Assembly (NCBI GenBank): GCA_009885695.1
Contig: VFKE01000044.1
Span: 1-41,367 of the forward strand
Direction of reading: 5' to 3'
Length of the DNA stretch: 41,367 nt
DNA from: Verrucomicrobiota bacterium
GTDB lineage: Bacteria > Verrucomicrobiota > Verrucomicrobiia > Verrucomicrobiales > Verrucomicrobiaceae
Of the stretch, positions 1 through 41,367 are shown piece by piece. Position 1 is the first letter of the stretch, and every line of letters starts with the position of its first letter. Made by a program: the position numbers and the translations under genes. Under the pieces are notes generated by a model. The model was not told where the DNA came from. It searched no databases and was given only the letters and a program-made list of their open reading frames with translations.

Positions 1-116
1 AATCATCCGTCTGCGTATAGCAGCCAACTACTGACTGGAGAGCCGGATGAGGGAGACCCGCCCGTCCGGTTCGGTGGGAGGGGTGGCGCAACTCAATGCG
101 CCGTCCCTACCTCAAC
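1..116 (+). mobile_element. Group II intron, 3' end (domains V and VI)
   Basis: Bases 40-72 fold as a group II intron domain V. GAGCCGGA (40-47) pairs with TCCGGTTC (65-72), including the G-T wobble of the catalytic AGC triad, and the hairpin is capped by a GAGA-type tetraloop. It is followed by a domain VI-like hairpin in which GGCGCA pairs with TGCGCC around the loop ACTCAA. An unpaired A at about 109 is a candidate branch point, and an AC end at 115-116 lies seven bases further on, which fits the usual AY 3' terminus. The intron body, with any reverse transcriptase gene, would lie upstream of the window on the same strand. The exact 3' boundary is inferred from the fold. Confidence 0.8.
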
Positions 117-270
117 CCTCGTCAGCTTCTGGCACTCAATGGCGAGAGACAATGGCGGCTTATTTATAGCGCCCCCACTTGCTGACTCCGTTCATGCGTA
201 AGCCCTAGTCAGGCTATGGATGACTGTGATCATGATTGACATTTTCAGCGCATCCTGCGAGCCTGCCCTC

Positions 271-1182
271 ATGAACACTCGCCGCCGTTTTCTTCATCGC
301 AGTGCCGCCGCAGCCGTCGGCGCGCTTGGTTATTCCGCCCTTCCGGGAGCGGCTGGAGCTGCAAGTGCCGACAGCATTTCCTTCGGACTCTGCACCTACA
401 TGTGGGGATCGGAATGGGACGTGCCGACGATCATTGCCAATTTGACCAAGCTGCATATCCATGGTGTGGAATTGCGCGTGAAGCAGGCTCACATGGTCGA
501 GACGTCGCTCAATCCCGGGCAGCGCGCGAAGGTGCGGGCGCAGTTTGAAGAAGGTGGAATCAAAGTCGTGGGCATCGGCACCAATGCGGAGTTTGATTCG
601 CCTGATCCGGCAAAGCTGATTGCAAACATCGATCTGGCGAAGCAATACATCAGGCTCAGCCACGACATTGGCGGCAGCGGAATAAAGGTGAAGCCCAACT
701 ACTTTCATGACAAGAAGGAAGGCGTTCCGCGAGAGAAGACCTTGGAGCAGATCGGAAAGTCACTTGCCGAAATCGGGGGTTTCGCATTGGGTTTTGACCA
801 GGAAATCCGGCTCGAGGTTCACGGCGATGTGACCGCACTCGCGGACATTCGCAAGATCATGGAAGTCGCGAAGTCCGACAATGTGCGGGTTTGCTGGAAT
901 TCGAACCCCGCCGATCTGGAGGGCGACGGCATCGAGAAGAACTTTGCCATGGTGAGGGACTATCTTGGCCATACCACGCACGTTCATGAACTCGGTGGAG
1001 ATGGAAAGAACAGCGGTGGTGAGCCATATCCATATGACAAGCTGGCGAAACTCCTGGTAGACGCTGACTACGACGGCTGGGTGCTCATGGAAGCTTCCTC
1101 CAAGCCTGAGGACAAAGTCAAGGCTCTGGGTGAACAGAAGGCATTGTGGGAGAAGTTGCTGGCTGCGGCAAGAAAGGCTTGA
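271..1182 (+). CDS. Exported sugar phosphate isomerase/epimerase (xylose isomerase-like TIM barrel)
   Basis: This 303-residue protein carries a twin-arginine signal: RRRFLHRS at residues 4-11, an alanine-rich hydrophobic stretch and an AGA-type cleavage region near residue 30. The mature part resembles the xylose isomerase-like TIM barrel (AP endonuclease family 2). Likely metal-site acidic and histidine residues sit in the strands GVELRV (E68), RLEVHGDV, HVHELGGDG and VLMEASS. Such exported proteins are abundant in Verrucomicrobia and Planctomycetes and are presumed to act on sugars; the substrate cannot be read from the sequence. An upstream in-frame ATG at 220 would put 17 non-signal residues ahead of the Tat motif, so the ATG at 271 is preferred. 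The gene is monocistronic, between the intron end and glmS. Confidence 0.85.
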   Translation: MNTRRRFLHRSAAAAVGALGYSALPGAAGAASADSISFGLCTYMWGSEWDVPTIIANLTKLHIHGVELRVKQAHMVETSLNPGQRAKVRAQFEEGGIKVVGIGTNAEFDSPDPAKLIANIDLAKQYIRLSHDIGGSGIKVKPNYFHDKKEGVPREKTLEQIGKSLAEIGGFALGFDQEIRLEVHGDVTALADIRKIMEVAKSDNVRVCWNSNPADLEGDGIEKNFAMVRDYLGHTTHVHELGGDGKNSGGEPYPYDKLAKLLVDADYDGWVLMEASSKPEDKVKALGEQKALWEKLLAAARKA

Positions 1183-1267
1183 TATTTTGTGCGCAGATTA
1201 TCGTCAAGGTTTGTTCGGCCAGTGGAAGTGATTCGATTCATGATTTCTCCTGCAATGAGGCGGGCAT

Positions 1268-1296
1268 TTGACCCCGAAGGCCAAACGTCCTAGGTT
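1268..1296 (+). promoter_or_regulatory. Predicted sigma-70-type promoter of glmS
   Basis: TTGACC (1268-1273) and TAGGTT (1291-1296) are separated by 17 bases, the optimal spacing, and lie 24 bases upstream of the glmS ATG. A start site near 1303 would leave a leader of about 17 bases, so there is no room for a glmS ribozyme. This rests on consensus matching only. Confidence 0.35.
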
Positions 1297-1319
1297 TCCG
1301 TCATCTGTTTATTAAATTC

Positions 1320-3170
1320 ATGTGCGGCATTGTAGGATATATCGGTAAACGGCAGGCGAGCCCCATTCTTCTGGATGGATTGCGACGGCTGGAATATCGC
1401 GGCTACGACTCAGCGGGGATGGCGCTGAACTCGGGAGGTTCCTTGCAAATTCTTCGTCGCGCGGGGCGCATCGAAAATCTGAGGCAACTGGTGGCTGAGG
1501 TGCAGCCGCTGAGCGACACGGGAATCAGTCACACGCGGTGGGCAACGCACGGCGCGCCCACGGATGAGAACGCGCACCCGCATCGCGACCAGTCGGGCAA
1601 TCTGGCGCTGGTTCACAATGGCGTCATTGAGAACTACATCACCCTGCGTGACGGATTGAAGGCGGAGGGGCACACTTTTACCTCTGAAACGGATACGGAG
1701 GTGTTGGCTCACCTCGTTGGGTACTATTATGATTTGTCAGACGAGAAGGATGCCGCGCTGCGGCTTTCGTCGGCCGTGCAGCGCGCTCTGTCACGCGTCA
1801 AGGGGACCTATGGTATCGCGGTGATGCACGTGGATGCGCCGGACGTAATCGTTGGCGCGCGCCTGGGAAGTCCACTCGTGGTCGGCCTCGGCGAGGGTGA
1901 ACATTTTCTCGCGAGTGATGTGTCAGCGATTGTGGCGCACACACGTGATGTGATATATCTGAACGATTACGACATGGTCACGCTGCGGCGCGACGGTTTC
2001 GAGGTGAAATCGCTCGAAGGCGGCAGCGCGCAGGTGCAGGTGAGTCACGTGGACTTTGACGTGGCCGAGGCGGAGAAGGGGGACTTCCCGCACTACATGC
2101 TCAAGGAGATTTATGAGCAACCGGCCTCGCTGCGCAACGCCATGCGCGGGCGTCTGTCACGCGAGGAGGCCACGGCGGTTCTCGGCGGCCTGCAGATGAC
2201 TCCACGCGAGCTCAGGGATGTTGAGCGCATCATCTTCAGCGGCTGCGGCACGGCGTATCATGCGGGCATGGTCGGCGAGTATCTCATGGAGTCGCTCGCT
2301 CGCATTCCGACCGAGGTTGAAATTGCCAGTGAGTTTCGCTACCGGAATGTCCCTACGGACAAAAACACGCTGCAGTTCGTCATCAGTCAGAGCGGTGAGA
2401 CCATCGACACCCTGGCCGCGTTGCGCGAGGCCAAGCGCAAGGGCCTGCGAGTTCTCGGCCTGGTCAACAATGTGGCCAGCACCATCGCGCGTGAGACTGA
2501 CGGTGGAATTTACATTCACGCCGGTCCCGAGATCGGCGTGGCGGCGACCAAGAGCTTTACCTCGCAGGTGGCGGTGCTCACGCTGTTGAGCCTGCTGTTC
2601 GGCCGCATCCGGCATCTTTCCACCACGGATGGCCTGGAGATGATTGATGAACTTGAGGCATTGCCGGACAAAATCACATCCATACTCAATCAGACGGATC
2701 ACATCCGCGAGATTGCAAAAAAATATGCGCACGTCGAGGGCATGCTTTTCCTGGGGCGCCAGGCAAACTATCCGGTCGCCATGGAAGGCGCACTCAAGAT
2801 GAAAGAGATCAGCTATATCTACGCGAGCGGTCACCCGAGCGCGGAGTTGAAGCACGGTATCATCGCGCTGGTGAAGCCCGAACTGCCGAGTGTTTTCATC
2901 GCACCCGATGACGCAGTCTTCGACAAGAACGTCAGCAACATCGAGGAAGTCAAGGCGCGCAAGGGACCGGTGATCGCCGTTACGACGGAAGGGCAGACAA
3001 AACTTGAACGAATCGCCGATGATGTCATCTACATACCATCGTGCCCGTCTATTCTCAGCCCTTTGCTCACTGTGATCCCGTTGCAATTACTGGCCTATCA
3101 TCTGGCCGTGGAACGCGGCTGCGATGTGGACAAGCCGCGCAACCTCGCCAAGAGCGTAACCGTCGAGTGA
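1320..3170 (+). CDS. glmS: Glutamine-fructose-6-phosphate aminotransferase (isomerizing)
   Basis: GlmS makes glucosamine-6-phosphate from fructose-6-phosphate and glutamine, the first step towards UDP-GlcNAc for peptidoglycan and LPS. The 616-residue length is typical. MCGIVGYIG places the nucleophile Cys2 directly after the initiator Met. The N-terminal class II glutamine amidotransferase domain (about 1-230) shows RRLEYRGYDSAG and HTRWATHG. Two SIS sugar-isomerase domains follow (about 290-425 and 460-600), with SQSGET and the conserved C-terminus DKPRNLAKSVTVE. The stop codon overlaps the ATG of the next gene (TGATG), so the two are probably translationally coupled. No ribozyme-like leader is visible. 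Confidence 0.98.
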   Translation: MCGIVGYIGKRQASPILLDGLRRLEYRGYDSAGMALNSGGSLQILRRAGRIENLRQLVAEVQPLSDTGISHTRWATHGAPTDENAHPHRDQSGNLALVHNGVIENYITLRDGLKAEGHTFTSETDTEVLAHLVGYYYDLSDEKDAALRLSSAVQRALSRVKGTYGIAVMHVDAPDVIVGARLGSPLVVGLGEGEHFLASDVSAIVAHTRDVIYLNDYDMVTLRRDGFEVKSLEGGSAQVQVSHVDFDVAEAEKGDFPHYMLKEIYEQPASLRNAMRGRLSREEATAVLGGLQMTPRELRDVERIIFSGCGTAYHAGMVGEYLMESLARIPTEVEIASEFRYRNVPTDKNTLQFVISQSGETIDTLAALREAKRKGLRVLGLVNNVASTIARETDGGIYIHAGPEIGVAATKSFTSQVAVLTLLSLLFGRIRHLSTTDGLEMIDELEALPDKITSILNQTDHIREIAKKYAHVEGMLFLGRQANYPVAMEGALKMKEISYIYASGHPSAELKHGIIALVKPELPSVFIAPDDAVFDKNVSNIEEVKARKGPVIAVTTEGQTKLERIADDVIYIPSCPSILSPLLTVIPLQLLAYHLAVERGCDVDKPRNLAKSVTVE

Positions 3171-3940
3171 TGCGCGGACTCATCCAGGCGGCTGTTATCG
3201 CGCTGGCGTTGTGCGGTAATCAGACGATCGCGCAGGAATCGCAGGCTCTCTCTGGCCCCAACCTGGCCCTGACACCCGGGGATTTCCTCGACAATGTGGG
3301 CAAGAAGGCCAAGGCGCGATGGCGGCAACTCTATCGTGAGGCTCCGCCGGCGACTCCGTCTGATCGGTTGCGTGTGGCATTCATGCTCGGCGCTCTGGTG
3401 GGTGATTCGTATCTTGCCCAGAAGGCGGGCGACAGCCAGCAGTTCAAGAATACGAATCAAGACCTGATCAACTATTGCCGCGTGCTCGGGATGGGAGAAA
3501 AGGTGACGCCCGGGTTTCTTGCTGCGGCCAAGGTGGCTGAACGGGAGGACTGGCCTGCAGTCCGACAGCTTGTCTCCGAATCGCAGGCGTTAATCGAGAA
3601 CCTTCTCAACGAGCAGCGCGATGAGGATCTCGCGGCTCTGGTCGAGCTTGGCATGTGGATGCGGCTTTTTGAAATTACGACCGTCATCATCACGAATGAC
3701 GATGAGTTTGCTAACAAAAACCTCTGCATTGGTTCCGTGCCCCTGCTCAACAGCCTCAAGGCGCGCTATGACAGGCTTGGCGAAGCCACGCGCGAAAGTG
3801 TTACCATCTCAAAACTAGGGGCTGTGCTCGAAATCCTGCAACGTCACTGGGCGAACTCGGATGGCCATCCCAGTGCGGAATTGGTGGGCATGACTTCGGA
3901 GAAGCTCGCCTTCTTGATGAACCGCCTTACGCAGAAGTGA
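3170..3940 (+). CDS. Secreted hypothetical protein coupled to glmS
   Basis: This is a 256-residue protein with a cleavable signal peptide at residues 1-21 (MRGLIQAAVIALALC, then a TIAQ cleavage region). The rest is mostly alpha-helical and rich in charged residues, and I recognise no catalytic motif or named domain. The start at 3170 is chosen because its ATG overlaps the glmS stop codon by one base and leads straight into the signal peptide; the upstream in-frame ATG at 3041 lies inside glmS. The coupling suggests a periplasmic or envelope role expressed with amino-sugar synthesis, but that is inference from position only. Its 3' end overlaps the end of the convergent GNAT gene by 14 bases. 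Confidence 0.75.
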   Translation: MRGLIQAAVIALALCGNQTIAQESQALSGPNLALTPGDFLDNVGKKAKARWRQLYREAPPATPSDRLRVAFMLGALVGDSYLAQKAGDSQQFKNTNQDLINYCRVLGMGEKVTPGFLAAAKVAEREDWPAVRQLVSESQALIENLLNEQRDEDLAALVELGMWMRLFEITTVIITNDDEFANKNLCIGSVPLLNSLKARYDRLGEATRESVTISKLGAVLEILQRHWANSDGHPSAELVGMTSEKLAFLMNRLTQK

Positions 3941-4988
3941 GTGGCTTTGTCATGAGGTAGTCGTCCATGACGAAGCCTTCGCCGATGACGGTGCGCACTT
4001 CCGATTCAAAATGAAATCCGGCCCGCACATAGGAGCGGATCGCGCGTGAGTTCAGCCGGTTCACGCGCAGGTTGATGCGGGATAGCCCATGCGCGCGGGC
4101 CGCATCCTCCACCCAATGCAAGGTCTGCGCGCCGATACCATGCCCATGGCGTTGCGGCAGCAGATAGAGTTTGTGCAGGAATGCGCAATTCGTGGCGGCG
4201 AGCGCTTCCCACGCGACGTAGCCGATGTTTTCCGATCCTTCGCGAATCAGCGCGTATTGCACCCCGCGCGTCGTGATGTCTTCTTTCAGGGCCTGGGGTG
4301 AGTAACTCTTGCCCAACATGTAATCGATCTGTGCCGTGCTGATGATGGAAGGATAAACCTCGGGCCAAATCGCATGGGCCAGCCGGGATAATTCCTCGAT
4401 GTCAGCCACGCCAGCCGGTACGATCCTGATTTTTCCCGCCGACGGGACAGGATGTTTCACGGCCCATGCTAATGCGGACTCCCATGCCTCTCGATCATCA
4501 GCAGGGCTGAGGCGGGCGAGATTATGCGCGATATCTGTGCGGCGCGGCTTGATCAGGAGTTCCTTTCGCACCTGCTCGAGGTCCGGTGCAAATTCCGTTT
4601 CGTTGAGAAGCTGCTTGGCCAGATACCAGCAAGCCCACGCCCGCCAGGTGCGGAGTTCTTTGTGCGGGTCCACCATGCGAGTGGCCAGATGCTGGAAGTG
4701 CCGGCGCGGGTTTCCGATGAAGCGACCATTCGGGCGGCGTTGCAAAATCCACGCTACCGCATGGTAAGGTTTCACATCACCGTTTAACTGAACATCGGGA
4801 AAGTTACACGAGAGGGCGCGGTTGATCAGCAGCAGCGCCTTGGCTGGAAAGCCGGCAAGCCAGAGTGACTGTGCGTATTTCAGCGCGGTATCGTAGAAAA
4901 TCTTGCTCCGATCCGCGCCGAGCGCGTGGATATCATCGTGGGTAAACACGCGATCCTGTGGCAGAAGAAAGGGGCAGGGGGAGAGCAT
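3927..4988 (-). CDS. GNAT-family N-acetyltransferase with an extra N-terminal helical domain
   Basis: The C-terminal part (from about residue 205) is a GNAT domain. It shows the acetyl-CoA pyrophosphate-binding loop QRHGHGIGAQTL, the following helix, and the RLNSRAIRSYVRAGF motif common in GNAT enzymes. The first 190 or so residues form a separate helical region with no recognisable motif (YAQSLWLAGFPAKALLL, then WRAWACWYLAKQLL); repeat-like helical pairs are possible. The acceptor substrate is unknown. The ATG at 4988 is used; an in-frame TTG at 5000 would add four residues, and neither has a clear Shine-Dalgarno site. The gene converges on the secreted protein downstream of glmS. Confidence 0.8.
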   Translation of the reverse strand: MLSPCPFLLPQDRVFTHDDIHALGADRSKIFYDTALKYAQSLWLAGFPAKALLLINRALSCNFPDVQLNGDVKPYHAVAWILQRRPNGRFIGNPRRHFQHLATRMVDPHKELRTWRAWACWYLAKQLLNETEFAPDLEQVRKELLIKPRRTDIAHNLARLSPADDREAWESALAWAVKHPVPSAGKIRIVPAGVADIEELSRLAHAIWPEVYPSIISTAQIDYMLGKSYSPQALKEDITTRGVQYALIREGSENIGYVAWEALAATNCAFLHKLYLLPQRHGHGIGAQTLHWVEDAARAHGLSRINLRVNRLNSRAIRSYVRAGFHFESEVRTVIGEGFVMDDYLMTKPLTSA

Positions 4989-5030
4989 CCAATTAATCAA
5001 GGATGAAGGATGTTTTGATTCTTAGCCTGG

Positions 5031-5276
5031 CTATCCTCCCTGCACGGGCGGCATGATGGCAACCTCCGCTCCAGCGTGCAGGCGGGCATCGCGTTTCACG
5101 TAGGTCTGATCGACCGCAACTAGCAGGCTTGTTTCCCAGTCCTTCAACTTCGGCCATCGCAATATCAATTGGTCGAGGATGTCACTCACCCGCGCGTCCG
5201 CTTTTGTTTCTAAATCAACTTCATCGCTGCCGGTCACATCGCGCAGCACGGAGAAGAACAACACCCGCACATTCAT
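5031..5276 (-). CDS. moaD: MoaD/ThiS-family sulfur carrier protein (molybdopterin synthase small subunit-like)
   Basis: This is an 81-residue ubiquitin-like beta-grasp protein starting MNVRVLFFSVLRDVTG and ending in the di-glycine PPVQGG, the tail that is adenylated and thiocarboxylated in MoaD and ThiS. The F-F-x-x-L-R-D pattern near the N-terminus favours MoaD over ThiS. Its ATG overlaps the hpt stop codon (ATGA), so it is translationally coupled to hpt. No other molybdopterin gene lies in the window, so its partner (a MoaE-like subunit or another sulfur acceptor) is not shown here. Confidence 0.85.
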   Translation of the reverse strand: MNVRVLFFSVLRDVTGSDEVDLETKADARVSDILDQLILRWPKLKDWETSLLVAVDQTYVKRDARLHAGAEVAIMPPVQGG

Positions 5277-5839
5277 GACTGGGGCAGACGGCCGGGGTTG
5301 AGAATGCCGATGCAGGGAAGATTGCGGTAGTGACCCTGATAGTCCATGCCGTAGCCTACCACGAATTCATCTTCAATCTCGAAGCCCACGTAATCCACCG
5401 GCACCTCCCGCTCGCGCTGGCGGCGTTTGCTCAGGAGCACCGCCACCCGCAGCGTATCCGGCTTGCACTCCGCCAGGATGCGCTCGCGCACCGTGGCCAG
5501 CGTCAGGCCGGTATCGAGGATGTCGTCGATCAGCAGCACATGGCGCGTCGTGAGGTCAAAGGGCAGCGTCTGCGCCATCTGCACGCGGCCGGTGGAATTT
5601 GTTCCGCCATGGTAGCTGCTGACGGTCAGCGTATGCAGACGCACCGGCAAATCGATGGAACGCAACAAATCCGCGACGAAGAATAGCGCGCCATCCATCA
5701 GCGTCACCACGCTCAATTCGCCGCCGGCAAAGTCACGCTCGATTTCGCGCGCCATGTCCGCCACCCGACGCTGGATCGTTTCCGCGTTCAGCAGAACCCG
5801 GTCAAGGCTGGAAAGAACACCTGCAACTGCTTTGCTCAT
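5273..5839 (-). CDS. hpt: Hypoxanthine-guanine phosphoribosyltransferase
   Basis: Hpt is a purine salvage enzyme that converts hypoxanthine or guanine plus PRPP to IMP or GMP. Its 188 residues match the bacterial Hpt length. The PRPP-binding loop VLLIDDILDTGLTL is at residues 101-114, the flexible-loop Ser-Tyr pair is in VSSYHGGT (73-80), and the purine-binding C-terminal segment EFVVGYGMDY is at 158-167. It is the first gene of a two-gene operon with moaD, with overlapping stop and start. It diverges from pdxH with only 16 bases between the two start codons, so the promoters must overlap or lie inside the coding regions. Confidence 0.95.
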   Translation of the reverse strand: MSKAVAGVLSSLDRVLLNAETIQRRVADMAREIERDFAGGELSVVTLMDGALFFVADLLRSIDLPVRLHTLTVSSYHGGTNSTGRVQMAQTLPFDLTTRHVLLIDDILDTGLTLATVRERILAECKPDTLRVAVLLSKRRQREREVPVDYVGFEIEDEFVVGYGMDYQGHYRNLPCIGILNPGRLPQS

Positions 5840-5855
5840 GTGGTAAATAGCATGG

Positions 5856-6530
5856 ATGTCCGTCTTCTATCCATCAACCCCGCCTTCTGGCAAACCGAAT
5901 CTCGCCGACCTGCGCTTGAATTACGAAAAGGGTGCGCTGGACGAGGCGACGCTGCCAGCGGATCCCTTCGTGCTGTTCAAGCTGTGGCTGGATGATGCCA
6001 TGGCGGCCGGCGTGGCGGAGCCGAACGCCATGACGCTGGCGACCGTGTCGGTGGACGGCCAGCCATCCTCGCGCACGGTGCTGCTGAAAGGCTTTGATGC
6101 CCGTGGCTTCTCCTTCTTCACGAACTACCAGAGTCGCAAGGGGCGCGAACTCGCGGTCAATCCGAAAGCCGCGCTCACGATCTTGTGGAAGGAGCGTGAG
6201 CGCCAGATTTGCCTGCGTGGCACCGTGAGTCTGCTGAGTCGCGAGGAATCCGATGCGTATTTTCAAAGCCGCCCTTATGGCAGCCAGATCGGCGCATGGG
6301 CCAGCGAACAGAGCGAGTGCATTCCGGATCGGGCCTGGTTGGAAAGTCGCGAGCGGGAATTGATGGCGAAACATCCAGAGGGCAAAGTTCCTCTCCCGCC
6401 GAACTGGGGCGGTTATATGCTCTCGCCCGATGAGATGGAATTCTGGCAAGGGCGGCCGAGCCGATTGCATGATCGGATACATTTTGAGCGTCGTGGAGAT
6501 GGATGGCAGCACTGTCGCTTGAGTCCCTGA
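5856..6530 (+). CDS. pdxH: Pyridoxamine/pyridoxine 5'-phosphate oxidase
   Basis: PdxH is an FMN-dependent oxidase that makes pyridoxal 5'-phosphate. Its 224 residues match the family. Visible signatures are the FMN-binding segment SSRTVLLKGFDARGF, FFTNYQSRKGREL, and the C-terminal hallmark FWQGRPSRLHDRI followed by a terminal RLSP. The ATG at 5856 is in frame; the ATG four bases earlier is in another frame. marC follows after 11 bases on the same strand, so the two probably share a transcript. Confidence 0.96.
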   Translation: MSVFYPSTPPSGKPNLADLRLNYEKGALDEATLPADPFVLFKLWLDDAMAAGVAEPNAMTLATVSVDGQPSSRTVLLKGFDARGFSFFTNYQSRKGRELAVNPKAALTILWKERERQICLRGTVSLLSREESDAYFQSRPYGSQIGAWASEQSECIPDRAWLESRERELMAKHPEGKVPLPPNWGGYMLSPDEMEFWQGRPSRLHDRIHFERRGDGWQHCRLSP

Positions 6531-6541
6531 ACCTTTTTATT

Positions 6542-7144
6542 ATGAACACCCCCGCCTGGCTCAGCGCATTCATCTTGCTGCTGCTGGTGCTTGATCCCAT
6601 CGGGAACGTGCCAGTGATGATGGCGTTGATGCGCAACGTGGATCCCGCACGGCGATCACGCGTAATTCTCCGGGAGTGTGTGATTGCCTTGTTGTTGCTG
6701 CTGCTTTTTCTCGGAATGGGCGCAAAGGTTCTGCAACTGCTCGGCCTGTCGCAAAGTTCCGTGGGCATCGCGGGTGGAATCATTTTGTTCCTCATCGCAC
6801 TGCGGATGGTTTTTGAATCATCGGAGAATGTGTTTGGTGGACTGCCGCAGGGTGAACCCTTCATCGTGCCCATTGCCGTGCCCTTTCTCGCAGGGCCATC
6901 GGCGCTGGGCACGGTGATCTTGCTGGGCACCAAGGAATCCCTCAGCCCCATGCACGCCGGGTTGGCTCTGGTGCTGGCGATGGGTGTGACTGCGGTGGTG
7001 CTGCTGGCTGGGCAGAAAATCGTGAAACTGGTGGGCGAGCGTGGGGTGGACGCACTGCAGCGGCTCATGGGCCTGCTGCTGACGGCGATTGCCGTGGAGA
7101 TGTTTTTGAACGGGTTGATGCAGTTTCTGCATGCGGCGAAATGA
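6542..7144 (+). CDS. MarC-family integral membrane protein
   Basis: This 200-residue protein has about six hydrophobic segments. It begins MNTPAWLSAFILLLLVLDPIGNVP, and the DPIGN motif in the first membrane helix is typical of MarC/UPF0056 proteins. The second half has PFLAGPSALGTVILL. The family is widespread with no firmly established transport function; the old link to multiple antibiotic resistance in E. coli is not supported by later genetics. The ATG at 6542 fits the family N-terminus, while an in-frame ATG at 6503 lies inside pdxH. Confidence 0.9.
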   Translation: MNTPAWLSAFILLLLVLDPIGNVPVMMALMRNVDPARRSRVILRECVIALLLLLLFLGMGAKVLQLLGLSQSSVGIAGGIILFLIALRMVFESSENVFGGLPQGEPFIVPIAVPFLAGPSALGTVILLGTKESLSPMHAGLALVLAMGVTAVVLLAGQKIVKLVGERGVDALQRLMGLLLTAIAVEMFLNGLMQFLHAAK

Positions 7145-7171
7145 TCATCATCCGCGAATCAGGCTGCCATC

Positions 7172-7297
7172 AGAGCATTTTCAAAAATGACGCAGCCGCA
7201 TCTCGCAAGAGTGCGGGAAGAAACCACGGCAGCCAGCGAAGCATGCCTATTCCCCGCGTTCTTACGAACGCGGCTACGAAATTATTTAAACCGCTCC
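7172..7297 (+). repeat. AGAGC-type palindromic element, copy 1 (short form)
   Basis: This is a 126-base member of a dispersed family. Its left end is AGAGCATTTT...GCAGCCGCATCTCGCAAGAGTGCGGG and its right end is CCGCGTTCTTACGAACGCGG followed by CTACG and AT-rich sequence ending in GCTCC. The two ends form imperfect terminal inverted repeats, each carrying its own hairpin (CTCGCAAGAG type and GTTCTTACGAAC). The core CACGGCAGCCAGCGAAGCATGCCTA is shared with copies 2, 4 and 5. It lies between marC and the tRNA-Asn gene. Orientation is arbitrary. Confidence 0.85.
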
Positions 7298-7394
7298 AGC
7301 CAAGTTTTTGATCTGGCCCCGGTTTTGAGCATCGTTCTTGCAGTGGAGTTTTCCCTTGCACAGCGACATCGGGACAGTATCCTCTGTGCTCGTT

Positions 7395-7469
7395 TCCTGA
7401 GTAGCTCAGCGGTAGAGCGGGTGGCTGTTAACCACCATGTCGTAGGTTCGATCCCTACCTCAGGAGCCA
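7395..7469 (+). tRNA. tRNA-Asn (GUU), CCA encoded
   Basis: A complete cloverleaf can be drawn. The acceptor stem is TCCTGAG/CTCAGGA (7395-7401 with 7459-7465). The D-stem is GCTC/GAGC. The anticodon stem GGTGG/CCACC carries the loop CTGTTAA, with anticodon GTT at 7427-7429. The T-stem is GTAGG/CCTAC with loop TTCGATC. The discriminator base is G7466 and the CCA is encoded at 7467-7469. There is no extended variable arm. Confidence 0.97.
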
Positions 7470-7721
7470 TTTTTTTGAGCCGAGCGCCATTGGCATGTTC
7501 TGAATGGAGCGCGGACTTTTCAGCCCGCTGCGTACCCTGGAAACTTACGAGAATATTTCTCGAGGAAAACTTGGTCGCGAGCCCGATGACGCCTGAAGTT
7601 GCCGAGCGTTTTGCGCGGGCGGCTTCGTAAAGCTGCTCTTTATCGCTTTGAGACCACGGTTAGTTAAAACAGGTCTGCATATTAATTGGAAGAATCGTTT
7701 ACTTGAGAGCGGATCCAGCCG

Positions 7722-7868
7722 TTACTGATCAGGGAGCGCACGCCTCTGATGCCTGCCCAGCAGATTCTGCACTTCGTGTTCGCGCGCCACGCGCATCCAT
7801 TCAATGATGCGTGAACGCGTCCGGCCCACCGCCTAGCCAATCTGTTCGAGGGTATGGGAAACGCTGAA
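7722..7868 (-). pseudogene. Decayed helix-turn-helix-like fragment
   Basis: Read on the minus strand, 49 codons encode FSVSHTLEQIG, an in-frame TAG, then AVGRTRSRIIEWMRVA and EHEVQNLLGRHQRR, ending at TAA (7722-7724). The pattern LEQIG-x-AVGRTRSRI looks like a helix-turn-helix recognition region. There is no start codon, another TAG lies immediately upstream, and the frame is interrupted inside the motif, so this would be a remnant. The match is by eye only; it could be chance coding potential. Confidence 0.3.
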
Positions 7869-7874
7869 CTAGGA

Positions 7875-7902
7875 GTAGAAGCGATGCCCTCGTCGCTTCT
7901 AC
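7875..7902. repeat. Perfect 10-bp hairpin
   Basis: GTAGAAGCGA and TCGCTTCTAC form a perfect 10-bp stem around an 8-base loop (TGCCCTCG). It has no downstream T-tract, so it is not a classic terminator. It sits directly before repeat copy 2 and resembles a REP-type palindrome. Confidence 0.6.
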
Positions 7903-7910
7903 TTGCGATC

Positions 7911-8080
7911 AGAGCATTTTTAAAAAAGACGTAGCCGCAGCTCGCAAGAGTGCGGGAAGAAACCACGGCAGCCAACGAAGCATGCCTATTACCCCCGTTC
8001 TCGCTTTGCGGCTGCGGGGAGAGCTTCCATATTTCCCGCGTTCTTACGAACGCGGCTACGTAATTATTTTAACCGCTCTA
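7911..8080 (+). repeat. AGAGC-type palindromic element, copy 2 (long form)
   Basis: This is a 170-base member of the same family as 7172-7297 and in the same orientation. It shares both ends (AGAGCATTTTTAAAAAAG on the left, AATTATTTTAACCGCTCTA on the right) and the central segment. It also carries about 44 extra bases (CCCCCGTTCTCGCTTTGCGG through GAGAGCTTCCATATTT) that recur in copy 5 but not in copies 1 and 4, so two size classes exist. Confidence 0.88.
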
Positions 8081-8214
8081 ATCAGCGCTTCCCATGTTCC
8101 CCGCCCTTGACCAGCCGGCTTTCCAGCTTCGCTGCAAGTCCAGGTCTTCCTGGTTGAAAATGTTTTTGCCATTTAATCCCACACACCACGCAGACCCTTT
8201 TACAAGTGTTGATG

Positions 8215-8670
8215 CTATAAGGAGCTCTCAGATAGTGTCTGCCATTCAGACGGATTCCATTTTGGAAAGTAAACTGCGCCAGTGTCTGCCGGATAGACAT
8301 GCTCGATCATCGTAAGCACCATTCGGTCCGCATACGGCAGTGCTGCCGCATAAGTTTGTGCCCCGCCGCAGCAGACGATCTCCGGCACTGCGGCGGCTTC
8401 GCCCATTGCCAAGGCCTGCGGTACTGAAGCCACCACGCACCCGATGTCCGGATGCCAGCCGCAGCTTGAACTCAGCACCAGCGGCGTATGGCTCGCATCA
8501 AACCAACCATGCATTTCGGCGAAGGTCTTCCGGCCGAGCAGCAGCCATTTGCCGCGTGTGTAACTGCGGAAGTGCGCTGCATCGCGCGGCAGTTTCCACG
8601 GGATGCCGCGAGAGTCGGCCAGCAGATGGTTCTGATCCATCGCGGCGATAAGCGTAAGCTGCGGCTTCAC
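8215..8670 (-). CDS. folA: Dihydrofolate reductase
   Basis: This enzyme reduces dihydrofolate to tetrahydrofolate with NADPH. From the GTG at 8670 the protein starts MKPQLTLIAAMDQN. GIPWKLPRDAAHFR carries the active-site Asp equivalent to E. coli Asp27, LLLGRKTFAEM is the NADPH-binding segment, and CCGGAQTY corresponds to the conserved GG cofactor loop. The end DTGAVYFPKW matches the family pattern. An in-frame TTG at 8691 would add seven residues and start almost on top of the upstream gene's stop codon (8693-8695). The close spacing suggests cotranscription with the MBL-fold gene. Confidence 0.93.
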   Translation of the reverse strand: MKPQLTLIAAMDQNHLLADSRGIPWKLPRDAAHFRSYTRGKWLLLGRKTFAEMHGWFDASHTPLVLSSSCGWHPDIGCVVASVPQALAMGEAAAVPEIVCCGGAQTYAAALPYADRMVLTMIEHVYPADTGAVYFPKWNPSEWQTLSESSL

Positions 8671-8692
8671 ACACGCAATGATGTGGCACAAT

Positions 8693-9664
8693 TCAGAAAA
8701 CCACGGGCAGGCCTTCAGGCAGGATCAGCACTTGGTCGTCAAGATCGCGCAGGAGGGTGGCCCGCACCAGCCGTTCCGCCGGTTCGTGGATCGGTTCGCC
8801 GCCGAGCGGAAAAGTTCCGTAGTGCATCGGAATCATGCGCTGTGCGCCCAGCATCTCGAAGGCGTCGAGGGCTTCCTCGGGATTCATGTGAACGGGCCGT
8901 CCGCTGGGTGCATCGTAGGCTCCGATGGGCAGGAGGGCGACGTCAATGTCCGCGCGCTGGCCGATCTCTGTGAAGCCATCGAACAGAGAACTGTCGCCGC
9001 AGTGGAACACCGTGCGCTCGTCATCACGGATGAGGAAGCCGCCGAACTTGCGGAAGGTGTCGTGAATCATGCGCGCGCCCCAGTGGCGCGCTGGGGTGAG
9101 CGTGATTTCCAGATTGCGGAAATGAGTGGTCTGCCAGCTATCGAGTTCAATGATTTTGCTGAAAGCGCAGCGCTTCACGATGCTGCCGACGCCTTCGGGG
9201 ACGATGATGGGCTGTCCTGCGGCAATAGCGCGGAGGCTGGGGAGGTGGAGGTGGTCGAAATGGGCGTGTGTGATGAGCACCAGATCGATGTAGGGCAGCG
9301 CTGCCGGCTTGACGCATGGATGGCAGATCCGTTTGATGGGTCCGTGCCACAAGGCCCAGTTGGGGTCCACAAGAATGTTTTGTCCGCCGATCTGGATCAA
9401 GAACCCTGCGTGTCCGAGCCAGGTCACGCCCGTTTGCTCCGGATGCATCGTGAGCAGAACGGACGATTTGCCGCCCGGCAGTCGCGGAGTGAAGATGTGC
9501 GGGATGAGTACATCGTTGAGGAAGCGCAGGTTGCGCTCCCGCCAGCCAACGGTGGGCATCAGGCCCACATGGTTCAGATCGGGTTTGCGGTCGCCGAGAC
9601 GCCAGCGGCGACGTTTGCGCCCAGATTTACTGGCCTTGGGGGGCTGGCTGTCGTGTGGCGTCAA
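8693..9664 (-). CDS. MBL-fold metallo-hydrolase (UlaG/NAPE-PLD-like)
   Basis: From the TTG at 9664 this is a 323-residue metallo-beta-lactamase-fold protein. The zinc motif H-x-H-x-D-H is THAHFDHLHL (H133, H135, D137, H138). Further ligand candidates are in PARHWGARM, VFHCGDSS and IPMHYGTF. The N-terminal VTWLGHAGFLIQIGGQ and the GRPVHMNPEEAL region place it near the UlaG and N-acyl-phosphatidylethanolamine phospholipase D-like branch; the substrate is unknown. The open frame extends to 9859, but that part would overlap the divergent cyclo-ligase gene, so TTG 9664 (or ATG 9559) is more likely. It lies upstream of folA on the same strand. Confidence 0.85.
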   Translation of the reverse strand: MTPHDSQPPKASKSGRKRRRWRLGDRKPDLNHVGLMPTVGWRERNLRFLNDVLIPHIFTPRLPGGKSSVLLTMHPEQTGVTWLGHAGFLIQIGGQNILVDPNWALWHGPIKRICHPCVKPAALPYIDLVLITHAHFDHLHLPSLRAIAAGQPIIVPEGVGSIVKRCAFSKIIELDSWQTTHFRNLEITLTPARHWGARMIHDTFRKFGGFLIRDDERTVFHCGDSSLFDGFTEIGQRADIDVALLPIGAYDAPSGRPVHMNPEEALDAFEMLGAQRMIPMHYGTFPLGGEPIHEPAERLVRATLLRDLDDQVLILPEGLPVVF

Positions 9665-9714
9665 TTTTTTTCTGGTGCAGGGAACATACCAAAGCGGGTG
9701 GTAAGATACGATTT

Positions 9715-10371
9715 GTGAGCCATTGTCGCAAGGAACAATTTCATGCCGCGTCGGCAGACCACTTGAACGATTCTCACGACATCGCCCGCCGCAAGGCAGA
9801 TATGCGCCGCGAAATGCGCGCGTTGCTCGCGGATATTTCTCTGCAGCAGAAAGAGGCATGGTCGCTCAGGCTCGTGGAGTGCCTCATGTCAGCCACCAAG
9901 ACCTGGACGAAGGACGTCGGCGTGGTGGCGTTGTTTGGCGGCCTTAAGACAGAACCTGCTCTGCTGCCCCTTTTGCCGTGGCTGTGGGAAAATGGGAGGC
10001 AGGCCGCATTTTTTGCCATTGAAAGTGATGGCGTGATGCATCCGTATTTGGTGCGCCACGAGGGCGAGCTGGTCGTTGGCGCTTACGGGGTTTTGATGCC
10101 GGATGTCTCAATGTGTCCACGAATTGACGTCGCTGATCTCGATGTTGTGCTGGTGCCGGGCCTGGCATTTTCTTTTTGCGACGGGTCGCGGCTTGGCCGT
10201 GGAAAGGGCTACTATGACCGCGTGCTTGCCCAACTCAGACCGGATGCCCGGGTCATCGGCGTTGGTTATTCGGTGCAGATAGCCAAATTCATTCCACGCG
10301 AGCAACATGATAAGTGTGTTCATTCGCTTGTTTCTGAGGATGGATGGCTGGATATTGAGTCTCCCGTCTAG
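9715..10371 (+). CDS. 5-formyltetrahydrofolate cyclo-ligase
   Basis: This enzyme converts 5-formyl-THF to 5,10-methenyl-THF using ATP. The family motif PGLAFSFCDGSRLGRGKGYYDRVL is split here into PGLAFSF, RLGRGKGYYD and the following helix near residues 145-168. The N-terminal basic segment ARRKADMRREMRALL supplies the ATP-contacting Lys, so translation must start upstream of it; the GTG at 9715 gives 218 residues. The TAG stop (10369-10371) lies inside the left end of palindromic element copy 3. Together with folA and folD it adds to the folate content of the window. Confidence 0.9.
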   Translation: MSHCRKEQFHAASADHLNDSHDIARRKADMRREMRALLADISLQQKEAWSLRLVECLMSATKTWTKDVGVVALFGGLKTEPALLPLLPWLWENGRQAAFFAIESDGVMHPYLVRHEGELVVGAYGVLMPDVSMCPRIDVADLDVVLVPGLAFSFCDGSRLGRGKGYYDRVLAQLRPDARVIGVGYSVQIAKFIPREQHDKCVHSLVSEDGWLDIESPV

Positions 10372-10511
10372 AGCGGTTTCATGAGTGTCGTAGCCGCGTT
10401 CGTGAGAACGCGGGAAGAATGGATGCTTTTCTGGCGCGCGACTTGTCTGCCCGCACTTTCGCTTCGCGGCTGCGCAACACGAGATGCGGCTACGCTTTTG
10501 AAAAAGACTCA
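10370..10511 (-). repeat. AGAGC-type palindromic element, copy 3 (diverged)
   Basis: This is a diverged member of the family, in the opposite orientation to copies 1 and 2. It starts TAGAGCGGTTT, has GTAGCCGCGTTCGTGAGAACG at its left end (copies 1, 2, 4 and 5 have GTTCGTAAGAAC) and GATGCGGCTACG near its right end, and finishes TTTTGAAAAAGACTCA. The interior (GATGCTTTTCTGGCGCGCG...) differs from the other copies. It fills the whole space between two convergent genes and contains both of their stop codons: TAG of the cyclo-ligase and TGA of apaG. Confidence 0.8.
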
Positions 10512-10889
10512 AGCGGGCAGTTCCATCTGAAACTCCGGCACACGCACATAGACGGCGCGTCCGCTGTCGGTCTGGCCGAAGAAGGTCCCGCTGGCGCGGC
10601 ACGGCTCGCCGATCACATGATAGCTGTTGTAGCTGAAAGTCTGACCCGGTTCCAGGCGCGGCATCTGGCCGACCACGCCGTCGCCCTCGACCACGAGGGT
10701 GCCGCCGCCGGATTCGGTCACGATCCATTTCCGGCCGAGGATGGTCACGGGTTCCTCTGACTGGTTGTGAATGGAGAGGTAGTAAGCGAAGGGATACGGC
10801 TTGTCCGGCGGTGCATTCAACTGCGGGGCATAGACCACCTGGTCCACGGTGACGGACAGTCCTGGTATTTCGGCAAAACTTACCGGCAT
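10509..10889 (-). CDS. apaG: ApaG-family protein
   Basis: This 126-residue all-beta protein matches ApaG (DUF525) along its length: FAYYLSIHNQSEEPVTILGRKWIVT, GVVGQMPRLEPGQTFSYNSYHV and a C-terminal VPEFQMELPA. ApaG proteins have a fibronectin type III-like fold. The family has been linked to cobalt and magnesium efflux phenotypes, but the molecular role is not settled. The ATG is at 10889. The TGA stop (10509-10511) lies in the end of the adjacent palindromic element. It diverges from thiD with about 90 bases between starts. Confidence 0.93.
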   Translation of the reverse strand: MPVSFAEIPGLSVTVDQVVYAPQLNAPPDKPYPFAYYLSIHNQSEEPVTILGRKWIVTESGGGTLVVEGDGVVGQMPRLEPGQTFSYNSYHVIGEPCRASGTFFGQTDSGRAVYVRVPEFQMELPA

Positions 10890-10981
10890 AATGTTAGAGA
10901 GTCGGGGGCACCAATGCCGGGGTCAAGCAATTTGCTCCGATTGCGGATTGCACAAACCGGCCTGTGGATTTCAAATGGGTC

Positions 10982-11782
10982 ATGCCCACCAGCCCGCCTG
11001 TCGTGCTCACCATCGCCGGTTCCGACTGCTCATCGGGCGCGGGGATTCAGGCGGACTTGAAGACGTTCAGCGCGCTCGGGTGTTATGGACTCACGGCTCT
11101 CACCAGTGTGGTCGCCGAAATTCCAGGCGAGGTCTCGAGCATCCAGTTGCTCGATCCAAAAATCATCGCGGAGCAAATCCATGTGCTGGCTGGAGCGTTT
11201 CCAATTTCCGCAGCAAAGACCGGGATGCTCGGTGGTCGCGCGCAGATGGAGGCCGTGATCTCTGCGTGGCAATTACTACGCGCGCGCGGCGTGCTGCTGG
11301 TCATCGATCCCGTGATGGTCGCCACCAGTGGATCGCGTCTGCTTGATGAAGATGCGGTCTCGCTGCTGACGGATCAATTGTTTCCGCTGGCCATACTCAT
11401 CACGCCGAACTTGGATGAGGCGAGTGTATTGCTCGGCAGCAAGATCACATCGCGTGTTGAGATGGAAGCCGCCGCGCGCGAACTAGCGCAGCGACATCGC
11501 TGCGCCGTGCTGCTGAAAGGCGGGCATCTCCCCGGCGATGACACTTCCGATCTGCTGATTCAAGATGGCGTCGCGACTTGGTTCGAGGGTCGCCGGGTTC
11601 CTGGCATCCGCACTCATGGCACAGGCTGCACCTATTCCGCTGCGATCACCGCAGGTCTCGCCAAAGGATTATCGCTGGTCGAGGCGGTGCGCATGGGGAA
11701 GCAATTCGTCCGCGCGGCCATCGCCAGTCACTTTCGCTGGGGCGAAGTGGATGCGTTGAATATTCTTGCTTCGCCTACATGA
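10982..11782 (+). CDS. thiD: Hydroxymethylpyrimidine/phosphomethylpyrimidine kinase
   Basis: ThiD phosphorylates HMP and HMP-phosphate in thiamine synthesis. The 266-residue ribokinase-fold protein starts MPTSPPVVLTIAGSDCSSGAG. IAGSDxSxGAGIQADLKTF is the substrate-binding N-terminus, LLKGGHLPGD is the nucleotide-side segment, and the anion-hole/catalytic motif is GTGCTYSAAITAG. An in-frame GTG at 10964 is a less likely start. No thiamine riboswitch sequence is apparent in the short leader, and no other thi gene lies in the window. Confidence 0.95.
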   Translation: MPTSPPVVLTIAGSDCSSGAGIQADLKTFSALGCYGLTALTSVVAEIPGEVSSIQLLDPKIIAEQIHVLAGAFPISAAKTGMLGGRAQMEAVISAWQLLRARGVLLVIDPVMVATSGSRLLDEDAVSLLTDQLFPLAILITPNLDEASVLLGSKITSRVEMEAAARELAQRHRCAVLLKGGHLPGDDTSDLLIQDGVATWFEGRRVPGIRTHGTGCTYSAAITAGLAKGLSLVEAVRMGKQFVRAAIASHFRWGEVDALNILASPT

Positions 11783-11786
11783 CTAT

Positions 11787-11901
11787 GAGTAACACGGTCG
11801 TCCCGACTGTGGGTGTTGCGGGTGTCACGCCCAGCAAAATATTTTTTCCACTGAGGGCGAGACGCCCTCGACACCCACAGGCCAGAGGCGCTGTGTTACT
11901 C
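11787..11901. repeat. 115-base inverted-repeat element (MITE-like)
   Basis: The element is bounded by GAGTAACAC (11787-11795) and its exact complement GTGTTACTC (11893-11901). A second, inner inverted pair is TGTGGGTGTTGCGGGTGTC against GACACCCACA. The AT-rich centre reads AAAATATTTTTT. It contains no open reading frame and fills most of the space between thiD and the S41-like gene. The sequence is unrelated to the AGAGC family. Confidence 0.7.
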
Positions 11902-11949
11902 ACGCTTGGGTGGACTTTGTCCCGCGCTTCTCTATGATTCTCACTGCCA

Positions 11950-13056
11950 ATGCTTAGAGCGTTTGTCATCATCATCTCCCTGACCGTTTTCGGACGCGCG
12001 GACGGACCGCCGTGCCTGGTCGATCAGCTTCCTCAAAGCTCGTTGCAGTCGGCGTTTCAGATCTTGCGCCGCGATTACATCCGCCGTGATGAACTGACTT
12101 TCGAGGAGCTGAACCGTGCCGCGCTTCAGGGGTTGCTGGAGCGGTTGAGCTTCAGCGCGCATCTGGTGCCACTCGGCCAGGATGCAGCGCCGTCTAAGCC
12201 TCGTGTTCATGCGGAATTTCTCTCGCCGGACATTGCGTATATCCGCCCGGAGACTTTTGGCGAAGGTGAGGCGGTGATTTTCGATAAGGAACTCGCCCGC
12301 ATCGCGGAGCAGAAGGCGCGGCATCTTATCCTCGATCTGCGCGCAACGAAAGTGCCCGGCTCGTTTGATGAGGCGGCGTTGATCTTGCAGTGTTTCGTGC
12401 CTCAAGGCGAACTGATGTTCAAGCTGAAGCAGATCGGGCGCGAGGAAGCGGAGCTGTTCATTTCCCGGCGCGAACCGCTTTGGAAGGAACGCGTTGTGGT
12501 GCTGACAGATGGAGAGACTAGCAACGCCGCCGAGGCGGTGGCCGCCGGCCTCCAACACCGAAACCTGGCTTTGATCATCGGTGAACCGACGCGCGGTCAG
12601 GCGGTGCGTTACACGGAGGTCAAGCTCGATGACAAGGTCGCGCTGCGCTATGCCGATGCGGAAATGCTGCTGCCGGACGGATCCTCGATTTTCAAGAAAG
12701 GTCTTACGCCGATGATCGTGGTTAGGGCCTCATCTGATGAGAAGTGGGAGACCATTGACGGCAGTCGCGACAAGAGTCTCAAGCCCTTCGTCACCGATCG
12801 GGTGCGGTCGCGTTTCAATGAGGCCGCGCTCGTCGGCGAGAAGAATCCGGAACTGGATGACTATGTGAGCCGCGCGGCCGGAAAGCCGTTGCCGGGTGAT
12901 GGAGGCCAGGTGCGTGACGTGGTGACGCAGCGGGCGCTTGATGTGCTGCTGGCCGGAGATTTTACGGCTGGTGCAAAAATAAAATGGGAAGCTGCATCTT
13001 CGGGAGCAGAGCCGGCCAGGCCGGTGGTTCCGAAAGCCGAGCCCGCGAAACCATGA
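11950..13056 (+). CDS. Secreted S41 peptidase-like protein lacking the catalytic dyad
   Basis: This 368-residue protein has an N-terminal signal (MLRAFVIIISLTVFG) and a tail-specific protease (S41/CtpA-like) core: HLILDLRATK (125-134), VVVLTDGETSNAAEAVAAGL (182-201) and ALIIGEPTRGQAV (207-219). In active S41 enzymes the nucleophilic Ser follows Gly in GSxSxSE and the general base Lys lies in the TFGKG motif. Here those positions read E-Thr190 and R-G-Gln217. The LRxNPGG loop is also lost, and I see no PDZ domain. It may therefore be a non-proteolytic relative. The C-terminal tail is rich in Pro, Ala and Lys. Its stop overlaps the ATG of the IF-1-like gene (ATGA). Confidence 0.75.
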   Translation: MLRAFVIIISLTVFGRADGPPCLVDQLPQSSLQSAFQILRRDYIRRDELTFEELNRAALQGLLERLSFSAHLVPLGQDAAPSKPRVHAEFLSPDIAYIRPETFGEGEAVIFDKELARIAEQKARHLILDLRATKVPGSFDEAALILQCFVPQGELMFKLKQIGREEAELFISRREPLWKERVVVLTDGETSNAAEAVAAGLQHRNLALIIGEPTRGQAVRYTEVKLDDKVALRYADAEMLLPDGSSIFKKGLTPMIVVRASSDEKWETIDGSRDKSLKPFVTDRVRSRFNEAALVGEKNPELDDYVSRAAGKPLPGDGGQVRDVVTQRALDVLLAGDFTAGAKIKWEAASSGAEPARPVVPKAEPAKP

Positions 13057-13249
13057 GCGGTGACGTCCGCATCGAGGGCCGGGTTGTGATCCGCGAGATA
13101 CTCAGCGAGCGCACGGCTCGTGCGACCTTGCCTAATGGCAAAGTGATCATCGCTTATGCGCTGAAGCTGGATCCGGTTCCGGAAATGCGCGTCGGCGAGG
13201 AGTGGACGGTGCTGATGTCGCTTTGCGATTTCAATCGCGGCAGGCTGAC

Positions 13250-14047
<798 letters not shown>

Positions 14048-14092
14048 GGAGAAAAAGGTTCTTGGTTTCCTGGTTCTTCGTTCTTGGTTGGT
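14048..14092. repeat. Low-complexity sdhA-sdhB spacer
   Basis: The 45-base spacer consists of near-repeats of GGTTCTTGG / GGTTCTTCG / TTCTTGG. On the coding strand this reads as AAC/CAAGAA repeats. No other signal is seen. Confidence 0.5.
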
Positions 14093-16093
14093 TCAGACGT
14101 AGCTGCGGACTGCGAGATGCACTTCCTCGTAGGTGAGCGGTTCCTTGTGCAGCGTGGGTTTCGAGACGTCTCCGGTGAATTCCCAAGCGGCGACGTAGGA
14201 GTAGTTGGTGTCATCGCGCAGCGCCTCGCCGGCTTGACCGCGTTTTGCGGCCTCGTCTTCCTTCGTGTATTGATGTTCGACACGGAAATGTCCGCCGCAG
14301 CTTTCCTCACGCTGCAAGGCGTCGAGACACATCAGCTCGCCGAATTCAAGGAAGTCGGCCACGCGGCCAGCTTTTTCCAGTTCCTGATTGAAGTCAGCGC
14401 CGGAACCGGGGACGCGCACATTATTCCAGAAATCCTCCCGCAACGCTGGGAGGCGGTCTATCGCCTTCTGCAGGCCTTCGCGGCTGCGAGCCATGCCGCA
14501 TTCATTCCACATCAGCAGACCGAGTTCGCGATGGTAACTATCCACGGTGCGATTGCCCTTGATGTCGATGAACTTTTTAGTGCGCCCGTTGATCTGGGCT
14601 TCGGCTTCTTTGAAGGCGGGATGGTCCGTTTTGACGGAGCCGGGCTTTTGTGACGCGAGATAATTGGCGATGGTCGTGGGAATCACGAAGTAACCGTCGG
14701 CCAGTCCCTGCATCAACGCGGAGGCGCCGAGACGGTTGGCCCCGTGGTCGGAGAAGTTCGCCTCGCCCAGCACATGGAGGCCGGGGACGTTGCTCATCAG
14801 ATTGTAGTCCACCCAGAGGCCGCCCATGGTGTAGTGCACGGCGGGGTAGATGCGCATCGGTTGCTCGTAGCCGTTCTCGCCGGTGATGCATTCATACATG
14901 TCGAAGAGGTTACCGTATTTTTCGGCGACCACTGCTTTCCCCAGTTTGCGGAGTTCCGGTTCAGAAATGTTTTTGTCAGCCGCCTGGTCATGTCCGTAGC
15001 GCAGGATGGCATCGGCGAAATCGAGATAAACGCCCAGACCGCCGGGGCCGACACCACGGCCTTCGTCGCAGGCTTCCTTCGCCGAGCGACTGGAGATGTC
15101 GCGCGGCGCGAGGTTGCCGTAGCTGGGATATTTGCGCTCCAGATAATAATCGCGCGCGTCCTCGGGAATCTGCGCGGGCGGTTTGCCGCAGTCGTCTTTT
15201 TTCTTCGGCACCCAGACGCGGCCGTCGTTGCGGAGGGACTCGGACATGAGCGTCAGTTTGCTCTGGTAATCGCCACTGACCGGGATGCAGGTCGGATGAA
15301 TTTGTGTGTAACAGGGGTTGGCGAACAATGCGCCCTTGCGATGTGCGCGCCAGATGGCGGTGGTGTTGCAGCCCTTGGCGTTGGTGGAAAGATAGAAGAC
15401 GTTTCCGTAGCCGCCGGTGCAGAGCAGGACAGTGTCGCCCGCGTGGCTGCTGATTTTTCCGGTGACCAGATCGCGCACCACGATGCCCTTCGCCTGGCCA
15501 TCGACGAGGACGAGATCGAGCATTTCGGTGCGTGAGAACATCTGCACGCCGCCGCGGGCGATTTCCTTGCTCAAGGCCGAATACGCGCCGAGGAGGAGCT
15601 GCTGTCCCGTCTGACCGCGCGCATAAAAGGTGCGGCTGACTTGAGCGCCACCGAAGGAACGATTGGCGAGCAGTCCGCCGTATTCTCGCGCCAGCGGCAC
15701 GCCCTGAGCGACGCATTGGTCGATGATGTTCGCGCTGACTTCGGCGAGGCGGTAGACATTGGCCTCACGCGCCCGGAAGTCCCCGCCCTTGATGGTGTCA
15801 TAGAAGAGGCGGTAGGTCGAGTCGCCGTCGTTCTGGTAGTTCTTCGCGGCGTTGATGCCGCCCTGGGCGGCGATACTGTGCGCCCGGCGCGGGCTGTCCT
15901 GAAAGCAGAAGCATTTTACGTTGTAACCAAGTTCCGAGAGCGTGGCTGCGGCTGATGAACCTGCGAGGCCGCTGCCGACGACGATCACGGTGTATTTGCG
16001 TTTGTTCGCGGGATTGATCAGCTTGGAGTCCTGCTTGTGATTCGACCACTTTTGCGAGAGCGGGCCGGATGGGATGTGGGCTTCGAGGGACAT
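14093..16093 (-). CDS. sdhA: Succinate dehydrogenase/fumarate reductase flavoprotein subunit
   Basis: This 666-residue FAD subunit oxidises succinate to fumarate (complex II, cytoplasmic face). The Rossmann motif [15 protein letters not shown] is at residues 38-52. [16 protein letters not shown] contains His72, at the position of the covalent FAD His. The active-site region [14 protein letters not shown], the fumarate-binding [13 protein letters not shown] and the C-terminal FAD segment [19 protein letters not shown] are present. Its length and sequence style match the type B enzymes that pair with a single diheme anchor. It lies between sdhC and sdhB on the minus strand. Confidence 0.98.
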
Positions 16094-16096
16094 CTG

Positions 16097-16130
16097 TGAA
16101 TGACGAATGAGTAATGACGAATGACGAAAG
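16097..16130. repeat. Short tandem AATGACG repeat in the sdhC-sdhA spacer
   Basis: The 38-base spacer between sdhC and sdhA is made of imperfect copies of GAATGACGAATGA/GTAATGACGAATGACGAA. Simple repeats of this type are widely scattered in bacterial genomes. No function is evident. Confidence 0.55.
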
Positions 16131-16131
16131 C

Positions 16132-16836
16132 TCAGCGTCCGTAGTGGAAGACGTAAATGGCGATGGGAATGGAACAGTTGCCGATCAAAATAAGCGCGGC
16201 GTAAGCGCTGCCGATTTTTTCGTAGATCGGTCGGGTTCGTTCCGTGGCCAGGCCGAGAGTTTGAAACATGCTGCTGACGCCGTGACCGAGATGCGAGCAG
16301 AGCAGCAGCATGGCGATGATGTAAAAGATGGAAGCGGGCAGCCAGGAAAAGCCAGCGATGACCATCTTATAGACGTCATGAACATTTTCGCCGTGGAGGA
16401 TGACTTGGTAAGTGCCGTAGTTGTTTCCGGCATGAACCGTGAAATGCAGCAGATGGTAGATGATGAACGCCAGGATGGTCAGTCCGCTGAGGATCATGAT
16501 GCGCGAAGATTTGCTGGCCTGAAGGGTCGCGTTATATCCGTAACGCTCAGTCCGGGCGGCTCGATTTTCCCTCGTGAGTTGAATGGTCAGCACGATGTGA
16601 ACGACCACGCTGACCAGCAGTCCGATGCGGGCGATCCAGACGCCGCCGCCATGCAACATGGTTTGGAGGAAGTGACCGTATTCGTTGATAGCGTCCGGCC
16701 CGGCAAAGATGAGCAGGTTTCCGATCATGTGGCCCAGCAAGAAGAGCACCAGAACAGCACCCGTCAGGGCGACAAGCAGTTTTTTGCCAATGGAAGAGCC
16801 AAGGAATGTGGAGAAAGACTTAAGCAGTGCGCTCAT
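16132..16836 (-). CDS. sdhC: Succinate dehydrogenase cytochrome b subunit (type B, single anchor)
   Basis: This 234-residue membrane anchor has five predicted helices: [76 protein letters not shown] and the last near the C-terminus. Histidines in or next to the helices (LLGHMIG, VVHIV, YHLLHF, CSHLGHG) are candidate axial ligands for two b hemes, as in the b558 family. It is the first gene of sdhCAB. Membrane anchoring needs no SdhD in this architecture, which agrees with the absence of one here. Confidence 0.95.
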
Positions 16837-16946
16837 AAAAACGGAATGTCACCATTGCGATACGGCGGCAAAAGGCAAGGGGAGGCGGGAAAAATCTCGA
16901 TATTTACTCGGGCGAAAGCAGCGGGTGGATTGCGTCCCGTCAATAA

Positions 16947-17471
16947 ATGCGCTTGTATGCGCGCATGTTGCGCAATTCTGGCATCCGCCTTTTACTTCTC
17001 CTTGCTGTTCTGCTGGCAGGCTGCGATTCCGGGGAGCCGGGTCGATTGTCGCTCGACGATTACGAAGGTGCCGAAGGCGAGGCTTTGGTGCGGCATCTTA
17101 TTTTCCAACTGCCGCCGCTGGATCCTGCGGTGCCCAAAACTTACTGCGTGGTGAAAGGGACGAGGCTGGCGAGCACCAGCACGAAATTCGTGGAGCGCAT
17201 GGGCGACCTCAAAATTCGCTTTGTCAGTGGTGAAGTTCTGGTCATGCGCGATCCCGACAAGATGATCGTTGATTCCAGCAGCAATTTGCCGCCGGTGACG
17301 TTGCAAATATCCGAGATCAAACGCACGGGCGAGCACAGCCGTGAGACCATCGGAGGCTGGGCTTATAAGAAGACGTTCGAGCGGCGCAAATACAAGCTGC
17401 AAGACGATGGCCAGGGCTGGGTAGTCACTTCTGGCGAGCGCATCGAGGGAAACTATGAACCGGCGAAATAG
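16947..17471 (+). CDS. Putative lipoprotein of unknown function
   Basis: This 174-residue protein starts MRLYARMLRNSGIRLLLLLAVLLAGC; the lipobox LLAGC predicts lipidation at Cys26. The mature part (YCVVKGTRLASTSTKFVERM, VLVMRDPDKMIVDSS, VTLQISEIKRTGEHS) has no motif I recognise and appears beta-rich. An in-frame ATG at 16965 would give a shorter but still normal signal. The gene diverges from sdhC; their starts are about 110 bases apart and share an AT-poor intergenic region. Confidence 0.75.
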   Translation: MRLYARMLRNSGIRLLLLLAVLLAGCDSGEPGRLSLDDYEGAEGEALVRHLIFQLPPLDPAVPKTYCVVKGTRLASTSTKFVERMGDLKIRFVSGEVLVMRDPDKMIVDSSSNLPPVTLQISEIKRTGEHSRETIGGWAYKKTFERRKYKLQDDGQGWVVTSGERIEGNYEPAK

Positions 17472-17566
17472 CCGTTCCTGGAGGTAATTGACACTACTTC
17501 CAAAGTATCCGTCCAAAACGAGTTACATGCTGCAATAGTTTTTCGCTTCATCTTCCCGGATCCGCC

Positions 17567-18865
17567 ATGAAATATTCGCTCATTTCCTGCATCCTTGTCT
17601 GTCTTGGCGCTCTCACTCTGACCGCCCATGCTGACGATTGGCCGCGCTTTCGCGGGCCGAACGGTTCCGGGGTAAGCAACGTCTCAAATTTGCCGGACAG
17701 GATCGATGATTCCAACACCATCTGGAAAGTTGAAGTGGGAACAGGCTGGTCATCGCCCGTGCTTTTCGGAAGTATAATCGTCCTCACCAGTGAGACCGGG
17801 GCCGGCAAGCGGGCGGTGATTTGTCTCAACACCGCGAGCGGCAAGGAACTCTGGCGTCACGAGGAGACCTTCATCGAGCACAAGAAGCACAACTTTAACA
17901 GCTTCGCGAGCAGCACGCCCTTCATTGATGCCGGGCGCATTTACGTGAGCTGGAGCAACGGTGCCGCGATCCAGGCTCTGGCGCTTGATCACAGTGGCAA
18001 GGTGCTCTGGCGCAATGATCGCGTCGCCGATTACATCCATGAGCACGGCACCGGCGTTTCAGCAGTCGTTGTTGATGACATCATGATTGTGCGCAGCGAG
18101 TTTGATGCGGAAAAGGATGGAAGAGATCTCACGACTTCGCCCGGGCAGAAGGAATGGAAGAGCGGCATTGTCGGCCTCGATGCCGCGACGGGCAGGCAGG
18201 TCTGGAAACGCGACATCCCGAACTGTCTGAACACTTATTCCACGCCTGTGGTGCGCGATTTGAAGGACGGCAAGCGTGAGTTCATCTGCGCGAACACCAG
18301 CAGCGGCGTGATGGGGATCGATGCGAGAACCGGTCACATGAACTGGCAGCATAACCCGGGATACAGCCTGCGCAGCCTTGGTTCAGGCGTGCTGAGCGAT
18401 GACTTTTACTTTTGCACCTTTGGCACCGGCGGAGGGGTGAAGGAGGTCGCCGCGCTGAATCTCAAATCCGGCAGACCGGTGCCCGTGAAGTTCGATATCC
18501 CCAAGGGTCTGCCCTATGTGCCGTCTCCACTGGTCATCGGCGACCTGATGTATCTTCTCGGCGACGGCGGCATTCTGCGCTGCGTGGAGTTTAAGACCGG
18601 CAAGGTCATTTATGAGGAGCGCATCAACGGCAGCAGCGGCAGCAGCAAATTCTTCAGCAGTCCCGTCGCCGCGGACGGAAAAATATTCTGCGGCAGCCAG
18701 ATGGGCGACCTCATCATCGTGAAAGCTGGACCCAAATTCGAGCAACTCTCCGCGAGCAGGCTGGATTCGCCGATCAACGCCACGCCTGCGATTGCGAACA
18801 ACCGGTTGTATGTTCGCACGGAGAAGTCGCTTTATTGCATGGGTGCGAAGGGTCAGATTCCTTGA
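17567..18865 (+). CDS. Exported PQQ-binding-like beta-propeller repeat protein
   Basis: This 432-residue protein has a Sec signal peptide (MKYSLISCILVCLGALTLTAHA, cleavage before DDW). The mature N-terminus DDWPRFRGPNGSGVS is a signature of PQQ-like beta-propeller proteins common in Verrucomicrobia and Planctomycetes. Propeller-blade motifs with the A-x-G-x-x-x-W pattern recur: TASGKELWRHE, DHSGKVLWRND, AATGRQVWKRD, ARTGHMNWQH, FKTGKVIYEE. No quinoprotein dehydrogenase catalytic residues are evident, so a scaffold or binding role is as likely as an enzymatic one. A run of inverted repeats follows the stop codon. Confidence 0.9.
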   Translation: MKYSLISCILVCLGALTLTAHADDWPRFRGPNGSGVSNVSNLPDRIDDSNTIWKVEVGTGWSSPVLFGSIIVLTSETGAGKRAVICLNTASGKELWRHEETFIEHKKHNFNSFASSTPFIDAGRIYVSWSNGAAIQALALDHSGKVLWRNDRVADYIHEHGTGVSAVVVDDIMIVRSEFDAEKDGRDLTTSPGQKEWKSGIVGLDAATGRQVWKRDIPNCLNTYSTPVVRDLKDGKREFICANTSSGVMGIDARTGHMNWQHNPGYSLRSLGSGVLSDDFYFCTFGTGGGVKEVAALNLKSGRPVPVKFDIPKGLPYVPSPLVIGDLMYLLGDGGILRCVEFKTGKVIYEERINGSSGSSKFFSSPVAADGKIFCGSQMGDLIIVKAGPKFEQLSASRLDSPINATPAIANNRLYVRTEKSLYCMGAKGQIP

Positions 18866-18870
18866 AAGGA

Positions 18871-18964
18871 GGAGCGCGAGCATGGCGAAACCTGCTTGCC
18901 AAACACACTTGCGAGGCCGCAATCAGCATAATTGGCGAGTGGTCTATCGACACGCTCGCGCTCC
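18871..18964. repeat. 94-base inverted-repeat element (MITE-like)
   Basis: GGAGCGCGAGC (18871-18881) and GCTCGCGCTCC (18954-18964) are perfect 11-bp inverted repeats around 72 bases without a gene. The homology continues weakly outward (AAAGGA on the left, TTCATTTTTT on the right). It begins six bases after the stop codon of the beta-propeller gene, so it could also act as an mRNA 3' structure. Confidence 0.7.
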
Positions 18965-18973
18965 TTCATTTTT

Positions 18974-19122
18974 TAGGGCGGTTTAAATAATTTCGCAGCC
19001 CTTCTCAGCCGCGTTCGTAGCCGCGTTCGTAAGAACGCGGGAAATAGGCATGCTTCGTGGCTGCCGTGGCTTCTTCCCGCACTCTTACGAGATGCGGCTA
19101 CGTCTTTTTTAAAAATGCTCTA
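18974..19122 (-). repeat. AGAGC-type palindromic element, copy 4
   Basis: This 149-base copy is in the opposite orientation to copies 1 and 2. It runs from TAGGGCGGTTTAAATAATT to AAAAATGCTCTA and contains the shared core GCATGCTTCGTGGCTGCC. Near its left end AGCCGCGTTCGT is duplicated in tandem, which explains its extra length over copy 1. It abuts copy 5, sharing the TA at 19121-19122. Confidence 0.88.
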
Positions 19123-19290
19123 GAACGGTATAAATAATTACTCAGCCGCGTTCGTAAGAACGCGGGCAATATGGAAGCTCTCCCCGCCGCCGCGAAGCGA
19201 AAACGCGGGAAATAGGCATGCTTCGTGGCTGCCGTGGCTTCTTCCCGCACTCTTGCGAGACGCGGCTACGTTTTTTTTAAAAATGCACTA
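19121..19290 (-). repeat. AGAGC-type palindromic element, copy 5 (long form)
   Basis: This 170-base long-form copy is directly adjacent to copy 4 in the same orientation. It carries the extra segment seen in copy 2 (ATATGGAAGCTCTCCCCGCC and on). Its right end, AAAAATGCACTA, contains the ligA stop codon (TAG on the minus strand at 19288-19290). Confidence 0.88.
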
Positions 19291-21279
19291 GAGCATCGCG
19301 CAGAATTCCGCTTCGCTGATGACCTTCACGCCGAGTTTCACGGCCTTGTCGAGCTTGCTGCCGGCTTCTTCGCCTGCGAGCAGATAGGTTGTCTTGCCGC
19401 TGACGCTGCCGGAAACTTTCCCGCCATTAGCGCGAATGAGGTCGGCGATTTCCTCGCGAGACTGGCTCAGTGAGCCAGTGATGACCCAGGTGGTGCCGGC
19501 CAGATTGTCTGACGCCTGTTTGATCTTTGGATTTGAGAACTGCACGCCAGTAGCTCGCAGCCGTCCCAACAGCGCTTGATTTCGTCCCTCGCGGAACCAG
19601 TCGTGAATGCTCTGAGCCACGATGCCGCCGACATCCTGTACTTTGAGAAGTTCTTCCACGGTGGCACCGGCGAGCGTATCGACCGAGCCATAATACTCCA
19701 TCAGCGATCGGGCTGACGATACGCCTACATGCAGAATTCCGAGTCCAAAGATGAGCCGCCAGGGTGCTTGCTTCTTGCTCTCCTGAATGCCAGCCAGCAG
19801 GTTCTCAATGCTCTTGGCACCCTGTCGTTCCAGTTGTGCGAGCGACAGCTCATTCAAGTCATATAAATCCGCCGGGTCGCGCACCAGTTTAGCATCAACG
19901 AGCTGGGCGACGACCTGCTCGCCAAGGCCGCGAATGTCCATGGCACCGCGATGAGTGAAATGTTCGATGCGCCGTTTCACCTGCTCTGGGCAGTCATGAT
20001 TGGAACAGCGGATGGCCACCTGACTTTCGTCATTCACCACGACCGCCTGGCACACGGGGCAATGCGACGGGGTCGGCACGTGTTTCTCGTCACCGGTGCG
20101 TTTTGCGAGATTGACGCTGACGACGGCGGGAATGACCTCGCCAGCTTTTTCGATGGTGACGAAGTCGCCCACGCGGATGTCTTTGCGCTCGATCTCTTCA
20201 AAGTTGTGCAGCGTGGCGTTGCTTACGGTGCTGCCACTGAGCAAGACGGGTTCCAATCGTGCGACAGGTGTCAGCGCGCCGGTGCGACCAACTTGAATAT
20301 CCACGGCAAGCAGGCGCGTCTCCGCCTGTTCTGCCTGATATTTGTAGGCAATGGCCCAGCGCGGGGCCTTGCTCGTGGCCCCGAGATCGCGCTGCTCGGA
20401 GAAGGCATCCACCTTGATCACCGCTCCGTCGGTCTCGTAGGCAAGATTTTTTCGCTTTTCATCGAGTTCACGAATGGCGGTAATAATTTTCTCATCCGTA
20501 TCGCAGTGCCAGACGAGTTCCGCCTTGGGCAGACCTGCGTTCTTCAGCAGCGTGATGATGTCGCTTTGCGATTCCAGCCTGGCAGCGCCGCCATCACCGA
20601 GACCGTAGAAAATAACTTTGAGCGGGCGTTTGGCGACTTCACGCGGATCGAGCTGCTTGAGCGAGCCAGCGGTGGAATTGCGAGGATTGGCGAAGCGAGC
20701 TTCGCCGGCTTCTTCGCGCTCGTCGTTCATCTTATCGAAGTCCTTGCGGTTCATATAGACTTCGCCGCGCACTTCGAAGGTTTGCGGAACGCTGGCTGGC
20801 AGACGCAGCGGGAGAGATCGGATGGTCTTGATGTTTTGCGTGATGTCGTCGCCAGTGCGGCCATCGCCTCGGGTGGCGGCGTATTTCAGCAAGCCGTCCT
20901 CGTAGCGCACAGCCACAGCGACGCCATCCACCTTGGGTTCGATGATGCAGCGGATGTTTTCTTTGCCCAGGCCCTTCTTCAATCGCGCGTAGAATTCGCG
21001 CAGTTCATTTTCGGAGTAGGTGTTGTCCAGGCTCATCATCGGCACGCGGTGCGTGATCTGCGTGAAGCCTTCGAGCGGCTTGCCTCCGACGCGCTGGGTG
21101 GGCGAGTCCGGCGTGATCAGATCCGGATGCGTGGCTTCAATCCCCTGCAACTCTCGCAGCAGCGCATCGAAGTCGCGGTCGCTGATCTCGGGTCGCGCGT
21201 GTTGATAATAGAGCGCGTTGTGGCGCTCGATTTCTTCGCGCAATCGCGCGGCGCGCTGTTTGGCTTGGCCAGGGTCCAT
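19288..21279 (-). CDS. ligA: NAD-dependent DNA ligase
   Basis: LigA seals nicks during replication and repair using NAD. The 663 residues are full length. In order: the NAD-binding Ia domain (YYQHARPEISDRDFDALL), the adenylation domain with the active-site Lys in CIIEPKVDGVAVAV (KxDG), an OB fold, a Cys4 zinc finger (CPVCQAVVVNDES, then CSNHDC), helix-hairpin-helix repeats, and a C-terminal BRCT domain (GTTWVITGSLSQSREE). The TAG stop lies within the end of palindromic element copy 5. The 23-base spacer to the upstream VanZ-like gene consists of an AACAGGATT-type repeat. Confidence 0.98.
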   Translation of the reverse strand: MDPGQAKQRAARLREEIERHNALYYQHARPEISDRDFDALLRELQGIEATHPDLITPDSPTQRVGGKPLEGFTQITHRVPMMSLDNTYSENELREFYARLKKGLGKENIRCIIEPKVDGVAVAVRYEDGLLKYAATRGDGRTGDDITQNIKTIRSLPLRLPASVPQTFEVRGEVYMNRKDFDKMNDEREEAGEARFANPRNSTAGSLKQLDPREVAKRPLKVIFYGLGDGGAARLESQSDIITLLKNAGLPKAELVWHCDTDEKIITAIRELDEKRKNLAYETDGAVIKVDAFSEQRDLGATSKAPRWAIAYKYQAEQAETRLLAVDIQVGRTGALTPVARLEPVLLSGSTVSNATLHNFEEIERKDIRVGDFVTIEKAGEVIPAVVSVNLAKRTGDEKHVPTPSHCPVCQAVVVNDESQVAIRCSNHDCPEQVKRRIEHFTHRGAMDIRGLGEQVVAQLVDAKLVRDPADLYDLNELSLAQLERQGAKSIENLLAGIQESKKQAPWRLIFGLGILHVGVSSARSLMEYYGSVDTLAGATVEELLKVQDVGGIVAQSIHDWFREGRNQALLGRLRATGVQFSNPKIKQASDNLAGTTWVITGSLSQSREEIADLIRANGGKVSGSVSGKTTYLLAGEEAGSKLDKAVKLGVKVISEAEFCAML

Positions 21280-21282
21280 GCG

Positions 21283-21310
21283 GACAGGATTAACAAGATT
21301 TATCAGGATT
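21283..21310. repeat. Dispersed GACAGGATTAACAAGATT repeat, copy 1
   Basis: GACAGGATTAACAAGATT followed by TATCAGGATT fills the spacer between the VanZ-like gene and ligA and runs over the VanZ-like stop codon. A closely matching inverted copy is at 36758-36785. Similar AACAGGATTAA-type repeats are scattered through many bacterial genomes. Confidence 0.6.
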
Positions 21311-21701
21311 CACAAGAGAGTCCTGGTTTGAAAACGCGAAGCAGGCAGTTGCCGCCCAGTGCACCGAGCAATCCTCCCAGGCTGTCGGCCATCCAGTCGT
21401 AGGGATCGTTGCCGCTGCGATTGGGCGTGAATGTCTGGTGCCATTCATCGAAAGCGCCGACCGCCGAGCAAAATACGATGGTGATGAGGGATGTCGCCAG
21501 CAAGCCCAGCGCGGGCTTTTTGAGCCGCAGTCCGACGAAAAGCAGAATGCCGCCGAGCATGAAGTAGGCAGCGTGAAGGACCTTGTCCTTGTTGTGGAAC
21601 TGAGGGCCCGGAGGGTGCAATCGCGACTGGGAGGAGAACAAGAACAGAACGGCAAACCAGACGGCGAAAAGGCTGAACCAAAAGCGGGGACGGACGGGCA
21701 T
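21303..21701 (-). CDS. VanZ-like membrane protein
   Basis: This 132-residue protein has four hydrophobic segments (FWFSLFAVWFAVLFLFSS; AAYFMLGGILLFVGL; LGLLATSLITIVFCSAVG; the C-terminal SLGGLLGALGGNCLL). The VanZ-family signature residues are visible: DKVLHAAYFMLGG after the first helix and GAFDEWHQTFTPNRSG, with DWMADSLGG after the third. The family is named after a teicoplanin-resistance accessory protein, but most members have no known function. It lies in a tight minus-strand run from the toxin-antitoxin pair to ligA. Confidence 0.85.
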   Translation of the reverse strand: MPVRPRFWFSLFAVWFAVLFLFSSQSRLHPPGPQFHNKDKVLHAAYFMLGGILLFVGLRLKKPALGLLATSLITIVFCSAVGAFDEWHQTFTPNRSGNDPYDWMADSLGGLLGALGGNCLLRVFKPGLSCES

Positions 21702-21728
21702 GGAAGGATGGAGGCAGAGCCGTCCGTG

Positions 21729-22007
21729 CTAGTCTTTCATTTCACTTTCCATGCGCTCGCTGAGCCATTGCTTGATCATACTCTGGTAGTTCAGGAAGCG
21801 GCGGCGTGCGACGCGCTTGATGCGGCTGAGCATGCGCGGGTCGAAGCGCAGTGTGATGGTGGTGGATTCGCGCACATTGGGATGGTGCAGCGATGTTTGC
21901 ATGAGGCGCCCGTGGATCTGATGCGTCGCCCAGTAAACGGCTTCTTCCTTCTCGCTTCCGAATGGCGGCAGGTCTGTCCAGGCGTGGATGTATTTCATGC
22001 TGGTCAT
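21729..22007 (-). CDS. CopG/BrnA-like ribbon-helix-helix antitoxin
   Basis: This 92-residue protein ends with a ribbon-helix-helix-like segment: STTITLRFDPRMLSRIKRVARRRFLNYQSMIKQWLSERM, in which TITLRF is the DNA-binding strand and the YQSMIKQWLSERM helix closes the fold. It follows the BrnT-like toxin gene by 18 bases, in the toxin-first order typical of brnTA, where BrnA neutralises BrnT and represses the operon. The N-terminal TDLPPFGSEKEEAVYWATH is the usual linker-type region of such antitoxins. An in-frame ATG at 21998 is an alternative start. Confidence 0.8.
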   Translation of the reverse strand: MTSMKYIHAWTDLPPFGSEKEEAVYWATHQIHGRLMQTSLHHPNVRESTTITLRFDPRMLSRIKRVARRRFLNYQSMIKQWLSERMESEMKD

Positions 22008-22025
22008 GCGGTGGACAGATGCTGT

Positions 22026-22307
22026 TTATATTTCCTCGGATCTCTTGCGATCGTAAAAGTGCTCCTCCTCGGGCGTCATCAGGCGGGCGTAGATCACGCG
22101 GTATTTCTTTCCGTCTGTCCAGAAGACGGAAAAAATTCCGTGGTCGGAGAGTGATTTGCCGAGTGAATAATATCGCGCCGAGTGTCGGCTGGAACTTTCC
22201 CCGTCGGGCAGGAACTTGAGGGCGAAGGGATCTTCAAATGACTCTTCAATATCCTTCGGCGGAAGCACCGAAAGATCAAAGGGAACATCTATCCAGTCAA
22301 AGTCCAT
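22026..22307 (-). CDS. BrnT-family ribonuclease toxin
   Basis: This 93-residue protein has the BrnT core pattern. FEDPFALKFLPDGESSSRHSARYYSLGKS corresponds to the DP-x-A-x-x-F-D-x-x-H-S-x-x-E-x-R-x-x-x-x-G stretch, followed by FSVFWTDGKKYRVIYARLMTPEEEHFYDRK, where BrnT has V-x-x-T-E-R...R-I-I-S-A-R-x-A-T-x-x-E. BrnT toxins are RelE-fold ribonucleases that block translation. The usual N-terminal NxxKHGV segment is not clear here, so the family N-terminus has diverged. It is the first gene of the toxin-antitoxin pair. Confidence 0.78.
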   Translation of the reverse strand: MDFDWIDVPFDLSVLPPKDIEESFEDPFALKFLPDGESSSRHSARYYSLGKSLSDHGIFSVFWTDGKKYRVIYARLMTPEEEHFYDRKRSEEI

Positions 22308-22353
22308 GCTGATCGCAGTCGGGTTGGATTAAAATGAAATGCAATAAATCAGC

Positions 22354-22731
22354 CTATTCGTTGCGCTGGAGCAATTCAACCTCATATCCTTCCGGTGCAT
22401 CAATAAAAGCAAACCAGCCGCTGGCGCTTTCCGTGGGGCCGTCGGACAGCGGGAAGCCTTTTGCAGCGGCTTGTTTGGCGAAAGCCTGGATGTCATCCAC
22501 CTCAAAGGCGAGGTGGGTCAGGTCCGGCCCGATGATGACCGGACCGCTGGCTGGGTAGCAGCAGATTTCGATGAGTTCCTCGCTTTGAGGCGCCTTGAGG
22601 AAGACAAGTTCCGAGCCGCGAGGAGATTTGTGACGGCGAACCTCGGTGAGGCCCAGCACGTCTTTGTAGAAGGAGACCGATTTTTCGAGATCGGCTACGC
22701 GGTAACGGGTGTGATGGAGTTTCTTGACCAT
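22354..22731 (-). CDS. VOC-family glyoxalase I-like protein
   Basis: This 125-residue protein begins MVKKLHHTRYRVADLEKS and has two beta-alpha-beta-beta-beta modules. The four metal-ligand positions of glyoxalase I are recognisable: His in LHHTRYRV, Glu in EELIEICCY, His in LTHLAFEV and Glu in YEVELLQ. It is probably a lactoylglutathione lyase-type enzyme or a close relative; the substrate is not certain. The ATG at 22731 fits the family N-terminus, while an open frame upstream to 22830 has no family similarity. It diverges from xylB. Confidence 0.88.
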   Translation of the reverse strand: MVKKLHHTRYRVADLEKSVSFYKDVLGLTEVRRHKSPRGSELVFLKAPQSEELIEICCYPASGPVIIGPDLTHLAFEVDDIQAFAKQAAAKGFPLSDGPTESASGWFAFIDAPEGYEVELLQRNE

Positions 22732-22839
22732 GTCAAAATGCGCGCTTCCAGTGGCGGCTGCCTTCAGCGTAAGCTGAATGCGTTCCGCAGCAAGCGCGGA
22801 AGTAAGCACCCTTCGACAAAACCAACACAACCGTCAGCC

Positions 22840-24339
22840 ATGTATTTTTTAGGCATCGACAGCGGAACTCAAAGCACCAAGGCCATCGTTCTCGATTACG
22901 AGACCGGGCGGATCGTCGCCAGTGCCCACCGCAAATACGATCTCATCGCAGGACTGCCGCCCGGTCATCTGGAGCAGCATTCCTCAGATTGGGTCCAGGC
23001 CACCGATGAAGCCGTTGCGGAATGCGTACAGCAGCTCGGTGCGGACCGGTCAAAAATCGCCGGCATCGGCGTCAGTGGCCAGCAGCATGGACTGGTGGTG
23101 CTGGATGCGAAAGACGAAGTGGTGCGTCCGGCGAAGCTCTGGTGCGACACCTCAACGGCTGCTCAGTGCGACCAGATCGCGCACGAGTTTGGCGGCCAGC
23201 CGGGCTGCATTCATCTGGCCGGTAACGCGATGCTGCCGGGCTACACGATTCCCAAGCTTCTCTGGCTGAAACAGAACGAGCCGGAGAATTTCGCCAGGGT
23301 GGCGACGATCCTCCTGCCGCACGATTATCTCAATTTCTGGCTCAGTGGTGTCAAGCGCATGGAATACGGCGACGCCAGCGGCATGGGCATTCTCAATATT
23401 CGCACCCGCGAATGGTGTTACGAAATCTGCGACTTTATTGATAAACGCGTGCGTGACATGCTGCCGCCTCTGGGATCATCGTTGGAAGCTCATGGTGTTC
23501 TGCGTCCTGAACTCGCGAAGAAGTGGGGCTTGTCCGAGAAGGTGGTGATCAGCGCCGGCGGTGGAGACAACATGATGGGCGCGATCGGCACCGGCAATGT
23601 GAAGCCCGGCGTCATCACCGCGAGCTTCGGCACCAGCGGCACGCTCTACGGCGTGGCTGCGGAACCGGTGGTCGATGGCCAGGGCGAGGTCGCTGCGTTC
23701 TGCGACAGCACTGACCAGTGGCTGCCGCTGGTCTGCACGATGAATGTCACTGTCGTGACCGAGCAGGTGCGCGAGATGTTTGGCTGGAGCATTGCCCAGC
23801 TCGAAGCTGCGGTGGCCAGCGCACCTGCAGGCGCGGAGGGCATCATGTTCCTGCCGTATCTCAATGGCGAACGCACGCCGAACCTGCCTGACGGCACCGG
23901 TATATTGCACGGTTTGCGCACGACCAACATGACGCCGCAGAATCTCGCGCGCGCCGCAGTCGAGGGAGCGACCCTGGGACTGGCCTATGGTTTGCGGCGG
24001 TTCCGTGAACTGGGAATGAATCCGAAGGAAATCCGGCTGACCGGTGGTGGCTCGCAGAGCAAAGCCTGGCGGCAGGTCGCAGCGGATGTTTTCAACGCCG
24101 AGGTGGTCACGCTCGCGACGGCTGAAGGTGCGGCACTCGGCGCGGCCATCCAAGCGGCTTTTGCGACATTGAATCCCGCGAAAAAGTTTAAGCATATCGA
24201 GGAACTCACGGCCCGGCTGGTGGCGCTTGATGAAAGCACGCGCTGCAAACCTCATGTTGCCAATGTGGCGCTTTACGGTGAGCGGCTGGAAAAGCTCACC
24301 GGCCTCACGCGCCGGCTGCACGAAGTCGAATACCTCTGA
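22840..24339 (+). CDS. xylB: Xylulokinase (FGGY carbohydrate kinase)
   Basis: XylB phosphorylates D-xylulose to xylulose-5-phosphate for the pentose phosphate pathway. The 499-residue protein has the N-terminal phosphate-binding loop FLGIDSGTQSTKAIVLD, the xylulokinase-type SGQQHGLVVLD, the catalytic Asp243 in GGGDNMMGAIGTG, and the C-terminal FGGY region LTGGGSQSKAWRQVAADVF. MYFLGID at 22840 is the natural start. It is followed after 3 bases by a DUF374 gene and then folD, so the three probably form one operon. No xylose isomerase gene is in the window. Confidence 0.95.
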   Translation: MYFLGIDSGTQSTKAIVLDYETGRIVASAHRKYDLIAGLPPGHLEQHSSDWVQATDEAVAECVQQLGADRSKIAGIGVSGQQHGLVVLDAKDEVVRPAKLWCDTSTAAQCDQIAHEFGGQPGCIHLAGNAMLPGYTIPKLLWLKQNEPENFARVATILLPHDYLNFWLSGVKRMEYGDASGMGILNIRTREWCYEICDFIDKRVRDMLPPLGSSLEAHGVLRPELAKKWGLSEKVVISAGGGDNMMGAIGTGNVKPGVITASFGTSGTLYGVAAEPVVDGQGEVAAFCDSTDQWLPLVCTMNVTVVTEQVREMFGWSIAQLEAAVASAPAGAEGIMFLPYLNGERTPNLPDGTGILHGLRTTNMTPQNLARAAVEGATLGLAYGLRRFRELGMNPKEIRLTGGGSQSKAWRQVAADVFNAEVVTLATAEGAALGAAIQAAFATLNPAKKFKHIEELTARLVALDESTRCKPHVANVALYGERLEKLTGLTRRLHEVEYL

Positions 24340-24342
24340 GGC

Positions 24343-24978
24343 ATGGCCAAAATCCGCCTGAAGAATCCTGGCAAGCCCATCGCGTGGCTCATCCGCGCCA
24401 TTTGCGAAACCCTGCGCTTCCGCGTGGTGGATCACTCGGGCATCACGGGGCAGGACATGGATCAGCGCACCTGGATATTCTGGCACAACCGCATGTTTAT
24501 TTTTCCGTGGCTGCACCAGAGTCTTTTTCCTGGCCGGCGCGGGGCGGTGCTCACCAGCGCCAGCGGCGACGGACAGATCATTGCTGACGTCTGCGCGGAT
24601 TTCGGATTTTTTCCGGTTCGTGGCTCCAGTTCCCGGCGTGGCGCGCAGGCATTTATGGCGCTGGCGGACTGCGTAAAGGCCGGACATGACATCGGGGTCA
24701 CGCCCGATGGTCCGCGCGGTCCGCGTTACCGGATGAACATGGGGGTGATCAAACTGGCGCAGCTCACCGGAGGGAAGCTGATGCCGGTGCATGTTCGCTA
24801 TGACCGCGCGCTTCGTTTGCCTACTTGGGATGGCTTTCAGATTCCGCTGCCGTTTTCCGTTGTTGAAATCGAGATCACCAGCCCGTTCACGGTTCCGCGT
24901 CGCATGACGGAGGAAGAGTGCGAGCAGCAGCGTGCGGAACTGGAGCGCAGGATGATCGCCGGTGCGGGTGAGGGTTGA
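24343..24978 (+). CDS. DUF374 lysophospholipid acyltransferase-like protein
   Basis: This 211-residue protein has LPLAT-type motifs. IFWHNRMFIFPW has the His of the HxxxxD-like block. LTSASGDGQIIADVCADFGFFPVRGSSSRRG is the second block. DIGVTPDGPRGPRYRMNMGVI is the DUF374 hallmark TPDGPRGP. DUF374 proteins are thought to be acyltransferases of lipid A or phospholipid metabolism, but the acceptor is unproven. It lies between xylB (3-base gap) and folD. There is no strong membrane helix apart from an N-terminal amphipathic part. Confidence 0.88.
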   Translation: MAKIRLKNPGKPIAWLIRAICETLRFRVVDHSGITGQDMDQRTWIFWHNRMFIFPWLHQSLFPGRRGAVLTSASGDGQIIADVCADFGFFPVRGSSSRRGAQAFMALADCVKAGHDIGVTPDGPRGPRYRMNMGVIKLAQLTGGKLMPVHVRYDRALRLPTWDGFQIPLPFSVVEIEITSPFTVPRRMTEEECEQQRAELERRMIAGAGEG

Positions 24979-25008
24979 TTGATGGGCGGCGTGCTGCTAA
25001 CGAATGCC

Positions 25009-25884
25009 ATGCAGTTGATCAAGGGAATTGAAGTCGCCGAAAAAGTGCTCGCGGAATGCCGGCGCGATATCGCCAAACTGGCGGCGCAAGGAAAGCGACC
25101 TGGCCTGGCCGTGGTGCTCATCGGTGATGATCCGGCTTCACGCGCTTACGTCCGCAGCAAGGACAAGAAGTGCCGCGAACTGGGCTTGCACTCAGTGAAA
25201 CTGGAACTGCCCGTGACGACCACGCAGTTGGTATTGCTGGATGAGATCGCGAAACTGAATGCTGATCCCGCGATTCATGGCATTCTCGTGCAGAGTCCGC
25301 CGCCGAGGCATATTGATGAAGCAGCTGTCGTGCGTGCGATTGATCCGCGCAAAGACGTGGACGGGTTTCACCCGGTGAATGTCGCCAAACTGGCGCTGGA
25401 AGATGCGACGGGCTTTGTTCCTTGCACTCCGTTGGGCTGTCAGCGTTTGCTGCTGGAAGCAGGAGTGGAAATTAGCGGTGCGAATATCGTGGTGCTGGGG
25501 CGAAGCATGATTGTCGGGAAGCCCATGGCGCTGCTCCTGATGGCCAAGGGCAGGGGAGGTGATGCGACCGTGACGGTCGCGCACTCACGAACCAAGAAAC
25601 TTGCCGAGGTCACGCGGCGCGCAGACATCATTATCACGGCGATTGGCCGGCCTCATTTCCTGAAGGCGGACATGGTGCGCGAAGGTGTTGTAGTGATCGA
25701 TGTCGGGATCAACCGGGTGGACGATCCGACGAATAATAAGGGTTATAAACTCGTGGGCGATGTGGCCTTTGATGAAGTCGCGCCGAAGTGCCGGGCCATC
25801 ACGCCCGTGCCGGGCGGCGTGGGGCCGATGACCATCGCCATGCTGATGGCGAATACGATCAAGGCCTGCCGGTTGCTGGCATGA
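25009..25884 (+). CDS. folD: Bifunctional methylenetetrahydrofolate dehydrogenase/cyclohydrolase
   Basis: FolD interconverts 5,10-methylene-, methenyl- and 10-formyl-THF. From the ATG at 25009 the protein is 291 residues starting [16 protein letters not shown]. Family motifs are [16 protein letters not shown] with the catalytic Lys, [26 protein letters not shown], the NADP-binding [19 protein letters not shown] and the C-terminal [15 protein letters not shown]. An ATG at 24982 would add nine residues that do not match the family. It is the last gene of the xylB-DUF374-folD run. Confidence 0.97.
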
Positions 25885-25907
25885 GGGAGTCTGCTACAGA
25901 TTCTTGA

Positions 25908-26636
25908 TCAGTCTTTCGCAGGAGTGATGTCGATGTGCAACGAACCGCACTGGCGGGACAAGCCATGATACACGACCTGGATGTAATGAATTAACACGAT
26001 GGCAAAATAGGCGATGCCAACGATTTCCAGAATCTCTTCGACGCTGGTAAAAAAAGCATACGCAATATGCCGGCGTCCGAAGCGGGCTGTGTATGAGGCT
26101 CCGATGATTTCCATGACCACTGCGCCTGTCACATAAATGCCTCCGGCCGTGATGATGTGCCAGGCCCATCTGCGCGGAAGACCTGCCAGAAACTTGATGT
26201 AAAAGGCGCCAACTACCAGGAGCAGGGGAACGTAGACGACAACCCAGGGGAAATGCAGATACTGTGACAGTGCGGCCAAGGGCTTGAGGATATTATTAAA
26301 CTGATCATGAATTTGAAAAACTTCGTCCAAAGCCAGAAAGACGAAGATTAATGACAGGCTGAACCAGTACTTTCTGTTTCCCTTGTCTCTTTTCTGAGCT
26401 TCCTGAGAAATCAAATACAAGAGGCCAGCGACGGCCAGCAACTGGATGCCTTGAGCATAGGTGGGTATGTTGCGCTCCTTGTTGAGGTCGAATCTTTTCC
26501 AATAAACATCGTAGGCGTACAGCACTGCGAGATGAAGAAAATGAAGACTGATCAGCAAGCCCCAAAAGACAGACAGATAGCGGCCAGTTTTGCGCGCCTG
26601 CAATGAACATTTCATGGCCTCACCTAGCAGATGCAT
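25908..26636 (-). CDS. Multi-pass membrane protein of unknown function
   Basis: This 242-residue protein has about six predicted membrane helices (24-42, 63-76, 90-106, 129-149, 160-178, 205-223). Charged residues placed in or next to the helices are striking: FLALDEVFQIHD (D104, E105, H110, D111), VVMEIIGA (E176) and SVEEILEIVG (E200, E201, E204), which could form a metal or proton site. I do not recognise the family. It converges on folD with 23 bases between stop codons. An alternative ATG lies at 26615. Confidence 0.7.
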   Translation of the reverse strand: MHLLGEAMKCSLQARKTGRYLSVFWGLLISLHFLHLAVLYAYDVYWKRFDLNKERNIPTYAQGIQLLAVAGLLYLISQEAQKRDKGNRKYWFSLSLIFVFLALDEVFQIHDQFNNILKPLAALSQYLHFPWVVVYVPLLLVVGAFYIKFLAGLPRRWAWHIITAGGIYVTGAVVMEIIGASYTARFGRRHIAYAFFTSVEEILEIVGIAYFAIVLIHYIQVVYHGLSRQCGSLHIDITPAKD

Positions 26637-26693
26637 TGGAATACTGAAAGGAATTTCGGCGAACTCAGGTGCACAGGCGGCGCGGTCATGATC

Positions 26694-27053
26694 TCAAGGC
26701 AGTTCTGAACTCGTGCTCCACGAAACGTGGATGCTTGGTGCCAGTTGGATGTGCAACGGCATGATGCCGCTGTGCTTCCGGAAGTGAGCAATCATAGCCT
26801 CGCGACCGCGTTCTCTCTCTGCGCGCAAACCTGAAACCCAATGCAAATCCAGATTCATGACCTCAACGCCTCGTTGCAGCCAGTGAAACCGCAGCGTCTC
26901 GTAGCCCGGCTCGATGGCGCACTCGACTGTGCTGTCGCCAATGGTTCGGGTGAATCGCAGATGATTGTGTGACCAGGGAACTTTGGCATCCGTGAGCACC
27001 GGCTCGGACTCGAACAGGCTGATCAACTCATGCTGCTCTGGGAATGGATTCAT
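26694..27053 (-). CDS. Hypothetical protein
   Basis: This is a 119-residue soluble protein with no signal peptide or known motif. It is rich in His and Trp (WSHNHLRF, LRFHWLQRG, LDLHWVSG, IHVSWSTSS) and appears to be of mixed alpha-beta character. Codon use and GC content resemble neighbouring genes, and the ATG at 27053 is the natural start. It may be a real but unassigned gene; the short length and lack of operon partners lower confidence. Confidence 0.55.
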   Translation of the reverse strand: MNPFPEQHELISLFESEPVLTDAKVPWSHNHLRFTRTIGDSTVECAIEPGYETLRFHWLQRGVEVMNLDLHWVSGLRAERERGREAMIAHFRKHSGIMPLHIQLAPSIHVSWSTSSELP

Positions 27054-27300
27054 GTGCTAGAGGGTGAACTGGTGCATGCAAGCCAGAGAGGACGCCAAAA
27101 GGCACAGAATGGTTGCTGGCAATCGCAGTCGGCTCATTGGTTCCGCTCTATGTGCGACATTTTTGTTGGCTTGGCCAAGCTTTTTTGTTGGCCCGATCAT
27201 TCTTGTTGAATCTTGGTTTCCTCTAAAATTTTACAGTGAAAACACTTCCAAAACGGCACTTGGTTCTTGCACTCCGCACGGGCAGCGAGTTTAGGATTGC

Positions 27301-28110
27301 ATGGCTGATACCGATCACAACGCACCCCTCGGAGTTTTTGACTCTGGCGTGGGTGGCTTGACTGTGGTTCGCGCGCTGATGGACGTGCTGCCGAACGAAT
27401 CCATCGTCTATCTGGGCGATACCGCGCGCCTGCCTTATGGATCTAAGTCACCGGAAACGATTCGCAAGTTTGCGGTTGAGGACACACAGTTTCTATTGTC
27501 GAAGGGAGTCAAAGCCATCGTGATCGCGTGCAACACGGCCACGGCCCATGCGCTGCCGCTTTTGCAGGGCCAGTTTCAACTGCCGGTCATTGGTGTGTTG
27601 CAACCCGGTGTGGAAGCCGCCCTGGCCGATCCGCACTGCCAGCGGGTGGGGATCATTGGCACATCGGGCACCATCAAGAGCTGTGCGTATCAGCATGCAC
27701 TGGCGATGCGCCGCCCCGATTTGCAAATTCAGGCGGTGGCCACTCCATTGCTGGTGCCGGTCATCGAGGAGGACTGGATCGATCATCCCGCGACCAAGAT
27801 GATCGTGCGGGAGTATCTCAAGCCGTTGCTGAAACACGGCATGGATACGCTGGTGCTGGGGTGCACGCATTATCCGCTGCTCAAGCCACTGCTGGCGAGG
27901 ATGCTGAACAACCGTGTCCGCCTGGTGGACTCCGCGCTGGTGTGCGCGGAACAGGTGAAGGTGATGCTGATGGAGCGGGGACTGCTGCGGGTGGCGAAGG
28001 CCAAGCCCAAGCTGGACATTTTTCTTACCGACTTGAGCGAGCAGTTTGAGTCACTGGCGAAACGGTTTCTGCGTGCCGATTTCGGAAAAGTGCAGCGGGT
28101 GAGCTTGTGA
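27301..28110 (+). CDS. murI: Glutamate racemase
   Basis: MurI makes D-glutamate for peptidoglycan. The 269-residue protein shows the N-terminal GVFDSGVGGLTVVRAL with D14 and S15. The first catalytic Cys77 is in IACNTATAH; the second, Cys188, is in LGCTHYPLL with His190 beside it. YLGDTARLPYGSKS is also typical. It converges on the amidase gene with six bases between the stop codons, so any shared terminator would have to sit inside the coding ends. Confidence 0.97.
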   Translation: MADTDHNAPLGVFDSGVGGLTVVRALMDVLPNESIVYLGDTARLPYGSKSPETIRKFAVEDTQFLLSKGVKAIVIACNTATAHALPLLQGQFQLPVIGVLQPGVEAALADPHCQRVGIIGTSGTIKSCAYQHALAMRRPDLQIQAVATPLLVPVIEEDWIDHPATKMIVREYLKPLLKHGMDTLVLGCTHYPLLKPLLARMLNNRVRLVDSALVCAEQVKVMLMERGLLRVAKAKPKLDIFLTDLSEQFESLAKRFLRADFGKVQRVSL

Positions 28111-28116
28111 AGGCTG

Positions 28117-28899
28117 TCATTTAGTTTTCGACTTCTTTTTCTTGCTTGGGGGCTTCCTGCCGGAGGATGAAACCTTTTTTATTGGGGCAGCATTTTCTTC
28201 GGCTGCCTTTGCCATTCTCTTGTCCTCCTCGTGTTTCTTCGCGTGGATCTCACATTTCGCGAGGTCAGCTTCCGGTGGATCGGTATTGATCAGGGGTTTG
28301 ATGCGCATCAGGCCCCGTGCGAGCGCTTCGGCCAGCCTCTGCTGGCCCTCGGGCGAGGCGAGGCGGGCGGTTTCAGCCTTGTTGCTGATGAAGCCGCATT
28401 CCACCAGCACGGCGCTGCTGGCGCTGCGCACGAGGACGGCATAGTCCCGGTCGATGTGCAGTCCACGGTTCTTGCTTCGCAGGCTTTCCGCCAGCGATTG
28501 CTGGATGGATTCCGCAATCACGCGGCTGGTCGGGCTGTGGCGGAACGCGAAAATTTCAAAGCCGTTGATGTCCGGGCTGCGTGAACCGTTGAAGTGGATG
28601 CTGAGCAGAAGCGATTGCGGGATCAGGTTGGCCATCTCGGCGCGATCATCGAGCGAAATATAGGAATCGCAGTGCCGGGTGAGCACGGTCTGAATGTTGT
28701 TAAGATGCAGGATTTTCTCAAGGCGCCGGGCGACCGAGAGGGTGAGGTCTTTTTCACTGACCTTGCGCCATTCGGTTCCTTCATCATTTCCGCCATGTCC
28801 GGGATCGATCACGACGGTTTCAAACGCACGGATGCTCCCGGCGGTCAGCGCAAGCGCCAGCAGCGCGAAACGTCGCAGGATGAGCTGAATGGCTTTCAT
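28117..28899 (-). CDS. N-acetylmuramoyl-L-alanine amidase
   Basis: This 260-residue exported amidase_3-family enzyme cleaves the amide bond between MurNAc and the peptide stem. It has an N-terminal signal (FALLALALTAGSIRA). Zinc ligands are His35 in VVIDPGHGGND, Glu49 in SEKDLT and His102 in LLSIHFNGS. The catalytic Glu is in VLVECGFISN. A lysine-rich tail (SGRKPPSKKKKSKTK) ends the protein. The ATG at 28899 is preferred over the TTG at 28902. It follows the LysM lipoprotein gene by 58 bases, and both probably act on the cell wall. Confidence 0.95.
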   Translation of the reverse strand: MKAIQLILRRFALLALALTAGSIRAFETVVIDPGHGGNDEGTEWRKVSEKDLTLSVARRLEKILHLNNIQTVLTRHCDSYISLDDRAEMANLIPQSLLLSIHFNGSRSPDINGFEIFAFRHSPTSRVIAESIQQSLAESLRSKNRGLHIDRDYAVLVRSASSAVLVECGFISNKAETARLASPEGQQRLAEALARGLMRIKPLINTDPPEADLAKCEIHAKKHEEDKRMAKAAEENAAPIKKVSSSGRKPPSKKKKSKTK

Positions 28900-28957
28900 C
28901 AACCGGGGCAGTTTTACGCAGCCTGAACTTGCCGTCTAGTGCGCGCCGCGGGATGAA

Positions 28958-29458
28958 TCACCTGGGAATCTTCAGGGTTTTACCGGCACGGATGAAGTCG
29001 GACTTCAGACCGTTGGCGGACTTCAATTTAGATGCCGAAATGCCGTGGCGTTGCGCGATCTTGCCAACGGTGTCGCCTTTCTTGATGACATATATCGAGC
29101 TCCCTGATGATTTTGATTTCGATTTAGACTTCGAACTGCTTGTGGTGCGCCCACCTCGAGAGCTGCTCCATTTTCTCTCGTCGTCGCTGGTGGCACGGGC
29201 AGAGCGGCCCGCGCGGTGTTCACCTTCCGCAGCCCAGTCGTTCACATAGTTGCCGCTGGAGTCGAAGGGATACTGATAGCTGGCCATGTGATGGGCGGGT
29301 GTGGCGGTCGAGCCGCTCAGCGCGATCTCCGGCAGCTTGTCGGGCACGCCTTCGATCTTCGTCGAGGTGCAAGCGGCAAACCAGAAGGGCAGAGTCGCTA
29401 GGGCGCAACACGCGGCCAGTCGTGCGGCGCGTAGTGGGAACAAGGGGGCATCGGTCAT
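28958..29458 (-). CDS. LysM-domain lipoprotein
   Basis: This 166-residue protein has a long N-terminal signal ending in FAAC (Cys30), so it is a probable lipoprotein. A low-complexity Ser/Lys linker (SSSKSKSKSKSSGSS) precedes a C-terminal LysM domain, IYVIKKGDTVGKIAQRHGIS, then LKSANGLKSDFIRAGKTLKI. LysM binds GlcNAc-containing glycans such as peptidoglycan. It lies directly upstream of the amidase gene on the same strand, so a cell-wall attachment role is likely. Confidence 0.88.
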   Translation of the reverse strand: MTDAPLFPLRAARLAACCALATLPFWFAACTSTKIEGVPDKLPEIALSGSTATPAHHMASYQYPFDSSGNYVNDWAAEGEHRAGRSARATSDDERKWSSSRGGRTTSSSKSKSKSKSSGSSIYVIKKGDTVGKIAQRHGISASKLKSANGLKSDFIRAGKTLKIPR

Positions 29459-29560
29459 GGCGCGGAGGCTAGGGCATTTTCGCGACCACGCAAACCGCGG
29501 TGGACGTTTTCGCTGATGTTCCTTCCTTCATCGATGATGACGAAACCAGACGGACTTGTC

Positions 29561-30382
29561 TCACTTCAATGCCTCTTTGATGGATTTTATGACCTGGTTG
29601 GCTATGATCTTGTAGCCGTCTGGCAAAAAATGCACGTTCGCGGGGAGCTGAAGTTCCGCTACTCTCGGCTTCACGAACGCGTAGAGATCGTCCACGGCGA
29701 TCCCGTTCTCCTTCATCACCCGCAACGCGACTTCGTTGTAGCGCACGACGTCGGCATCGGCGCGATAGGGGTAGAGTTTACCATCGGGCACCGGCGTGGT
29801 TGTGGCGAAGATGAGTTTGGCGCCGGTTGATTTTAGTTTGCCGACGATCTCGCGAATTTGTTTCTCGTAAGCTTCGACGCTGGACTGCGGCGGGTCGGTG
29901 GCCCGCTCGGAGGTCTTTCCGTGAACCTCGTGCTTCAGGTCATGCAGTCCCCAGTTAAAATGAATTACGTCCCATTTGCCACCATCGATCAGGAGCCAGC
30001 GGTCGATGTTCGCCACGCCGCTCTTAGTGCCGCTGCAGTTCTCCGCCTTCCCGTCATCGGTCCTGGGCCTGTGCACGGATAATTCATTGGCCAGCATTTT
30101 TCGAACGAATGGCGTATAGCCGATGGAGATGGAGTCCCCGAGGATGAGCAGCCGTTTTTTGACCGGCGAGTCGGCGGCGCTGATCGAGCCGGCACTGCAG
30201 AGGACGTGAAGTCGGTTCACATTCGGCGTCTGCAAGATTGGATTTCCATTGGCCGAGACATCGCCAAAGCCCTGGTCGTCTGTGAGGATGAAGATGATGT
30301 TGGGACGTTTCCCTGTGATGGATTCAGCCCGGAGCGGGATGATGAGCAGCGAGGCGGCGAGGAGGATGGAGGAGAGCTTCAT
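29561..30382 (-). CDS. SGNH/GDSL hydrolase with a truncated sulfatase N-terminus
   Basis: This 273-residue exported protein has a signal peptide ([19 protein letters not shown]). Residues 25-58, [17 protein letters not shown]...TPNVNRL, are the start of an arylsulfatase including the metal-binding Asp35-Asp36, but the CxPxR formylglycine motif is absent. After a join near residue 60, an SGNH hydrolase begins: [12 protein letters not shown] (nucleophile Ser84), FNWGLHDLK and VHFLPDGY (His251). The Asp of the usual DxxH motif is Ala here (ANVH). Carbohydrate deacetylation is possible but unproven. An upstream in-frame start at 30457 is less likely. Confidence 0.8.
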
Positions 30383-30489
30383 GCGCGTGCCAACACCTTG
30401 CTGCGCAATAGCGCGAAGCTCAATAGAACAAACTCTGCAATTTGTTCCTTGTTTCACGTGGCCGAAAGTCTAGGCTGCGGCATCCAAAG

Positions 30490-33400
30490 ATGAGCAGCGC
30501 CGCCGCTGAACCAACACCGCCGTCCAAGACCCGTGCTGCACGCCGGTTTCGGTATGCACCACTCCGAACAGGCTGGCAGCCGCTCTGGCGCCGGCTCTGG
30601 AACCGGATGAGCGATCACAAGCCAAAGCCGGCCGCATATTCGATGCTCCCTGTTCTCATGGAGGTCTTTGCCGGCTTCAGCAAACTCGACGGCGAAGTTA
30701 TGGAGGAGGAGATCGACGCCAGCCTCGGCTTCATGCGCTACGATTATCCGGAGGCCGTATATTCCGAGCTGCGCCGCGTTTATCTTGAGGCTTTGCAGAA
30801 AGCGCAGGATCTCAATGCCCGCGCCCGCCAGTTGAACAAGTCACTCACGATGGAGCAGAAAATCCTGCTCGGGGTGCAGCTCTATCTGCTGATCTCCCGC
30901 TCGGCCAACACACGACAGCAGCTCGTGGAGTTCTATCTCTTCATGACGAATCTCGGCATCGCCTCGCAGGCGATCGATATCGTCTATCAACTCAACTCCG
31001 AGGAACGCCCGACTGACGACGCCGAATTTCGCACGCCCAGCGGCCAGCCCCTGGAGACATTACGCATCGCCTCACGCGATCCGCACGACGTGCTGCTGCG
31101 CTCACTCTCGGCGGAGTGTCACGTCACTTCTTTCCGGTATCAAAACCTTGTTCTGTTAAAAAATACCGGCGTCGTCCCCGTGCTGGTGCGCAGTCGAACG
31201 CTGCGCCCTGGCGATTTCTCCCGCCTCTATCCCGGTGAGCGGGTGGTGCTTGAGGATGCGTCGCTCGATTATTCGGACTTCATTTCCTATTTCAATTCCA
31301 AGAAGAACCTCACCGGCACTCAGCTCTACCTGACGTTCACCGATGAGGGGAGCGCGGAAATCTCGCAGAACCGCAGCCGCGGGACTAATCTTCGGGTCAG
31401 TTTCGGACTTAGTGTCGTCATCGAGGCACTGCGCGATACCGATGCCAGGATCAACGGGAAACGTCTGCGCACGGGCACCAAGATCGAAGCTTCCATTGAG
31501 GACAAGCTTATCGTGCAGGGCGAGGTGGAAATTTCCCTCCAGGAACTTCGCCGTCGCGCGCGGGAGTTTGGCGAACAGTTCCGGTTGGAAGGCAGCCGCA
31601 ACACCTACCTGGTTTCAAATAATCCCGATTTGCTTGAGCAGGGCGACATTCTTCTGACCAACGAGGGTGAGGGCGAGATCCTGCTAAAAATTGTTTGTGA
31701 CTATGAGGCCAAGACCGGTGAGCTGGAAGTGTTGCGTGCCGCGCACCCGGTATTTGTCGGAACATCTCTGGTCAAGGATCGGCATCATTTGCTGGAAGGC
31801 GATACGATCACGCTCTGGGAAGGGCAATATCTCCGCTGCCATTTTGCCGACCACATCATCGAGGAAGAACGCAATGTCATCCGACTGGTTGAATTGCGCG
31901 AGATCGGTCATCGTTTTGGCAGCCAGAGAGACACCGCGCTGGAGGGGATAAATCTCACTGCACGCCGCGGTGAGATGATCTGTGTGATGGGTCCTAGTGG
32001 CTGCGGGAAAAGCACGCTGTTGCGTCTGCTTGCGGGTCAACTCAAGCCAGGCAGCGGCGACGTGCTGATGAACAATTTCGCGCTCTACGATCACGCCAGG
32101 GAGCTCTGTCCATATATCGCTTACATCCCGCAGGAGGATGCGTTCGATCCTTTGTTGCGCGTCCAGGAAAACCTCGATTACTCCGTGGCCGTGCGCTGTC
32201 CGCACCTCTCATCAGAGGAGCGGCGTAAGCGCGTGGATGCCAAGCTCGTCGAACTGGGTCTCAACGAGATGCGCCACCGACTCGCGGGCACGCCACAGCA
32301 GAAAAATCTCAGCGGTGGCGAGCGGAAGCGGCTCAATGCGGGGCTCGATATGATCGGAATCGCTGACGTTTACTTGTTCGATGAGCCAACTTCGGGCCTT
32401 TCCTCGAAAGACTCCGAGCATGTGCTCGAGATCATCCGCTCGCTGGCGCATAACAAGATCGTCTTCTCTTCCATCCACCAGCCCAGCATGAAGCTGCTCC
32501 GGATGTTCGACAAGGCGCTGCTGCTCGACAAGGGGGGGAAGATGGCCTTCTTCGGCACGCCGCAGGCCATGCTGGAATATTTCTGGGAAGCTTATCACGA
32601 AGAGACCGGCCAGCGTGACGAGTCAGCGCAGATGCCTGATAAGATTACGCCGGATTTTGTTTTCGACGTGCTGGAGACTCCGCTGCGCGATATCAGCGGC
32701 GACATCCTTCAGGAGCAGACACCCGACGGGCACATGATGCAGGCGCGGCGTTTTCCACCGAACTTCTGGCGTGACCGATTCCAGACGCACGCGCTTCTGC
32801 GCACCATGACGCGGGAGATGGAGACGAAACGTGACGCCTCGCGTCAGGACACCCTGGCCCAGCCTCGCAAGCCGCCTGCGCCGTCGAAGATAAATTTTCA
32901 TGGAGAATGCATTCTCTTCATGACCATGCTGAAGCGCGCCTTCCTCAGCAAGCTGCGCAACCGGGCGAATCTGCTCACGACCTTGCTGGAGGCTCCGGTG
33001 CTGGCCTTCCTCATCTCGATGGTGCTTCGCTATTCCGAGGAGGATCACTACACATTCGCTTCGGCCTTTCACATCCCCACCTACATCTTTTTATCGCTGG
33101 TGGTGGCCATGTTCCTGGGCCTCACCAACAGCGCCGACGAAATCATCCGCGACCGGCACATGCTGAACCGCGAGCGAAATCACAACCTGCGCGTCTCCTA
33201 CTACATTTGTGGCAAGGTTCTCGCGCTGGCCGCCTTCGCGTTCATCCAGTGCGTCATTTACCTCTGGATCGGGAATGCCGTGCTGGAAATCCGCCAGATG
33301 TTCACCATTCATCTGCTCTGGATGTTTCTCACGTCGCTGACCGGGGCTTGTATGGGTCTGCTGGTATCCTCGATTGTGCACGACTCCCGCACGGCATTGA

Positions 33401-34188
33401 ACATCATCCCGCTGCTTTTGATCCCGCAGATCATTCTCGGGGGAGCTCTCATCAAATATGAGGAGATGAATCGCAATCTGGACTTTGTTTACTCCATTCG
33501 CCGCTGGGTGGAGAACAAAGCCGGCGATGACTCCAGTGCCGCCAGCAAGCTCAAGGTCCCTTTGATCTGCCAGTTCATGCCTTTGCGCTGGTCCTACGAA
33601 TCGGTCATCATCTCCCAGGCGAAACTTAATCCGCTCACGCGCAGCCAGGAGTCACTGGAAAACCGTATCCAGTCGCTCATCCCGCCTGCCGGAGAGCAGA
33701 TGACGAAGCCGCAGCGCCAGGAACTTGACCGCGCCAAGCAGGCGCTCGCTGTTGTCTCCGGACTTCAGGACAATGATGCAGATGACATTATGCGTCGTCT
33801 CCACCGGATTCAGGATGGTATTGAATCCGGCAATATGGACCCGGAGCTGCTGGATCCACCCAAGGGGCGTCGCATGGTCAGCGCCGAGGAAATATTTGTG
33901 AATCGCAAAGTGCTAGACCTCGTCACCAAAGCAGAAATGGAGCGCGAAGATTACCGGCGCACTTCGAGTCCCAACGTCTTTTTCGGCACTGTGCGAACCT
34001 ATCCTTTGCTCACTCCAGCGGCGACGGTGGTGGGAAATCCCACTGCACGAAGGAGCGCACCCAAACCTTGGTATGAAGAGCTACGCATCGACACGCTGTT
34101 TCTGAATGCCACGGTGATGGTCCTCTCGCTCGCAGTTGTCATTGGCGTCCTTCTGTTCTCTTTGCGCAGGCAGTTGTCTCGGGTGTGA
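30490..34188 (+). CDS. TerB-like/ABCG-type ABC transporter fusion (1232 residues)
   Basis: The N-terminal region (about 40-140) resembles the helical TerB/DjlA domain: EVFAGFSKLDGEVMEEEIDA. Residues 150-480 are beta-rich with a possible degenerate FHA-like part (DARINGKRLRTGTKIE), followed by a second linker. The ATP-binding domain has Walker A GPSGCGKST (501-509), signature LSGGERKR (607-614) and Walker B VYLFDEPTSGL (627-637), then an H-loop SIHQPS. An ABC2-type membrane domain follows (FLSKLRNRANLLTT near 817, several helices) and a last helix (VMVLSLAVVIGVLLF) near the C-terminus. Half-transporters of this kind would dimerise; the cargo is unknown. ATG 30490 is chosen; ATG 30442 is an alternative. 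Confidence 0.88.
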   Translation: MSSAAAEPTPPSKTRAARRFRYAPLRTGWQPLWRRLWNRMSDHKPKPAAYSMLPVLMEVFAGFSKLDGEVMEEEIDASLGFMRYDYPEAVYSELRRVYLEALQKAQDLNARARQLNKSLTMEQKILLGVQLYLLISRSANTRQQLVEFYLFMTNLGIASQAIDIVYQLNSEERPTDDAEFRTPSGQPLETLRIASRDPHDVLLRSLSAECHVTSFRYQNLVLLKNTGVVPVLVRSRTLRPGDFSRLYPGERVVLEDASLDYSDFISYFNSKKNLTGTQLYLTFTDEGSAEISQNRSRGTNLRVSFGLSVVIEALRDTDARINGKRLRTGTKIEASIEDKLIVQGEVEISLQELRRRAREFGEQFRLEGSRNTYLVSNNPDLLEQGDILLTNEGEGEILLKIVCDYEAKTGELEVLRAAHPVFVGTSLVKDRHHLLEGDTITLWEGQYLRCHFADHIIEEERNVIRLVELREIGHRFGSQRDTALEGINLTARRGEMICVMGPSGCGKSTLLRLLAGQLKPGSGDVLMNNFALYDHARELCPYIAYIPQEDAFDPLLRVQENLDYSVAVRCPHLSSEERRKRVDAKLVELGLNEMRHRLAGTPQQKNLSGGERKRLNAGLDMIGIADVYLFDEPTSGLSSKDSEHVLEIIRSLAHNKIVFSSIHQPSMKLLRMFDKALLLDKGGKMAFFGTPQAMLEYFWEAYHEETGQRDESAQMPDKITPDFVFDVLETPLRDISGDILQEQTPDGHMMQARRFPPNFWRDRFQTHALLRTMTREMETKRDASRQDTLAQPRKPPAPSKINFHGECILFMTMLKRAFLSKLRNRANLLTTLLEAPVLAFLISMVLRYSEEDHYTFASAFHIPTYIFLSLVVAMFLGLTNSADEIIRDRHMLNRERNHNLRVSYYICGKVLALAAFAFIQCVIYLWIGNAVLEIRQMFTIHLLWMFLTSLTGACMGLLVSSIVHDSRTALNIIPLLLIPQIILGGALIKYEEMNRNLDFVYSIRRWVENKAGDDSSAASKLKVPLICQFMPLRWSYESVIISQAKLNPLTRSQESLENRIQSLIPPAGEQMTKPQRQELDRAKQALAVVSGLQDNDADDIMRRLHRIQDGIESGNMDPELLDPPKGRRMVSAEEIFVNRKVLDLVTKAEMEREDYRRTSSPNVFFGTVRTYPLLTPAATVVGNPTARRSAPKPWYEELRIDTLFLNATVMVLSLAVVIGVLLFSLRRQLSRV

Positions 34189-34231
34189 AGAATGGGTGCC
34201 TCAGGCTTTCACTCGGTTACCGTGAAGACAA

Positions 34232-34273
34232 GAGTGTCGTCGTTCCGAGTGGAATCACGACACTCATGTCGTG
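34232..34273. terminator. Hairpin pair between convergent genes (possible terminator)
   Basis: GAGTGTCGT (34232-34240) pairs perfectly with ACGACACTC (34257-34265). CACGACA (34256-34262) can instead pair with TGTCGTG (34267-34273), so two mutually exclusive hairpins compete for the ACGACA segment. The structure lies between the convergent ABC transporter and Mrr/bactofilin-like genes. There is no T-tract on either side, so it is not a classic intrinsic terminator. Confidence 0.45.
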
Positions 34274-34287
34274 TCTGCGGCGGCGGT

Positions 34288-35202
34288 TCAGTGTTGCATA
34301 AATTCCACCAACTCACAGCCGGGCATGGGATGATGGTTCTCACAGCGCCAGACGAATACGGGCTGACCCCTGCCGAACGATTCCGGCTTGCCATTGAGAA
34401 TACGGGTATCACCGAGCATGTCTGCGCCGGGTCGCACGATCACCGAACGCGCTGCGACGCTGCCATTGAGCAGAGCACCGGGATGAAGCACCACACTGCC
34501 CTCACAAACGAAATCCCCCGTGACCTTGCCATGAACCACCAGTTCACCAGTGCGCACCTCTTGGAGGAACTGGACCTCACAATACGGCAGAACCTCGATG
34601 CGCCGCGCCCTGACCGTGCCTCCGATGATGTCGCTGGTTGTGTATCGGATTTCAGGAAGATGCGCGCGGTTTAATGTGCTGGTATCGTCCACCAGCTTCA
34701 GTGGACGGAGGCAGGCTGGGCAGCTGGGCGTGCCGGCATCACCCGCAGTGGCAAGGTTAAAAAAATATTCACGGTGCTGCGGTGGCAGCTCATTCAGGCG
34801 CAGCGCCATCAATGATGCGTCTAATAACTCAATTCCTGACTTTTCTCCGATTAAACGCGCGGTGGGAGTGAAGCCCGCTGGCGAGATGAACATTCCGTGA
34901 TTCTGGTGTCGAAGTTCGAGCTCCATCGCAAACTGTGTCAGGCATTCCCCTGAGGCCATCCACTGGTGCCAGCGGGTCAGTCGGACCAGGGTGCCCGCTT
35001 CTGCCGGGGCATCGCCTCGCGTGATGACGAAATCCGTTTGACCTTCGGCGCTCAGAATTGTTTTGCCCAGCTTTAAGCCGTAGGATGCGGACAGTGCGCG
35101 GGCCAGTTGAGTGATGCGTTTCCAGTCCAATCCGGCGATCAATTCGCCCGACCACCGGGGGGGTAAATTCTCGACCTTGGTGCTGGGGTCGGCTTCATTC
35201 AT
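34288..35202 (-). CDS. Degenerate Mrr-like nuclease fold fused to a bactofilin-like domain
   Basis: In this 304-residue protein, residues 27-140 follow the Mrr-type restriction endonuclease fold: WKRITQLARAL, QTDFVITRGD, GTLVRLTRWHQW, GMFISPAGFTPTARLIGEKSGIELLDA. The Asp (D57) remains, but the QxK motif reads R-L-T, so cleavage is unlikely. A zinc-ribbon-like CPAC (161-164) leads to a beta-helical polymer-forming region (DIIGGTVRARRIEV...VVHGKVTGDFVCEGSVVLHPGALLNGSVAARSVIV, roughly 191-268) resembling bactofilins, and the C-terminus has a second Cys pair (C287, C296). ATG 35202 is chosen. It diverges from metX with 116 bases between starts. Confidence 0.7.
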   Translation of the reverse strand: MNEADPSTKVENLPPRWSGELIAGLDWKRITQLARALSASYGLKLGKTILSAEGQTDFVITRGDAPAEAGTLVRLTRWHQWMASGECLTQFAMELELRHQNHGMFISPAGFTPTARLIGEKSGIELLDASLMALRLNELPPQHREYFFNLATAGDAGTPSCPACLRPLKLVDDTSTLNRAHLPEIRYTTSDIIGGTVRARRIEVLPYCEVQFLQEVRTGELVVHGKVTGDFVCEGSVVLHPGALLNGSVAARSVIVRPGADMLGDTRILNGKPESFGRGQPVFVWRCENHHPMPGCELVEFMQH

Positions 35203-35318
35203 GATGAAAGTGCAGGCGCAACAAACTATAGGGGAAGGGGGGGCCATATTCAACCCAGGGTGTGCTGCCCTTCGTTTTTCATTTGCCCCACGCCATTCCG
35301 CGAGGATGATGCGCACGC

Positions 35319-36527
35319 ATGTCCGCAAAATCCCAGGTCGAAACCCACGCGAAATTTGCCCGTATTGCGACACCGGGGCATCCCTTCAAGTTCGCGTCTG
35401 GCGCGAAGTTTGATGATCTCACCCTGGCCTATGAGACGCACGGCAGGCTGAATGCATCCAAGAGTAACGCCATTCTGTTGTTTCACGCACTTTCAGGCAG
35501 CCAGCATGTCGCCGGTCATTGCCGCAATGTCGCGGGAACGGACGAGCGCTGGACGGAGGACTGCCAGCAGGGCTGGTGGGAGCCCTTTATTGGTCCCGGC
35601 AAGGCGCTGGACACGAGCCGTTACTTCATCGTCTGCGCGAATTATCTCGGCGGTTGCTACGGCAGCAGCGGTCCGGCCTCAATCAATCCCAAGACCGGCG
35701 AGCCGTTCGGTGCGTCGTTCCCGCCGGTGCTCACGAGCGATGTCGTGCGCTCGCAAGCCATTCTTCTCGACCAGCTGGGCATCACGAAGCTTCATGCAGT
35801 CATGGGGGCTTCGATCGGCGGCATGATGACTTTGAATTTCGCGACGATGTTTCCCGAGCGGGTGAATCTGGTGGTGCCCATTGCCAGCGGTCTGCGCACC
35901 ACGGTGCTCACCAGGCTCCATGTTTTCGAGCAGGTCATGGCCATAGAAAACGATCCCCATTTCCGCGGTGGAGACTATTACGACGGTGCCGCACCGGAGT
36001 ATGGTCTGGTCCTGGCGCGGATGATCTCGCACAAGACTTTCGTGCATCTTGATGCCATCGAGCGCCGCGCCCGCGGCGATGTGATCCAGCGAGGCGACCA
36101 ACTGGCGTGGTTCAAACTGGGCCATAACGTCGAGAGTTACATGCTGCATCAGGGAAAAAAATTTGTGAGGCGTTTTGACGCCAACACCTACCTGCGCATT
36201 TGCAACATGTGGCTCCGCTTCGATCCCTTGCGGGATGCCAAGGTGCGAAGTTACGAGAAGCTCTTTGCCATCTCGAAGAAGCACAACCATCACTACCTCA
36301 TCTTTAGCATCGACTCCGACTTCTGTTTCTATCCCGAGGAACAGGCGGAGTATGTCCGGGCGCTGGAGAACTCGGGCGTGTCCGTGATGCACATCACGGT
36401 GCATTCCGAGAAAGGTCACGATTCCTTTCTGCTCGAACCCGAACTGTTCACGCCCCACCTCGCCTACACGCTCCGGCGTGGCACGACGGAGATGGAGGAT
36501 GGAGAAAGGAACGATCCGGGTTTGTAG
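35319..36527 (+). CDS. metX: Homoserine O-acetyltransferase (MetX family)
   Basis: MetX acylates homoserine to start methionine synthesis. The 402-residue alpha/beta hydrolase has the signature NYLGGCYGSSGPASINP and the nucleophile Ser165 in MGASIGGMM. It also has Asp334 in SDFCFYP and His367 in KGHDSFL, completing the catalytic triad. LAYETHGRLNASKSNAIL and LFHALSGSQHVAG are typical family segments. Whether the acyl donor is acetyl- or succinyl-CoA cannot be told safely by eye; the MetX name follows the sequence family. Confidence 0.94.
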   Translation: MSAKSQVETHAKFARIATPGHPFKFASGAKFDDLTLAYETHGRLNASKSNAILLFHALSGSQHVAGHCRNVAGTDERWTEDCQQGWWEPFIGPGKALDTSRYFIVCANYLGGCYGSSGPASINPKTGEPFGASFPPVLTSDVVRSQAILLDQLGITKLHAVMGASIGGMMTLNFATMFPERVNLVVPIASGLRTTVLTRLHVFEQVMAIENDPHFRGGDYYDGAAPEYGLVLARMISHKTFVHLDAIERRARGDVIQRGDQLAWFKLGHNVESYMLHQGKKFVRRFDANTYLRICNMWLRFDPLRDAKVRSYEKLFAISKKHNHHYLIFSIDSDFCFYPEEQAEYVRALENSGVSVMHITVHSEKGHDSFLLEPELFTPHLAYTLRRGTTEMEDGERNDPGL

Positions 36528-36578
36528 GGTGATACCAATTACCGTTTAAAATCAGCGTTACTGTGAACGGATGAAGGC

Positions 36579-36600
36579 GGTGGCGGATGTCCCATACGCC
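36579..36600 (-). repeat. Solo end of the GGTGGCGGATGTCCC element
   Basis: GGTGGCGGATGTCCCATACG and the two following bases match the right-hand terminal repeat of the element at 41165-41260 without mismatch over 22 bases. No second inverted end is visible nearby, so this is a lone or decayed copy. Confidence 0.7.
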
Positions 36601-36757
36601 TTCTGTTTTGAACCATTTCTTGGAGGGGCATGGATGACCCTTCCACTTTTTGTTTTACTGAATCTTGCTTCCAAGTGGTATGAGACGGTGGAGCCCGTTC
36701 ACTTTACGATTAGAGCGCGCTCACCCAGTGGATGAATGTGAGTTGCTTCGTAAACCC

Positions 36758-36785
36758 ATCCTGTTAATTTTGTTAATCCTGTCTA
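36758..36785. repeat. Dispersed GACAGGATTAACAAGATT repeat, copy 2
   Basis: ATCCTGTTAATTTTGTTAAT and the following CCTGTCT form the inverted, slightly diverged copy of the repeat at 21283-21310. Confidence 0.6.
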
Positions 36786-36905
36786 AACCCCGCTCATTGC
36801 GTTTTCCAGGGTTAAGCCAATCCAAGTTAAGGCCATCAATATTTCTCGCTTCATGCCTGGATTGATTTGGCAGAACGTTGTCGGGCGGGGTTCCCTGCGG
36901 TGACA

Positions 36906-39900
36906 TTATTTCGTCAGCCGAATCAGCAAATCCTTGCTGGCCACGCTCTCGCCGACCTTCGCGGCGACCTCCGCAACGGTCCCGTCGCAGGGGGCGGTGA
37001 CGCTGGCGAACATTTTCATGGCTTCGAGCACGAGGAGGGTGTCGCCCTCCTTGACCTTGTGACCGACGCTCACGGCAATGCTGGCAACCATGCCGGGCAT
37101 CGGGGCACCGACTTGCAGCGGGTCGGCGGGATCGGCCACGGCACGATGTTTTATGTCTTTGGCGAGTGACTTGTCCGCGACGGTGATGTGGCGCGGATAG
37201 CCATTGAGTTCGAAGACCGCAGTGCGCATGCCGTCCTTGTCGGGTTCGGTGAGATTGAGCCGGCGGACGAACACGGTTTTGCCGGCTTCGAGATCGATGC
37301 TGATCTCCTCCTTGTCGTGCAGTCCGTAGTAATACGCTGGCGTGGGCAATACGCTGACATCGCTGTGCGCCTGGCGGAAGGCGGCGAATTTCACGAAGAC
37401 ATCGGGATACATCAGGTAGCTCCAGACATCGTCATCGGTCGGTTTGCGCTTGAGCTTGCCTTCCAGTTCTTTGCGCACGTCGTCGAGTTTGACGGCTTTA
37501 GCGACTTCACCGGGGCGCTTGGTGATGGGCTTGCGTTTGCCGAGCACCACGCTGGCCACCGCGTTCCATTTCTTCCAGGAATGGTTGGCCTTGGCTTTGT
37601 CGAGTCCGTAGAACGGCTGACCGAGGCCGCCGGCCAGCATGTCGATCATGCTCTCGGGGAAGCCATCATTGGAGTTGAGATTGAGCACGTCGGCGGCCTT
37701 GATGCCGCGCGTGACGAGGAACATGGTCATATCGCCCACGACTTTGCTCGAGGGCGTGACTTTCACGATGTCGCCCAGCAGCGCGTTCACATCAGCATAG
37801 GCATGCGCGATCTCCGGCCAGCGGTTGCCGATGCCCATGCTTTCAGCCTGCTCCTTGAGATTGGTGTATTGCCCGCCCGGCATTTCGTGGAGATAAACCT
37901 CGGCGGTGCCGTAGGGTTCGCTGGTGTCGAATGGCTTGTAGAACTGGCGCACGGCGGCCCAGTAGTCGCTGAACTCCTGCAACGCGGCAGCGTCGATCTT
38001 GGTATCGCGCGGTGTGTTCTGCAAGGCGGCGACGACGCTGTTGAGATTGGGTTGCGAGGTGCTGCCGCTCATGCTGGAGATCGCGGCGTCGGCGACATCC
38101 ACGCCGGCTTCGGCGGCTTGCAAGATGCTGGCGGCATTCAGGCCGCTGGTGTCGTGCGTATGAAAGTGGATGGGGATGTCGATTTCTTCCTTGAGCGCCT
38201 TGACCAGTTTGCGGGCGGCGAAGGGACGGCAGAGGCCTGCCATGTCTTTGATGCAAAGCATGTGCGCGCCCATCTTCTGCAGTTCCTTTGCGAGACGGAC
38301 GTAGTAGCTCAGGGAATATTTGTCGCGCTTCTCATCAAGGATGTCGCCGGTGTAGCAGATGGTGCCTTCGCAGATGGAACTGGTCTCCTCGCGCACGGCA
38401 TCCATCGCGGGGGCGAGGTTAGGCAGGTAGTTGAGCGAGTCGAAAATGCGGAAGATGTCCATGCCGTTCTGCGCGGCATGTTTGATGAAGCCTTTGACAA
38501 CGTTGTCCGGGTAGTTCGAGTAGCCGACCGCGTTGGAGCCGCGGAAGAGCATCTGGAATAGAATGTTTGGCACTCGCGCGCGCAACTGGCGCAGGCGCTG
38601 CCAGGGGCACTCGCGCAGGAAGCGCATGGTGGTGTCGAAGGTCGCGCCGCCCCACATTTCGAGCGAGAACAGATTCGGCGTGCGATGGGCGACGGAGTCC
38701 GCCACGGCCAGCATGTCGAAGGTGCGGACGCGAGTGGCCAGAAGCGACTGGTGGGCATCGCGGAAGGTGGTGTCGGTGAGCAGGAGGCGCTTTTGTTTGG
38801 CAACCCATTCGCGACAGAACTTGTCGGGACCCATTCCAGTGAGCAGTTGCTTGGTGCCTGCGGGTGGAAATTCGCGGCGATCCCATTTGGGCGCGGGCGG
38901 CGCGGGGTAGGGCTTGCTCGTCTTGTGGGCTTTCGCGAAGGGATTGCCATTCACGATGGTGTCCGCGAGAAAAGTGAGAAGCTTGGTGGCGCGGTCCTGT
39001 CGCGCGGTGAACTTGAGCAGCTCGGGATTGTTGTCGATGAAGCGCGTGGTGGCCAGGCCTTTGCGGAAGTCCTCGTGGTGGAGGACATTCAAAAGGAAGG
39101 GGATGTTGGTCTTCACCCCGCGGATGCGAAACTCGCGCAGGCAGCGGTCCATGCGATCGAGCGCCTGATGATAAGTGTGGGCGAAGACGGTGACCTTCAC
39201 CAGCATCGAATCATAATAGGGTGTGATGACCGCATTGGTGGTGCCGAGCGCGCCGTCGAGCCGCACGCCAAAGCCGCCGGCGCTGCGGTAGGTGAGGATT
39301 TTTCCGAAGTCCGGTGTGAATCCGTTCTCCGGATCTTCGGTGGTGATGCGGCACTGCACGGCAAAGCCCGACTTCTCCACTTTGTTCTGCTGCGGCAGAG
39401 CCAGCGGCTCCTCATGCAGCATGTGTCCTTGCGCGATGAGAATCTGACTGCGCACGATGTCGATGCCGGTGATCTCCTCCGTGACAGTGTGTTCCACCTG
39501 GATGCGCGGGTTCATCTCGATGAAGAACCATTCGCCGTTATCAACGTCGACGAGGAATTCCACGGTGCCAGCATGAGTGTATCTGACTTCTCGCGCGATC
39601 TTCAACGCGGCTTCGCAGAGTCCGTCGATGATTTTCTGATCCACTCCGTAGCTCGGTGCCTGCTCGATCACCTTCTGATGGCGGCGCTGCACAGAGCAGT
39701 CGCGCTCGTGCAGGTGGAGAACGCTGCCGTGCTTGTCGCCCAGGATTTGCACTTCGATGTGCTTGGCCTTGCCAACGAATTTTTCCAGGAAGACCGCGCC
39801 GTTGCCGAACGCGCGCTGGGCCTCGGTCTGCGCTTCATCGAGGAGCTTTTCCAAATCCTTGGCCTCTCGCACGACGCGCATCCCACGGCCGCCGCCGCCA

Positions 39901-40421
39901 AAGGCTGCTTTGATGATAAGCGGGAAGCCGATCTTCTTCGCGACAGCGAGTGCCTCTTTGCGGTCGCTCACCGGTTCGTCGGTGCCTTCGAGAATCGGCA
40001 CGCGGAGCTTGCGCGCCACTTCGCGCGCAGCGGTCTTGTCGCCCATCATGTTGAGGATTCGCGAATCGGGACCGATAAAGATAATGCCGGCGTCGGCGCA
40101 GGCCTTGGCGAACTGGGGGTTCTCTGAAAGGAAGCCGTAGCCTGGGTGAATGGCGTCCACGCCTTTTTCTTTGGCGAGCTGAACGATGCCTTCGAAGTCG
40201 AGATAAGCGCCGACCGGACCTTTCTCCTTGTTGAGTTCGTAGGCTTCGTCGGCCTTGAAGCGGTGCGGGCAGAAGCGGTCTTCCTGGGCGTAGATGGCGA
40301 CGGTGCGGATGCCGAGTTCTGTGGCGGCGCGCATCACGCGGATGGCGATTTCGCTCCGGTTGGCGACCATCAGTTTTTTGATCGGCCGGATGGAGTGGGA
40401 GATTGTATTAGCAACGGGCAT
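36906..40421 (-). CDS. pyc: Pyruvate carboxylase
   Basis: This biotin enzyme makes oxaloacetate from pyruvate and bicarbonate with ATP to refill the TCA cycle. It is a single-chain 1171-residue protein. The biotin carboxylase domain (about 1-460) starts IRPIKKLMVANRSEIAIRV and has KAAFGGGGRGMRVV and EMNPRIQVEHTVTEEI. The carboxyltransferase domain follows (TTFRDAHQSLLATR, SLEMWGGATFD, HFHTHDTSG). The C-terminal biotin carrier domain has Lys1136 in LEAMKMFAS. ATG 40421 fits the family; the frame remains open upstream to 40706 without similarity. It diverges from upp. Confidence 0.97.
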   Translation of the reverse strand: MPVANTISHSIRPIKKLMVANRSEIAIRVMRAATELGIRTVAIYAQEDRFCPHRFKADEAYELNKEKGPVGAYLDFEGIVQLAKEKGVDAIHPGYGFLSENPQFAKACADAGIIFIGPDSRILNMMGDKTAAREVARKLRVPILEGTDEPVSDRKEALAVAKKIGFPLIIKAAFGGGGRGMRVVREAKDLEKLLDEAQTEAQRAFGNGAVFLEKFVGKAKHIEVQILGDKHGSVLHLHERDCSVQRRHQKVIEQAPSYGVDQKIIDGLCEAALKIAREVRYTHAGTVEFLVDVDNGEWFFIEMNPRIQVEHTVTEEITGIDIVRSQILIAQGHMLHEEPLALPQQNKVEKSGFAVQCRITTEDPENGFTPDFGKILTYRSAGGFGVRLDGALGTTNAVITPYYDSMLVKVTVFAHTYHQALDRMDRCLREFRIRGVKTNIPFLLNVLHHEDFRKGLATTRFIDNNPELLKFTARQDRATKLLTFLADTIVNGNPFAKAHKTSKPYPAPPAPKWDRREFPPAGTKQLLTGMGPDKFCREWVAKQKRLLLTDTTFRDAHQSLLATRVRTFDMLAVADSVAHRTPNLFSLEMWGGATFDTTMRFLRECPWQRLRQLRARVPNILFQMLFRGSNAVGYSNYPDNVVKGFIKHAAQNGMDIFRIFDSLNYLPNLAPAMDAVREETSSICEGTICYTGDILDEKRDKYSLSYYVRLAKELQKMGAHMLCIKDMAGLCRPFAARKLVKALKEEIDIPIHFHTHDTSGLNAASILQAAEAGVDVADAAISSMSGSTSQPNLNSVVAALQNTPRDTKIDAAALQEFSDYWAAVRQFYKPFDTSEPYGTAEVYLHEMPGGQYTNLKEQAESMGIGNRWPEIAHAYADVNALLGDIVKVTPSSKVVGDMTMFLVTRGIKAADVLNLNSNDGFPESMIDMLAGGLGQPFYGLDKAKANHSWKKWNAVASVVLGKRKPITKRPGEVAKAVKLDDVRKELEGKLKRKPTDDDVWSYLMYPDVFVKFAAFRQAHSDVSVLPTPAYYYGLHDKEEISIDLEAGKTVFVRRLNLTEPDKDGMRTAVFELNGYPRHITVADKSLAKDIKHRAVADPADPLQVGAPMPGMVASIAVSVGHKVKEGDTLLVLEAMKMFASVTAPCDGTVAEVAAKVGESVASKDLLIRLTK

Positions 40422-40539
40422 GATTGGTAAAGCGCCGGGCGCAGGCGCGAAGGTGCGCGGACGACGGCGTTTTGCAAGCAATTCGGGTGCCAGTATGATC
40501 CACATTTGCGCGATGGGGTTTGCGGCCGCATGGTGCGCC

Positions 40540-41157
40540 ATGTCGCTGCACGTCCTGACCCATCCTCTGGCCCACTCGGTGCTCACGGAATTGCGCGATG
40601 AGCGCACTCCGCCACGGCGGTTTCGCCGACTGTGCAACGAGATCACGGCGTTTCTCGTCATCGAAGCCACCCGGACGCTGCCGACCAGACCGCGCACGGT
40701 GCGCACACCGATTCAGGAATGCGTTGGCGTGGAGATCGCTGCGCCGACGCTGGTGGTTCCCGTGTTGCGGGCCGGTCTGGGCATGGTGGAACCGGTGCTG
40801 GATATGCTGCCCGATGCGCAAGTCGCGCACGTCGGCATCCAGCGTGATGAGAAGAGCGCGCAGCCCATGCCTTACTATACGAAAATTCCTCCGCTGGGTG
40901 ATCAGCGTATTTTTATTGTAGATCCCATTCTCGCCACCGGCGGCACATTGGCCCATGCGGTGCAGTCTTTGAAAGATCGCGGCGGCAAGCATTTCACCGT
41001 GCTGGCCATTGTTGCCGCGCCCGAGGGCGTGAAGTTCATGGAAGAACATCATCCTGATGTCATGATTTTCACTGCTGCGCTAGATGAGCGGCTCAACGAT
41101 AAGAAATACATCGTGCCGGGGCTGGGTGATTTTGGGGATCGGTTAATGGGGACGTGA
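40540..41157 (+). CDS. upp: Uracil phosphoribosyltransferase
   Basis: Upp makes UMP from uracil and PRPP in pyrimidine salvage. From the ATG at 40540 it is 205 residues starting MSLHVLTHPLAHSVLTELRDE. Visible motifs are VPVLRAGLGMVEPVLDMLPDA (substrate site), HVGIQRDE, and the PRPP loop FIVDPILATGGTLAHAV. The C-terminal ERLNDKKYIVPGLGDFGDR is the uracil-binding end. An open frame upstream to 40294 has no family similarity. It diverges from pyc with about 120 bases between starts. Confidence 0.96.
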   Translation: MSLHVLTHPLAHSVLTELRDERTPPRRFRRLCNEITAFLVIEATRTLPTRPRTVRTPIQECVGVEIAAPTLVVPVLRAGLGMVEPVLDMLPDAQVAHVGIQRDEKSAQPMPYYTKIPPLGDQRIFIVDPILATGGTLAHAVQSLKDRGGKHFTVLAIVAAPEGVKFMEEHHPDVMIFTAALDERLNDKKYIVPGLGDFGDRLMGT

Positions 41158-41164
41158 TATGAGG

Positions 41165-41260
41165 AGTGGTCGCGGGTGTCCCACACGCGAAATCATAATT
41201 CCATTGCAGGCAAAGGCTGCGCAAATAGCTTCCGTGGCGTATGGGACATCCGCCACCACT
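41165..41260. repeat. 96-base inverted-repeat element (MITE-like)
   Basis: The left end AGTGGTCGCGGGTGTCCCAC and the complement of the right end, AGTGGTGGCGGATGTCCCAT, align over about 28 bases with a few mismatches. The interior (CATAATTCCATTGCAGGCAA and on) has no reading frame. It starts seven bases after the upp stop codon. A solo end lies at 36579-36600. Confidence 0.75.
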
Positions 41261-41261
41261 G

Positions 41262-41318
41262 CTAGTGTTCTGTCGCAGAAATGTCTAGACAATAGATATT
41301 TTCCTGCCATGGTCCGGC
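41262..41318 (+). mobile_element. Probable left end of an IS630-like element (partial)
   Basis: Directly after the 96-base element comes CTAGTGTTCTGTCGCAGAAATG and an AT-rich leader before a transposase-like start. IS630/Tc1-mariner elements insert at TA, often in CTAG, and a TA lies at 41263-41264. The right end is outside the window, so this is inference. Confidence 0.35.
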
Positions 41319-41367
41319 ATGAATCTAAAAACCACTGGCGTCACCCTGTCGAGCGAACAGCGGAAAC
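41319..41367 (+). CDS. Start of a transposase-like protein (partial, cut by window end)
   Basis: The ATG at 41319 opens a frame reading MNLKTTGVTLSSEQRK and running off the end of the window. The TLSSEQRK pattern is reminiscent of the N-terminal helix before the helix-turn-helix domain of IS630-type transposases. Only 16 residues are available, so the family is a guess. Confidence 0.35.
   Translation, partial: MNLKTTGVTLSSEQRK

Follow-up and report, generated by a model that had tools for sequence, protein, structure and literature searches.

Bactofilins usually consist of a core with flexible flanking tails, often including an N-terminal membrane peptide (PMC12448750), and in Myxococcus xanthus they organise chromosome segregation, in a system comprising BacNOP, PadC and ParABS (PMC5703909). 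Separately, the phylum Verrucomicrobiota contains predicted nucleases that join an Mrr catalytic domain (Mrr_cat, PF04471) to a Top1-type zinc ribbon (Zn_ribbon_Top1, PF01396). The open-access literature searched held no Mrr–bactofilin or ribbon–bactofilin protein, in keeping with the first-pass annotation of this DNA, which knew of no described system with that arrangement. The stretch analysed here (41,367 nucleotides of Verrucomicrobiota contig VFKE01000044.1; ‘the window’) encodes what we file, from its sequence, as a new variant on known domains: a bactofilin-domain protein built on a dead Mrr head and a Top1-type ribbon, the bactofilin being predicted to lie not as a core with tails but as a domain that interrupts the dead nuclease's zinc ribbon.

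The gene occupies exactly 35202..34288 on the minus strand (34288..35202 in forward numbering) and encodes 304 amino acids from an ATG that aligns with the start in the closest orthologue, that of a genus-mate (L006). It comprises a dead Mrr-fold head, a split Top1-type zinc ribbon and an inserted bactofilin, and the AlphaFold2 model has a pLDDT of 89.1 and a pTM of 0.72. An alignment of 54 orthologues, to which all per-residue counts given here refer, contains 53 members that match Mrr_cat and 54 that match Bactofilin in Pfam, so the combination of domains is not due to chance; profile–profile comparison, AlphaFold2/Foldseek and residue conservation likewise agree with the pairing of an Mrr fold and a bactofilin proposed at first pass. 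Of the 68 genomes in the window's family, 55 carried full-length orthologues of the same architecture; two further (sister) families have them rarely, their fused proteins having been recovered by a profile search across the order; a search of genome contigs with the window protein alone matched only the genus-mate. NCBIfam gave no match to the window protein, and the single match among plasmid relatives was a Thauera restriction endonuclease (54% coverage). Between the window gene and that of L006, dN/dS (NG86) was about 0.15–0.16 overall and low in each part (Mrr 0.14, bactofilin 0.12), so purifying selection is, on this estimate, acting on both. A 56th family copy is split into two overlapping pieces (G037:C488:9050-9923), and G016:C3:169532-169750 is a degraded remnant with stops; such copies could reflect ongoing loss of the gene in certain lineages, or else errors of assembly.

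The N-terminal head (aa 24–142; 34777..35133, minus strand) resembles Mrr and other restriction endonucleases. Pfam places Mrr_cat at aa 24–130 (E=1.1e-7, 32.4 bits, cut-off 21), hhalign matched the ortholog alignment to the unsplit Mrr-plus-ribbon family with a probability of 99.6 across aa 12–173, and Foldseek matched the head, with modest E-values, to the nucleases MspJI, EcoT38I and AspBHI and also to RPB5. The first-pass annotation had assigned the Mrr fold to residues 27–140, with which Mrr_cat and AlphaFold2/Foldseek concur, and its GMFISPAGFTPTA is indeed found in the window protein. The catalytic QxK is replaced, as had been noted there, by R-L-T (aa 74–76), and it is lost from 54/54 orthologues, nearly all the others having K/R-x-A/S/T/V at that site. 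Asp57, also listed as retained, is present in the window protein but in only 5/54 orthologues, and is rejected as a conserved relic or feature of the family. With QxK lost throughout and Asp so rare, the family is predicted to be catalytically dead and nuclease activity is very unlikely; the catalytic D...QxK, a defining feature of Mrr enzymes, was looked for and is lacking, so that the window protein is, on its residues, not one of them. Of two outcomes named at first pass as contrary to its reading, the absence of an Mrr-like fold and the retention of QxK, neither occurred: the fold is predicted and the fused family is without QxK. Other positions in the head are invariant (D26, W27, R29, R35, W78, G103, G110 and D128). 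Three other proteins (L042, L043 and L048, family f5) combine Mrr with a zinc ribbon, have also lost the catalytic motif and are without bactofilin; judged from these, the motif seems to have been lost more than once.

The zinc ribbon falls into two parts. Its first half is CPAC (aa 161–164; 34711..34722, minus strand), which aligns with the TPTCPxC of relatives that have Mrr and Zn_ribbon_Top1, and its second is WRC...C (aa 285–304; 34291..34350, minus strand), with C161, P162, C164, W285, C287, C296 and the terminal H304 all invariant (54/54). Together these give the C4 pattern CPxC...W-x-C...C, whose four putative metal cysteines are those expected of Zn_ribbon_Top1, although the ribbon is not contiguous, its halves being separated by about 120 residues, bactofilin included; the window protein itself falls below a match to PF01396. 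The unsplit relatives end in TPTCPxC...FWGCxxYPRC, recognised by Pfam as Zn_ribbon_Top1 in 5/7, and when the bactofilin was removed in silico the C-terminal tail of the family aligned with the second half of their ribbon. The ribbon alone scored 61.0, where column shuffles averaged 49.2 (1/200 shuffles as high); homology of the tail in whole-protein hhalign was weak, 1/30 and 4/200 shuffles being equal or higher. The case for a split ribbon became firm, at the level of sequence, only once sister-family proteins were added: the tail of one of these (L139), IWGCPNYPKC, matches PF01396 profile positions 23–36/39 (E=1.5e-4), and its CPAC lies >100 residues upstream. Because the second half of the ribbon forms the C-terminus, the bactofilin is, as far as the alignments indicate, an insertion inside a C4 zinc ribbon and not an end-to-end fusion. 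The CPxC, described at first pass as a zinc-ribbon-like link, thus stands as an invariant ribbon element; as an inter-domain link or simple linker it is rejected, the other half of the ribbon, WxC...C, being the invariant C-terminus.

The inserted bactofilin β-helix extends over about aa 180–270 (34393..34665, minus strand). The Pfam match (PF04519, aa 214–265: E=6e-7, 30.1 bits, cut-off 27.9) covers the second half of the model only (positions 45–96/98), and the strands of the AlphaFold2 model and the Foldseek matches to 6rib (TM 0.62 by target length) and 2n3d bear out the β-helix seen at first pass. Substitution of F130 by Arg in BacA abolishes assembly (PMC12448750); the aligned position here is Leu in 48 orthologues, Met in 3, Ile in 2 and Phe in 1, and is hydrophobic throughout. 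Given the half-length match and the predominance of Leu/Met at this position, it is uncertain from sequence whether the fused protein polymerises by itself.

The insert appears to derive from a different bactofilin, one with two zinc ribbons and a tandem bactofilin region, which is encoded in the same genome as the window and widely in the order. In BLAST against a small set of proteins its best matches were the C-terminal halves of such proteins, including the one from the same genome (33% identical, E=2.7e-12), and it was less similar to canonical bactofilin. The copy at L098:9661-10644 (minus strand, in G000:C190) has CxxC...CxxC twice followed by repeated bactofilin stretches, neither ribbon being recognised by Pfam; it adjoins a canonical bactofilin, with gyrB/gyrA-like ORFs close by.

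In trees of the head, the fused proteins of the window's family form one clade (100/100). One protein, L141:3998-4654 (plus strand), has a dead Mrr head and an unbroken ribbon without bactofilin; its head is 55% identical to that of the fused L139, whose nearest relative it is, and the two pair in the tree (100/99). A single clade of all fused proteins that excludes L141 is disfavoured (p-AU 0.015, in a test with long branches and a group defined after an earlier tree had been seen). Since it is disfavoured, the tree favours, though not firmly, loss of bactofilin from L141, or repeated gain of bactofilin, over a pre-insertion state of L141.

The surroundings of the gene name no pathway: among 38 ortholog contexts there was no conserved operon pointing to one. 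The divergent gene at 35319..36527 (plus strand; PF00561, alpha/beta hydrolase fold) is metX-like, putatively a homoserine O-acetyltransferase by resemblance; a metX-like gene is adjacent and divergent in 19/38 contexts and the remaining neighbours vary. A function based on an operon was rejected, metX alone being widely common, and divergent, in those contexts. Within the window, 30442-34188 (plus strand) encodes an ABC-2 type transporter of 1248 aa whose N-terminus resembles TerB (below cut-off); its gene is convergent with the fused gene and adjoins it only in the window's own genus. The ORF at 29561-30457 (minus strand) begins with the first 32 positions of the PF00884 sulfatase profile (below cut-off), continues as a complete GDSL/SGNH hydrolase and could be a gene-remnant fusion.

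As a whole these data are best explained, with a probability of roughly 0.45, by an adaptor whose bactofilin joins assemblies while its head holds a partner. A C-terminal bactofilin β-helix, inserted between the two zinc-ribbon halves of a dead member of the Mrr plus Top1-zinc-ribbon nuclease family, would join or cap bactofilin assemblies, those formed by the two-ribbon tandem bactofilin being the probable ones. The head of dead nuclease and ribbon would project out of the assembly to hold a partner, for which DNA, or a protein bound to DNA, is the most plausible candidate. Co-assembly with bactofilin, the nature of the partner and the role in the cell are the parts that we infer. DNA is a natural guess as partner because both modules of the head descend from DNA-handling domains and because bactofilins organise ParABS in Myxococcus (PMC5703909). 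Charge speaks against strong DNA binding: the Mrr head has a mean net charge of -2.7, whereas that of the unsplit relatives is -0.2, and the ribbon, about +5 in those relatives, is about +2 in the fused family and -2 in the window protein. It is doubtful, for its part, that a former nuclease, with a bactofilin β-helix inserted into its own DNA-binding zinc ribbon, now tethers DNA directly to the cytoskeleton, one polypeptide both taking its place in bactofilin polymers and holding on to the chromosome. The first-pass annotation had put forward a DNA tether, or a scaffold associated with the membrane or a cell pole, as candidate roles.

Among the alternatives, it is possible, if on the unlikely side, that the head has given up DNA altogether and holds a protein partner on a bactofilin scaffold. 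Catalytic residues have gone from 54/54 orthologues while other head positions stay invariant, the head carries a net negative charge, the ribbon is less basic than its unsplit counterparts, and the fold matches include RPB5, a non-catalytic polymerase subunit. The invariant Cys and Trp of the ribbon are, however, as expected of a ribbon facing nucleic acid (they could be structural only), and gene context names no partner for such a protein. We consider it improbable that the bactofilin does no more than oligomerise or stack a dead nuclease that senses nucleic acid, having no tie to the cytoskeleton. The polymerisation Phe of bactofilin is not conserved, and 36/54 orthologues show a weak match to NA-iREase1, the inactive nuclease found in NACHT systems, but PADLOC gave no defence-family match to the window protein, on which ground a defence role was rejected, and only marginal matches in a few orthologues; no recognised defence genes were seen among the common neighbours inspected, and presence across most genomes of the family is unlike the patchy distribution typical of a defence gene. 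That the protein is an unusual nuclease, still active by means of other catalytic residues, is very improbable: the fold is predicted intact, but, besides the losses from the window's own family (QxK from 54/54, with Asp in 5/54), the complete-headed fused proteins of the sister families (L138, L139) also lack the full motif. A fusion of two genes created by gene calling, misassembly or frameshift can be practically dismissed, the architecture recurring in 55/68 family genomes and two further families with an unbroken reading frame under purifying selection.

Returning to the adaptor reading, in which the insert would join bactofilin assemblies and the head would hold a partner, the fused protein is a candidate for physically connecting the nucleoid to the cytoskeleton. 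Its conservation across most of one family, together with an insert-free counterpart in a sister family, makes it a clean evolutionary test case for the grafting of a cytoskeletal module into a DNA-handling protein.

Compared with known systems, BacNOP–PadC–ParABS offers a functional analogy only: bactofilins there hold DNA-segregation proteins through an adaptor, PadC, which is a separate, ParB-like protein whose relation to the Mrr head is not expected. Canonical bactofilins (BacA of Caulobacter, PDB 2n3d; Thermus, PDB 6rib) have the β-helix in common with the window protein, by Pfam, sequence and Foldseek, but in them the core carries tails, whereas in the window family it forms an insert, and Leu or Met mostly occupies the position aligned with the C-terminal interface Phe. 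The two-ribbon tandem bactofilin is closest to the insert in its C-terminal half, and differs in that its two N-terminal ribbons are of a different type, its bactofilin stretches are repeated and it lacks a nuclease head. The predicted Mrr_cat plus Zn_ribbon_Top1 nucleases of the same phylum (L039, L040 and L044) are homologous to the window protein from the first helix to CPxC, and the homology resumes in the half-ribbon at the C-terminus, WxC...C. These three and L041 keep DGGxD and QCK, whereas the window family is to all appearances dead, and where the ribbon of the nucleases is unbroken, that of the window family encloses a bactofilin.
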